NCBI GenBank assembly: GCA_013115145.1
Contig: JAAPAO010000010.1
Coordinates: forward strand, 87,611 to 151,610
Direction of reading: 5' to 3'
DNA length: 64,000 nucleotides
From: Perkinsus chesapeaki
Taxonomy: Eukaryota; Perkinsozoa; Perkinsida; Perkinsidae
Under the pieces are notes generated by a model. That model was not told where the DNA came from, searched no databases, and saw nothing but the letters and a program-made list of their open reading frames with translations. Below are positions 1 to 64,000 of the stretch, in pieces (within the stretch, counting starts at the first letter, position 1; each line of letters starts with the position of its first letter). Made by a program: the position numbers and the translations under genes.

Positions 1-2640
1 ATTGAAGCTCACTTGGCTCAATACTTTCGCGAAGTTTGTTGGCCTCTTCATCCGATAGTGCAATGTACTCATCATCGCTGGTCACCGCCAGACACCTGAG
101 CGAAATGCCATATCAACCGACCCACTATGATAAGTCTATCTTACCTTTGTTTACCTCCTTCAATATCGACAACTCGGTGATTACCAAATACACTCGGTGG
201 GACTAATGTCGGTACCTTCGAAGATCCGGCCAAAGTTTGGTATGAGCAATAGCACACGCACTCCTACCACCATAGTCTTGCCATCGTCTCTACCAAGGCA
301 CCCGGACGACTTCTTCCCCCAGCTGTAAACCAGACCGCTCTCCGTCAATATGAACGAATACTAACAAGAATCTTATCAGCCTTGTTGAAGCACGCTCCAA
401 CCTTCGTTCCTGCGGCCAACTTCTTGATGCCCTTAATGCCGTTCTCGTAACTGAATACGTGACCATTCCAAACGACAGTATTTCCAAGCATACTACTCAG
501 AGGGAACCGTCACCGAATGAGGCTCCAGCCAAGTCCGATCTCCCCAGTAGTATCTGATTGATGGGAATTTCATTGCGCCCATTATCGCCAACACCTTCTT
601 ACACTGCACCCTTGTCGGTGACGGCGATTATGTGATGATCCCCACATACAGCGTCGGCTATCTTAGTGCCTTCCAACTGAAACCAACGTCCGTATTCATC
701 AACATCAAAGTAAGCTCCACCGAGTGGGTAAAGGAAAATCCATGGAGAGCCAGAGTAGAGACGATCAAACAAGTAGATAGACGAGAAGGCAACATTCACA
801 AATAACCCAAGGGCAGCAAGAAACGGAATACTCACCTTCAAGCAGGGAATCTCTCTCGGGTATCTTTCAGCAGAGTACCTGCAAGCTCAACCTGTGCGCA
901 CTGTGAAGAATTTACTCAACATACATATCCCCCATAGATTCCTCTCCCAATCCTAACTGACCATAATCATTACGACCAAATACGAACAGTCGACCATTGT
1001 TGTCCAGAATCAAAGAGAAGTTGGAGCCGCAAGATACCTGAGGTGGCCGGATTACACAAATACATGGACCATGTCGGGGAGATGATGGCCCTCCTTATAG
1101 CACATACAGCATCAAGTGTGTGGTACTCGACCGATGACTAACTATAGGAGAGTTCCTCGAGAGCTACCAAGTCGATGAAATCCCAATTGATTATGGACTT
1201 GCTAGGTAATACATTATTATGATAAATATAGAGTTATATATTAAATATGAATTAATACTGATGTATATAATAAAATGTATAAATAAATGACATGCCAATG
1301 CACGATACAAGATACAAATAACCAAAAACACTTAAACTGGTATGTAAATGCTGGTATGTTCTCTGCAGCAGTATGATCTACCAGCACTATCACAACCAGG
1401 TAGCGTTGCAGAGAGTTCACAGCCTTACCTTTTTAATATGAGCATCTCCAAGGATATCCTGGAAGTACTCCAACGGCTGTGGTTCAGCTTGATCCGATGA
1501 ATCCCCCAAACCCAGGCTGACAAGAGGTTATCGATAACAATGGTGATACGAAGATACCGCAAGATATTTTCATCAGGTTACCCATCGACGAGCACGCCCT
1601 TCCAAACTAGATACCATTACCAGCCCTTTCCCCTCATTACATGCCAAACTCTCCCTTTCCGCAAGTATATACATGATCCGACTTGGTACGGAACATGGAG
1701 TGCTGGACTCCAGAGGATACTTCTTCAACTCGTTCACCCAACTCCAACAGCCTCTGGACAGCTTCAAATCTAACGTCAACAACACTTCCACTAAAAAACC
1801 TTCACAGTGCGCAAGATACCTATCTCTGTTGTTCTTATCCCCCAGACCTAGCGCTCCTTGTCCAGAGAACCAACTGCCGCCCCAACCAGCTGAATGCACC
1901 TAATTGCCAACTACCACACCGACCACCAAACTACCTTACCGCCCCATCCTTTGTTCGAACCATAGTATGATATGATCCACATGAGACATCGGCAGCGAGC
2001 TCTGAAAAGCAGCAGCAGCAACGACGACGACGACGCTCAAACGGTTGATATGAAGGATTTAGAGATACATAGCTGGAATGGCGTGTATAAAGACATTATA
2101 ATAGGCGATGGTTGACAGGTGTAACTGTGTGAAACATGCATCATACTGAGTATGTAAAGAGAGAGCACGCTGTTGGTTTACTTGCTATATTAGGCATCTT
2201 TATATAGATTATTATCTTCACATAATCGATTACTTACTGCTGGCCTCAGATCCCGTTAAAGGCTCTATCTCAGCCACTGCTGGTACATCATCAACATCAC
2301 CCTTCTTCTACAATACACCAAATCATTTCCGACAGCACTGTCATTGTATTACTCCAGAAGAACTGTCTCTTGCCAGTTGACCATATTTATTATTACCAAA
2401 GGTAAATACCTTACCCTCAGACACTACCGCGGAATGCTCACCACCACATGCCAAGCTCTCAACAGATGGCACTCCACTAAGCTGGGAGATCTAACAGGAG
2501 ACCAATATCACTTTAACTAGATATAATTCACACCTTCGTTGGTAGTTTGCTAACTTCACCCACAGTAGGGCCCCCAGTCACTCCCGAACTGGCAGGAGCT
2601 CCCCAGCGCCACACTGTGTAGGATGAACCTGAACACGAGG
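1..2640 (-). CDS. RCC1-repeat (beta-propeller) protein, partial
   Basis: Multi-exon gene that runs off the left edge, so its 3' end is missing. Reverse-strand translation gives several RCC1-type blades: a GNNKYGQL block near 2.4 kb, GWGGSWFSGQGALGLGDKNN near 1.85 kb, SLGLGDSSDQ near 1.5 kb, FGRNDYGQLGLGEE near 1.0 kb, and CGDHHIIAVTDKG near 0.63 kb. These match the G-x-N-x-x-G-Q-L-G pattern of RCC1 blades. RCC1-fold proteins serve as Ran GEF, ubiquitin-ligase adaptors or other scaffolds. Blade spacing alone does not say which, and divergence from canonical RCC1 makes a Ran-GEF call unsafe. The start codon is not placed; a hydrophobic open stretch around 2.87-3.0 kb could be an upstream exon but is not convincing. 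Confidence 0.8.
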
Positions 2641-3373
2641 TATAGAACAGAACGCACGATGCTCAGTGCGAAGTCAAGCGAACGTAACCAGCAACAATAC
2701 CGCTAGCCTATGGCGCATGATACCGACTTCGTTATATATAAAAATACACGAGATACACTTTAACTGTATGACACCCAAGTTATTGAGGCAGGTGAAGGGA
2801 GAGAAGGATATAGGAATTACTGGTGTGCGACATGGAGATTCATCGATGCGAAGGAATGATGGGGATTATGGTGATCTACCACCACCAGCAGCAACAACAA
2901 GGCACATAGTACTAATCCTATACATTTTAATACGCAGTATAATAACTACCATTGCGACCAGGGACAATAGTCGTCCGTCCTGACAAAAGCGACGATTACG
3001 CAACCTATATATATCACTAATAATGGAATCCAGCAGCGAGGTATCGTGAGAGTGTAAAGACTCCACCATAGAGCCCTCTCCTACACAGTACCACAACAAC
3101 GTTTAGATATTACTGAAGCATCTTAAATGTTGTTGTAGTATAACCGTCGTCGAGGTGCTGAATACCGCTCTTGTGTGCATCATCACAGCAGGAGGCAAGG
3201 CAGCACTGGTAGCAGATGATATCATATTATAGGAGAAAAACGATAGTGAGATGGCTGATGATAATGTGACCATTGTAACACAAAAAGGGACAGCTTATTA
3301 GAAAAAAGAGAACTATCTATTCCAGACTAGTACATACCCATACACTACCCCCTATCCCTATTATCATCATGCA
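2641..3373. other. Interval without an assigned gene
   Basis: Open stretches of 70-105 codons occur on both strands but overlap each other and show no family resemblance. The stretch may contain the 5' exon(s) of the RCC1-repeat gene and the 3' UTR of NTF2. Confidence 0.4.
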
Positions 3374-3885
3374 TTAACCTATATTTAGGCGGAACATATC
3401 ATTAAGACAATATATACCTCCTGATGGGTTCGGGGCAAGATGAAATACCTGCTAACACGGCTTCACGGATCGTAACGACACACGACTCACTTGACCAAAT
3501 TTAAGAGGATTCTGATTATCATCCACCAACAGATTGCCAGTCACAAACACCACGACACCGTTATTCGAAGGATTAGGCTGGCAGTCTGCCTTAATCACCT
3601 AACGCCGACAATATCACAGCTAGAGGTGTCAGAATAATATTACCTGATGCTGTACCTTTTGAAAGGGCAGGCTGACCAGTTTTTGTACGATATTACCCGC
3701 TCCTTGGAACTGCTCTCCTTCGAATGTCAGCATTGAGGTATCTACCCGTTACCTAGTAGTCGCAATATTATTGCTTTACCTCCATAAAGTGAAGTAAGAT
3801 TAGATCTGTTACTGTCGAATGTCCCATAGTAGTGCTGGACAAACTGCTCTCCAATAGACTGGAACTGTGGGTTTATTTGAGCCAT
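3374..3885 (-). CDS. NTF2: Nuclear transport factor 2
   Basis: Small homodimeric carrier that binds Ran-GDP and FxFG nucleoporins and returns Ran to the nucleus. Four exons joined by three introns (about 38, 46 and 51 nt) give a protein of about 128 residues, the normal NTF2 length. Recognisable blocks in order: [20 protein letters not shown] at the N-terminus, [38 protein letters not shown], and the C-terminal [19 protein letters not shown]. The ATG at 3885 was chosen because MAQINPQFQ aligns with the family start. The stop is TAA at 3374-3376. Exon joins keep frame, and the family motif continues across every join, so the gene looks intact. Confidence 0.95.
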
Positions 3886-4203
3886 CAGGAGGAGGAAAAC
3901 TGTGAGAACTGTAAAGATACAAAATAGCTCAGATCGCGCGTCTCCAGCACACAGGGGGTGGTTCAGTCCAATAATTTAATACTCAACACAACCGCGTGAT
4001 AAAGCAGGATAGTGACGGAGTACAGACGAAGTGTTGTCAGCAAAAATTGTTGTGTATGAAAGACGCAACTGAAAAGAGAAGCAGCCTCATTAATGATGAT
4101 TTAACCTGATCTCCCATAAAATCCCTACGTGTAATCATCTGGTGTTGGTCACTAGTGTTAAAAGGCAAGCTGCTGCTGACCATTATTGCTGACCACGATA
4201 TCT
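3886..4203. other. Intergenic spacer between Rab and NTF2 genes
   Basis: AT-rich, about 320 bp, with no open frame of note. It holds the 3' end of the Rab transcript and the NTF2 promoter. A pyrimidine-rich stretch lies just upstream of the NTF2 ATG on the reverse strand. Confidence 0.5.
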
Positions 4204-5197
4204 TCAACAGCACTTCTTCTTTTCCGATCCTCCACCAGTTGACGACGAACCTCCGTTGCCAGCTGCTGCCCCACCAGTGCCTCGACGTTCTGTTAGTTTA
4301 ACTGCGTTCGAATTGGCCGTTGAATTCGCGTTATTGGTTCGTGGAGGTATACCATTCAATAGACTAAATAGATAGGCGCTTTATTTATATTATAAAGCTA
4401 ATCTTTATTACTCATAACTGTCGCATACTCTTTCCGCAATTGCTCTAAAAGCCTGTTCCACATTCAAACCACTCTTAGCCGAAGTTTCGAAGAAGGGCAT
4501 ATCATATTTATCAGCTAGAGCTTGTCCTTCCTCCGTTGATACTTTCTAACATATTTTTCTTTACATTCAAATACCACTAGTCGGTACTACCCGTTTGGCC
4601 TCCATATCGGCTTTATTACCTACCAATAGCTTCTGGACGGTCTTATCGGCATGCTCATCCAAGTTGCGAACCCAGTAGTCTACATCTGATCAATGAATGG
4701 AATCTTTAGGTTGACCTTGCAAGATACACAATAGGTCAAGTTGTGGTACTACTTTTGAAACTCTTAGGGTCGGTCATGTCATAAATGAGTAAAACGCCCA
4801 TAGCATTGCGATAATAAGCTGGAGTAATTGTTCGGAATCTTTCTTGGCCAGCTGTATCCTATAATAACATCCTACTAGACTGTTTAATATATGGTGTATT
4901 ACCCATATTTGTAGGCGAACTTGCCTATCCTGCACATTAATAGTTTTCACCCTAAAGTCCACTCCAATGGTAATAACAAAATTAGAATCGAAGCGGTTTT
5001 CACAGAAACGCATCAACAGTGACGATTTACCAACAGCTGAAGAGAACAATCGATTTAAGGCGCCCTTGAAGAAGGGTGATAGTACCGCTATCGCCCAAAA
5101 CCAGAATTCGTGCAGTGGCATCATAGGTTTCATCAGACGCCCCTCCTCCTCCCCCAGCAGCGGCTCCTCCTGATGATGCCGAATCATAATGTGGCAT
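4204..5197 (-). CDS. Rab family small GTPase (Rab8/Rab1-like)
   Basis: Membrane-traffic GTPase. After a Gly/Ala-rich N-terminal extension ([19 protein letters not shown]), spliced exons give the P-loop LGDSAVGKSS, the switch I region with ITIGVDF, switch [11 protein letters not shown], the guanine-binding motifs NKAD and ETSAK, and a C-terminal tail ending KKKCC, the double-cysteine geranylgeranylation signal. Introns of about 40-80 nt interrupt the frame, for example one inside the P-loop codons and one just before DTAG. The exon joins restore every G motif, which supports them. The N-terminal glycine/alanine stretch is unusual for a Rab. The start at 5197 is the first ATG in frame. Subfamily assignment is tentative. 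Confidence 0.93.
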
Positions 5198-5698
5198 TAC
5201 TTATGGTTTATTATAACAACAGATATATAATAAATAGATAAACAACAACAACAACGACGACGATCATTACAAACACGACATCAAAAATGGTATAAGGTTG
5301 CATCGCTCCGCTAAGCGCAGTTATCTTAGCGTACGCCATTTAATCACCCACTCACCATTTCCGATTTGAGCTCGACCATATGTTAATTGAATCTTGGTTA
5401 GATAGCTGCGTGAGGCTTCATTGTTCTAGCCGTTTTCTCGTAGCCTACTCGTTATAATGGACTCCTTGTGAGAGCAGTGATGATTGGTCTTTCGTTCGTA
5501 ATGCCCCCCACCGTTAATATTCAACGGGAGAATCAGGCTTTTCGAATTCAAGTCAATTAGAGAAAGGTTTTCCAAACTATCTTCGTTGAGTATTGAAAGT
5601 TGGCTCAGGACCACAGACGACTGTCTACTACTTTACCTTTGTTCCCCTTTGCGATGTGTTAATATAACGTAGTGTCCATCATATACTTCTGCTCGATA
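5198..5698. other. Interval without an assigned gene
   Basis: A reverse-strand open stretch (5426-5614) and a short downstream stretch reading SYLTKIQLTYGRAQIGNG look protein-like, but I could not build a gene from them or recognise a family. They may be upstream exons or UTR of the Rab transcript. Confidence 0.3.
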
Positions 5699-6990
5699 AT
5701 GGCTCAACGCTTTCGTATCACTTCAATAATATTATCCATACTTCATTTACTACTTACTACAGTTTCCGGATCTAGAGCTCCTCTATCACCAAATGGAGGT
5801 CAACCGGCTGGCGGACAGGTGCGAATAGTAGAACACTTAGCATTTACTAAGACCAAAAATGTATCATCAACGTTTTTATTAGGTTAGATGCAGCAAGGCC
5901 GTTAAAGCGGACTATGATAACGGCGGACACGTAACATTATCGAGTTAGTCAGATGAACATGTCCGCAACAATATTCAGGAAATATTCCGTGTCGGTGCTG
6001 CTTGGCATGATACTGATCCCAATGATCGCCGATCTGTTGATGGTTATGCGATAGAATATGCTTATACCACTTCTTGGAAGTGAGTGGATAATCTATTTCC
6101 TCGCACTGTATGTGCTCATTCAGGATTTATATAACGAACACCACCAGCTTGTTCCTTAACGTCGACCCTCTTAAAATGTGCTCTGAAACCCCTTCGGTAG
6201 TAAATCATGAGAGAGTCTCATGCGAAGACTATATCACGGCATGCGGCAAAGAACATTTCGAGCCACCACCACCACCTTTGCGGCTAATGGGAGCGAGATA
6301 TGAGCCAAACCCGATGGAAGCTCTACGCTATATATACAAGGAACTCGAAAGTCGAGCTGATACAGAGTATATAACAAAATACAAAACTGACTTTGAATGG
6401 ATTACTGGCATCCACATGTATGGAACAAAGGTAAACAATATCTACTTCCTTCATGGTCCCCGGAAGACAAGTTGGTCTTGTTATAAACTATTCTTGAGAT
6501 GTTAATCTTATCGTGTGCTTCTCAGCAACTCAAGCAACCAGGGCCTTTACGATATGTTAAGCTTCGATGGGATTATGATAAGATGAAATGTGTTCCCTTC
6601 CAGTTGAGCGCAGGCGCCACCAGCGAAGCGTAAGAATAAAACGCGCAGTGTCTTATTAATTTATCCGCGGGGGCTTGTAATCGACTTAGTTATGTGGGAT
6701 AAATGATTACTTTATGGTTTTGCAGACTTCCACTCTTGGAAAAAGACAAGCAATGGGAATACATTGATGAGCTTAAGAAATTAGTTGATGCCACCGAGGC
6801 CGTGGACTCAGCATTACCATTGGAAGAGAGATGCCGTTTACAACTTATCCGCTATGGGGATGAAATATATAAACAATATACCGAGAAGGCTAGAACGAAA
6901 CGTGTCCGATGGGAAGGGCTCGATAACGATGAGGATAAGGCCGAGGCCGCTGCTGCTCTACTCCAGCTTTTAGCCTATGGTTGGCAATAA
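5699..6990 (+). CDS. Predicted secreted protein, unrecognised
   Basis: Multi-exon gene. The ATG at 5699 (another in frame at 5672) opens a signal-peptide-like N-terminus (basic start, then IILSILHLLLTTVSGS). Exons then read VRCSKAVKADYDNGGH; SDEHVRNNIQEIFRVGAAW onward; a segment with CSETPSVV and CEDYITACGKEHFEPPPPPL; QLKQPGPLRYVKLRW onward; and a final exon ending LLQLLAYGWQ. All joins keep frame with GT-AG borders, including one apparent 18-nt intron at 5930-5947 (GTAACATTATCGAGTTAG). The cysteines, signal sequence and lack of a transmembrane segment suggest secretion. I do not recognise the family. An alternative start or missed exon near 5.8 kb remains possible. Confidence 0.6.
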
Positions 6991-7323
6991 ATCTATTGTC
7001 ATCTTTATTGCGGGAAATGGATATAAGCACTTGGTCAAGACGTCATTTATCTTTTCACTTGAATGACCATAAAGCAGAAAAACGATGTTGTATAACATGT
7101 CTATCTCTGGTGTTGTTGTAAGCAATGAAAAGGTATTTTGTTATTCAGTTTGATTCCTTGATAGCTTAAGCAAAAAACATCTACTAGAGTGGTCCAATTC
7201 GGAACATCCGTTGTGTCTTCTGATTACCAACTGTCATACCGTTCTTGCAGAGCGCGTGTGACATTGCTACAAACTCGTTTCGTAGGTTAAAGTAAATACT
7301 TGGACTTTCGCCTAAGGGCGTGC
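6991..7323. other. Intergenic, nothing seen
   Basis: AT-rich spacer between two head-to-tail genes. No RNA gene, repeat or convincing open frame. Confidence 0.5.
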
Positions 7324-9365
7324 ATGTCCCGCGACATACAGTCATACGATAACACTCGGACAAAGCTTATATGCAAAGTCATAGGAGCAAACGAGCATAC
7401 ATTTGAGGAACTTAGGCCTAGTGAATCTTGCAACGATGAGGATAATAATAGAGTGGAGGCAAAATGCGATAATTTGTAAAGCACGTGAACGGCTATAAAG
7501 TACGATGGTGTAATCCTATTTAGATCAAACACGCTACGGTCTGTGGAAACTACTAAACCCTCCCCATCGTATGGCGGCCGTTGGCCAGCAAGGCAGCTCG
7601 TTTCTGGGACAATGCCAAGCTTTCAAACTATAGCAGCGATGCGAAAACTGGACGGTCAATATCATTCAAGAACTCAGCACGCCGTGAAGTTTTATGAGCA
7701 ACAAGACGGACAAAGCAAACAAAGTCCAGCAGCAAGTGATATAATTCAACAAAGGGACCACGAGGTGACTTGAGGCAAAATACCGTCCATACTGTAAATG
7801 TAGGAAGGACCCCCAATACCGGCCGCGCCGGAGGAATCGACGCCAACCGCAAAGCTCCTGCAGGATATGGATACTTGGATGAGCATTAAAAACAGGATCT
7901 TATACAGTCACAAAAGAGAAGCAACCAACCAGTTGCCTGCGGGCAGAGCGATGCAGAAAGTATCCGATACGAGTCCGGAGCACCTCGTGGATCGGACTGG
8001 TAGGTCGATTTGTTAGCCATGCCGCCGAGCTTTACGAAAAGCCTGTGCCAAGATGATCCCGTTTCCTCGAAGTCATTCTCACACCTTGTCTACGCGATTG
8101 GCGAACAGATATCGCTAGACTCTTGGCAACTATATAGATTTTTTTGGGTGAGTGGAAGCGTGTCAGGCGTAGCACTTCGTGAAAGCGGTGGAAACGATGG
8201 CGAAGTCATTAGAGTCGGCGAGCAACATTATGGCGATCTCAAAGAGAAGAAGGAGGGATGGGCTTCAACATTACTGAACAGGTGGTGGCCAAGTTCCCAT
8301 GGAGAGGTTCGGTAGCTGCGGGTCCTTGAAGTATTATCGTGCCGCTATAGGATACGATAAAGCCAGACGTATCATCAGTACATGATAAAGGACATGCTAA
8401 CGAGACAGTTGGCTCTACAACTGATAACCAGGGCTTCTGGGAGTACTTCAACTCAGCAAAGGATATCATGTAAACAACCGGTTCGAGACGAGAGACAGTA
8501 GCTGACCACTTAGGACAACTGCGGCTAAGGCATTCACAGCGACCGTTGACAACACTCCATTACGGGCGGTTCTCTTAAGAGAGTTTGGTGGTGCTGTGGA
8601 GGAGCTCATCATAGCCGTTCATATAAAGAAGTAAACTGGTGTTACCGAGAAAGTCAAGCATCACTCAGGTGTACGAATGTCCCAAGCATGGACCTGATAG
8701 GTCATGCCGACTGTTACGTTACAGTGCAGGTTGATACGACTGGTATTGCCCGAGACGGCGACTCTTCCGGTCCAAGATCGAAGACCATGTACCGTACACG
8801 CACCCGGCAGGTGAGAATATGTTGTCACAGTTACAACGATAGCGATCCGGTCTTCAATGACTGCGTCGAAACTAAACCCCTCCGGGCAGTGGAGCTACTC
8901 TCCCCCAATGCAATGCTGAGATTGACAGTCTTGGACTGGGATATTATCAGATCTGACGATCTCGTCGGTGAGTGATGCATCCACCAGCACGATCTCAAGC
9001 ACTTCTTACGACCAGGCACGTGTGTTTACCCACTTTACGAGACTTTACAGTGCAGTGGAGTAGCACCATATGTCTTGTCACCTCTGAACGGCTACGAGGC
9101 GCAATCAGCGACTAGCGGTCCCAGCGCCAAACTATTCGTAATCGAAAATCATCGATCGCCCTTGGTGTCCTGAGTTGCAATACAATTGTCATATTCGAAC
9201 CAACAGGTGAGGATCATGGTTCGAGCGACGGCAGGGGCTGTATGCGTCATGTTTACACCTGTCGCAATAACGGGTCTCGTGGGTTTCGCTTTCCGTAATG
9301 CGAGGCTTGGAGTTGAAGGCAAGCTCGTTAAAGATAAGAAGAACCCCATAGAACTGACAAAGTAA
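7324..9365 (+). CDS. C2-domain protein with C-terminal membrane segment
   Basis: Nine or so exons from the ATG at 7324 join in frame through GT-AG introns of about 37-55 nt and one candidate of 17 nt near 8.0 kb. The N-terminal half is low-complexity and unrecognised. A C2 domain follows (8.58-9.17 kb): ELIIAVHIKKCTNVPSMDLI, then GHADCYVTVQV, DSDPVFNDC, LRLTVLDWDIIRSDDLVG. The pattern (L-I-V strand, D-x-G-x-x-D-x-Y, N/D-P-V-x-N, V-x-D-x-D) is that of a Ca2+/phospholipid-binding C2 sandwich, with Cys in place of the usual Pro after GHAD. The last coding exon has a hydrophobic stretch (TAGAVCVMFTPVAITGLVG), so the protein may be membrane-anchored. A perfect GTAAGT at the stop codon suggests it may continue into exons up to about 10.0 kb. 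Confidence 0.7.
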
Positions 9366-10150
9366 GTCTAGTGCCGAATGCATGCATGTATGGTCTGTGC
9401 TAACGCAATTTCGATCTTTCACTTTATTTCGATCTTCTTGTGACAATGGGCATTTCAGCTCAGAGAATGTAAGACGCCCCAGACGCCTTCTCAGCTGGAG
9501 CCAAGGTTGGAGGGTCAGAGGAGCATTTTCCTCGCTCAGGTACCCTACACTTGGCGTGTCTGAAAGTAGCATCTATCCAACGGCGTCTTCTCCCGTGTCC
9601 AGCACTGGATGGGCTTTATGGGATGCAGGCCGGCAAGCGCCACCAATCCTGTGTCGGTCTGACAGGAACCTGTATTGCTCGGGATCCCTGTCGGATGCGT
9701 ACCTGCGACTATTGATAGGTACTTTCATCTGGCGCTCGTAGCGTCGCCAGACAACCCGGTCCCTTTGATGCATTGCGGTATAAAACTGAGCGCCTTGGAA
9801 GAATCTTGTGGCATACGAGGGCGGAGGCTCTTCAACAGGTTAGTAATTGGTTAAGCTACGCGCTACCCAAAATGCGTTATCTTATCATTAACGAGGATTA
9901 TTCATAGTTACTCGGATCTGGATCTTCGCAAGACCAGACTTTACGCCTCAGCAGAGGTTCGATTGCTTGCGCCACCGCCAGTAGCAGACGCCTCTACATG
10001 AACTGTTTTATGCGGGCTGATACGAGGGGACCGTGTATTGTTTCGGCTGATACTTGAGTCATGATATCATACGATCGGAAGCGTGCAGCATACATGTTCG
10101 TTATCGAATTCAACTCTTGTGTTACAAGAGTGGTACGCGCTCGCGTAATA
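9366..10150 (+). other. Possible 3' exons of the C2-domain gene
   Basis: Open stretches on the forward strand (9455-9740 and 9909-10001, the latter ending APPPVADAST and TGA) follow splice-like sites. They could extend the C2-domain gene, but I could not fix the frames. Reverse-strand stretches here look like shadows. Confidence 0.3.
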
Positions 10151-10224
10151 TACCCGATGCAGGATTCGAACCTACGACCATCTGCTCCGTAGGCAGACAT
10201 TCTATCCAGCTGAACTAATCGGGC
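10151..10224 (-). tRNA. tRNA-Arg (anticodon ACG)
   Basis: The reverse strand folds as a 74-nt cloverleaf. Acceptor stem GCCCGAT pairs with ATCGGGT (one G-T), discriminator A. D-arm TTAGTTCAGCTGGATAGAA carries the A box. The anticodon stem TCTGC/GCAGA closes the seven-base loop CTACGGA, giving ACG. The T-arm holds GGTTCGAATCC, a perfect B box. No intron. Confidence 0.96.
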
Positions 10225-10859
10225 TATAGCTAGTTATAAGCCTAAGCCTGATCACCCCTACCACTGTATAACGAGACAAGAGTAGCAATCCAACGAAAGG
10301 CATTATTTATTCATGCTCTTCGGCGACCTACCCCGTGATTGGGGCCTCTGGTGTGACGAAGATGCCTTCTGCATTCCAGGAACGAAAACTCTGCTCTCTT
10401 TAACCTGGCATGCATATAAAGCTCGAGGCAGCTGCAACAACAAGCAGCGGCACTGAAGGTTTGACCCTAACCTTAGTCAGCCTCGCCCGTCTTCCTTTGT
10501 CTTCTTCATTTGACTGCATTGCGCCGTCAATTATATCAGACATAACGCGTTGCCGGCCTGAAGACAAGGAGCGGTCACCGTAATGTCCCCACTAGCGTGC
10601 TCTTCCGCACTGCTGAATCCACAGCCAAGAGTCAGACAAAGACGTTCTTAGTAGACGGAATCCAAAAGTTCCAAGTCTTTACTTTCCTCTTGGCTGTAAA
10701 GCTTGATCGGTAGCAGCGGCCGTGTTCCACGCTCGATACAGGTTATTGTCAGAGAGGAAAAGTCCACGTCACATGAAGGATCTCCGGATGTGTTGAAGAA
10801 ACCGACAGCTCCAGAGCCGATGCTCGCTTGGAAAGTAATACGAACCTTGAAGCGACTAT
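10225..10859. other. Interval without an assigned gene
   Basis: About 630 bp. Short open stretches on both strands only; the forward one at 10703-10945 lacks an ATG start and overlaps a better reverse-strand candidate. Nothing else seen. Confidence 0.4.
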
Positions 10860-11331
10860 TCAGTTCTCACCAACATGCACGAGGGATTCCTCCTCCTGCA
10901 TCGGAGGAAATGGGGGCCTTACGTGCCTCACCTTCCTGTTATTGAGAAATGCCACTCCCTGATTTCCCTGCACAAGAATCTCCCATTGTTCGTCGATCCC
11001 TTTTGATGATGAAGGGTAGACAGCGGTAGCTGATGGAGAAACCAAGCGAGGGAAAGCATGTAAATGATTAAGCTTGTTCAGGCCCTCACTCAGCGGCTTG
11101 CACACAAGGTCCCGTCCACCAAGCCGGTAAACTTGGCCGGAGGAGGCTTTGCCTTCCACCCATACCGATAGTCCTTGGACCCCTTGCGACTCTTTCGACG
11201 AGTGGATCAGTATGCCAGTGTCTGAGGCAGTTGCAAGACTCTACTGTTAAGCCGCGGCCATCGTTAGCAAAGTCCTGCCGTAGTAATGGTTCCGCAAAGA
11301 CGACTAACAGGGGAGGACCTTCCCGGGAGGT
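10860..11331 (-). CDS. Unrecognised protein (two exons visible)
   Basis: A reverse-strand open stretch from 11331 reads PLLVVFAEPLLRQDFANDG and on to RGPRTI. If a 19-nt GT-AG segment near 11.15 kb is spliced out, the frame continues as ASSGQVYRLGGRDLVCKPL and ends SLVHVGEN with a TGA. Without that join the two stretches are in different frames. No ATG opens the first stretch, so an upstream exon is likely. Composition is protein-like, but I recognise no family. It lies in a cluster of similar reverse-strand unknowns with N-terminal hydrophobic segments (11.4, 12.4, 14.0 and 34.7 kb). Confidence 0.45.
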
Positions 11332-11414
11332 TCATGGTGGTTGCCGAGCTATGAAGGGGTACAAACTGCTACGCGTGATGTGTCCCACGTGAACATCTAT
11401 TTGAGGAGCTCTGC

Positions 11415-11715
11415 TCATCGTGCGCTAGTGAATAACTGGAAAGGCCCTATTGTTTGTAGCAATGCCTTACTGATTCCTTTCTGAACCTCGTCAGTTGCGT
11501 GCACCCTAAACTTGATAAGATAATGCTTCAACTCTGGACACTTGAGCCAGTAGACTGGTGTGTCGGGCTGTAGCGTGAGGCACCATGGCCCGAGAACGCA
11601 CACCTGAAGATTTGCCTTCAAGAAGCATTACCCAGCTTGTGGGTCTCAGCGTATCTACTTCGTTGCCAGCCTTTGTAGTAGGAGCTAGATCTTCCTCATG
11701 CGATGGACGCTTCAT
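11415..11715 (-). CDS. Unrecognised small protein with a 28-nt intron
   Basis: From the ATG at 11715, the frame reads MKRPSHEEDLAPTTKAGNEV, then PTSW, where a GTAATG...TTCAG intron of 28 nt restores an open frame (VCVLGPWCLTLQPDTPVYWL, then KCPELKHYLIKF) ending TSAR-TGA. The frame is also open upstream of the ATG through a hydrophobic stretch (LQYLVVIQVCPCIFISLSS), so the true N-terminus may be a signal anchor encoded by another exon. Function unknown. The tRNA-Ser gene begins about 100 bp beyond, in the opposite direction. Confidence 0.45.
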
Positions 11716-11811
11716 TCGCTGTACGGATGAAAGGCTGATAAAGATACATGGACAGACCTGGATAACAACCAAATATTGAAGTGCCACAGGATCAGGAACT
11801 CTAGCTTCAGA

Positions 11812-11893
11812 GACAGCGTGTCCGAGTGGTTAAGGAGGTGGACTAGAAATCCACTGGGCTCTGCCCGCGCAGGTTCGAATCCTGCCGCTGTCG
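11812..11893 (+). tRNA. tRNA-Ser (anticodon AGA)
   Basis: An 82-nt cloverleaf with the long variable arm of serine tRNAs. Acceptor stem GACAGCG pairs perfectly with CGCTGTC, discriminator G as in eukaryotic tRNA-Ser. Anticodon stem GTGGA/TCCAC closes loop CTAGAAA (AGA). Variable arm GGGCTCTGCCC. B box GGTTCGAATCC. No intron. Confidence 0.97.
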
Positions 11894-12416
11894 AATTATC
11901 TGTACGATAAAAAGCTTCTACTAGAAACCTGACGAGCCGTCAGTGACGAGTTACTACGCACCGAGAATACAATGACAACCTAGCATAGTAACTTTAAAAA
12001 ACTACGCCGCAACAGTATGATCGAAACCTCGTATAACTGATAAGCTGGAACGACCGCCATTCCTCTGACGACTTCCGAAGTAGTCATCGAAGAATCAAAA
12101 CTCTTCATTCCCGACCGTAAGTTATAATTTTCCAAATCCTTATATTACTAAACTCCCGAAAGCGACTAAGGTAGTAGGACAACAGCAATTTCGGTAATCC
12201 TGTTGTGGCTGCATAAATATATTAGATATCGTTGTTCACTAACAACACAAATCCCTTCTAGTAAAAATACGACTACCAGAATAACGCCTTATAACCGTGA
12301 TTATGTAAAATGATATCAACTTTGATAAACGATAGCACGGTAAGCGCTCATAAGGACACCGATGGTAACAATAAGCAGTTTATTCATCCGCGAGATTACG
12401 TAAGAGTCCCATCTAC
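11894..12416. other. Interval without an assigned gene
   Basis: About 520 bp, AT-rich. The forward open frame that starts at 12310 is treated as the antisense shadow of the longer reverse-strand gene. Confidence 0.4.
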
Positions 12417-13541
12417 TCAGCAGGTCACATCCTGCCAGCCGCCACCAGATGGTAGTGGTCTCGGCTGCCAGAGCGGCTTAGTGGGAGTTATAATATCATT
12501 ATCTAATAGTTCTTCTGACTCTGATGATTCGGATTCACCAAGCAACAATGCAACAGACCATTTGCCGCTTCCTTTAAAAATGAGCCTCCCTGAGCGTTTA
12601 GCCTCAAGTGTCACCGGGCAAGGTTTGCCGTTCACAATGAACTCGACAATCTTGAACATTGACCCTGAGTCATCCACACCAAGTACTAGGGAAATGACGT
12701 CACCAACATTCATATCACAGACTCCATCCTGGCACAGTCGCCCTCGATCCCACTTCTTCCCCGTTGTGCTGAAGCCCACAGAATCAGCGCACTTCCTGCG
12801 AGTGGCTTCCTGCTGAACTCCGGGATACTTCACACGACATAGGCAATCCTCTGCGTTGCACTCAGTGAGCCCAAAACTCAGAATTCTCTCCAGCTCCGTG
12901 ATGCGCAAAGTCACCCTACGGGTCTTCAAGTCCTTCTTATCGCCGTTAAGGACCATTTCAATCCCTCGCCATGGAGGTATCTCTCCGCGGTAGTAAAATG
13001 GGTTCGATGATATCCTCCAAAGCCTATCATGCCGAAGCACCTCAACTGCCGCGTCTGTTCTGTAGATTGTGAGCTCGTCTGATGTCACGCTGTCGATCTC
13101 GTTAACATCCGCCGGCTGCCTTGTAGGAGAAACTTGGGGCTCACTCGGCGACCAGACCGCCGAGGGCTTTGCATCGTACCGAGTCTCGGCTTCCTGCACA
13201 GTGTACCGCCTGGCCTTGAAACCCCGGCAGAAGTCGTCAGCAGGACCCAGCAGGGGTCCAGCGCTATAGGGAGCGTCACTAATACGAAGATACCCTTGTT
13301 GAGTGGAAGTGCTGACTCGAAGGAAGAATGCACCAGAATCACAGAAAAGCATACCGACAGGATTAGCAAGGGAGAGGGACAGCATTGTGTGAGGAGGCAA
13401 CTCCACCGCTTCCCTTGTGTGTTGTAAGGCGGGGGCTGGGTAAAGCAAAGCGAGCCTGCGGGTCTGAGAGCAACTAAATAAAATCCAAAGGAGAATAATG
13501 CCTCCAAAAAGGCAGAGTGGAGATTGCCGTGACCAGAACAC
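12417..13541 (-). CDS. Unknown membrane/secreted protein with SPRY-like C-terminus
   Basis: A single open frame of 374 codons on the reverse strand. The first in-frame ATG is at 13388; the upstream part encodes a strong hydrophobic segment (LCLFGGIILLWILFSCS), so translation probably begins upstream via another exon. Residues from about 180 resemble a SPRY/B30.2 sandwich: SVGFSTTGKKW, GDVISLVLGVDDSGSMFKIV, EFIVNGKPCP, with the usual order of G-D-V-I, a long loop, and F-x-x-N-G. SPRY domains mediate protein binding. A run of acidic and serine residues (GESESSESEELLD) precedes the C-terminus. Partner and role are unknown. The stop TGA is at 12417-12419. Confidence 0.55.
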   Translation of the reverse strand: MFWSRQSPLCLFGGIILLWILFSCSQTRRLALLYPAPALQHTREAVELPPHTMLSLSLANPVGMLFCDSGAFFLRVSTSTQQGYLRISDAPYSAGPLLGPADDFCRGFKARRYTVQEAETRYDAKPSAVWSPSEPQVSPTRQPADVNEIDSVTSDELTIYRTDAAVEVLRHDRLWRISSNPFYYRGEIPPWRGIEMVLNGDKKDLKTRRVTLRITELERILSFGLTECNAEDCLCRVKYPGVQQEATRRKCADSVGFSTTGKKWDRGRLCQDGVCDMNVGDVISLVLGVDDSGSMFKIVEFIVNGKPCPVTLEAKRSGRLIFKGSGKWSVALLLGESESSESEELLDNDIITPTKPLWQPRPLPSGGGWQDVTC

Positions 13542-13617
13542 ACAATAGGAAGCGCTTCAAAGATCAATAATCCACTTATAAACCAAAATTGCACCAGCGA
13601 AGAACGCTCTGGTTTTC

Positions 13618-13890
13618 CTAACCAGATGTAACGCATCTTACCTTTAACGGTATAGCCGAGCAGGCATGCGATGGACTTCTAGATGTCGAGCTTCCCAGCG
13701 ACATCGCCTTCAACCGGCACAGGTTCTTAGTGCCGTAGTCTGACAGCTTGAGTATCACGAAGTGCTCTTGTACGTATTCAACCCATCTTGCCCGGAGATC
13801 CTGAAAGGTAACAGCAGCTCTGATAAAGTACCGGAGGCATTGAATTGCATACATGTCAAGAGCCTCCCTCAGGACTGGTATGGCTCTCAA
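13618..13890 (-). CDS. Unrecognised open stretch, possible upstream exon
   Basis: A reverse-strand open stretch with an ATG reading MYAIQCLRYFIRAAVTFQDL, followed by protein-like sequence up to CSAIPLK, where a good donor (GTAAGATGCG) occurs. It may be the 5' exon of the SPRY-like gene just downstream, but I could not connect the two in frame. No family recognised. Confidence 0.35.
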   Translation of the reverse strand: MRAIPVLREALDMYAIQCLRYFIRAAVTFQDLRARWVEYVQEHFVILKLSDYGTKNLCRLKAMSLGSSTSRSPSHACSAIPLKVRCVTSG

Positions 13891-13985
13891 ACTAATGTAT
13901 CAGTTAGGAGTAAAGTGAAGCTCGTGTCTCGAGGACCCTCTGTTTTTGTAGTAAAAACCGTAGCATCTACGTTGTGAACCACACC

Positions 13986-14014
13986 GCGTCACATCACACT
14001 CTGTGATGTGACGC
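13986..14014. repeat. Perfect 13-bp inverted repeat with 3-nt loop
   Basis: Arms 13986-13998 (GCGTCACATCACA) and 14002-14014 are exact reverse complements around loop CTC. The hairpin overlaps the stop codon of the reverse-strand gene ending at 13994. Confidence 0.95.
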
Positions 14015-14746
14015 CCTCTCGAGCCTCGGGAATTCATGGAAGGCCAAAGAGTTACAGATAAAGCAAGGATGGAGAAGTGCTCCTAGCCTCGTTGAATCTA
14101 AGCCACTCACGTAGTCATCAAGGACTGTCATCATTCTCGGATCTTCTCTAACCTTGATAACCTCAGGATTTTCCAGGACCCTAGTCCAATGTGGAGTCGC
14201 TGGATCCCCCAGGGCTACACCAAAGATAGCTTCACTGAAGAACTCTCCGACCATATCTCTGATAGATGCATTAAAGTTGCCATTTTGCCAGCCTCCTTCC
14301 CTAAGGTCCCATCCATTCTCTCTAAGGGCGCACAATGCCTCGTCGAAGCCCTTCAGAACGGCTCTTTCGCTTTGTTTCATCCAATGCTTCTCACCAGTAG
14401 TATCGAATCGTCTCAAGGTGCTATTTGTCACCAAAAGCCTCTGACCATCACCACAATGGAGAAACAGGTGGTAATGCTGGTTAGCCTCGTGCCTCGTGGC
14501 TGTTGCTTGGACGATGCCCTCGAAGCTTAGAAGCTCATCAACCCAGCGATGATTTGCGACAAACACCTTCCAATCGAAGGAGCGCCCATCGCCTAGGCTC
14601 ACTTCGTTATCGAAGGGTATATCAGATGCTTTCGAACCGTTTGTTAGGATGCGCACTGCTTTACAGCACTGCTCCCAGCTGGGCACCATGTAGGGGTCCG
14701 TGATGAACTGACGATAGTTGTCCTTACTTACAACGCTCACTGGCAT
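13994..14746 (-). CDS. Unrecognised protein, 250 residues
   Basis: An uninterrupted frame from ATG 14746 (MPVSVVSKDNYRQFITDPYM) to TGA at 13994. Trp- and His-rich, with HRWVDELLSFEG, HYHLFLHCGDGQ and a C-terminal LHPCFICNSLAFHEFPRLER. A GTAAGT site right after MPVSV and an AG 24 nt later could be a short in-frame intron, so the N-terminus is uncertain. No signal peptide or membrane segment is evident. I recognise no family; size and context resemble the other unknowns in this region. Confidence 0.55.
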   Translation of the reverse strand: MPVSVVSKDNYRQFITDPYMVPSWEQCCKAVRILTNGSKASDIPFDNEVSLGDGRSFDWKVFVANHRWVDELLSFEGIVQATATRHEANQHYHLFLHCGDGQRLLVTNSTLRRFDTTGEKHWMKQSERAVLKGFDEALCALRENGWDLREGGWQNGNFNASIRDMVGEFFSEAIFGVALGDPATPHWTRVLENPEVIKVREDPRMMTVLDDYVSGLDSTRLGALLHPCFICNSLAFHEFPRLERASHHRV

Positions 14747-15263
14747 TATTTGAATAATAAAACTAACGATTAGTTGTAGTATAATTGCCTTCTTCAGCAG
14801 ATTTCGATAAAGTTCCCTCAGCGATCACAAACGGTGTGCTTAAAAACAAGTCTGCCGAAAGTCAACCACAATATCTTAAAATTCCGAGGGGGACTTTACG
14901 GGAATTTCCCCAAAAAGCAAATCCAAATTATTGCACGAACTCCTTCACTTTAATGTCGGATTTACGCTTGCAATCACCATCAACATCGCCATCTCAATAT
15001 CACTTCACATTAATAATATCGTAGAGCTTTGCAGCGACATTCCTGATGCTAAATACGAAGTCCTCGTCCTTCTACGGCGGCGGCCGATGGCTTAGAACTA
15101 CTCCAATGGAGACACTAGACTAATATGTTGCGATGTGTGAAACAAGCAGCCCTCGAATGGTAGTGGAGATTCCACACTGTGGAACTGTAACAAACAACAA
15201 ATGTAAAGTAAGAAAATATGAGACACGTCTAGTGATGAGAATTCATGAGCAGGCGGTCATGCT
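14747..15263. other. Intergenic, nothing convincing
   Basis: About 515 bp between two reverse-strand genes. The forward open stretch 14785-15024 lacks an ATG start. Probably promoter of the 14.0-14.7 kb gene and 3' UTR of the transporter. Confidence 0.4.
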
Positions 15264-18200
15264 TCAAGATATCTTTTCCTCTTTCTTCTGCTTACGACTT
15301 GAAGAGGTATATAAAAGAGTGCCGGACAACACCAATGTGACACCTGTGAGCTTTCCAGGAGTTAGAGCTTCGTCGAACAAATACGCACATAGGACCATCT
15401 GTACCTACGACAACTACTAGGCGAAAGAAGATCAAATATAGCAGTGACATACCACAGGTGGCCGGAGACGGGGCTGGAATGGGATTTATTGCACTAAAAT
15501 TTTTACGACGGATTTGAGTTCTCCAATGTTCTAGGATCTTAAAACTGTATAGCTTAACGTCTGGGGTGACTGCGAAGAAAAAATACAGCACGTCTAAAAT
15601 TTGCGCACTTTTTGCGCGCAAAATGGGGGTCGCAGGCACGAATCCCACCCAGGACATTTTTAAAAACTCACAATCTCAGTAGCCAAAAGACTCCATGGCT
15701 GACATATATGATATTATAGAGCCATATCAAGTACCCAGAAAAATCACCAGAGCAGGACCGAGAAAAAAACTCGACCTGTCGGCTGTAGCATGAATCGTGT
15801 AATAAATAGGTGAGCACCGCCTATGTAATCCGTGCTAGCTCCAACTTGGGAGTGGTGCAACCTCCAAACAGTCTCTCTTTCCTCGCGCTCAACACCCTCG
15901 TTTCCTATTACATCCAATAATGTTTCTGAAGATCCCGGAAAAAATTGTGAAGACGGCTGATCCTCACCATATTGACAACCTTTACCGTGTTTGCCGCTTC
16001 TGCCATAAGCGAGTGACGTCATCGAGGGGTAAACCTGTCGGCTCCCCAGGCAAGAAGACCTGCGACAGGGCTAGCCGTTTTTATAATATCGACTTTAAGC
16101 GCGAGATCACAACCACACTACTACCCAAGATCCTATGCAAGGGTTGCACCCGACGCCTTACCCGGTTTGATTCGCAACCTGATACATACGAAGCATGGAA
16201 CAGGGACGAAAGATGCTTCGTTGATGCTCTGGCTTTCGATGCTGACGGAGTGGCTACTCGTAGTAAAGCATGTACACAAGGAACTCCTTGTAAGGTTTGT
16301 CAGATTGTCTCCAATCGTGAGTCGAACCAGTTGCAGGCAAAGCGCTCGGATGCTCGAAAGCCAGGCAGGCCACTGGAGCAGTCTCCACCAAAACCTATAT
16401 GCAAGAAGTGTGGTCTAGATTGGTTCGACCACGATAGTGTGACCTGCAGGCGAGTTATGAAGAGACCTGCTCATGCTGCTTTGGCGGGACGCCTATTCGG
16501 TGAACGAGTGGCGGCTAGAGGCTTTACTAAGCAGCTTGTGCAGGAGCACTTGCGTGACCAGTTCACTTCCGAAGCCGGTGGATTGAGCTGTTCTACAACG
16601 CCTCAGCGCTCTGGTGTGAAGCTCAACAGTCATGAGTATCTAGGTATCACTCCGGCTCGCTACGACAATTCCTCTCCTGGCTTGTACATTTCTACCGACT
16701 CTGCTAGAGACCTGCTAAGGCTAGGTCATCTCGGTCTCGGCAAGAACAGTGCCCGCCGGTTGTGCACTATTCTTGCCCGCGAGGGCATCTACTTTCCAAA
16801 TGGAGGTCTCGAGGCATGCAGAAGCGAGCAATGGGTGGTGTTTGGTCGTATATTCCGCACCGAGGACCTTATCCTCGAAACTGACCGGCAAGCGGCTTCT
16901 TGCAAGGCTTGCAATGCAAGCACCCCTGTCCTTTCTGCTTGTGGTCTAAGGGCACTCGGTGTACTGGGCAGCCTCCGAATGGCAGAACGTGGGCCCTCCA
17001 TCAACATCACCTTGCGGACCGTAAGTACAGTGTGGTGAACGAGCCAAGTGTACAGTGGGATGGTTCTCCCATGGAGGTCCTTTCATTGGCACCCTTGCAT
17101 CTGCTTTTGGGTATCACTAATAAGGTGTTCAAGGAGGTGTGTGATCTTGAGTCGGACAGCTCGCTTGCTAAAAAGCAGAAAGCTGCCTTGCTCAAATATG
17201 GTATTAAGCGTTCGGCTTACTTCCAGGGTGATCTTCAAGGCAACGAATGTGCACGCCTTCTAGACGCCGTTGCTAATAATAAGGTCCCTTTCCTGCGTGG
17301 GAAACAGCTGAGGTTGAAGGTGAAATGCTTGCAAAGCTTGAAGGTTGTCAAGGACAAGTGCTTGGGTCTGGTGAGAGTCGATGGTTGGGATCGGGCTATT
17401 CATGACTTCCGGGAAGCATGGGAAGCGAGCGACTTATCCTGGACACTGAAGGTTCACATACTGTGCGACCATGGCATTGAGTACCTACGGGATTTCGAGA
17501 GCGACAATGCTGCTGGCTTGGGGCTATCTTCCGAGCAGTCCGGCGAGTCATTGCATGCCAGGCTCCAGCGGATCTGGGATATGAGATTTCGAGTAAACCC
17601 CGAGAACCCCCTCTTCGGCTCTCGCCTGACCGACTGCATGGTCGCCTACAACTGGAGCCTGCAGTGGGATGAAGGTGGACGACTGCGACGCTCAGGCCAG
17701 CAAACGTCCAGCAGCGACTGCAACACTACAAGCTGCAGCGGAGTTTCGGGTATGGAGCATCTTTCCGAGCTGTCCTAGCTCCTGTAATTTTTTTATAACA
17801 TCTCACAGTTGCTTCGTGATATGTAGTAGCCTCTGAGTTGTCAATAGACCCGGTTTTGGAGGACTTCTTAAAAATGTCCTGGGTGGGATTCGTGCCTGCG
17901 ACCCCCACTTTGCGCGCAAAAAGTGCGCAAATTTTAGACGTGCTGTATTTTTTCTTCGCAGTCACCCCAGACGTTAAGCTATACAGTTTTAAGATCCTAG
18001 AACATTAGAGAACTCAAATTGGTTGTAAAAATTTTAGTGCAATAAATCCCATTCCAGCCCCGTCTCCGGCCACCTGTGATACGGGACAACTGATTGGTAG
18101 GAAAAATATACAACTTCAGTTTTCAATGAAAACGCCTGCAACAAAGTTTATATAGGAATGTATACAACATTGCCAGTTCGCTCGAAATGCATCTATGCCA

Positions 18201-20590
18201 CACCACATGGAGTAGCATTAATGAGCAGAATGAAAGGAGGCATTGCTTCGGGTTTAGGATACTTACCCCTCCTCTAAGTGCTGACACAATGCTATAGGTA
18301 ACAGTTGATGTAAATGTTACTTGTAGTACAACAGCTAAGTTGAATAGAACAGCCAGTAGAGCTGAAAGAAGGCATTGAGAGACTGACAGCAGCAGCAGTA
18401 GCAGCATTGCTAGTTACTGATTAGAAAGACTCTTATCATATATGAAATGTCAAAGGCGAGGTTTACAAGGGACGATTCGGCGTCAATGTAGATGAACGGC
18501 AGGCCCAAGAGTGTATACCTGATAACACAGAAATCAGTTGAAAGCCACTTCACACTGTACAGGTCATCAGTGTAGTAGGGTTTACAAAATGATAGGACTG
18601 AAGAGTGATGTTAAGGTAGCTTTCGGGTTCCTTAAGTGGCTCAAACAACGTACCGAATCCCTCACCGAAGGGTCACAACTGCTAACAACGGCGAGCCGGC
18701 CTCAAAAAAGCCACCAACACTCCGTCGAAGCTGCTTTACTTACTGCCAACATCAACATTCTATGTACTCATATGCTACTGAAAGTATAATGTGCGATAGT
18801 GTAATAACAACCACCACCAGCATCTTGTCTATATAACTAATCTCGATCTATAACGTATCTCTACGATACAGTAGCGCGGTGGAAGAAGTACACAATGGCT
18901 CTACGATGCATTTCACAGTGCAGTAGATCATCATCCCGCAACTGAAGTGCGCGCCAACGATAACCTCGCCAAATTTCAGGCTAGCAGCTGTTGCAGCCAC
19001 CGTTTAACTCACGCAGCATTAGTAATAAACACTGTATCAAGAGGACTCAGGGGCTTTATATTGTCTTTTCCATCATTTCCTTTATTGACATCGGCTAACT
19101 TAATAACCAATGTGTGCACGGCAGTGACTAGCGAGGCCAGAAAACCCTGAAAATTGAGATAGGCCGATCTTGCAGCATAGATAGTGCCCGCCGCGGATGG
19201 AGCCCAGATGGACGTATGACTCATATAGGGGCAAAGAAAGTCGAAAAAAAGTAGTAAGAGGTTATATTTACATATCGCAACTCAAGCAACAATGGCTACT
19301 TCCGCGCGAAGATGACAACATAAAAGCCTTCCTGAAACTCCACGGGGAAGATGCATTCAGGGAGAGCTGATAATGCTGTATGAAAGGTGATGGCTCCCCG
19401 GAGGCTTACAAATAGCGCACCAGTCGCGGACACGCTGATCTTGTCGAACACAACAGTAGACATGAAGCCGGCTGTGACAAGTAGGCATCCTAGAATCTGA
19501 TAAAGGATGCGACACGGGCTGTTGGCCACGACATGACCGACTGGCAATCCTGCAGTTGTCTGGGAATGTTTTGGTAGAAAGAGCCAGGACAGGACCACCG
19601 ACATAGGAGTGTTCAGCGCACGCGCCACAACCTGACAGAAGTGCCAGCCGAGAGACAGGCGCTGCGCCTACTTGGAAGCTACTAGCATCAACCCGCATCA
19701 AGCATAACGAAGCGAAGACCAAGCTCATAGAGTTAACAATACAGAGGTCAAACGACTGATAGAGCAGCTGCTAAAGGCAGCCTCGAAGGGGATAGTATGG
19801 TACTTTAAACAGAGCCTTAACGAACACACTCGGCGATTGGGATACTGTGAGTCCCATTGGAATAGCTTTATCTGAGGAGGATACATTAACTGCTGTAACT
19901 GTGGTTAGAGCGTACTAGCTGTCAACAGGCAAATAACTGCCAATACTGATTGGAGCCATAAGGACAGGAATGGTACGGCCTGAAAGCTGCGAGCTGATAC
20001 ACCAAAGATGCCTTCTGCTGCTGGAGCAGTAAATGTAGAGCATGCGAGGAAATACCGTGAACGCATTACCAGAATTGACGTTATAACAGTGCGTGTTCAA
20101 CCAGGGAACGCATTAAATCACTGTTATTCATTGTGCGCCGCTCGTTCCCTTGTACATGCGTGCACAGCTAAATCCCCCTGCGAATGTAAGCTGAATAAGA
20201 AGAAGCCTTTGTAGACTCCCTTCTCGCCTTGTGTTCGTCTATATGAACGAGGAACAAGCAACAGCCACTAAATGTCCCCCCTGGAATCTATCTTCGGGTT
20301 CAAGGAACGTATTATCCATAATATCCACACCGCTACTAGGTGGATCTAAGTGGATCAGGACCAGACTTACATATAGGTCAAGGGTAAGCTTATTAGCAAC
20401 AACCATAAGGATGGCACAGGAGGCATAAAAGGAACTAACTCCGACCACTTTAACTTCTTCACCAAGTATACCAGCATTAGATGAACAAGCTAAACAACTT
20501 ATAACCATTCTGATCAAAGGGCATTTACTTACCGACTCCCGAAGGCTTTCGGAGCTCTTCTAATGTATTATCCGGATGTGATACTGTCAT
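15264..20590 (-). CDS. Nucleotide-sugar-transporter-like protein (SLC35/DMT), last intron carries a transposon
   Basis: Multi-pass transporter of the drug/metabolite superfamily, expected in Golgi or ER. From ATG 20590 (MTVSHPDNTLEELRKPSGV) the exons give an early helix SSFYASCAILMVVANKLTL, FLLIQLTFAGGF, a later VPFLSLWLQSVLAVICLLT, ALNTPMSVVLSWLFL with GCLLVTAGF, a loop helix FLASLVTAVHTLVIKLADV, and FNLAVVLQVTFTSTVTYSIV leading to SALRGG at 18267. After a 2862-nt intron the final exon (15404-15264) reads VQMVLCAYLFDEALTPGKL and ends with a helix (GVTLVLSGTLLYT) and a lysine-rich tail. Both borders of that intron are phase 0 and canonical. Middle exon borders (19.2-20.2 kb) are not all resolved. 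Substrate cannot be told. Confidence 0.8.
15453..15666. repeat. Left terminal inverted repeat
   Basis: Matches the reverse complement of 17866-18078 with only a few mismatches. Includes a GC-rich core with the run TTTGCGCGCAAA and a B-box-like GGATTCGTGCC on the complementary strand. Confidence 0.92.
15920..17778 (+). CDS. Transposase-like protein of the 15.4-18.1 kb element
   Basis: From ATG 15920 the frame encodes an N-terminal Cys4-type module (CRFCHKRV, then ILCKGCTRRL), a second Cys/His module (CKVC, PGRP, CKKCGLDWFDHDSVTC), and a middle region. The frame then switches. A 62-nt GT-AG segment at 16845-16906 would join VVFG to LQCKHPCPFCLW in the second frame, which continues to TAG at 17778; an indel is the alternative. 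The C-terminal part has LAPLHLLLGITNKVFKE, FQGDLQGNECARLL, and SEQSGESLHARLQRIW. I recall a similar order (PCPFC, L-H-L-L-L-G, G-N-x-C, E-Q-x-x-E-x-x-H) in DDE-type transposase-like proteins of animals. The stretch before PCPFC looks short compared with those, so the enzyme may be internally deleted. Confidence 0.75.
17866..18078. repeat. Right terminal inverted repeat
   Basis: Reverse-complement partner of 15453-15666. High similarity between the arms suggests recent activity. Confidence 0.92.
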
Positions 20591-20956
20591 TAAAATGGAC
20601 TGCAGTTAAGAGTTCTACAACACTATGCGGCTTCCAAGGCCTCCTAGGATATTAAACTGTAGAAGATGTAAGAGTGTCCCATTACACATCTACTTCCCTT
20701 ATCAGTTAACAACCAGCACTAACGGTGGTACTGACTGGCAGTGTTGAGGGGTATTTTACAGTGTACTGTGGAGTATACGCTAAATCTCTGTAACTAATTT
20801 CGCTATCTTTTTAACTATGATATCCGGCAGGAACATTAGTCTCATTTTCACCTGGTATTGATGAATGTACTTTGTTGGATACGAGCCGGCATGTCTGCTC
20901 ATATGGTATCTCATAATAAACCATCCCTTCTTATTCAACCCTTATCTTTGACATAA
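20591..20956. other. Intergenic, nothing seen
   Basis: Upstream of the transporter start. An AG lies about 10 nt before the ATG on the reverse strand, compatible with a trans- or cis-splice acceptor. Confidence 0.4.
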
Positions 20957-21165
20957 CTAACTCAACTCCTCTAACCACTTCGAAAGCTCTGAAATATCCT
21001 GCCGTAGTAGTAGCATCATCACCTTCTTGTAGCTGGTATACCCAATGGCTCCATCATACCGGCCTTCCTTAAAGCCCAGGGGATGAAACGGACAGATACT
21101 AGAAACACTGATGCCACTCTAAAAAGAATAACAACATATACACATCTTCTACGAGCCAGTGACAT
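20957..21165 (-). CDS. Small unrecognised protein with a 23-nt intron
   Basis: ATG 21165 (MSLARRRC), then a GTATAT...TTTTTAG segment of 23 nt whose removal opens a frame reading SGISVSSICPFHPLGFKEG, then YDGAIGYTSYKKVMMLLLRQ and ISELSKWLEELS before TAG. About 61 residues. Plausible but not supported by homology that I recognise; the unspliced frame is also open and hydrophobic. Confidence 0.35.
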
Positions 21166-21866
21166 CGTGGCGACCACAGAGATACACAATCGGCAACAGC
21201 AGGAGAAGGCAAACATACATAAAAAGACGAAAGCCGATGAATGGAGACTAAGTAGGTGAGTAACAAACAACAATATAATACTATATGGTTCTATATATCA
21301 TACACTACTATTATCAAATGTAGAGGTTGATATTCACAATATTATATTCAATAACAAACTGCCAATTCATTTATGTAATACACGTCCTATATAAAATAAA
21401 TAGTATAAACGTGTGAGAGAAGTCTAATAAGCACTATTATGGATAACAGGCATCCCAACATAAGTTACACCGTATTAGCTGCTGCCTACTGAACCCTACG
21501 TAGCTTTACCAACTATCTTACTGTATTTTGTAAATAAATTCCTTCTTGGCATAATCCTCAGGTTTGGCTACTCCACCACCACCACCTGTACCAGCTGCTG
21601 CACCGCTTCGCTTAAGATTCCACATAGTATGAGGGACAATACGATAACAAACTGAGGGACAACAACAGACATTTCGAAAGAAGTCAACACAAAGCGAACC
21701 ACCGAGGAAACCCCTCACAATAAGCCATGCGTCTTCAGCTGCTGGTTACAATGATGATGATGCTGCAATAGGATGGCCACCCACCTCCACCTCTACCAAT
21801 GACCACTAGCAATAATACCATTTATTAATTATTCAGTAGTAGTAAAGCTATGTACAAAATATGTAA
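21166..21866. other. AT-rich interval without an assigned gene
   Basis: Contains a reverse-strand open stretch (21518-21718) without a firm start and GTG/GAT triplet runs. No RNA gene seen. Confidence 0.4.
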
Positions 21867-24442
21867 CTATGATGCTGCGAACTCTTCCCCTGAAAAAGAG
21901 CATTCCAGCCGATACACTTTATCTAACCGACCAAGGCCCTCTGCCACGGGTGGCAGCATCTCCTTAGTCCGACGAGATTCCATCTTCTTCCTATTTCGAA
22001 CCTCCTCCAGTTCCTCCTGTAAGTTACCTATCTTCTGCTCTATCAACATAACCTAAGTACACTATAGTGACAGCTTAGGATAAATACATTGATTAAGGCT
22101 TTAACATTATCCGGAATAACGAAGCCTCGAATAGCAAATGCTATCCAAATGCCCACCTATTCCACCCCTCAAACATATCGGTGGCCAGCGAGTAGATCCA
22201 CTCCACAGCGGCACAAGATTTATGTTCAAATGACAAAGGCGACCATAAATTTACATTAGTGTAAGAGTGGACTACCAGAATAGTAGCCTCGAAGAGAATA
22301 AACAGACCGTATATATAAACTGCATTCAACACTACTCTATGCCACCTACTACTATCAACCACCACACCGCCTATATCTATTACACCACCACGAGCAGCCC
22401 CTAGCTCCTCCTCCTCTTTACTACTACTACCTGATGCTTGAGCTCAAACAATGCTGTTATCATAGTATCCCTCTTCTTAGGGTCCCATCCAATAGATCCC
22501 TTCTCTTGTGTTTTGGTCGAATCTATGGAAACCATTCAACCCACCAGCATCAGCAGTGCTACCACTGCCACTGTTCTCCGCCTGCTGTAGGATATCCTCG
22601 TACTTCGATTTCATGTCCACAAAAGCCTCCTCGTCCCCGCCTAACCAACCAATATCTTCTAAAATACCACAACCTCCCTCTAACCTTTATCAGGATGCAG
22701 CTCCCTTGACTTCTCCTTATATGCCTTTTTCAGCTCAGCAATGTCACAGTTCTCATCCAGCCCAAAGAAAGCAAAGGCGCTCAAGCCTATCAAATCTCCT
22801 CTACCATCTCCTTGATAGACTCGCCATCACCTTTAGCTTCTTTGATTTCCCTTTCAACATCCTCTAAATGCCTTCCTTTCTGCCTCACATGAGATGCTAC
22901 CACTTCCAATACATTCCTTAACCCAACATCTGTAAGGTCCGTCGTCCACCTATATCCACTTATACCTTATGAATAACAAGCAGCCTCTTCTTCAAGTACC
23001 TCTCAACCTCATCCTTCCCACTGCTTAACAGCCACTTCAACGCTATACTAATAGGCACTTCCATGTTACTACTATTCTTAGGGGCATCCTTCACAGGTGA
23101 TATAACTAGGCTACCGCCGCTACCCTCATCATCCTTGTCACCATCATCAGTGACATCACCGTCCATCACTACCTGACCAACGGTTATATGACTATTGATA
23201 TTTGAAACGAATGTCAACATATCACAACAAATCTACTAGGAAATACCACCACTAAGGTACCTTATATACGCTAATACATATCAAAATCCATTTCATCGTA
23301 CCCCTTACTTCATCATCATCCTCCTCATCCTCCAAAGGTTCCCCATCCACGCCCTCCTCCTCCTCTTTAATAGGATCACCACTACTTACACCTTCACACC
23401 TCGTACCATTACTACTATAATCAGATACTCCCTCAATACGGGTAGGTGAACTGCTACTACCGTTACCCCTACTATCATCCTTAACAGGAAGAGGAGGAGG
23501 AGGAGGTGAGCAGCACCCAGCGCCAACACCCGGGACAACCTGGCCCACACTGCTCATGACCCTGACCGACGCAGACGTGTTAAGGCCACCACCGCTCAAG
23601 CCAGCGGCGGGGGCTTCAGTCGGTCTAGGCAAGCTGTAGGCTGGCAGGCCGCTGTAGAGGGTCTTGCTATCATAATAACTCTTACTCGTAGGGGATGGTC
23701 GTGATGCCTAATAAAAATTACCTTTCATACCGACTTTCCCACAAGCACTACAAGATTGACACTAGAGGCGCTGCTGCCGAGCCCCACTGGACGGGTCTGT
23801 ACACCAGTGCTGGCTATGTAACCCAGACAATCACGGCCAGGCAATACTGGTGATACTGGAGGGAAGTTACTAAGTCATCCCATCAGCATCAACCACCAAG
23901 TGAGACCTACCTAATAGAGCTGCCCATCACAGTGAAAGCTGTACTAGCAGCCCCAGGCATTTGGGGCCAATTGGTGCCTCGTGTAGGCGACTGGGATCTA
24001 TAAGTACCCGAAGAAGCCATCGTATGTAATACTGCTGTTGCTGCTTTTGGGGTATAAACGTTACTATACAATAGGCTATATCACTAAAGCTCTCCCTACC
24101 TACTTCGGTGCTCCACTAGAAGGGCTTGGCGAACTCTTAACAACAGTTCTAATAACTCTCCGAACGACAGGAGGAGCAGGATTCCCGACACTGCCCGATG
24201 CTCTACAATGGACGCCGCCAACATACAGCCCTTAACCGCGGCTTACCTGCTCGCTGTGGTGTCGCTAGTGGCACGAACAGTACTAGTCCTCAATGGCGAC
24301 ACCGATCGACCACCAAATACTGTGGCCGCTGGGATACCAGCCTCACCGGTGAAGCTTCTGGCCTACCATGAATGATAGAAGAGTAGATGAGAGAGCGGTA
24401 TGGCACTTGTTGGGTGCTCCAGCTCGTCAAGTCTTGAACCAT
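21867..24442 (-). CDS. J-domain (DnaJ-type) membrane protein
   Basis: Hsp40-type co-chaperone. Exons from ATG 24442 (MVQDLTSWSTQQ) encode a long Ser/Pro/Gly- and acid-rich N-terminus (for example VFGGRSVSPLRTSTVRATS and IKEEEEGVDGEPLEDEEDDD). The J domain follows near 22.6-22.8 kb: FGLDENCDIAELKKAYKEKS, then the HPD motif in RELHPDKG, then GGDEEAFVDMKSKYEDIL. HPD is the Hsp70-stimulating loop. A hydrophobic segment (VYIYGLFILFEATILVV) comes after it, and the C-terminus is a coiled coil (IEQKIGNLQEELEEVRNRKK) ending at 21867. Introns are short, one apparently 23 nt. The order low-complexity/J/TM/coiled coil suggests a membrane-tethered J protein; location is unknown. Confidence 0.82.
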
Positions 24443-24791
24443 TAACAATCAGAATAAAAAAAATCGATTACTAGGGCGGGCGCTAATTTAAAAAGTTATA
24501 CACCAGTGCATTTGGTAAAGAGGATTGGTTCCTTAATGGAGAGAATGCTAGTCCTAACAGAATAGATATAGGCTGGAACAGAACAGGTAGAAAACCAAAG
24601 CCAAAGACCCAGCGAAGCCGAAAGGTCCCTGGTTCGAACCCCACACCCTCCATTTTTAAACTCCACGCTGTGTCTATTGTATATCATGTTGACGTGTGGA
24701 CAGTAGTAGTAGTTGCTGATGATGATGCTGCTGCTTCACTTGACGTTAATTTTACACAGTGATGGTATGGGAATGAATAATGTTAGAGATG
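24443..24791. other. Interval with an isolated B-box-like sequence
   Basis: GGTTCGAACC near 24630 is followed by a T-run at 24652, but no cloverleaf can be drawn. No coding gene seen. Confidence 0.4.
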
Positions 24792-26760
24792 TCATGCTTT
24801 TCTTCGACGATAAAATAATAAATAGCTATTGCTGGTCACTATGCTTGATGGTGCAGAGCTCGGCAACTCCGACACGTGAGCTGATAACAAATAGGACAAC
24901 AGCAAGGAGGTGTGCAACTTACAGTCATCATATCTCCACCATCGACCATCTCCTCCGCAAACATGCGCAGTGTAGTGGCCGAAATCTATCGAACTGGACC
25001 CCGAATGCTCTATGGTAGCGTACCTGTCACACCGACATTTCCCCCAAAATACTAATGGTGCGGTACAAATCATAAACATCTTGTCCGACTACGAAGCCCT
25101 CAATAGGAGCATCCACTCTAAAGGTAATCTTCCTTGCCATACCCGACATGGACCATGTAAACCGCATCAAGCACATCACCTACGCCGGTAATATCTCAGC
25201 GCCGGGGGCACTTTGTTACCAAAACAGTGGGGAGCTCCTCGAGGTCCATACGCTTCTGAGCGTCCACTTTACGTTTGCATTTATCACACGTCCACTGCTC
25301 GTCCCCTAAACAGGCTTTATTCCTCCCTAGTAGCATCATAACATCACCTTTTAACAGTTCTTCCCTCTTGAATTGCTCCAGACACTCCCCCAGTGTAGGT
25401 GCCATGCCAACTGATCGGCTCAATGGCAGCGGGAGGACATAGAACAGCTCCCTAAAACCGTCGATTCCAAGCAGCCCGCCCGTACAGTACCATATATAGC
25501 TACTTTGTTCGGCTCTCATAGTCACATGCACTACAGTGGACAGTCGAGAGATAGACTCCTCTAAATGCATTGGAAATCGCGCTCTGCACAGAAGGGGTAG
25601 AGGATGTCGCCGTAGAGGGAGGAGGAGGAGGCCTGAGATCTGCCATATTTTCCACGTCTTGAGCAGAGCCCCGAAGGTCCAATTAATCTTTGCAAATTTC
25701 ACGGGTTTTCTACTGAGTTATACAAGCCATAATAAGCCCATATCCCAGTACCGACTTATCCTTTTTCAACAGCCTCAAGAGTGAGCTCTTAGATGCTGCC
25801 CTCGAGTCGCTCTTATCCACACCAGACGCCCCGCCCATCTCCGTATTGAGGGCGTCCAGTATGTCACTCAGAAGCTCCTGAGCATCCTGCTGGTTGTAGC
25901 CAGCCCACTGCTTGTTCCTCCTGAAAGAATCTTTCTCCACCACGAAAGATACTCCGAAGGTTGATAGCCGTGCCTTTTCTACCTGCCCATAACCCTCTTA
26001 AATGCCTTTGGTTCCTGGACATCCTTGCTACTTCCTATACGTAACCATTCGCCATCAGCGCTCATTGTTCCTACTACCATAAACGTCCCTGATGAGATCT
26101 CCGAAAGCCGCGCAAACAGCTCCATTTCCGTAACCATCACTCCCAGCCGCCACAAAGCTGTCATACCTTCCGAAGTGAGTGACAGCTAGAGGTGTCAGAA
26201 AGTACCCTACAGCTCGGTAGTGTGCAATAAGCACTGCAACACCGCGTTCATGTAACAGGTATTTCCTAGGTTCCTTAAACCCACCAGGCCCCCTTCAGGA
26301 ACGAACGGTGAAGACGAAGGTGAACAGTCATTGCTGCACTTAGCAGCTACTATGGCATCTGTGCCCATCATATCAATGTCCCAAATCACTATAGTACCTT
26401 TACTTAGAGATGCATCATCATCATCATCAGCTACAACTGGTGCCTGATTAAAGCCAAGTCCATTCCACCAGCCGCCCTACTACCTTATCAGAGCTTTTAG
26501 GTGTCGGCAATGCCTGCTTCATTAGTGGACTTGGCTCTGATGGCTCTGATGGTCACCCTACTGTATATTCCCATACAGTACTACTACTACCTGGCACCCC
26601 TGTTATCTTCTGACTAAAGTAGCTGCCATCAGCAGTAGAATAGCTTCCCGCAGAGCTACTAGCCAACGAGGACAGTCTGATGGTATCTTAGCTCCCACCT
26701 TACCAATCCCACCTACCCTCGACCGTATCGTCGATCAAGACTGAAGCTGCTCCCCGACGA
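24792..26760 (-). CDS. Ubiquitin carboxyl-terminal hydrolase, USP (C19) family
   Basis: Cysteine protease that removes ubiquitin. Exons on the reverse strand give, in order, a Ser/Thr-rich N-terminus (about 26.4-26.75 kb), the Cys box [20 protein letters not shown] (26.24-26.30 kb), the QQDA motif ([20 protein letters not shown]), a zinc ribbon made of CSAC and CDKC pairs, EELPTVLV, and the His box [19 protein letters not shown] followed by [10 protein letters not shown] and TGA at 24792. All catalytic elements (Cys, His, Asp) are present. A proline-rich spacer lies before the first CxxC. The true start is upstream of the Cys box in the low-complexity part and is not fixed. Confidence 0.9.
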
Positions 26761-27078
26761 TGGCAGGCCTGCAGCGGGTCGTCTGTCCGCTCCTATGGAA
26801 CAATTATAACCTTTCCAATTTCGAGCCTACCTATCATCCCCGAGGCAGCGCTTGAAGAAGTCCGCATATGCATCGGTCGAAAAGCGGCCGATGTGCCCCT
26901 AGACTGCGGTATGGTGGAGCTCAGACCTGTTCAGTATGACAATGATGATATTGAAGTGAGATACCAGTTGGTGTGCCATAGGCTTTGCTCTGGAAGAATG
27001 ATTCACTCCGAATGGGCACTGATCCCGTTCGAGCATGGCCGCCGTTCATTGCCGGATTTTCTGATAGAATTTCAGTAA
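26692..27078 (+). CDS. Unrecognised open frame
   Basis: A forward frame open from an acceptor-like TTAG at 26691 to TAA at 27078. The C-terminal part looks protein-like (RICIGRKAADVPLDCGMVEL, then HSEWALIPFEHGRRSL). The first ATG is at 26929. It overlaps the 5' low-complexity part of the USP gene on the other strand, so the upstream half may be a shadow. Confidence 0.3.
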   Translation, partial: LPPYQSHLPSTVSSIKTEAAPRRWQACSGSSVRSYGTIITFPISSLPIIPEAALEEVRICIGRKAADVPLDCGMVELRPVQYDNDDIEVRYQLVCHRLCSGRMIHSEWALIPFEHGRRSLPDFLIEFQ

Positions 27079-27506
27079 AAACCAGAGCGGACGGTTGCTA
27101 ATACCTCTGGAATAACGATCTATAGATGAATTAGACGTCACTGGCATTCAAAGGAAGTGCGCAGCAAAAGGGGATTATGAAAAATGTAGAACATGTCAGT
27201 CGCGGACGACGGAGCGATGCACAAGGATGCGCTTTATTAAACTGGCACGATTTATAGTGGTAGATTACGTCACTGGGTTGAATAAACAGACTTAGGCAGG
27301 TCTCAATACTCCAACTACTACACGCGTGTCGGCCCTTTCCTAGGACCAACGACGACGACCTTTTCAAAGTTCAAAAAGGATTTAGCAAACATTGCCAGCC
27401 GACTTCATTAATCCATGGTGTGAACTAGTATCAGTCTGAACTAGTAGTCGCTTTGATTAACGTCTCATCCTCTCCTCACCTCAGTGATGTTGCCTGGCTG
27501 TATTTA
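27079..27506. other. Intergenic, nothing convincing
   Basis: About 430 bp. A reverse-strand open stretch (27131-27367) overlaps no splice context. Probably promoter of the PDZ-like gene. Confidence 0.4.
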
Positions 27507-29143
27507 ATGGACACCGTGACCCCCCACACTTCCTCTACAACTCAGAGCTCCACTACTGCCTACACCCCCAAGCCTGGTCATCATCATCATCAGATCTCAT
27601 CGATGATCCCTATAAGCCCGGAACGTAACTCTATCCTCAACGGCGGCAACACCAGCAGCCGTTCCAGTGGCTACACTCCTGATTCCGAACAGCGACTAAT
27701 GCCTCCCAGCAGCGAGGATCTTTCAAGAGGTCGACAACGACCACCATATACACCGCACTATGAAGATTTTGGATACCCTCCTCGACAGGGGTATCCTGCC
27801 CGGCATTACATGGATCAAGCAACAACATATGGCTATCCCCCTCCTCCCCCTCGAATCCGGTCTCCTCAATACCCTGGATACGGTGGTGTGCCGTATGACC
27901 AAGGCCGCTATGTATCACCGCCTGCCAGGCAGTATCCTACTTACGACAGGGTAGATCGGAGGCCTCCTCCTCCAACCGCCACAGGGCCCTACCCATCCTA
28001 TGGCTACCACAGAGGAGGCCATGATGGAATAGCTGAGATTCGAAGAGCGGCAGAAGACCGTATGATGGCGAGAGACGTGACCAATCGTCGGGAGTATCGT
28101 CTTCCTGGCAACGGGCCTTTGTTGAAGAAGTTCAGGGTCTACCTCGAAAAGCAAGGCCAGGATAACAAGCTCGGCGCAGTGCTTAGTGAAATAACGCTGC
28201 CCGCTGTCAAGGTTGATGAATACGGTGCTGGGTTGAAGGTGAAAAGCGTTATGGAAGGGGAGGACACTGAGAACGTCGGACTGGTAGGTCGTCGATTGGA
28301 TCTTCGAAGGCCTATCTTAACCTTTATACCGGCCTTATACTTTATAACAGCTAGTTTTGCTTAGTTGGCGCGATGGAATAGCAAGGCTCGAGGCCACGAT
28401 CGAGATGTTAGAGTCGGTGACGTTATTGTGGCAGTTGTCGACGGTATGCCACCGGAGTCCATAGGACCCGACGCATCAGCACGGAAATTAATGGACAAAT
28501 TAAAAGTGAGATGTCCCAGATGATGCCAACGCCAACCTGCCCCATAGGATTGCCTCGCATGCTACCCCACCATTATAATGGACGTTATTAGGGAAGTGCC
28601 TCCACTACAGGTAAGCAGCAGCAGCAGCTCATCCTCCACCACACGGGCGTACTATCACTTATGCACTTAGCCCTCTGATTGGCCTCAAACTCAACAGCTA
28701 ATGTTAAAGTCATTGGAGGGTTTACGGAGGAATTTGGAAGGAGGAAAGGACCAAGCCGTCACTTGGTTTGTTGGCAGCTGCGCCCCGATAATCCTATCGC
28801 CGATGAGTCAGCTCTGGTAAAGTGGTCTGGTCTTATGTTATTATAGCCAACCTCTGCCAGGTGCCCTCTTTGCGAATGTAAGCAGCAAACCTTAGGAGAC
28901 TATCTCGATCATTTCGCTTCGCCGGAGCACCACGATAACCGCGTTTCAACTGCGTCAAAGTTCGATAGCCGCTGGGCAAGGTATGGCATGTTCCCTCCTG
29001 TCGAGTTATCCCATCTCCTCAGGTTGCCAGTTGGTAACGTTGACCACTATTGGTTTGAGTACTGTTACGGTTTCACTTCCATCGTCGATCCTGCCGAGCT
29101 AGACCCCTATGCTGAGTTCTGCAGCTACTCCCCTGACCTCTAG
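27507..29143 (+). CDS. PDZ-like and C2H2-type zinc-finger protein
   Basis: From ATG 27507 (MDTVTPHTSSTTQSS) a long Pro/Tyr/Arg-rich region (PPYTPHYEDFGYPPRQGYP) precedes a PDZ-like fold: FRVYLEKQGQDNKLGAVLSE, AVKVDEYGAGLKVKSVMEG, then, after a 74-nt intron, LARWNSKARGHDRDVRVGDV with IVAVVDG. The G-L-x-V-x-x-V and V-R-V-G-D-x-I-V-A-V pattern fits PDZ strands. Later exons read NVKVIGGFTEEFGRRKGPSR and a zinc-finger-like CPLCECKQQTLGDYLDHF followed by ASPEHH. The stop is TAG at 29141-29143. Likely an adaptor; partner unknown. All exon joins are phase-consistent. Confidence 0.65.
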
Positions 29144-29316
29144 TTTTCTGTTGTGATTGTTTTCCCACGTAAGTTGATGATTCCTGCCGACAATGAGAAT
29201 TGATTTATTTTGTACATTTCGTTTCTGCGGCTTGTTATTTCCAGCCGGAAAAAGTGCTGTTTTTCGTTTGAGTTGCTGCCGGTTGAAGTAGAAAGCACAC
29301 TGATAATTTCTCCACC

Positions 29317-29867
29317 ATGTCATCGTCGACCACCTCAACATCGGCACAAAACCAGCCGCCCAAACCGATGCCCAAGCTGACACTAGAGCAAGCAAGGGAG
29401 GCCATCGACCTTTGTATTTCTAAAGTCAAGGAGCCCGAAAACCGCCAGAGATTCGAAGGTGGAGATGGGCAACTCTGCGAACCCATTTTTACGCATCAGA
29501 TATCGTTACCGAGTTGGAGAAGGAACAGGACCCGATGATCAAGATGCAGAAAAGGATGACAACTCTACTGCCGGCTGTTCAGGAAGTTCTCGGCGATTCA
29601 ATTAAACACTTTGGTGAGTACTGCTTTCGTTACATATCCGTCTTGAGTGTTTTGTGTAGGGTTTGATACCGATTCCCAATCAATAATGAATGGTATTATG
29701 CAAATACAAAGCTACTCTCTTACCGACCCGATAGTAGCGAATGGCATGACCAAGGTAAGAAGCCGCCCCGGCGCTATTATGAGGTGTTGCAGATCATGAG
29801 AGCAATGGGCGGAGATTTCTCGGCTATTCTGGAAGAAGATGATGACGAGTGTGAAGAAGTGGAATAA
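29317..29867 (+). CDS. Protein C10 (C12orf57) family
   Basis: Four exons from ATG 29317. After removing introns of 43, about 45 and 30 nt, the protein has LTLEQAREAIDLCISKVKEP and ENRQRFEDIVTELEKE, TTLLPAVQEVLGDSIKHFGF, and MQIQSYSLTDPIVANGMTK, ending in an acidic tail (EEDDDECEEVE). This order (LxxEQA, PEN, LPxxxxxQxEV, YGF/FGF, QI/YExQDPxIA) matches the small eukaryotic C10 family known from human C12orf57. The molecular role of the family is poorly defined. Length (about 150 residues) is near the family norm plus the acidic tail. Confidence 0.8.
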
Positions 29868-30140
29868 ATCCCCTTTAACCGATATTTAACAAATACCTAT
29901 GGCGTAGCCATTATGCTGCAAGTTCTCCAATTTGCTATTGTCTTGCGTTATCTGTTATTCAGTCGGGAAACTTACAAACACAACGCCAATAGAAACGAAA
30001 GAAAGAGTGCTAATCTCTCCGAAAAACATTAAAAAAAATCAAATAATTGAGCTCTCACATTTTCTCCGCCAGAATAAAATATCTGAAAGCAACTTCGATG
30101 GCTTGGTCGTATTCACTCAATTGCTTCGAGCAACGTATCC
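29868..30140. other. 3'-3' intergenic between C10 and sterol methyltransferase
   Basis: A forward open stretch (29932-30198) runs through here and into the antisense of the methyltransferase C-terminus. It has no ATG start in frame and is not called. Confidence 0.4.
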
Positions 30141-31757
30141 TTACGTGGGCGTAAAAATTCCACTCTCACCGCCTGAAACAAGTCCTTCCGCTCCATGAGC
30201 CAACATCTTGGATGTGGCCAAACCTCCTTGGGGAGCTATATGGACAGTCTCGAGGAGACCCACCAATAGACTGAAGGACGAAGAATTACATACAACACAC
30301 AGGGGAGAGGAAAACAACCTACCTGTTGAATGCTCTACCCATCACTGACATTTGCATGCCTTGCAAGGACCATGGATCTGATCACAATCCCGTCAAATTT
30401 CCGCCAAGCCGGCGACTCGAGAGAAGCTGCATTTCATAGGGCGAGAAGCAGGCGTAGAAGAGACCTTACTTGCTAGTGGTTCGTACCACGGGACGTCGTT
30501 GTCGCCATTAACCGTTTTAGCTTCCTCACACATATCAAAATCTTCAATCACTTTAAATCCAACGCTCTTCAACTGCTTCACGACATCGGATGCAGGAATG
30601 ACGTTCGAGATGCCTACACTATAAGCTGAGGGAGGGGTTAGCCCACATGTTCCACCTACCGTTCCCGCGCTCGATAGCTCTCTTAATTTTTTGATGGGAT
30701 GGGTCCTTAGGGTTGTATCTGTTGGGGAATAGCGCTAACTTCTCTTAGGGTTCTGAGTGAGTTTTACTTATCAGTCATAGCCCATTCGTAAGTTAAAAGT
30801 TTTCCTCCTTTCTTTAAAGCTTTAAAAGCCTCAGTAAAAGTTGGTACACGATCTTGAGTATGTACGGATGATTCACAATAATATCTGATATAATATTCCT
30901 CTCAGTGATCCTCCAACATCTCCTATTTACACCGCGTCGAGGCTCTCAGGCTCGAATACTTTCGGTACGATATTAGTAAAATCTCCTTGAACATAATTGC
31001 ATCGATCCTTCATCCATTTAGATAAATCCCTAGTATGACGTTTAGCTCGATTAACCTGTTTAAGAAATAATAAAGTGTAAATGAGGATACTAACCTGATA
31101 TTGATTAATGGTAACACCAGTAACTGTCGCACCAGAGAATCTGATAATAATAATAATGATCATCGAGATAAATCAGATATGTTATTATTATTCTTACCCA
31201 ACAACAGTTCTAAGTGGTCCTCCAACACCCATACCCAAATCTGCTACTTTCATACCATCTTTGAGGCCCAGCTTCAGAGCTATCAAATGCCTGGCAAGTA
31301 GCATGGCATTTTACGATGAAAGTACAGCTTCAACTTACTCAAGCCTGGAAATGGACGCTTCTCTGCTTTCGCCTTTCCTCCGGGGAGCGAAATGAAAGCT
31401 CTGGCCCCAGCCGTACTCATAGAAGTCAGTCGCTATATTATAATATCTGACACACACCAGCATCGACGGAAGCACTGGCTGAAGCCTTGACACTCACTCA
31501 TCGGTGCAGACTTTATCGTCATGAGATAGAGTAGCCGACTCTGCCTTTCCTTCGAACTTAGAATCATACGATTTGAAAATCTTATCACGGTCGTTACCTA
31601 TACCAACAACAATAAGCATGCGCCGAGGTAGGATGCGCGTACTTATGATGGCCATGATGCTGTCGCTACTGCGAACAACGGGACCAAGGAAAATAACGGC
31701 CGAGAGAACGAGAATCGCACCCGCGCCGAGGTGTGGTGCGTAGTCGAAAATAAACAT
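30141..31757 (-). CDS. Sterol 24-C-methyltransferase, downstream copy
   Basis: SAM-dependent enzyme adding a methyl group at C-24 of the sterol side chain (ERG6/SMT1 family). From ATG 31757 an N-terminal membrane anchor ([18 protein letters not shown]) precedes [27 protein letters not shown], the SAM-binding [57 protein letters not shown] with VPWYEPLAS, and a C-terminal [19 protein letters not shown] ending [11 protein letters not shown] at 30141. Motif I reads LGMGVGGP, where most SMTs have D-x-G-C-G-V-G-G-P. Introns are short. A second copy lies immediately upstream. Confidence 0.9.
30764..31293 (-). repeat. 530-bp near-identical block, copy 1 of 2
   Basis: Aligns without gaps to 33076-33605 (constant offset 2312). 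I see three substitutions, in exons and one intron acceptor. Identity covers introns as well as exons and stops abruptly at both ends. Confidence 0.95.
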
Positions 31758-32493
31758 TTAAGCAATGGCACTGCGAAGCTAAAGATGATAATACAGTGGG
31801 ATAAGAGGCAGTAACAACTGAACAGCTACAAGAGAGCAGCAGCGTTCCAGGCGAAGCTGAAGATGGCCGAGGAGGCGCGCCCACCCCTCGAATCCTAATG
31901 AACATGAAACGAATCTTCACAGTGCGCAACCTCAGCGCGCACCGTAAAAAGAAATGAAAGTCAAAATGCTTCTATCGAGCAACGCTAAATGGTTCAATAG
32001 GGAGAGCTTTTTAACCGAGAGAAGCTAAAGGCAGACACAGCTGGCAACTAAACACAGGGAGCCAGTAGAATAATCGGGCCAAAGCCCGTAGTGTATGAAC
32101 CACGAAAAGGAATAAGCCCCTGCCAATCGAATAGAAGGCCATCATGGCTTCTCGGCGAGGATTGTGTAACTGAGATAAAAGAATATAGACTACGACAACA
32201 TATTAAAGAGTCTAAATCAACGTGAGCATCTAATCGATACTCTATTCGACCCTCACGAATACAACACCAAGCACGCGTGCACGCGTGCAAGCAAGCAAGC
32301 AGCCAAGAGCGTTGTTTCGATAAGAAGAGGCGACTTTTATCGATAGAGCCCACAAAGCGGCGAGTTATGTCGCTCGAGAAATAGACCGGATGAAGGGCCG
32401 AAGATAACGCTCCTCCTGGGAACTTGAGAACCTTGATATCGGGCTATAGGCCATCACACGCGTTGCTAGAAGAAAACAGAAGGCAGCCGCCGT
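31758..32493. other. Spacer between the two methyltransferase genes
   Basis: About 735 bp, with two reverse-strand open stretches (31666-31929, 32048-32353) that lack family resemblance and ATG context. Contains the 12-bp run GCACGCGTGCAC near 32.27 kb. Probably UTR/promoter. Confidence 0.4.
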
Positions 32494-34074
32494 CTACGTG
32501 GTTGTGAAGATGCCTGTGCGGCCGCCAGCCACTAAAGCCTTAGCGGTATCGCCGAGCATCTTGGCAGTATCAGCTGCATTCTTAGGGGCTATACCGATCA
32601 CTTCCAACATCTTGGTGAAAGCCCTAATCAATAGACAATTAGTAACGGTCGGAAAGTAGTCAAACTCACAGGTTGAAAATCCTGCCAATTCTGGATACTT
32701 GCATGCCCTGTAAAGACCATGGACCTGACAACAGTGCTTAGTTAATGGGGAAGATGTCGATGCTGCTGCTGCTGCTGCTCACTGGAGAGGGGGTGATACC
32801 ACGGTACATCGTTATCTCCGTTAATGATCTTGGCCTCTTCGATCATATCATAATTCTCGATTATTTTAAAGCCAACGCTTTCCATTTGTTTAACAATATC
32901 AGCGGCAAGTATAATATTAGCTATACCTGAATACGGTTGCTCCAGCAGCAGCAGTACTGGCGCGAGATGGCATACTTACCATTGCCGCGTTCGATACCTC
33001 TTTTGATTTCGGCATGCTCGGTGTTCGTAGGGTCGTACCTGAGACATGAAGAGACAGTGTCAATGAGATCTGTGGTTACTTATCAGTCATAGCCCATTCG
33101 TAAGTTAAAAGTTTTCCTCCTTTCTTTAAAGCTTTAAAAGCCTCAGTAAAAGTTGGTACACGATCTTGAGTATGTACGGATGATTCACAATAATATCTGA
33201 TATAATATTCCTCTCAGTGATCCTCCAACATCTCCTATTTACACCGCGTCGAGGCTTTCAGGCTCAAATACTTTCGGTACGATATTAGTAAAATCTCCTT
33301 GAACATAATTGCATCGATCCTTCATCCATTTAGATAAATCCCTAGTATGACGTTTAGCTCGATTAACCTATTTAAGAAATAATAAAGTGTAAATGAGGAT
33401 ACTAACCTGATATTGATTAATGGTAACACCAGTAACTGTCGCACCAGAGAATCTGATAATAATAATAATGATCATCGAGATAAATCAGATATGTTATTAT
33501 TATTCTTACCCAACAACAGTTCTAAGTGGTCCTCCAACACCCATACCCAAATCTGCTACTTTCATACCATCTTTGAGGCCCAGCTTCAGAGCTATCAAAT
33601 GCCTGTGATCCACAACAGTTATCTCCACAAGTCACCCCAAAACCTACTCCAGTCTGGCCAGAGAAGCCTCGAAGCTCTCGCCCTTCCTGCGAGGGGCAAA
33701 ATGAAAGCTTTGTCCCCAACCATACTCGTAAAAATCAGTGACAATATCGTAATATCTGAACAGAGCCATTCGTCCCGATGACCGGGTAAGATACCCTCAC
33801 TCATTAGTGCAGGTCTGATCGTGGTGATCCAGAGTTTCATGAACGGACTTGCCCTCAAACTTGGAGTCGTAAGATTCGAACGTCTTCTCATGGTTGTTGG
33901 CTGAAAGGTAGCTAGCTGCATTCAACTGTCGCCACCGTTGCCCTTCCCTAATGTACATATCAAGGCCTTAACACTGTCACTGCGCCGAATAATTGGGCCG
34001 ATGAATAAGGCTAAGAATGCAGCCACGACAAAGGAGCTGACAGCGATGAGGGAAGTGGTATCGATTGAGAGCAT
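32494..34074 (-). CDS. Sterol 24-C-methyltransferase, upstream copy
   Basis: Tandem paralogue of the gene at 30.1-31.8 kb, same strand and exon layout. ATG 34074 starts [20 protein letters not shown], a membrane anchor. Then come [40 protein letters not shown], the shared central block with [12 protein letters not shown] and the [12 protein letters not shown] helix, and a C-terminal [18 protein letters not shown] with [13 protein letters not shown] and TAG at 32494. The N- and C-terminal parts differ clearly from the other copy, while the central 530 bp are almost identical, so this pair has exchanged sequence recently. Both copies look functional by motif content. Confidence 0.9.
33076..33605 (-). 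repeat. 530-bp near-identical block, copy 2 of 2
   Basis: Partner of 30764-31293; see that entry. Confidence 0.95.
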
Positions 34075-34650
34075 CTCAACAAGGTTGGGAATATATAAAG
34101 GGGTGGAGGTAACTGCGAATAAGTCCTCCACTGCTGGCACTAAACTCGAGCACACTCGAGCCAAGCAAAAGGGATAGAAGATGATAAAGTTGTGGGATTC
34201 TTCTGTGTCATAATTTCAGCCCAAAAATCGTCCAGGTTAAGGACTTCTGGCGCCAAAGCTAGCTCTGTGTGGGTACTCGGTGGAGCGTACTATACACTTA
34301 ACCAATCGCCTCCCTATGGAGCAGCATTCTATATACGCTGCGCTCCTAAGCTCGCTGCCAACAGCTCAAAATCTAAACTCTGCCTTTTCGTTGGCCATTC
34401 GTTTATGATTCTTCAGCCAGAGATTGTTCTACAATTTTCAACTTTGCCCTACACGCATGCGCATGCGCCACTAGGAATGGCATTCCTATTATGGAAAGCG
34501 CCGTCAAAGCAGGCGCTTGTGATACCAACGATCGTGTGCTTACTAACACTTGTTACGCCACGCGCCTAGACAATGTTATACAACGAATGGAAGTTCGCTC
34601 CCTCGTATTGAACAACAACACAAGCATACTCGACATACAAGATAACAGTA
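34075..34650. other. Interval without an assigned gene
   Basis: A forward frame (34192-34569) is open for 125 codons but starts at a GTG and has no recognisable features; the reverse strand is closed. Left uncalled. Confidence 0.35.
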
Positions 34651-35257
34651 TCACAGTCTTGGACCATTAGCGAAGCGTCGGACCTTCGGCTGGGCCAGGA
34701 ACGCTTCAATGTCACGCCAGAAGGCAGCCTGAAATGATACTCGCAATTTCAGGTTATACGAGCCATCACACCTGCACTGCCGCGTCGGTATGCCGCTGGT
34801 TCTTCTTGAGCTTCAACGTCTTCACATTCCAAGTGCCACCAACAGTTTGAGGGTCAGCAACATCATCCTCGTATCTGAGTCGCACGTCGTTTCGTCATCA
34901 CCACACAGCTGCAATCTCCCACCGAATGCTGACGCCAAGAACACTATGGAAAAGGTCCGCCTCGGACTTGAATGGCCAGTGCTTCAGTTGCCATCGCTTC
35001 CCGTCGAGTACAATGGCCACACAGGACTTCCAATCGTTTCTAACAGGCGAAATGGAGCAGCAGCCATCACCTGAGTTGCCCTACTTCCTGAATGCTGTCA
35101 CACTATCCACTATTCTGAACTCCCAATTGAAACCACCGACCTTCTTATTGAACGTAACCGGGCCGTCCGGTCGGGCCATTCGCCCTAAAGCACTAGCCAT
35201 CACAAGCACACTGTATGGGTCGTAGTCTACTGGGATCGGGCTCTTGGTAAACTCCAT
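34651..35257 (-). CDS. Unrecognised protein, N-terminal hydrophobic segment
   Basis: Exons join in frame through introns of 45, 39 and about 44 nt. Without splicing, the same frame shows TAG and TGA-TGA, all falling inside the predicted introns. The protein reads MEFTKSPIPVDYDPYSVLVM, GPVTFNKKVGGFNWEFRIVD, NDWKSCVAIVLDGKRWQLKH, DDVADPQTVGGTWNVKTLKL, AAFWRDIEAFLAQPKVRRFA and ends GPRL. The frame is open upstream to 35371 through a hydrophobic stretch (PLLVVVLPVLTYSTL) without an ATG, so a 5' exon may supply a signal anchor. It resembles the 10.9-14.7 kb unknowns in style; no family recognised. Confidence 0.55.
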
Positions 35258-35482
35258 CCTCCAGAAACTTCTTAGCGTTGAGTATGTTAATACGGGAAGC
35301 ACTACTACTAATAGAGGGGACCACCTGAAATCAACTCCGCTGGAGCAAAGACCACGAACCCCTATAGAAAACTATATTATTTATTATATTTATTTGTCCT
35401 AATAAATCCTAGAATCCTATTTGTTCTGCCACATCTTGGCATTCCTGTCAGTATTCCCGAGGAACCCGCCGCCGGCCTCCTC

Positions 35483-36175
35483 TCAGCCTTTACAGAAATA
35501 CTGCTGTCTTACAATAGTTGGTTTGAACTTTTTCTGCGCGATATCGTTGATCTCTTCAATCAGTGGACGGGCTTTAGGTGCCGAGGTGTGCGGCGCCGTC
35601 GAGATATGCGTTCGAGCGCGTTTCTTGGGCTGCGCGTCATCGTCTTGCATCGCCCCTCGGGTGCCCTTTCGAGCCAAGCCTACAGCGCATTCAGGCACCC
35701 CTGATCGGCATCTCACCTGATGATTGTTGTTGTTGCTTTCCTTTGAGTTTCTCTGGTGAGAGCCTAGCCTTATGGCCCAGGAAAACCTCAACCGGCGGCA
35801 GATCCTCGGTCGGCAGGCCTAGCTCTTCACGACCATAACGAACAGCCAAATCTTGCTTTACGTCCTAATAAAAGCAGTCTACAACAGGAGAGTCAAGGGA
35901 CCAGATGAAGTGAGGAATTTATTTCAAATCCAAGGAGCCCTGAAGTCTGTATTCTTATAGCAAGTCGATGATCCTATAATCACTCAATATACATCATAGG
36001 TGGTCCGATAAGACTCTGTAACCCGTTCGCCTACAGCACCCTCTGGCAATCGCGAGCTCACCTTATTGGTGAGGATCCTCCGACCGTTGCTCTGCAACTC
36101 GGCCTCGTACTTCCGTAGGGCCGTAAGCTTCACTGGGGCTTGCATCCATTCGGGTGTGTGCGTTACCCGAGCCAT
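35483..36175 (-). CDS. Unrecognised basic protein
   Basis: Exons: MARVTHTPEWMQAPVKLTAL from ATG 36175, through GRRILTNKVSSRLPEGAVGE and ESYRTTY; then DVKQDLAVRYGREELGLPTE, DLPPVEVFLGHKARLSPEKL; a 37-nt intron; and a Lys/Arg-rich tail (QPKKRARTHIS) ending QQYFCKG. Middle joins near 35.9 kb are uncertain. The basic KKRAR run could be a nuclear signal. The conserved-looking core RYGREELGLP suggests a real family, but I cannot name it. Confidence 0.55.
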
Positions 36176-36455
36176 ATGCAGCCACAGAGGGACGAAGGAG
36201 CTACAGGACAAGGAATGAAAACTAGAACGCAACAACTACCAGAATGATCGGTGTCAAGTATAACGGTTTTTACTGCTTCAGTGAGGCAGCGATGGTACAA
36301 TAAGAGCAATGCCCACACAATTTCCAAAAACAATACACAAGGCCAGCAGCAGCAGCAGCACACGCACTGCCGATACTATGTTGTCGAATAGTACAGTAAC
36401 GAAGACTGTGGTGAAGTAGCACCTCAAGTCGTTCACAAGAGCGCTCAATCAGACA

Positions 36456-36935
36456 CTAAAAACCAAGCATGAAGCGCTCCAATTCGGCCTCCCCACGAGC
36501 AGCAGCTCGCTTTTCTCTGTCAGACTTCTGCTCTCCCCGATCAACATGTCGATGATGATACCTTATTCTCTTGTCGACCCCTTTACATGGGCTAGCTGAA
36601 GTGACGAAACCGAAGCAACCAAGACTCGACGGTGAGGGGCTTTTTCGCCCTGCCACGCTGCTCGTGGATGTGCTCGACGGAGGCGGAGGCGACAGCGGAG
36701 GCGTAGACTTCGCACGGTTCTCCGATCGATCTTCTGGTCTTTGTTCGTCGAGCAGATGTTTCTCGAATTCCGCGTTCTTTGTCTGTTCATCACCAACACT
36801 GCTACTTGGCTTCATCGAACGCACCTTAGGTTGAGGCCAGAGCCTTCGACACACTTTTAAAATGATAAGAGTGATAATGGTACTTAGTATCGGCCGAAGC
36901 CAGTCGTTCTCTAGCAGTAGGAAGGTGAAAGGCAT
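36456..36935 (-). CDS. Single-pass membrane protein with charged tail, unrecognised
   Basis: Intronless 159-residue frame with a true ATG (MPFTFLLLENDWLRPILSTI). The hydrophobic segment ILSTIITLIILKVC near residue 16-29 is followed by a cytosolic-type tail rich in Ser, Pro and charged residues (STPPLSPPPPSSTSTSS, EQKSDREKRAAARGEAELER). Probably tail-out, N-anchored. No family recognised. Confidence 0.6.
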   Translation of the reverse strand: MPFTFLLLENDWLRPILSTIITLIILKVCRRLWPQPKVRSMKPSSSVGDEQTKNAEFEKHLLDEQRPEDRSENRAKSTPPLSPPPPSSTSTSSVAGRKSPSPSSLGCFGFVTSASPCKGVDKRIRYHHRHVDRGEQKSDREKRAAARGEAELERFMLGF

Positions 36936-37866
36936 TTAGACAGAATATCCATAACCTAACCAGCACTATTTAACTACCATATCTTACAGGAACATTCTTA
37001 TACCCATCATTGGTGGGTTGATGAGCCATCAAATGAGTACCAACGGACGACTTATAGCGGAGGAGCAGGTAAATCCACACCAACAGCAGCGGCGCTAGTT
37101 AATCATTCGCCTCTGAGAGGGGATGCTTATATAGGTCCTTATTACTGCATTAACCATTCAAGAGAGTATTCGTATCGATCAACTCCGACAAGACCCTCCT
37201 AACAGTGGGCACCCAGTGGGTTCGTACAACAAACGTGGATGGCAGCAATTATTGTGTTGGAGGCTGCTCTACGAAATGGATGCAGTAAAATAACGACCAC
37301 TGCCTTGCCATTCCCCTCGCAACCCAACATGTATAATAGCAATAACAACTAAAGAAGACATAATGGTCAACGACCATAACAAAGAGTGGTACTAAACACT
37401 CGAGGGGCTATCACTCGAGAATGCTCCTGGGCCTTATAGCACATATTACTGCGATTCACCCAATCTGAACGAGAACGATTCCGCAGTTCCCAATCCTGCG
37501 TTCCCTCATTACTGGGCTTCAGCTTGCCAGAGTCGTATACACCAGCTAGATGAGCTACCCTTTGCGGGGGCTCAGCTCCATTATTCACTGGCATGCAACC
37601 ATCGGACGATTTGGGCAAGGAGTGGTATGAAAAACTGCCGTACCTACAGAAACCTGCTTCCCGATATCCAAAAGAAACTATGCTATTTCAACTATGCTAT
37701 TTCAGTGTTAAATCTAATGCATGCCCAGTAACAGATCTAACAAGCGTCACAATGTAAGTTGCCGAAAGGACAACACGAGCGCCCAGTGCGGCAAAACCTT
37801 ATAGTGCAGAGACGAAATGACCGTAAGAATTTATGAGGATGAGGACCCACGGCTTCCGGGCCGTCA
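36936..37866. other. Interval with unresolved open stretches
   Basis: A forward stretch around 36985-37200 (EHSYTHHWWVDEPSNEYQRT) and a reverse stretch 37367-37618 (ending in MCYKAQEHSRVIAP) look partly protein-like. I could not place starts or splice sites. No repeats or RNA genes seen. Confidence 0.35.
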
Positions 37867-38142
37867 GCTCAGTCCTGGGAGATAGTTAACTCGAATAGGG
37901 TAGCACAGCAGACCTTCCCCTCCTTAGCTGCTGACCTGAAGTTGCTGGTAGTATATTGTTGCATTTGGTGATGATATCCTGCCGAGTCTCCAGGGCATTC
38001 TACCAAAGTAGGGCCACAAGGCTTACTGTAGACGCCTCCTCGAGCAAGCGAGCAGTGACCTAATAACTGTATGGAGTCTCCCCAACAACACTCTTCGTTA
38101 CTCGAGGGATTATGCATTTCGTGATGATGCCCAAATTGCTTC
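37867..38142 (-). CDS. Cysteine-rich unrecognised fragment
   Basis: A reverse-strand frame with repeated cysteines (ECCWGDSIQLLGHCSLARGG, VYSKPCGPTLVECPGDSAGY, KVCCATLFELTISQD) ending in TGA at 37867. The spacing resembles small secreted disulphide proteins, but no signal peptide is seen, so 5' exons would be missing. Low confidence. Confidence 0.3.
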
Positions 38143-38361
38143 GCTCCGCTTATTGTCCTTCGCAATCGAGCTAGATGCCCAACGTCTACTGTCAAATGAC
38201 GAGCATCGTTTTGAGCGTGCTGCAAAAACGTACGATAAATGCAGCGGAGCGAAGCACAGTGCTCACTCTTGTGAAGGTTAAAGTAGGCCTCTCATGCTTG
38301 ACCACCTCCTTGTTAACAGTCCTTCTAGCTTTCCCTGCTCGACAGTGGATACTATAGCATT

Positions 38362-38840
38362 ATGGTCCGAACAGCGCTACTGGATGCGCTCGATGCGCGT
38401 GAGTTCTCCCTTGTAAAGTGATTCGGAAAGGAATGGCAGTTTACCAAGGACTCGCTGTCGCCAGGGCCCATTACGGTCAAGGACCTATCGGACAAACAGC
38501 TGAGAGTTTTGAAGATCTTAAAGAGCATCAATATTGTGAAGGATATCAGGGAAGTATGCATATTAACCCTCAAGTCTATGAAACCAAAATGAGAGAGAGA
38601 TTTAGACTTTCAGCTTCAGTAACGAGCTTGAAACTCTTAGACCTTAACTCAAGGTCTCAACCGCCTTCAGCTCCCCCCTACTATCGTACGCATGCACACC
38701 GTGACATAAGAGTGACGCATGCGCTCGACGAGCGCCTCTTTCCCACCAAAGCGTATGATAACACAAGCTTCGTCGTGTTTCACATACACTCCTTGATGGT
38801 TCAGCCCATGTCCGTCTCAAACTACCTTGGGCGGTGAGCA
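38362..38840 (+). other. Two competing open frames
   Basis: ATG 38362 opens MVRTALLDALDAREFSL and, if a 27-nt GTAAAG...GGCAG segment is removed, continues as FTKDSLSPGPITVKDLSDKQ to TGA at 38592. A second frame is open from 38418 to 38837 without splicing. I cannot choose between them, and neither shows a known family. Confidence 0.3.
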
Positions 38841-40646
38841 ACGGAGACGAGCGAGAACCATCTTGACCGAGTGGCTACCCATTGTAAGACACTCGTTATC
38901 AGCATGGCTGATCGATAGTCCTCCCCCCACTAAATAGGGATAAACCTCCAATTTGCTCACTCATATTTGGCAATTCGTGAATACTCTCTCGGTACCGAAC
39001 CGAACTTCCCGACACTTGACCATGCTTGAGATGATGGCACAGCGGTATAATCAAGGTTGTTAGGATTTGCCTGCCGCTGCTGCCGGACTCCTCGAAACAC
39101 CCATATACTATATAGTGTACCCTCCTTATGACAGTTTTCGAAGGCTGCCAAGTGATCCCAGCAGCACCAATACCCTATTTTACCGATCATAGTACCTCGC
39201 CAGAGAAGCCCTCCCATCAGCCGCAGTCCAAAGCGCAGACGTGGACGTTGAATTTAAACGAGGGTTCGCATTCATATAAAGAGGGCTGGTTAACTCCCGA
39301 GGAACTGCCGTTAAACTCAAGACCAAGTAGATGCACCAAAGGGCGTTCAGACAAGCCAATCATGTGCTATAAATGGCAAAGCGCAGATGATTGAGAACAT
39401 TATCACCTACATGAAGACCAATACAATCCCCCCGCGGAACTCAGACTAATATTACTAAAAATATAATCTTTTTAACCCTAATAGCCCTCTGCTCAGCTTC
39501 AACCTTCGCGGTATCTTCAGCCGTTTCTTTAGATATGCCCAACACCGCAATCTAAACATACCATTCCCCACCCTCAGACCTTTCTCTTACCCCTGATAGT
39601 GGCATCCTGAAGCACAATAAATAGCATTTACCAGACACAACAATGCTGTACTACATTTTTAAAGAAGGCAAAGCCTCCAGTCTACCGTCCGCCGTTTTGT
39701 ACTTCAACTGACCTGATGGCCAGCTGCTGACCTAAAGCCTTCTAGATGTAATCTAACCTTGGCTGCCGACGACTATGCCGCTGCTAATTAATGACGCATG
39801 GAGATTCTTAAGCTCATGGTCCCTCTCATGCATCCGAACTTTAAGCTTACGGTATCTAAAGGAAGAGCTATCGTAGAGCATACTTCGTATACTCGTCCAA
39901 TAGGGGAGAGTTATAAATATATATGTATGATGTACTGTTTGTTATATAATGTTAATAATGAGTATATATGATAATAATACACTGTATGTTATACAATGCC
40001 ATAATATATATCTATTTTGATGCTAAGTAATAATAAATGGCAAGTATCATACTATTATCCACCTTGACCATATCTGTCAAATCGCTGTGCAAATCGAGCC
40101 CTATCTCAGGTAAGTGTGCATTATGTACGAAATTCGCGTTTTGCCTTATGAGAGTCAAGTCAGCTCGCTACCACCCCCGACGTATCACTTTTTCAGGTAG
40201 TCCCTCTCCTTCGTGTGGTCACTGGAACTGGAGCTCTCCTAATGGTAGTAGGAAGCTTACCAGGAGGTGACTATGCTTCAACTTACCTTAGACGATGATT
40301 TATCATCATTCGATACTTTATCCTCGGTATCATGCCCTCGGGCCGGCTCTCCACCAGCAATACAGAGCAGATCCCCTACAACATATTACTTCTCCTATAC
40401 ACTATTATAGCTCATGTGAAGTGCTGCCCTAGATAGGATGGTCTATGTAACAAGCTCCCTAAAGGTATATACCACATTCAACATGATGCTTGAGGACGGT
40501 ATTATTGTACTATATATCTTCATACTACCCCTCGCAGGTGTATTACCCAGAGACGACGCTAAGACTGGCCGCAGTTATCTAGGGGATTGAGGGGATGGAT
40601 CAGCAGCTACAACTTATTCGAAGATGAATTGATCCAGTTCATCTTT
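38841..40646. other. Interval with unresolved coding potential
   Basis: Both strands are open between 38957 and 39394 with genuine ATGs (reverse MGGLLWRGTMIGKIG; forward MTVFEGCQVIPAAPI). Further left-to-right, reverse-strand pieces look exon-like (KVRMHERDHELKNLHASLIS near 39.8 kb, VLGISKETAEDTAKVEAEQR near 39.5 kb), suggesting a coiled-coil protein, but the joins are not resolved. 39.9-40.0 kb is AT-rich with TATATA runs. Confidence 0.35.
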
Positions 40647-42887
40647 TCAGCTATACTGCCCCGAAACGAATACCGTTGCCCCCTCCCTCCCCTCTCCAGT
40701 AGTACCCAAATCCTCCTCCTCCTCATCAAATTCCATCGCGAGTATAGCCCTATTCCTTGAATTACGCCTCATTTGCTCCCTAAGCTCTCCAGTAAGCTTT
40801 ACCGACCTTCTACCATCAACCATAGATGCTGGGGACTACAACAATCAGTCGCTCTCAACAGCAGCAGCACCACTACGAACACCCTACTTCCATCGGGGCA
40901 TCTGGGAATCCTTCTAGATCATCAAAAGACGACATTGAAACTGCCAAAAATGCCCCGTCCATCCCCAAACTGGTCAACACTACACGATGCGAAATACTAA
41001 GTACGTTACGGTAGCTATACTAGAGACCATTCACGGTTATAAAACTACCGCTTGTCATCATTGTGGTCACCATTACTACAACTGTGCTCTCCGTCTGCAG
41101 AGCTATTAGAGCGTGTTTCTTCCCCTTTTGGTGAGACGTCAAAGCTGTCTCGCCTCTCAGGGACGTCTCTTGCCTTCCTTAGCCGTCCATGGCCGCTTGC
41201 CTGGCTCCCCGTCTCCGCCAAGGGAGGCTCGTCTTCCTCATCGACGCTCATAGTGTCATCATCATCTTCCATTATACCATCTCCCTCAGAGGCAGTGGTG
41301 TCAGTTTCAGAATCACTGTCATCATCAAACTCATCATCGATTTCCCTATCGGACACAACAAACGAGTCGAGCGAGCTGTCCCCGTCCTCCTCCTCCTCTT
41401 GCCGTTTTATCCAAGCATCGACTACCTGAGCCAATCCATCCCCAGCTCACACTAGAGCCACCAGTAGGAGGACCTACACCCTCGGCAGCTGGGAACGTCG
41501 CGCAAATTGTCGTCCGAGCCTCTTGTTTGTTAGTGCAGGATGCCCTGGCAATATCAGCAAAGAATTCGGTACGAAGGATGGCACCTGAGCATTCGCTACG
41601 TGTGCCAGTGATCTTTGGACACAACAGCTAACTAGGGGCCTACATACAGACCGAATTCTACATACATTCGACTGCCGTTCAACTGCCCGCAGTAACCACA
41701 ACCCGAATTCTCCTTCCCATAGCAGCAAGATTCCTACCGTAAACCACATCCCAAACGTCCCACGATTGACCTAAACTACTCGTCGCGGGTTAAGTTGTCG
41801 AATTCCCTTTCGTAAGACATCAGATCTCAGCTCAGCAAGTAATGCAAGTAGGAGATGGCGAAACTTGCATCCCTTTTCCACATAGCTTACTCAAGCAAGC
41901 ATTTGATTCCTCTTCCTCTGATGGATGGTACATTCGCCTCACCATCGCCACCATTTCCTCAACAGTATCACAGGCGTTCTCAACCAGCTCCCAAACAAGC
42001 CTCCTGGCCTCCTCTACAGTGAGGTTGTAAGGGGGCCCTCTCAATGTGTAAAGGGACGAGTCCTTCACACTAACCAAACCCGACCCAACCAAATCGGCGA
42101 AGCTCGATACAAAATCACCGTCGAAGCTCGGATCCTTCATTCCCATGCACATAAACTGCATCTTTTGTCTGTTCGAAATGCAAGCTCCGAGCCCTTCATA
42201 AAACTCAGGTGATTTGAGATGGCCATAAAGGACCAATTCGTGACTGACTGCTCGTAGAAGCTCTGGGCCAGCGTGCGGCTTTCGGCCTCTTAACTCGTTT
42301 ACCAAAGCCTGAATTAATGTACCTGGGCTGAGCTACTATAACCCATAGCCCATAGCTGATGCACTTACCTAAATGATGGCTTCCTGGTGGAAGCAGCCCA
42401 GTCTCTGATCCTTCCTCGCTACCACCATCATCATCTGGCAACATGAATGTAGACAGAGCCACCACAGTAGTAGCATTGAATAACGCCCTTAATAGAGCTA
42501 GTGGGAGAAGGCTATCGGCTCACATCACTGACTATTACGAGATTTTCTTTAGTCATCATTTTCTATTAGTATTGATGCTACATGTTTTTTGTTCCAACTA
42601 GCACACACAAGGTTTAGGAGGCACACCAAGCTGAACCCCCCATACCATCCCAAGTAGCGCATCACCAGCAGGACTTCTACTACCACCAGATGCCTCTACA
42701 TGATGGAAGCCCCGTTATAAGCAATACAGAGACACATGCCCGCTGAGGTATACCTACCTTTCGCTGCGGATGTTGAAAACTTTACCGCTGCTCGTTGCAC
42801 ACTCCTAACTGCAAAGTCAAACTCTATCTGAATGATCTCGTGAAAACTCAAGGGAGCCGTAGTCGATTCTGCTGTTGTTGTCGGCAT
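40647..42887 (-). CDS. Unrecognised multi-exon protein with acidic region
   Basis: Candidate gene from ATG 42887 (MPTTTAESTTAPLSFHEIIQ, then FDFAVRSVQRAAVKFSTSAA). Later exon-like stretches read VALSTFMLPDDDGGSEEGSE, LLRAVSHELVLYGHLKSPEF with GACISNRQKMQFMCMGMKDP and VWELVENACDTVEEMVAMVR (41.85-42.3 kb), a strongly acidic block (DDEFDDDSDSETDTTASEGD near 41.3 kb), and a last stretch LREQMRRNSRNRAILAMEFD with EEEEDLGTTGEG ending in TGA at 40647. The helical 41.85-42.3 kb part looks like a repeat-solenoid of the kind seen in organellar proteins of alveolates, but this is a guess. Several joins are unplaced, and the stretch may hold two genes. Confidence 0.45.
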
Positions 42888-44481
42888 GGAGGTCGTCCCT
42901 GCTGCGAAGTAGCTACAGTATTGGAAAACACAAGGAGTATAAATTAAGAAAACGTAATGAAGAATATTGGTAATGATGATAGTACAGATTAACAAATGGC
43001 AGGCCAACAGCTGCGGACTTTTCGACGATGTTACGCTCAGCATTACTAATGTTGTTGCTGAATATATACTATTAGGCCGGGGCATCAGCATCACCAGTAG
43101 CAGCAGCACAAGCAGTAGTACCGTATGTGTAGGAGCATCATCATCAACAACAGAAGTATTATACAGCGGAAGCGACCACAATATCGGCGGCACAAGAAGG
43201 AGGAGAGGGGAATTGGTGGATACAAACTAATAGAGCTGCCCAAGCTGCTGCTGCTACTTTTTTGGTGATACTTGTTTTTGTAATCATAACTACTGATGAC
43301 TATAATGAATCTGATACATATGTACGTACAAGTCGAGGATGATGGTGACTTTGACTGTAAGTAAAAATAACACCAACGGCATCGCCAGAATAATAATTGT
43401 TAATAGCACTTCATAAAGAAGTTACAGAATCCAACACAATCCACCTCAACAACAACAACATCATCATCACTCTACTACGGTCTCAATACTCTCCATTATC
43501 ATTACAACAACAACGACGATGACGATAACAACAACAACAAAGACTCTTCACACACACCAAGAACAGAGGGAGTTATACAACAACAACGATGGTGGTGGTG
43601 ATGATGATGATAAAAATAATGGATGTAGTAGCGATGATGATGATGCTAATAATCACAACAACGATGACAAGACTACATAACGCCTTCATTGACGACGACC
43701 TTCGATACGACACATTACATATATTCGGGGCCTGCAAAATGGCACCAACACTGCGACTACGTACAGCAGCAACAGTAACAACAATGATAAGAGAAGGAGA
43801 AGGAGGAAAGACGCCTACAAGAATAGTGATAACGATGCTCATGCTGCTGGTGGTGGTAATGATTATGCGCTGCGGCTGCTGAAGGTGATGATGACATACA
43901 ACATCATCAGTACTGGCTATTAGTCTCATACTGTCTGAATATATTAACAATACCACGAGGGACTCGAGACAGCAACAACAAAAACAACAGCAGCAACAGC
44001 AAAAAGGTATTGTTGATGATGATAAGCTTTCTAATGATAACAACAATAGCAGTACTGATAAACCGGTATTAATACATCAACATGAACATATACCAGCGAT
44101 CGATTATGCGGCTGCTATTGCGGCTCCCTAGTAGTAATGATTATGGTACAAGAGGGCAAGAGGGAATGAACGCATTCTTACCAAGTTAAACAACAATGGC
44201 ATAAGGAGAGGTGAAATAGGCGTTTTACAACAACAAGTACACATCGACAACAATGGTCGACTATAACACCGTCGTCATCACCATCATCATCAGTAAGAAT
44301 AGAAGAAGTTGTAGCGGAGTAGGCCACAAGAGCGATCCAGTGGTATAGAACATACTCCACATGGAACAGAAAAGCCCTGGGCTCTCGCACTTGACTAATA
44401 GGTCACTAAGAGACCGTCTATTACGGAAACCTCATCTGGTAAGAACGGTGGTGGTGATGATGATGATGATGATGATGATGT
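42888..44481. repeat. Triplet-repeat-rich interval
   Basis: Dense runs of CAA/ACA, ATG/GAT and GTA-type triplets on one strand, for example 43441-43560, 43580-43650, 43970-44010 and a (GAT)n run at 44453-44480. All three frames are open over long stretches because of the repeats, so open frames here are not evidence of genes. Confidence 0.8.
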
Positions 44482-46897
44482 CTACTCTCCTCGCCCCTCT
44501 GGCCTAGGAGCACCACATCCTCGTTTATTGCAGAATGTCCTGCGAGGATAGTTTAAATTACCACATTCAAGGCATCTGAAGAATATGCAATGATGATACA
44601 TCTGCTGCTGCTGCTGCTGAGGATAATAATGCATAATCAACTAAACTTACGTCCAGCACCCCTCGGGTATAGAAGAACCCATACCGCTACGAGGAGGGCG
44701 ATCCAGCTGCTGCTGATGCTGCGGTCCTCCTGCTGCCACCCTTTGATGATGATGATGCTGCTGCTGCAGTAGGATATCCTGTCCACCGCTGCTCAGCTGT
44801 GGTGCTACCGATGATGATATAAGCTGCTGGGCTTGATGCTGTTGTTGTTGCCCTAATGGTGTTGAAGGCATAACGATGTTCCCACCAGGATAGGCCAATG
44901 TAGTAGGAATGTTACCAGACATCAGTTGCTGTGCGTATGTGGGATCAACCTGTCAGCAATAGCAGAATAAACAAGCGTAGTAAATAGCTGCCGTACTATT
45001 TCTACCTCATAACGTGGGCGTTTGCAATGATGACCATTGCAGAAAAGCCTATGTGGATAGTTAACATTATTACATGCTGAGCAGACCCAGCTTCCAGGTA
45101 CTAACAAAACTCGCACTTTAACAACGGACCCGCCGCCGCCCCCAACCCACCTGCAGCTTGTTGTTGTTGCTGCTGCTGCATTCCTTCTCGGTTTATATTC
45201 CCCCCACCACCACCCTGTAGCTGTTGGCCTGTAGCCATAGAAAAATCAGGGGGTAACATACCATACTGCGCAGCAGAAGCTCCACTACCAGCTCCTGCTG
45301 CTGCGACAACAGGGCTACCCCTCATCAACAAACTGGCAGCTGCAGCTGCACGCTGCTGTTGACCTATTACAGGCATCACCAAACTCAAGCACCAGCCAAC
45401 AGGCAACTCCCCTCACTTTGATTGTATGCATCCATCATAGATTGAGCTGCTTGTTGCGGTTGTTGTTGCTGTTGCTGCTGCAGCTGTGCCAACTCCATCG
45501 CTCTCCGACTGAGAGTGATTCCCTAACACTTCCAGCAATGATGTTATTACTTAAACAGTAGAGCTTGTGTTTGAGAATCCATCGGACGCGGCAGGCCACA
45601 TTTCCTCATATTGCAAACGAAGCGATTTCTATAGTTCAGATTACCGCAGACGCACCGCCATTCGCTCAGCGGTCGAGGAGCCTATACAACGCACAAAATG
45701 ATGTGGTCTCATACCGACACTTCCGCTATCTACCTGGCATTTATGCATATTGCAAAAAAGCCTGTTGGCATAGTTAATGTTGCCACATTGCTCACACTGC
45801 CAGCTACCCTCAGCTTGTCTAGCTCTGGCTGACTCGGGTGTAGCACTAGGATCTATACTTGTACCCAAATGATGCCCCCCTGCCTGCTGCTGCTGTTGTT
45901 GTTGTAAGCCCCCAAGAGCTGAGTTCTGGTATATCAACGTATTTGACCCTATTTAAATCATTCAATATCACAATAACAAATAACAACAACAAACCTCACC
46001 TTTCCTTCCATCGCTGCTATGAAACCCTCCGGCAGCAGCAGCAGCCAACTGTTGAGCTGCTGCTGCTGCTCCAGCTTCAAATCCAACATTCTGCTGCTGC
46101 AGCAGCAGCTGCTGTTGCTGTGATACTCCAGCCCCCCCTGCAGTAGCAGCTCCCATCATCTGTTGGAGCGCAGACGCTCCTCTATCCGCAACAAGCTGCT
46201 GCTGTTGTTCCTGTCTTTGACGCAACATCTACATGAAACGGATCCGCTATCACCTTGTCCTCCCTTACCCTACTACTACCATTAGTCTTTGCTGTTGTTG
46301 TTGCATTATTAATAGCCTTTGCTGCTCAACTTGCCGTTGCTGCTCAGCGGCAGCAGCTGCTGCAAAGCCCTGTCCTTCGGTCCCATCATCATCGTCGTTA
46401 TCATCGTCCATCGAATAATGTTGTTCTTGTTGTTGCGGCTCATTTACTTCTTCCTTATCTTGCTGCTCCTCATGCTCACCATTACTATTATTACCATCAG
46501 ACCCACTACCATTACTGAGACCCTCCTCAAAGACACCAGTAGACTCGCTCAAATGGCGTAGCTGATCTACAGCCACCACCATCGAAGAAGAAGCAGCAGC
46601 ACTATTATCCCCATGCTGTTGCTCGTCTTCTTCTTCTCCTTGTTGTTGTTGGTTCCCAGGTACATCCCTTAACCGTGAAGCCACAGCCCCACCAGAGCCT
46701 ACCGCTGTTGTTACCGCTGCATATGGCATTCTCGAGGCAGAATAGAGATGACCAGCAGCGATCGGGTCATTAACGCCGCCGCCCCCAACGCCATGCTCGT
46801 TGGTGGTGGTAGGACCCTCTCCTCCCCTCACTGTGCCCTCCCTCGATGATAGGATAGCAGCCGTCTGAGACTGATGATAAGTTGACGCTTTTTGCAT
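44482..46897 (-). CDS. Polyglutamine protein with four RanBP2-type zinc fingers
   Basis: From ATG 46897 (MQKASTYHQSQTAAILSSRE) an acidic, Ser-rich N-terminus precedes many Gln and Ala runs. Four RanBP2-type fingers (W-x-C-x2-C-x-N-x-N-x6-C-N-x3-C) are spaced along the protein: GSWQCEQCGNINYANRLFCN (45.75-45.83 kb), CGNLNYRNRFVCNMRKCG (about 45.6 kb), GSWVCSACNNVNYPHRLFCN (about 45.05 kb), and FRCLECGNLNYPRRTFCN (about 44.55 kb), the last followed by KRGCGAPRPEGRGE and TAG at 44482. Such fingers, especially with N-x-N and R/F between the cysteines, bind single-stranded RNA in ZRANB2-like proteins. Likely an RNA-binding regulator. Intron borders within the poly-Q parts are approximate. Confidence 0.85.
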
Positions 46898-47129
46898 ACG
46901 GACGACCACTACGACTAATAACAAATGTAACTACAATACTGGAAAAACAACAACAGCTTAATCCCTACCACTCTTCCGCCAGATCCCATAATAACACGAC
47001 ACTTCGCTCGCCCACCTGCACGAAAATGGAAACCACTATGGTCCAACAATTGCACTATCATCCTTATCATTGAACGTTCCAAGAGAGCCATCGCCTCGGC
47101 AAGTGCCAAGCCTACCAATTAGGGGTAGT

Positions 47130-48797
47130 ATGAGAGGAGGATTTGACGGAAAGTTGGTATCGATTGAAGACGCGGAGCTGAGGCTTGGCAGACTGAAACG
47201 GGAGAATGCCCTTTTGCAAAGACAACTAGGAATCTTGCTCGCCGCCAAAGCAGTAGGGGATCTACATAACCATATATTGGAAAGGAAGCAAAGACCAGAG
47301 CCTGAGGAATATATTAATAGAATGGTCAACGAGCTTAGCGGAGCGATGCTGCAGCAGAAGAGGAAGGGAAAAATAAAGTCCACTACTAGAGACAGAAGTG
47401 GAGAGCAACATCGAAACAAAGACGATAGTACTGAAATAGAAGACAATAGAAATAGGTCGAAAGATACTTCTAGTAAGAGAGATGGTCATAGAGGGAGGTC
47501 GAAAGATACTTCTAGTAAGAGAGATGGCCATAGAAGTAGGTCAAAAGATACTTCTAGTAAGAGAGATGGCCATAGAAGTAGGTCAAAAGATACTTCTAGT
47601 AAGAGAGATGGCCATAGANNNNNNNNNNNNNNNNNNNNNNNNNNNNNNNNNNNNNNNNNNNNNNNNNNNNNNNNNNNNNNNNNNNNNNNNNNNNNNNNNN
47701 NNNNNNNNNNNNNNNNNNNNNNNNNNNNNNNNNNNNNNNNNNNNNNNNNNNNNNNNNNNNNNNNNNNNNNNNNNNNNNNNNNNNNNNNNNNNNNNNNNNN
47801 NNNNNNNNNNNNNNNNNNNNNNNNNNNNNNNNNNNNNNNNNNNNNNNNNNNNNNNCAAAAAGATACTTCTAGTAAGAGAGATGGCCATAGAAGTAGGTCG
47901 AAAGATACTTCTAGTAAGAGAGATGGCCATAGAAGTAGGTCAAAAGATACTTCTAGTAAGAGAGATGGCCATAGAAGTAGGTCGAAAGATACTTCTAGTA
48001 AGAGAGATGGCCATAGGAGTAGGTCGAAAGATACTTCTAGTAAGAGAGATGGCCATAGAAGTAAACATGAGCGGCGAGAGGAAGAACTTGTGGAGCAGGA
48101 AAGATCCTCGTCGAGTAATGAGATACCGGTGAGGCACGCAGACGATAGGCGAGTAGGAGTGGCAGACCTTATGGGGCATTTAAAAGATAGAATGGCTAAG
48201 GTGAAGGATAACAAAGATGTCAGGCCTTTGAAGAATGATACTAGCAAACTCGAGGGTAGGAGGAGACACCGGTCAAAAATGACGGACAGGCCCAAGCGAC
48301 ATAATAAAGGGAGGTCGAAGGCAGCTGAGAGAGAAGTAGCAATTGTCGAGGAACCCCAAGCGACCTTCAGGGAATCTAATGAAGCCGCGTCGCACTCTAA
48401 ACTGGATTGTGACCTGAAGAGCGGGACAGAACAGGGGACAACTATAGTCGATCGGTTAACCGATATAGCATCTTCACTCCTCCCGAGTAGTCGTTATCCA
48501 GCCCAACCTACAGCACAGGATATGCCCTCTAATAACGTTCCTGACTATGGGCCTCAACAAACCAAAGAGGATGCGCTTAAAGTTTCATCGCAAAAAGCGA
48601 GCAACGCGGTGACTGCTCCACCAGTGGCACGTCACATCGAACGACACGACCTTCCCTTCATGCCGGACTTACCACCATTCAAGCCAGGTGAATTTACAAT
48701 ATGGAAAGAAGAGCAAGCCCGGAAAGCTATGATACGAGCAAGAGCGTTGGCCTTAGCCGGAAATAAGAAAGGAGAATCATCATCCGACTCTGATTGA
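47130..48797 (+). CDS. Protein with tandem 13-residue KDTSSKRDGHR repeats
   Basis: Forward frame from ATG 47130 (MRGGFDGKLVSIEDAELRLG) to TGA at 48797. The frame is open upstream to 47070 without an ATG. The N-terminus forms a coiled coil (LGRLKRENALLQRQLGILLA). Then a 39-bp unit encoding RSKDTSSKRDGHR repeats from about 47452 to 48060, interrupted by an assembly gap (47619-47855). The C-terminus is conserved-looking: DLPFMPDLPPFKPGEFTIWK, then EEQARKAMIRARALALAG and an acidic Ser tail. Highly basic and Ser/Arg-like, so a nuclear RNA-related role is possible. No family recognised. True repeat number is unknown because of the gap. Confidence 0.7.
   Translation: MRGGFDGKLVSIEDAELRLGRLKRENALLQRQLGILLAAKAVGDLHNHILERKQRPEPEEYINRMVNELSGAMLQQKRKGKIKSTTRDRSGEQHRNKDDSTEIEDNRNRSKDTSSKRDGHRGRSKDTSSKRDGHRSRSKDTSSKRDGHRSRSKDTSSKRDGHRXXXXXXXXXXXXXXXXXXXXXXXXXXXXXXXXXXXXXXXXXXXXXXXXXXXXXXXXXXXXXXXXXXXXXXXXXXXXXXXQKDTSSKRDGHRSRSKDTSSKRDGHRSRSKDTSSKRDGHRSRSKDTSSKRDGHRSRSKDTSSKRDGHRSKHERREEELVEQERSSSSNEIPVRHADDRRVGVADLMGHLKDRMAKVKDNKDVRPLKNDTSKLEGRRRHRSKMTDRPKRHNKGRSKAAEREVAIVEEPQATFRESNEAASHSKLDCDLKSGTEQGTTIVDRLTDIASSLLPSSRYPAQPTAQDMPSNNVPDYGPQQTKEDALKVSSQKASNAVTAPPVARHIERHDLPFMPDLPPFKPGEFTIWKEEQARKAMIRARALALAGNKKGESSSDSD
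47452..48060 (+). repeat. 39-bp in-frame tandem repeat array with gap
   Basis: Four units are readable before the gap and about five after it, with almost no sequence variation. The unit encodes 13 residues (RSKDTSSKRDGHR). Confidence 0.95.
47619..47855. other. Assembly gap (237 N)
   Basis: All N. It lies inside a near-perfect tandem array, so its size is likely an estimate. 237 is a multiple of 3 but not of 39. Confidence 0.99.
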
Positions 48798-49121
48798 CAT
48801 GCCTACTGCTTTGTGCGCCGCTGTCAGTGTCTTGCGCTGCACATAATACTTTGGTAATGGCAAGGCTTTAACAGCTTAGATGCACTTTATATAACAGGAT
48901 TTTAAGGAAACAATACTATTTAGGCTTCCCTCACGCCGTTGACCATCAATTCAATGAGGAACTGTAATACCGTCGCAGAGAACGCGTCACGCTCTACTGA
49001 CTTGTTTGAGAAAATGCAAGATTAGCAAGATTAGAAAGATTTTGTATGGTGATGCTGCTGCTGGTTCTTCTTCTTCTTCTTCTTCCTTTTACTGATCGGT
49101 GAAGGTCATCCTTTTAATATA
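48798..49121. other. Spacer with a (TTC)n tract
   Basis: A pyrimidine run of TTC triplets at about 49065-49088 lies just upstream of the PF16 start and could serve as a polypyrimidine tract for a splice acceptor (AG near 49105). Confidence 0.4.
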
Positions 49122-51409
49122 ATGTCTCGAGCTATCCTTCAAGTATTTGAAGAATATCAGCAGTCTCGTGTGACTTTTGTTCAGACAGTTGCTGACTTGG
49201 CTAGTAGACCTCAAAATATTGATACTCTACAAAATGCAGGTAGATACTAAATAGGTCAACCTTACCCAAGGTATCTCTCGTAGGCGTTATGGCCCTATTA
49301 AGGCCGCTTCTCCTCGATAACGTTGCATCGATTCAGCAAAGTGCCGCCTTGGCTCTCGGACGTACCTAGCCCTTGAGCTTGCCATGCCCATTGCTACCCC
49401 CAGGTTTGGCCAACTACTCAGATGAGCTCGCGGAGTCTGTTGTTACCCATGAGATACTACCGCAGCTAGTTCATGGTTTAGGGCAACAGAATAGGTAATT
49501 AGACGAGGTTGACCGTGCTTTTATAACGGTTATTAGATTCTTCAAGAAGGCAGCAGCGTTTGTGCTAAGAGCAGTCGCAAAGCACTCGCCACAGCTAGCT
49601 CAGGCTGTGGTCGACTCTGGTACCGCCCGCTGCTTCCTCCCTTTCGCTAACTTTATTATATAGGAGCCTTGGAGTCGCTAGTAGAGTGCCTAGAAGACTT
49701 TGACCCCTCTGTCAAGGAAGCTTCAGCTTGGGCTTTGGGGTCATGCTAACCTTTTGCTACCTATCATCATCACCGCCTTAGTTACATCGCTCGTCACACC
49801 AAGGAGCTCGCCTTAGCCGTCGTCGATGCTGGGGCTGTCCCTTTATTGGTGATATAGTGATCCCCTTGTCATTTAGGTCTATAATAGGTATTATGCTTCC
49901 AAGAGCCTGAATTAACATTAAAGAGGATGTCAGCGAGTGCATTGGCCGATATATCTAAGCACACACCAGAGCTAGCTCAAACTGTAGTGGAGTTTGCCCG
50001 GCTTATATCAGGGAATGGTTAGGTAGTTGATGCTGGAGCAGTGTCATTGATGGCTCGAGAATTGGGGCATGCGGACAGCGGTCTCAAGCGGCAAGTGTGC
50101 TCCTGTCTGGGACAGGTCGCTAAGCATAACGTAGACCTTGCTGAGGTAGTGCGGGGAAGGGCGGATCTTGCTTGGGTTCATGTGCGGCTGTCTCTAGGTC
50201 GTGGTTGAAGCTGAGATATTCCCGAGGATATTACACTGTCTTAAGGATGTTAATGAATATGTGATAAAGATTCCCAGGTTGAAATTGGAGAAAGATACTT
50301 TATAGGTTCGTAAAAATGCCGCTACCTGTATCAGAGAGGTTGCCAGACATACCCCAGATCTTGCTAAGGTATCATTGCCTGCCTCTCTTATATTAAGGCT
50401 TGTCCTCAGCTCATTGTTAATGCTGGTGGAGTGGCCGCCGTCGTGGACTACATCACCGAGGCTCGGGGCAACAACAGGCTTCCTGGGATCATGACTCTAG
50501 GGTACACCTTCAGCGCCGCCGGTCTCGCGGTGGGGTAATAGGGGTGTCCTCAGGTTCATCGCGGCGTTCAGTGAGACTTTGGCGTTAGCAGTGATAGTAT
50601 CCAAAGGGATACCGCCCTTGAAAGATGGTAGTATCTCCTTTACATAGCTAGTATGGGTATTGGCCTTGTAGCACTAATTAATGAGCCAGAGGACCATCTT
50701 AAGGCGGCAAGTGCCTGGTGAGATGCACCCGCGAGGGACTGGGTTACCGTGGCGATTAGGTCCCTTGGTCAAATTGGAAGGCACTCCCCTGATCACGCAC
50801 GTGCCTTAGCCGAGGCAGACGTCCTTCGAAGGTGGCCGTATCTTTGGCTGGTCCGAGCAACTTGCTGGTCTCATCAGGTTACTGGCAGTGTATCTTCACC
50901 AGGATTCATCGGAGGACTTGAAGATCAAGGCCAAGAGGGCTTTGAAAGCCGTCATACAGAAATGCACCCACTTACCCGCTTTGGAACCGCTGCTCCAGGT
51001 GAAGGTGTGCAAGTCGGGGGTGACTAGGATTCCTGCTGTTTGTAGGAGGCTCCAGCAAACATACAGAAGTATGTGGTGCACCAGTTCGCGAAGGTATTGC
51101 CTAACGACCTTCAAGCTCGAAGGAGCTTTGTCCAATCTGGTGGGCTACAGAAGGTGAAGCTGCTGCTCTTCCAGATGGCTGTTGATGCCGGTCTGGACAG
51201 GTTCAGGAAATTAACGCGGAAGTTGGTTCGCAGCTTAGGGATTACATTGACCAGGTTAATCAAATGTAAGCATCAGCAACAGCATGAAAGATACGGCCAA
51301 GGCCGAGCGCCGCCGGGGCAGGTATCCTCCTGAGATCGTTAATTATTATTCTCCGAACTATCCGGAGCAGTTGTTACGGAAGTTGGAGGAATACACCCCA
51401 GCTGCATAG
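49122..51409 (+). CDS. PF16: Axonemal central-pair protein PF16/SPAG6 (ARM repeats)
   Basis: Armadillo-repeat protein of the C1 central microtubule, needed for flagellar motility. From ATG 49122 (MSRAILQVFEEYQQSRVTFV) about ten short introns separate exons that give a classic run: VADLASRPQNIDTLQNAG, ALALGRLANYSDELAESVV, FVLRAVAKHSPQLAQAVVDS, ASAWALGYIARHTKELALAV, SASALADISKHTPELAQTVV, CSCLGQVAKHNVDLAEVVV, CIREVARHTPDLAKLIVNAG, ASAWSLGQIGRHSPDHARAL, and the C-terminal YPPEIVNYYSPNYPEQLLRK ending EEYTPAA at 51407. Order and length match SPAG6/PF16 (about 510 residues). No disabling change seen. This is the best evidence that the organism builds a 9+2 flagellum. Confidence 0.95.
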
Positions 51410-51587
51410 GCAGCATCAGCAGCATGCCTTGTTGTGGAGTGGTGGTGTCCATTGAAGAATGAAGTACTGTTGTGTTAATGGGGTGGTGGTGTCCATTGAA
51501 GAATGAAGTACTGTTGTGTTAATGGGGTGGTGGTGGTGGTATTGGCACTTTATATATAGTTGTATTAATAGTTATAAGTATTTAGAA
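51410..51587 (+). repeat. Tandem 44-bp duplication and GGT run
   Basis: The stretch GTCCATTGAAGAATGAAGTA and its flanks occurs twice with a 44-bp period (starting at 51447 and 51491), followed by a GGT run. It lies between the PF16 stop and the PP2C start. Confidence 0.9.
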
Positions 51588-53851
51588 ATGGGAGCGTATC
51601 GTTCAAAGCCCCAAACTGATAAAGAGACTGACGATGGTTCCGATCCCAGAATTGTATTTGGGAGCTCGGCAATGCAAGGTAGTAGTGGCAGCGGCGGCGG
51701 CGAGGTAAATGGATAATGCTTAAGTCTCAATGCTCAGGATGGCGGTCAACTATGGAGGATGCCCATGTCCATCAACTACACTTCAATGGCAAGGATGATG
51801 AGGGACTTTTTGCAGTTTTCGACGGGCACGGGGGCAAAGAAGTTGCCCTATTCTGCGCCGTAATAATAGCGTAACTGGATGAGGCTGCTGCTGCTGTCAT
51901 TCATACGGCTCGGGATCGAATCCGTAGTATAGAATCATTTTATCCTCGTATTTACAGCGACACTTCCCTGAATGCATGGCATCGTTAGAAGAGTACAAGA
52001 AAGGAAATTACAAGGAGGCGATGCGGAAGGCGTATCTTAAGCTCGACGAAATGATGCAAGATTCAAAGTACAGGGAGGAGCTTATTGAGCTAATACGGTG
52101 AGTTGAGATATTCGATGGATTGATGATGTTACGGTAAAGTGTATATAGGCTCGGAGATGGTAATGATACGTCGGAGGATGATGGATATGAAAGGAAGGGA
52201 GGCCAAAGCAAGTTGCCAATGCATGAGCTCACACAAGCTGGATGTGATAATGCTGTATGAGGGATGCTTTTAGGATGAGATGATGGTGTTTAGGTACTGC
52301 GGCGTCGTGCCATATCGTGTACAATAAGAGCATAACAATATCTAATGCTGGTGACTCTAGAGTAGTCCTATGCAGAGGTAATTAGTCACGACGGAGGGGG
52401 CAGCGGCGGTGGTAGTGCTTTATAGGTGATGAGTCCGGTACAAAGGCTGTACCACTCACTGAAGATCATAAACCAGATCTTAAGGAGGAAGCTGACCGTA
52501 ACACTGACCGCTTGTTGGCTTTGTTAGTATTGCTTTGAGGCTCCAGGTATCCACAAGGCTGGAGGGATTGTCATGCAGGGAAGAGTTAATGGCAACCTCA
52601 ATCTCACGCGAGCTATAGGCGACTTCAGGTAGGGACCGGAAGGGGGGCCTGGGGAGGATATTCGGGTAGTTATAAACAAGATCATATGCTGAAGCCAGAG
52701 GAGCAGATGATAACGGCGAATCCAGATGTATCTACGATACCGATAACAGATGATGACCAATTCCTGGTGATTCCGTGGTGGGGTGGGTAGAAGTATATAA
52801 GTATGTGACAGGTACTTGGCTGCGATGGAGTGTGGGAAATATTAGATAATGAAGGAGTTGTTGATTATGTGAGTGGTGGTTATGGCAATGAGCTTGCTGT
52901 TGAAGAGGCTGGGGTAGGTATCACCATTGGTGAGGCGTGCAAGGGTACTTCGGAAGGAAGGTCATGGAGATGATGAGGATGCCAAGTTGAGCACGGTAAG
53001 TAACTGACTATCGGATGCTGATGCGATAATGGCTTGTTGAGTAATATGTATTCTACTAGAGGTAACCCTGCTCTTGGTAAAACATGAGACGTCGTATTAA
53101 GTAGTATGGGATTATGATACGGTCATCATCTCAACTAGTAGTAGCAGTCGTATAGTGTCGGTTGGCTAGCAACTAAGGTGCTGGAGGAAAACACATCTTG
53201 TGGAAATTTTGTGATCAATAAGTTGCATCGTACGATTTCCTCCTTACGGACGAAAATGTCAGCAAAAATTAGCAATCTACTTAGAAAACAGCATTTAGAT
53301 GTTATTGATAGCCGCCCCAACCCAATCCGGTGTGCTCTGTTATCCTCTTCAGGTGGCATCACAACTCCTTGACGCCATCCTCAGCCCGAATGTCTCCAGT
53401 AGCTATGGCCTTGGCTGTGACAATATGAGCTGTGTACGACGACGACGCCGAGTTTATCTCGCCTCCGCACTTCACTTTACTTCCTTTCAGATTATTGTTG
53501 ACCTTCGCCCGACCGATCCGGACTCACTTCCAGACAAGCCGATGCCAGAGCCAAAGTCTTTGGCGGCGGCGGCGAGTGTTGAGGATTCTCCGAGAACCAT
53601 TGGAGATCTCCCGTATGAGGAGACGGCGGCAAGCGAGTCTGATAAGAGAAAGGTAAGCTCTTTAGAAAGGGAATGGTATAGAGTGTTTGAGTAGGCTGGC
53701 AAAAACAATGGTTCTAGCAAGCATAACAAATCAAATATGGTAAGCCCCCGTGAATAGTTTAAATACGCAATGCAACGCTGTGTGTTGTCAGACGACCGAT
53801 GCTGCTGCTGCCTTGAAGGATGATGATGATGATGATATCTTATCATCATAG
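51588..53851 (+). CDS. PP2C-type (PPM) Ser/Thr phosphatase
   Basis: Metal-dependent phosphatase. The ATG at 51588 is preceded by TTTAG, an acceptor-like site. The N-terminus MGAYRSKPQ has Gly2 and Ser6, an N-myristoylation-type context. About a dozen exons supply the PP2C motifs in order: GWRSTMEDAHVH, LFAVFDGHGGKEVA, ANAGDSRVVLCR, KAVPLTEDHKPDL, NGNLNLTRAIGDF, LGCDGVWEILDNEGVVDYV, and GLGCDNMSC. The metal-binding Asp residues of ED, DGHGG, GDG-type and DN motifs are all present. A non-catalytic insert with acid/Ser content sits between the DGHGG and GDSR motifs (51.95-52.25 kb). The C-terminal extension is acidic and ends DDDDDDILSS. Membrane-linked by myristate if modified; substrates unknown. 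Confidence 0.92.
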
Positions 53852-55317
53852 ATGGATGAATTGTCATCACACTACAGCTTAAACAATAGTATCTGTCTAG
53901 TGTGTGATCATCATCATCATGTACAATTACCTAGAAGTCTACTTCAACAACTACTGATACATGATGATGATATCATCATCATCTTTGGTAGCAGCAGCAG
54001 CAGTAGTATCATCGTTATTGTAAGGCTATCGCTAACCATCTCGTCGTCGTCGTCATTGTCGACCAGGATAGCTGTAGCTAACAGCAGCAGTTGATGATGG
54101 CGGCAGTGGTATAGCTCAATAACTTGATGATTACTAATGATACTTCACAAGTACTGTGCATATTTGTCACGCTCCTTAATTTGACTACCGTCATCATCAT
54201 TATTCTCGCTGCTAATTCCCACCTTCTGTTGTTATTGCCACTGTGATGGTCGTCCAAGCCTAGCTCACAGCCCCACCACCACCATATCGCTTGGTTATCA
54301 TTATCACAACCCTCGTCAGTCCTCCTGCTCCTCGATCTCACTGTATTATCTCAAGCAGTAGCTTGTAGTATTTGGGAGAAGTTCATATTAACCCGTATGG
54401 GCCACCGCCATATTCAGCAAGTATTGCTGCGACTACTGCCAGCGTTGGCAGCACCAGCAATAGTTTGCTTACAAGATAGAAGGTCCCATACTATTGAGGA
54501 GGATGATGACGATGTTGTTGAACTGCCACTGATTTGGAATGGTAATCATTTAACTTCTCTCTTGTGTGAAAGATAAAAACCCTTTGAACAACAACAACAC
54601 TCAGTGCAGCTTCTATGACATTTTTCAGTGTTTAGTTTATACAAGTGTGCCATCTAATAACACATTCTGATAACAAACTAAACCCTATAAACCTGATAAC
54701 CGCCGTCAACTGCTATTCATTAACTCCATGTTGGACCGTGACGCAGCGCGACTGGAGCCGTGTCCATCCTCATGAGGCCTCAAATCGAATAATTGCTGAG
54801 GTTGATAGCGGAATTTGGGCAATGGTACACACCATAACAGGCTGGTACTTTTCCATCTCTATCGGTCACGCAATGAGAGGCTTCGAAAAGTTTGCGTGAG
54901 ATCGCGTGCTTAAAACGTGATTTGTGCTACCGAAGGGACAGCACAACACAAAAGTATATAAGCTATGGGCCCCCACTAGGTACTCACTTTGAATATCTTA
55001 AAAATCTAATAATCGCTACCGGACTCAGCACGTACAAAATAGCAGCACAGCAATACACAGTTGATCCAAGGACACGCTGGGACGGAAGCTTATAGGACCA
55101 AGGCGGCCGGTTCGTACAATAAACGTTGTGAGATCCTTCGGGTATGTCGGGAGTATGTCGTATCAAGTTTGCTGTAGCCTAGCCGAAGGTTTGAGTGTGT
55201 AGGATGTGCCGTGTATTCCGGTATATTGAGGTGGGGCTCTCAGGGCCGTCGCTGCTCCGTTCACATCTAGATTAACATTATTGTGTCAGCCTTATTATTT
55301 TCGCTCTTTCTTTCCCA
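53852..55317. other. Triplet-repeat stretch and uncertain open frames
   Basis: 53.85-54.35 kb is rich in ATC/GAT and GCA runs. A short forward frame near 54380-54475 reads INPYGPPPYSASIAATTASV. Another at 54892-55095 (IACLKRDLCYRRDSTTQKYI, ending TRWDGSL) looks protein-like but lacks an ATG. No gene is called. 55.1-55.3 kb is the putative promoter of the first GH18-like gene. Confidence 0.35.
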
Positions 55318-56594
55318 TGTATAACCCTATCAAGACCATTGCCCTCACAGTTGTCGCTTTTACATTGCTGAACAGAGCTGGAGCTAATGCATCCCTCCGA
55401 GGCTTGAGTTCCTGCCTTACTACTGGAGATGCTTTCTGTCAAAATCCACAAGTTCAAGGGCCTGGTTCCTATTGCACTACTAACTCTCATGTATGTCACG
55501 GTGGGGTTATACCTTGTAACTGTGTCGATGCAAGTGAAGATCAGTTGTCTAAGTTACTTGGCGGTGGTCATGTTGTCAATGAAGTTGTTACTAAAGGCGC
55601 CGCTCCTCGACAGAACACGGCTCGTGTACTCACGCATCAACCTCCGAAAGCTTCGGCTAGAGTGGACGGTTCCTTCATGTGGGTTGAGTTCCCTGAGATC
55701 TATGATCTGAATGCTCTTAGTTCTTATTACGATAAGATCTACAATCATATTATGGGTAATCAGATTGGTATGGGATACAGTCAAGTGGTTGTACGTGTTA
55801 CAACTCCTGATGATGCTCTTACTGGTACCAGGAGCTCTCCCCTTTATACCCACTTGCTTAACCGAATTGCTGGAAAGATGCAAGTTCTCTGCTACCCCGA
55901 TGTCACCACCAACCACGGGAAGCGCGACCAATGGGTAGCCGCCTCCCCTATTGGATCTTTCCTTGACGGTGCTATCCAATATGCTGCTCGAAATGGTGAT
56001 ATCTTCACCGGTGTAGTCTATGATACCGAGGAGTTTACAGGCACCCCGTCCTACAATAAGCTGCTGAATAACGACAACTCTGAGATCAGAATGGCAGCTT
56101 CTGAAGGACTAACTACAGCTTTAACTTGTGGCTTCGATGAAGTCACTCGTCCTGATAATCGCGGTTCTAAGTTCCTCAATACCGTCGATCATTTATATCT
56201 TCAGATGTATGACTTCTACAACAACGCTGGTAAACCTATTGCTAGCTCTCCCTCCTCGACGCCTTTCGTCACTCACCAGAATGACGCCAATGGTATGTAT
56301 AACTACCTTTTCAGCGGTAAGAGTGATGTGAAGGCCGTCAAGTACACCGAGTCCTCGTATACTAAATACTCTCAACAAGGCAAAATCTCCATGATGTGGT
56401 CTACGTCTTTCAATACGTCTCCGGACTGTATTCACCCCCTGAATGGCCAGTGCGGCGATACTAAAGCCCATTACGAATTCGGCGTGTGGGAAGGCTCGCC
56501 TTTTGTGTCATTCCTTGCCAACGTGAAGGGCTCGTATCCGCAGGCTCCTCAGGGTGTCATGCAATTTGCCTTTATGCCCAAAAGCTGGGAGTAA
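55318..56594 (+). CDS. Secreted GH18-like protein, copy 1
   Basis: Intronless, 425 residues from ATG 55318. Signal peptide (MYNPIKTIALTVVAFTLLNR), then a Cys-rich module (SSCLTTGDAFCQNPQVQGPG, SYCTTNSHVCHGGVIPCNC), a short linker, and a TIM-barrel-like domain: MWVEFPEIYDLNALSSYYDK, DGAIQYAARNGDIFTGVVYD with TEEF, and HLYLQMYDFYNNAG. The D-x-E in VVYDTEEF at the end of a strand and QMYDFY later fit the GH18 (chitinase) scaffold, but the first Asp residues of the canonical D-x-x-D-x-D-x-E are replaced. It could be an active hydrolase or a carbohydrate-binding relative. A close paralogue lies 2.65 kb downstream. Family call is by pattern only. Confidence 0.65.
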
Positions 56595-57978
56595 ACTATC
56601 TTCACTTCACAGTCATTTGACTATCCTTTCGTGCTTCAAGTATTGACGGTAAAGACCTACTTGTTAACAACTGCACTGCGAACGAACATCTATTGCGACT
56701 TCTAAACCGAACATTGTAAGCTCGGTTGATTATGAAGCGCTTTCTAGTTTCGGCGGCAATCGATCGTCGAAACGCATTTTTCCCTTTGTCACCTTGGTGT
56801 CATTGCCTACTGTCTCGATGGTTTGTGATCCTTGTTATCACTCACCCGATTTAACGATAAGCCTGCTTTTTGTAAGCTTTGTCGTCCTTTTCACTCGTTT
56901 GCTATTGGTCATGTAGGAATCGTTCCCGTCGATACTTGTGATCACGCTAAACTTAAACTATCTACATACTATCTGTATGTAGACTTGACAGAGTTCCTTA
57001 TTTTGGAAATCTCTTTCTGCTTATTATTTGTAGGTTTGTTCGATTTGGCTATTCGCAATAATGCTTTGCGGTTAGCAGTGGTTAGAGATTGATAGTGCTT
57101 CAGGCGGCTCTGCTTTCAGGGTGTGATACTGTTGTTACCCTTCGCCAAATGCATGATACTATGCTTTCTCTGGTATAATCCTTTCATTCCTTATCATTTG
57201 ATAACCGAGCGCTTAAATAGTGAAGTCTATTCAATAGACCCATCTCTTATGAGAGTCAGCTACGCTGGCGATCATCGTATCGTGCCCTGTGTACTGTATG
57301 TTCCTTATCTTGAATAGTTACTTACTGTTCTTCCTGTATTAAGTTATAAAGGTTGATGAGACCACGGTCACTGGCGTGTTGTGTTACTTAGTTGACCTTA
57401 TGTAGGTACCGTACAATACACCCTTGCGACAACAAAACTAAGGATAGTGTATTGACGCCAGCCAAAAAGATATGGTCCAACAGGTGGCACCTTAAGCTGT
57501 CAAACACATGAAAGGAGCTACACAAGGGTCGTACCTAAGGGAAACAATCGCGAAACGATTTTTACACAAACCTTGCAGCTCCACAGTGGAGCCTCCACTG
57601 ACCGAGCTAAGCGACACAATAGTACAGTAGCTCCTATTTCCTACACTAGATAGGAGAGACCAACAGTCGAGTCAGTTACGATCAGTATTCTCCACGCGAT
57701 GCCGATACCTGCACACTGCATCGTGTAGCGAAGACTCCTGCAGCACCAAGGAAGCGGAAACGACGCTTATTATTCAAGGACACAACTGCCTGCAGGATCA
57801 CTGTTATATTTGTGTCCGCATAATTATAGCGCTAGTGTCACCTTGAGTACTAGCCTCGGTGTCTAGCGTCATCTCAAACTCGTTAATCATAACCAAGTGA
57901 GGTTGCTGTGGGATGGTCTCTTCAACAACATTGCTTTAATCTTTTCTTTCGTTAGTTTGTGTAGTTTCTTCTTCTTAA
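56595..57978. other. Long spacer between the GH18-like paralogues
   Basis: About 1.4 kb with no convincing gene. Two forward stretches (56832-57092, 57123-57317) start at non-ATG codons; the first is hydrophobic. Not obviously similar to the region downstream of copy 2. Confidence 0.4.
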
Positions 57979-59241
57979 ATGCGCAGCTCTTCCACCGTGC
58001 AGTTTCTCCTTATATCTGTTACTACTGTGCTTACCGCACAAGCTACTATGCTACGTGGGTTGAGTTCAACGTGTCTTACAACTGGCGACGAGTTCTGCCA
58101 AGATACTCGAGTACAAGGTCCAGGCTCGTATTGCACAACGAACTCTAATGTATGTCACGGTGGTACTATCCCTTGCAGTTGCGCTATATCAGCACAACAA
58201 CAGCTGCAAGATTATTTAGGTGGAAACGGTGGTAACGACGACAACGAAGAAGTCGTCGGTTCAACTACAAAGGCTGCGCCGAAACCTGAACCTCCAGCAC
58301 CATCTTCTAAGGTGGACGGTTCCTTCATGTGGGTTGAGTTCCCTGAGATCTATGATGTGAATGCTCTTGGTTCTTATTACGATAAGATCTACAATCATAT
58401 TATGGGTAATCAGATTGGTATGGGATATAGTCAAGTGGTTGTACGTGTTACAACTCCTGATGATGCTCTTACTGCTACCAGAAGCTCTCCCCTTTATACC
58501 CACTTGCTTAACCGAATTGCTGGAAAGATGCAGGTTGTCTGCTACCCCGATCTCGGCTCTGATAGCAAGCGCGGTCAATGGACTGCTGCTTCGCCGATGG
58601 GGTCTTATCTGGACGGTGCTATCCAATATGCTGCTCGAAATGGTGATATCTTCACCGGTGTAGTCTATGATACCGAGGAGTTTACAGGCACCCCGTCCTA
58701 CAATAAGCTGCTGAATAACGACAACTCTGAGATCAGAATGGCAGCCTCTGAAGGACTAACTACAGCTTTAACTTGTGGCTTCGATGAAGTCACTCGTCCT
58801 GATAATCGCGGTTCTAAGTTCCTCAATACCGTCGATCATTTATATCTTCAGATGTATGACTTCTACAACAACGCTGGTAAACCTATTGCTAGCTCTCCCT
58901 CCTCGACGCCTTTCGTCGCTCACCAGAATGACGCCAATGGTATGTATAACTACCTTTTCAGCGGTAATAGTGATGTGAAGGCCGTCAAGCAAACTGAGTC
59001 CTCGTATGCTAAATACTCTCAACAAGGCAAAATCTCTATGATGTGGTCTACCTCCTTCAACACCTCTCCGAACTGCATGAAGCCCTTGAATGGACAGTGC
59101 GGTGACACGAAGGCTCATTATGAGTTTGGTGTTTGGGATGGTGTACCGTTTGTTGATTTTGCCAGCAAGGTCAAGGCTGATTACCCGAATGCTCCGCAGG
59201 GTATCATGCAATTTGCCTTTATGCCTCAGAGTTGGGAGTAA
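57979..59241 (+). CDS. Secreted GH18-like protein, copy 2
   Basis: Intronless, 420 residues from ATG 57979. Signal peptide (MRSSSTVQFLLISVTTVLTA), Cys-rich module (TCLTTGDEFCQDTRVQGPGS, NVCHGGTIPCSC), a linker differing from copy 1 (GGNGGNDDNEEVVGSTTKAA), then the same barrel-like domain with VVYDTEEF and LYLQMYDFY. It ends FAFMPQSWE. Nucleotide identity to copy 1 is very high in 58312-58540 and 58618-59030 but much lower in the signal peptide, linker, the LGSDSKRGQW segment and the last 200 bp. This gives a patchwork of shared and private parts. Confidence 0.65.
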   Translation: MRSSSTVQFLLISVTTVLTAQATMLRGLSSTCLTTGDEFCQDTRVQGPGSYCTTNSNVCHGGTIPCSCAISAQQQLQDYLGGNGGNDDNEEVVGSTTKAAPKPEPPAPSSKVDGSFMWVEFPEIYDVNALGSYYDKIYNHIMGNQIGMGYSQVVVRVTTPDDALTATRSSPLYTHLLNRIAGKMQVVCYPDLGSDSKRGQWTAASPMGSYLDGAIQYAARNGDIFTGVVYDTEEFTGTPSYNKLLNNDNSEIRMAASEGLTTALTCGFDEVTRPDNRGSKFLNTVDHLYLQMYDFYNNAGKPIASSPSSTPFVAHQNDANGMYNYLFSGNSDVKAVKQTESSYAKYSQQGKISMMWSTSFNTSPNCMKPLNGQCGDTKAHYEFGVWDGVPFVDFASKVKADYPNAPQGIMQFAFMPQSWE

Positions 59242-60315
59242 GTACATTATGCTATGTGACTGTTTCTAATCTGTTGTTATGTTTTATGTACGATGAATAT
59301 TTTCATCGTATGTTTTCGGTGCTATGTTGCACACGTTTTTTGCGATCATTACGATTGCCCTTGTTGATCCGAGGAATTCGGCTCTCCTGCTCAAGGTGAT
59401 AGATACTGGCTAAAGCCCAGATTCACTGATCTTCCTCGGCTCGTAGGGAGGCGGGATTTGCCCCATTCCATCGATCAACTTGTTTACGGTTGCCTATTAG
59501 GCATTCGCCACTATTCTTCATACTCTCTATACTTCTGGATTGTCATATTGACAACTGACGACTGAATCACCTTGCGCGCGTCCTCTGCTGCCTCCATTGA
59601 TGGTAGACGGTGGAGTTATGTGGCGCACTCTGTTCTTTGCTACGCCAGTCGAGGTACGGTATAATCTTTTATCCGTCCTTGCTTTTGTCTGGTAGCCGAT
59701 ACTGCTGTTACCGGTTACCATATTTGTTTTTCCAGCTCCATAGATCGTTAGTATGCTATCGTATACCTCAGTGTTCTTGGATCCTTTCGTACCGAGAGAA
59801 ATGTTTTGTTCCATCTCTGCTTCGCTAATACAACAATTCTGGTTGCTTTAGTTGAGGCTTTTGGTGATGTGTGTGATTGTTCTATGTTAACGCGTTGGGA
59901 TAGTGTTACGTGCGGCTATACGAGTTGTGTTGTTAAGTATAGTGAATTTGGAGGAAGAGTACGAGGAGATACGATTCCCAATGTTTGCTATACAAGTAAA
60001 AGTTGATGGTGACCGAAGATTGAATGGCAGTAGGTCAGCAGTGCTCTTGTGGCGCTCTGTAACCCCTTGTTAGTAGTGCTTCCCGAGTATAATATATATT
60101 CCGTGTATACCGCAATGCAGTACTTGATACTGTGGCCCACCGGACAACTCAGAACACAACAATTTGAGCTATTAGTGATACCGTGTCTCTCTTTCCCGAG
60201 GTCTAGCACGCTCATCATCTCGTCTGTAATGGTGCCCTACCCGGCCATGATCTCTCTCACGATCATCCTCGCGCCTGAAAGTAGTGTTAGGTAATTTACT
60301 CGCTCTTAACCCCCG
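59242..60315. other. Interval without an assigned gene
   Basis: About 1.07 kb. Open stretches on both strands are short and start at non-ATG codons. Contains an imperfect inverted repeat near 59293-59315 (TACGATGAA...TTCATCGTA). Confidence 0.4.
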
Positions 60316-62260
60316 TTACCTTCTGTCACTAGAACTTCTCTCGCGGTGATGATATCGCGGACTGTCACGATGATCCCTCCTTTCTCGTGACCGACTACTC
60401 CGCCTGTCATCCCGCCGTCGCCGAGAATCTCTGTACCTTCTTCCATCATCTCTTTCTCGATCATTAGGTGGTCGCCGCCTAAGATTATCTTGTGCAGCTA
60501 TACCGGGATAACCAAGCTGGTACCCATCATCTGGCCGCCGCGGTGGCCTTTCTCCCCGAGCTGCTTTCCTCAACTCCTCCCGTTGCTTCTGTCGGATCTC
60601 TCTCCACTGTTTACTCACGCTTTGAGAAAAGTCAACCTTCCCAACACATTAAGGCTCCAACAACGCTTTACCGATCTCACCTTGATTCTCTTATCGTCGA
60701 TCACAACATTTTGCATTTTCACATAGGCCATCTCGCAGGCTTCCTTAGTCTCAAATTCTATAAAAGCGTATTGAAGACTTTCACCGGTCTTAAAGTCTCG
60801 TACAACATCGCAACTCTTGATCTGCCAACCGAAACCGTCAATCCCCCCTCGCGACGCAAAATCCTACCGGACCAAATCGCTCAAATATCGTCCGTAGGTC
60901 ATCGTCTTCAGTGACCTCATTGAGCTGGCACACGAAAAGCTCCTTATCCGAGGCTTTCGACTAACCAATCAACCCGTATTCAACTATCCCTGCTTCCACC
61001 CGCATAGCTACTACCTCAGCATCGGGAAGGTCTCCCATGAGTTCTAAGCCGATGGACTGTGCCTGGGCTTGGGCTGTGGCGCGACGCTCTTCTATCTCCT
61101 CCTAATAACGTCCGCTATGGTGTGATACGAGGCGGACTCTAGCCTCACTTCTTCTTGATCATCGAGATTAGTTTGCAGTTTCTCATCGATAATCTCGTCA
61201 GGACTTGGCGGTTCCTCTGCTGGCCAATCTGCCGGGTCCGGGAAGGGATCGTCAAGAACCTTGACAACAGGTGAGCCCCCCTCAACCCAGTTACACTACC
61301 GCTGTGTGCTTTATACGTATAGGGTTATACGGATGATTCTCCTCATCAACAAATACCTCGTTCATCTTACGAAGTACGTCATCACCGTCACCTGCAGGGA
61401 CGTACCTGCACTTTGGACACTCGAATTAAACCTTTCCAAATCCCCCCGATATACTCACCCGAATATTGTATGTTTCCCATCAAGGTAAGATACCTCATCC
61501 CTGAGAGTAATATAAAACTGCATACCGTTCTCTCCCGGTTCAGTTGAAGCCATCGCAACAGTGCCTATAAAAACAGCTCGAGGGAGGTTGGAAAAGTTGA
61601 AAAGTAATACCCAGTCGGTCGTGTTTCAAGTCCGGTCGAATCTCATCCGTGATGAAGGGTGACGGCTCCTCCTCCCCTGCCATTTTAGCTAGGCGATAAG
61701 CGGCACTAGTGTTGTCTTCGGGTCCACCAATCTCGCATATGAAATCCGCCTGTATTGTGTGGATAAGAGCGTTATTATACGCCTTTAGTTTGCACAGCTT
61801 TATCTGAACCACAAGGAATTTGGACACAGTGAAAAGAACGATAATTCGCATTTCTCTTTAAGATCACGCCACCAGTGATTTCTTAACACCTTCTTCGCGT
61901 GGGGATATGTTGGAACCCTAGAATGCACTACAGTAAATGAAAATGAAGAATGAATTCCTATATAAAGTGAAAATCATGCAGGTTCTCTCTTCCGGCAGCG
62001 TACGGAGAAAAATCGCCTAAGTTCCCGTTATTTGCTAAACGAAATGATAACCGGTTGTTGCGATAGCAAACAAAGAAGTGGAGAAGAGCATGCGTGCGGT
62101 GCGTATAAGAGCGCGTATATATTAATAGCGGGAGTAGATCCGAGCCAACCAAGCCAGATTGCCGTCCCTTTAGTACAAAGTTCTCACAAGTTTTGGGCGC
62201 CTTCTTAACCTCCAGATCCACCACAATCTCGCCGACACTGGTGTCGAGGAGGACAGACAT
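60316..62260 (-). CDS. PPIL4: Cyclophilin-RRM protein (PPIL4-like) with RS tail
   Basis: Nuclear peptidyl-prolyl isomerase-like protein linked to splicing. ATG 62260 gives [20 protein letters not shown] and [11 protein letters not shown], the start of the PPIL4 cyclophilin domain. Later exons read [45 protein letters not shown] and [20 protein letters not shown]. Then comes the [79 protein letters not shown]. The C-terminus is a basic RS/RD tail ([20 protein letters not shown]) ending at 60316. Order matches human PPIL4. The IGGP variation in the isomerase active-site region suggests weak or absent catalysis, as is common in this subfamily (inference). Confidence 0.93.
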
Positions 62261-62822
62261 TGAAGGGGAGGCGAATCGCTAACTGAAAGAAGCCATCAAC
62301 CGCTTAATACATGGACTATGGTGCAAAGGGTTATCTTAATTGGTATTCATCGCACAGTGTAATGTACAGTAAAATCTCTAGTCTTCAAAAGCATTGCTGT
62401 AGACCGCCCGTACACCATAACACCAAATCCTGTTGAAGAACATGCCGTGTAATGCTGGTCATCAAATCGATTGATACTAGTCAACGCAATATCAAACTCG
62501 GTCGACCCTCTCTTCTCATGGCACCCGTTACATACTTCAATTAGAAAAGAAATTTAGTCTCACCGGCTGTGGCATCCGTTGTCCCAAATAGCAAGCGTTG
62601 ATAACGAGTAAATAACATACTGACAGTGTTAACTTAACATTGATAGCAGTGTCTTTCTTGCCGGAGATCGAGCGCAAGCACTTGCTCCCTTACAATCCAA
62701 CGGCGACCATTTGCACTAAATGTGCACGATGGAGCATCATGCAGTTTTGGTGTTTACAGAAACCTTGCTGGTCGCAATTTCATCCTGTAGGCGCTAACAA
62801 ATTATTTCCCTCTCTTTCTAGT
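62261..62822. other. Divergent promoter region
   Basis: About 560 bp between head-to-head genes. A forward frame is open from 62640 into the surface-protein gene, but its upstream part is Cys/Trp-rich and lacks family features. The polypyrimidine-AG at 62810-62822 suggests it is intron or outron. Confidence 0.5.
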
Positions 62823-62824
62823 AT
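62809..62824 (+). promoter_or_regulatory. Splice-acceptor-like tract directly before the ATG
   Basis: CCCTCTCTTTCTAG ends one base before the ATG at 62823. A pyrimidine-rich acceptor at this position fits spliced-leader trans-splicing or a 5'-UTR intron. Confidence 0.6.
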
Positions 62825-63500
62825 GAACACGTACACCGTCACAGTTTTCTTGGTACTGGCTGCGACCACGTTGGGTCAGATAGACTTCAGCGGCATTCAG
62901 CTTGACCTTCCAGGAGTCTCGGGAACTACTGAGTCACCTCAGAGTACCACTGCGGTAGCTGCCGGCGGGATCGACTTCAGTGGCATCCAACTGGACCCAC
63001 CGATCGAACCATGGACGGCCAAGACGATGCCGGAAAGCTCAACAACTCCGGGATTTGACTTCAGTGGCATCTCCCTGGACCCTGTTGACCTTTCGGTGAA
63101 GGCTTCGACCGCACCGGTCACTACTGCGGTGGTACTCGAAGGGCTAGACTTCAGCGGCATCCAATTGGACCCACTGGTCGATGCAGAACCGACAAGCTCA
63201 ACAACTCCGGGATTTGATTTAAGTGACATTTCCCTGGAGCCTGTTGTGTCTTCGGCAACTGCTTCGGCCGTAGTACCAGTTACCACTGTGGTGACTGAAG
63301 GGGTTGACCTTAGTGACAGCCACATTGGAACGACTGTTGTTCCCGAGACGACCTCACAAGGTCATGTGGGCCTACTGGTGGCCGTATTGGCGATCGGCAT
63401 ACTCTTGTTGTGCGCCAGCATTGGCCAACTATGGCTGGCAACCAAGTTGCTGTCCAGGACATCGATCGCATTTCGGGACCTAGAACGAGGAGGAGGGTAA
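62823..63500 (+). CDS. Type I surface protein with FSGIQLDP repeats
   Basis: ATG 62823 starts a signal peptide (MNTYTVTVFLVLAATTLG). The ectodomain has six imperfect repeats beginning IDFSGIQLDL, IDFSGIQLDP, FDFSGISLDP, LDFSGIQLDP, FDLSDISLEP, VDLSDSHIG, separated by Thr/Ser/Pro/Val-rich spacers (for example ESSTTPGF, TAPVTTAVV) of mucin type. A C-terminal transmembrane helix (LLVAVLAIGILLLCASI) and a short basic tail (FRDLERGGG) follow. Intronless, 225 residues. Likely a lineage-specific O-glycosylated surface protein. Repeats degrade toward the C-terminus. Confidence 0.7.
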   Translation: MNTYTVTVFLVLAATTLGQIDFSGIQLDLPGVSGTTESPQSTTAVAAGGIDFSGIQLDPPIEPWTAKTMPESSTTPGFDFSGISLDPVDLSVKASTAPVTTAVVLEGLDFSGIQLDPLVDAEPTSSTTPGFDLSDISLEPVVSSATASAVVPVTTVVTEGVDLSDSHIGTTVVPETTSQGHVGLLVAVLAIGILLLCASIGQLWLATKLLSRTSIAFRDLERGGG

Positions 63501-63762
63501 GCAGCTTATCCTAAGCTCATCTTTTGCAAAAAAAATCGACCCGTTGGGACATCTGCTTGTTAGGATTGATCCCTAATGCGCTTGTCCGGAGGGAGTGCTG
63601 CAACCGATCCCTACGAGTTGCAGCATCATTATATGATGCTACACGTCGTATGCATCGTATGATGGTCATATACGATTGAGTTGTGCGCATGAGTGTTGTC
63701 AGACATTAGGACATTCCTAGCGTTTACAAGTATTCAATGTTCGTACAGTAGCTAATCCGAGT
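63501..63762. other. Intergenic, nothing seen
   Basis: Short spacer between convergent genes. Contains TATGATG-type short repeats near 63635-63665. Confidence 0.4.
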
Positions 63763-64000
63763 TTAGGAAGTTTCTACTGTGAAGTCCATATTATAAATTT
63801 CCACTCTCATCGATTTCCTGAATTCATCCGAGCCTCCCATTTTGGTAACACTCTGACTCGGAAGTCTTGCCATAAAGCTTTCGTGAGATCGAAGTCTGCG
63901 GCGCAGACACGGCGCTACACCGGCCACTGTGACGAGGTGGCGCTGTTGACGGCTGATGTCATACTGTGCAACGAAACACACAACAACTTGAGCCAAATAG
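63763..64000 (-). CDS. Unrecognised partial open frame at right edge
   Basis: Reverse frame open from the window edge to TAA at 63763. The C-terminal part reads HESFMARLPSQSVTKMGGSD, then EFRKSMRVEIYNMDFTVETS. The 5' part may lie beyond the window. Family unknown. Confidence 0.35.
   Translation of the reverse strand, partial: YLAQVVVCFVAQYDISRQQRHLVTVAGVAPCLRRRLRSHESFMARLPSQSVTKMGGSDEFRKSMRVEIYNMDFTVETS
63987..64000 (-). other. Spliced-leader-like motif
   Basis: The reverse strand reads CTATTTGGCTCAAG, close to the 3' end of the alveolate (dinoflagellate/perkinsid) spliced leader, which ends in TTTTGGCTCAAG or a one-T-shorter form. Position at the window edge prevents checking the full leader. 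Confidence 0.35.

What the first reader, a model, noticed from the sequence alone, without database searches (positions are those of the whole stretch)
15264..20590. DNA transposon lodged in the last intron of a transporter gene
The SLC35-like frame stops at a GTAAGT donor (18266) after SALRGG and resumes 2.86 kb away at an AG acceptor (15405) with VQMVLCAYLFDE, phase 0 to phase 0. All but about 230 nt of that intron is one mobile element with its ATAC target duplication. The element runs opposite to the host gene. Introns here are usually 20-50 nt, so a 2.9-kb insertion tests how splicing tolerates size.
Basis: partly seen in the sequence, partly recalled or inferred. Interest (0 to 1): 0.75.

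Follow-up and report, generated by a model that had tools for sequence, protein, structure and literature searches.

The report
Dead transposon inside a transporter intron
In a clam parasite, a jumping gene that has lost part of its own cutting enzyme sits inside the last intron of a sugar-transporter-like gene whose coding parts still fit together; this is mostly ordinary, but it shows how a gene can stay readable after such an insertion.

Summary
The window is Perkinsus chesapeaki (contig lengths and record names). On the minus strand my 11-exon, 353-aa model of an SLC35/UAA-like transporter gene runs from 20590 to 15264. Its last intron, 18266-15405 (2862 nt, phase 0), holds one DNA transposon, 15453-18078 (2626 bp), with inverted ends identical at 210 of 217 positions and ATAC on both sides. 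The exon beyond it supplies the missing last part of the UAA profile in register, so splicing across the element is strongly implied; no transcript was seen and no orthologue of the junction was found. The element has termini, flanking duplication and motif order of the CMC/Transib ("CMCT") clade and looks Chapaev-like. It is a defective copy: about 111 residues with the two presumed catalytic Asp are missing. Public protein FOL47_000130 skips the last four exons and fuses the gene to a frame beyond the element. Long introns are known in Perkinsus, so the "test of intron size" is somewhat overdrawn. The 217-nt arms could pair in the pre-mRNA and shorten the effective intron to about 236 nt: an untested idea.

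The parts
15264..20590 (-). SLC35/UAA-like transporter gene, 11-exon model, 353 aa
   Evidence: residues 1-190 identical to FOL47_000130 (P0010); Pfam UAA below cut-off
15405..18266 (-). last intron, 2862 nt, GTAAGT..TAG, phase 0
18267..18382 (-). exon 10, ending SALRGG (acceptor 18382 or 18361)
15264..15404 (-). exon 11, VQMVLCAYLFDE... to the stop codon; last part of the UAA profile
15453..18078 (+). internally deleted CMCT/Chapaev-like DNA transposon, 2626 bp
15453..15669 (+). terminal inverted repeat, left arm
17862..18078 (-). terminal inverted repeat, right arm, 210 of 217 identical to the left arm
15449..15452 (.). flanking duplication ATAC, left copy
18079..18082 (.). flanking duplication ATAC, right copy
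15839..17038 (+). transposase frame 1, with an N-terminal Cys-rich domain (CRFC...LC..C)
16885..17778 (+). transposase frame 2, with CPFC, H(4)H and SSEQSG; the stretch with FDGG and CDLK is missing between the frames

Best explanation
A cut-and-paste DNA transposon of the CMC/Transib clade, probably Chapaev-like, inserted at an ATAC site in a last intron of about 232 nt in an SLC35/UAA-type transporter gene of Perkinsus chesapeaki, antisense to the gene. It lies 188 nt from the donor and 48 nt from the acceptor, so both splice sites and the pyrimidine-rich stretch before the acceptor are untouched. The transporter mRNA is most likely still made by ordinary cis-splicing that removes the element with the intron. 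Shown here: gene model, termini, flanking duplication, homology in register across the junction, and the deletion in the transposase. Inferred: that the RNA is spliced, that the intron existed before the insertion, that this copy was moved in trans or lost its core after landing, and that the transporter works.
For: ATAC on both sides of termini that the family's other copies define. Continuous 353-aa model with GT and AG at all ten introns. The UAA match runs across the junction and vanishes if exon 11 is removed or replaced by intron read-through; exon 11 alone matches UAA 277-310 with 15.7 bits; 0 of 7 scanned other in-phase continuations match UAA. Similarity to P. marinus P0001 stops at residue 95 and resumes at 207 with no room between, and the skipped part holds FDGG (from 125) and CDLK (from 195).
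Against: No RNA evidence. All Pfam scores are below cut-off: UAA 22.1 bits for exons 8-11 and 15.5 for the whole 353-aa protein, against 26.2. A search for relatives of residues 185-353 scored 1892 candidates and found none at E<=0.001, so no orthologue confirms the junction. The public gene model does not use exons 8-11. No empty site could be looked up. The search of solved structures gave no match for the transporter.
Confidence: 0.82

Rival explanations
1. The element blocks splicing: transcripts are retained or end inside the intron, giving a transporter that lacks its last segment and carries a 47-residue tail read from the intron.
For: Frame 0 of the intron is open for 47 codons from the donor; one AATAAA/ATTAAA on the host-sense strand of the element; the public model stops using the gene's own exons after exon 7.
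Against: The tail gives no Pfam match, while exon 11 keeps the UAA register and an open frame to its stop codon.
Confidence: 0.1
2. The gene is now split: exon 11 is an SL trans-splice acceptor site with its own ATG 6 nt further on, giving a separate 44-aa peptide.
For: GTACAG-ATG follows the acceptor, open for 44 codons; Perkinsus species have spliced-leader RNAs (PMC3101222, passages).
Against: A lone last segment of a transporter has no obvious use, and the homology continues in register from exon 10.
Confidence: 0.04
3. The element is an introner: it brought the intron with it.
For: Flanking direct repeats and inverted repeats, as described for Amoebophrya introners (PMC7789003, passages).
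Against: Its ends are 188 and 48 nt from the splice sites, and the splice sites lie outside the duplication.
Confidence: 0.02

Closest known systems
CMCT clade of DDE transposons (EnSpm/CACTA, Mirage, Chapaev, Transib, Plavaka, ESTA, Lanisha; with RAG1), as described in PMC12730594 (passages)
   Same: CAC...GTG termini, 4-bp flanking duplication, and in the relative P0001 the order D, D, C(2)C, H(4)H, E
   Different: This copy lacks both Asp; a profile of the family matches no solved chain at E<=10
Chapaev transposons (Chapa zinc finger shared with the RAG1 N-terminus; PMC4411706, passages)
   Same: N-terminal Cys-rich domain CRxC...LC..C in 6 of 6 aligned pieces, one of which has lost one Cys; CAC ends; 4-bp duplication (4 bp for Chapaev is recalled, from no call)
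   Different: No Chapaev protein was at hand for a direct comparison; the Pfam zf-AD match is weak (3 of 6 members, best E 0.0096)
Introners of Amoebophrya (PMC7789003, passages and sections 5 and 10)
   Same: Intron with flanking direct repeats and inverted repeats able to form a hairpin
   Different: Arms are 217 nt, not 8-20 nt; canonical splice sites outside the element; transposase sequence inside
SLC35/UAA nucleotide-sugar transporters (Pfam PF08449; also TPT PF03151, EamA PF00892)
   Same: Last part in register across the junction; the uniref name of P0010 begins 'Sugar phosphate transporter dom'
   Different: All scores below Pfam's cut-offs; likeness to SLC35C1 is by eye and from memory only

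Membership tests
CMCT clade transposon | 5'-CA..TG-3' termini (in most cases) | tested here: met
   CACAGGTGG...CCACCTGTG in the window; 9 of 12 other TIR-bearing loci also begin CAC, 3 do not
CMCT clade transposon | target site duplication of 2-5 bp | tested here: met
   ATAC on both sides
[quoted passage not shown]
   by motif order only: P0001 has FDGG 125, CDLK 195, PCPFC 214, HILSDH 389, SSEQSG 413; the window copy keeps CPFC, HILCDH and SSEQSG. Which residues are catalytic was not tested
CMCT clade transposon | all three catalytic acidic residues, in this copy | tested here: not met
   P0001 residues 96-206, with FDGG and CDLK, have no counterpart in the window; this makes the copy defective and does not bear on its ancestry
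Chapaev | Chapa (RAG1-N-like) zinc finger | tested here: inconclusive
   Cys pattern conserved; zf-AD weak; no RAG1 chain matched
Chapaev | place in a transposase tree, or a RAG1-like fold | tested here: inconclusive
   No tree was made; the AlphaFold model of P0001 was poor, mean pLDDT 49, so no fold search was run
SLC35/UAA transporter | Pfam match at the curated cut-off | tested here: not met
   UAA 22.1 bits against 26.2, TPT 16.3 against 30, EamA 17.1 against 28.2 for exons 8-11; hence called SLC35/UAA-like
Introner | element ends at or beside the splice sites | tested here: not met
   ends lie 188 and 48 nt away
Introner | many similar copies as introns in many genes | not tested
   no annotation of the genome was held; whether the other copies lie in genes was not looked at

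The most novel reading that the evidence does not exclude
The long inverted repeats make the insertion splice-neutral: in the pre-mRNA the two 217-nt arms pair, loop out about 2.2 kb and bring donor and acceptor to an effective distance of about 236 nt, within the range of this gene's other introns. In a lineage tuned to short introns, the length of the inverted repeats would then help decide which transposons survive in introns.
Probability: 0.12. Interest if true: 0.55.

Novelty: new member of a known kind. Interest (0 to 1): 0.3.

Why it matters
It corrects a public gene model (FOL47_000130 looks like a chimera of two genes), describes a CMCT/Chapaev-like transposon family in Perkinsus with a Cys-rich N-terminal domain that recalls RAG1, and offers a clean natural case (one element, one intron, exact flanking duplication) for asking whether long inverted repeats help a short-intron spliceosome cope with a kilobase insertion. 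Transposons in introns are common in eukaryotes (recalled), so the event itself is not surprising.

Tried and rejected
Structure: the relative P0001 was modelled (collected) at mean pLDDT 49, so no fold search was made. Solved structures: a profile of the transposase alignment matched nothing at E<=10; frame 1 matched two rhizopuspepsin sequences at E about 0.8, taken as chance; the transporter matched nothing at E<=0.1. A tblastn search of phage records with frame 2 was empty. The search for relatives of the transporter's residues 185-353 found none. 184 nt of the donor-side flank and the 494-nt intron each matched only themselves in the genome (that search skips very common words). No tandem repeats in 14000-22000.

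Considered and rejected: introner origin (ends not at the splice sites); assembly join (exact duplication at family-defined ends argues against it, reads were not seen). TIR divergence was not used as a clock, because the arms need not be identical at insertion.

Control: of 75 in-phase continuations of at least 44 codons, 73 lie outside the exon-11 region; 9 were drawn at random, 2 dropped because they overlap a third, 7 scanned (cut to at most 60 residues, on their own); some of the 7 still share one open frame. None matched UAA; one gave CED4_WHD at E 0.094.

Papers. Searches: (none found); (Perkinsus with CMC names, three of five terms) listed 7 papers, none with the word Perkinsus. These searches do not show that the element is unreported. 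Passages read: PMC4411706, PMC12730594, PMC9860276, PMC3101222, PMC3558436, PMC7789003 (of the last also sections 5 and 10). None read whole; others seen as listings only.

Full report
Where the window comes from. Contigs C2 (the window), C41 and C701 of the window's genome have 151,610, 66,485 and 15,084 bases. Public proteins FOL47_000130, FOL47_001461 and FOL47_009974 of Perkinsus chesapeaki lie on contigs of exactly these lengths. The window is therefore P. chesapeaki, an alveolate parasite of clams (host recalled).

The host gene. On the minus strand I built an 11-exon, 353-aa model from 20590 to 15264, with GT at each of ten donors and AG at each of ten acceptors. Its first 190 residues are identical to FOL47_000130 (P0010), which guided the exon ends there. 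Intron lengths are 43, 391, 44, 48, 40, 45, 263, 494, 35 and 2862 nt. The acceptor of exon 10 is uncertain (18382 or 18361). After exon 7 the public protein continues at 13463 in another frame of the minus strand, so it skips exons 8-11 and the element. Exons 8-11 match Pfam UAA (22.1 bits), TPT (16.3) and EamA (17.1), each below its cut-off, and each alignment runs across the long intron's junction. Without exon 11, or with intron read-through in its place, the UAA match is gone; exon 11 alone keeps 15.7 bits at profile positions 277-310. Seven other in-phase continuations, drawn from 73, gave no UAA match. Against this, no relative of residues 185-353 was found, so no second species confirms the junction.

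The element. The inverted arms 15453-15669 and 17862-18078 agree at 210 of 217 positions, and ATAC stands on both sides. Of 16 genome stretches fetched, 12 carry TIR-like ends by blastn; 9 of these begin with CAC where the similarity starts, 3 do not, and the bases just outside differ, which fixes the ends. In a search for the first 20 bases with up to 5 mismatches, only the window showed two ends; the other stretches showed one or none. A 4-mer match at this spacing occurs at 0.47% of places in the window.

The transposase. Two plus-strand frames, 15839-17038 and 16885-17778, overlap in different phases. Residues 8-95 of the P. marinus relative P0001 match window 16661-16909, and residues 207-479 match 16903-17721 (its coordinates less 87,610). 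The 111 residues between hold FDGG (from 125) and CDLK (from 195), presumed to carry the first two catalytic Asp. The window copy keeps CPFC, H(4)H and SSEQSG. Of five other loci scanned for motifs, three keep both a DGG and a CDLK motif; several matches hold stop codons. This copy therefore should not make a working transposase; it was moved in trans or lost its core after landing. The motif order, CA..TG ends and short duplication fit the published description of the CMCT clade (PMC12730594, passages). The N-terminal Cys-rich domain, aligned in 6 pieces (the window and 5 of the 10 other matches), recalls the Chapa/RAG1 N-terminal zinc finger (PMC4411706, passages). The tools did not confirm this: zf-AD weakly in 3 of 6 members, no RAG1 chain, a poor model.

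How it most likely works. The element lies antisense in the intron. Its host-sense strand has no GTAAGT and one GTRAGT, against 1 and 2 on the other strand: few strong cryptic donors, on small numbers. The 48 nt before the acceptor are free of element sequence and hold a pyrimidine-rich run. Ordinary splicing is the simplest outcome. As a duplex the two arms reach -407.8 kcal/mol against a mean of -114.4 for 20 shuffles of one arm; this says only that pairing is possible. In Amoebophrya, inverted repeats in introners are said to produce hairpins that allow exon borders to join (PMC7789003, passages).

How unusual the size is. In Perkinsus genes studied with cDNAs, introns range from 39 to 1622 bp, most under 100 (PMC3101222, passages). 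In the P. marinus annotation the median is 49 and the longest 11,034 (PMC7789003 Table 1). At 2862 nt this intron is longer than the cDNA set but within annotated lengths.

Verdict. A real, well-delimited insertion of a defective copy of a CMCT/Chapaev-like transposon, most likely into an existing last intron. It is a new member of a known kind. Interest is modest and rests on the gene-model correction and on the testable hairpin idea.

Noticed in passing
window 12417-20590 (-): Public protein FOL47_000130 (538 aa) looks like a chimera: exons 1-7 of the transporter joined to a frame from 13463 downward across about 6 kb that holds four transporter exons, the transposon and another open frame.
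   Followed up: yes
window 13994-14824 (-): 276-aa open frame between the transporter and the 12.4-13.5 kb frame, also skipped by the public model; not identified.
   Followed up: no
window 21019-21745 (-): Upstream frames (MWNLKRSG..., ASVFLVSVRF..PWALRKAG) resemble the start of P. olseni protein P0011, which goes on into the transporter: gene order seems kept between the species, and the two are fused in that record or form one longer gene.
   Followed up: partly
window 46995-48797 (+): Repeat protein (KDTSSKRDGHRSRS units) with a run of unknown bases inside the repeats.
   Followed up: no
window 55230-59241 (+): Two very similar frames (454 and 420 aa) in tandem, probably a duplication.
   Followed up: no
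protein hits P0006 and P0008: Relatives of the transposase on unnamed ENA contigs of 372 kb and 270 kb, 47% and 45% identical; the organism is not given.
   Followed up: no
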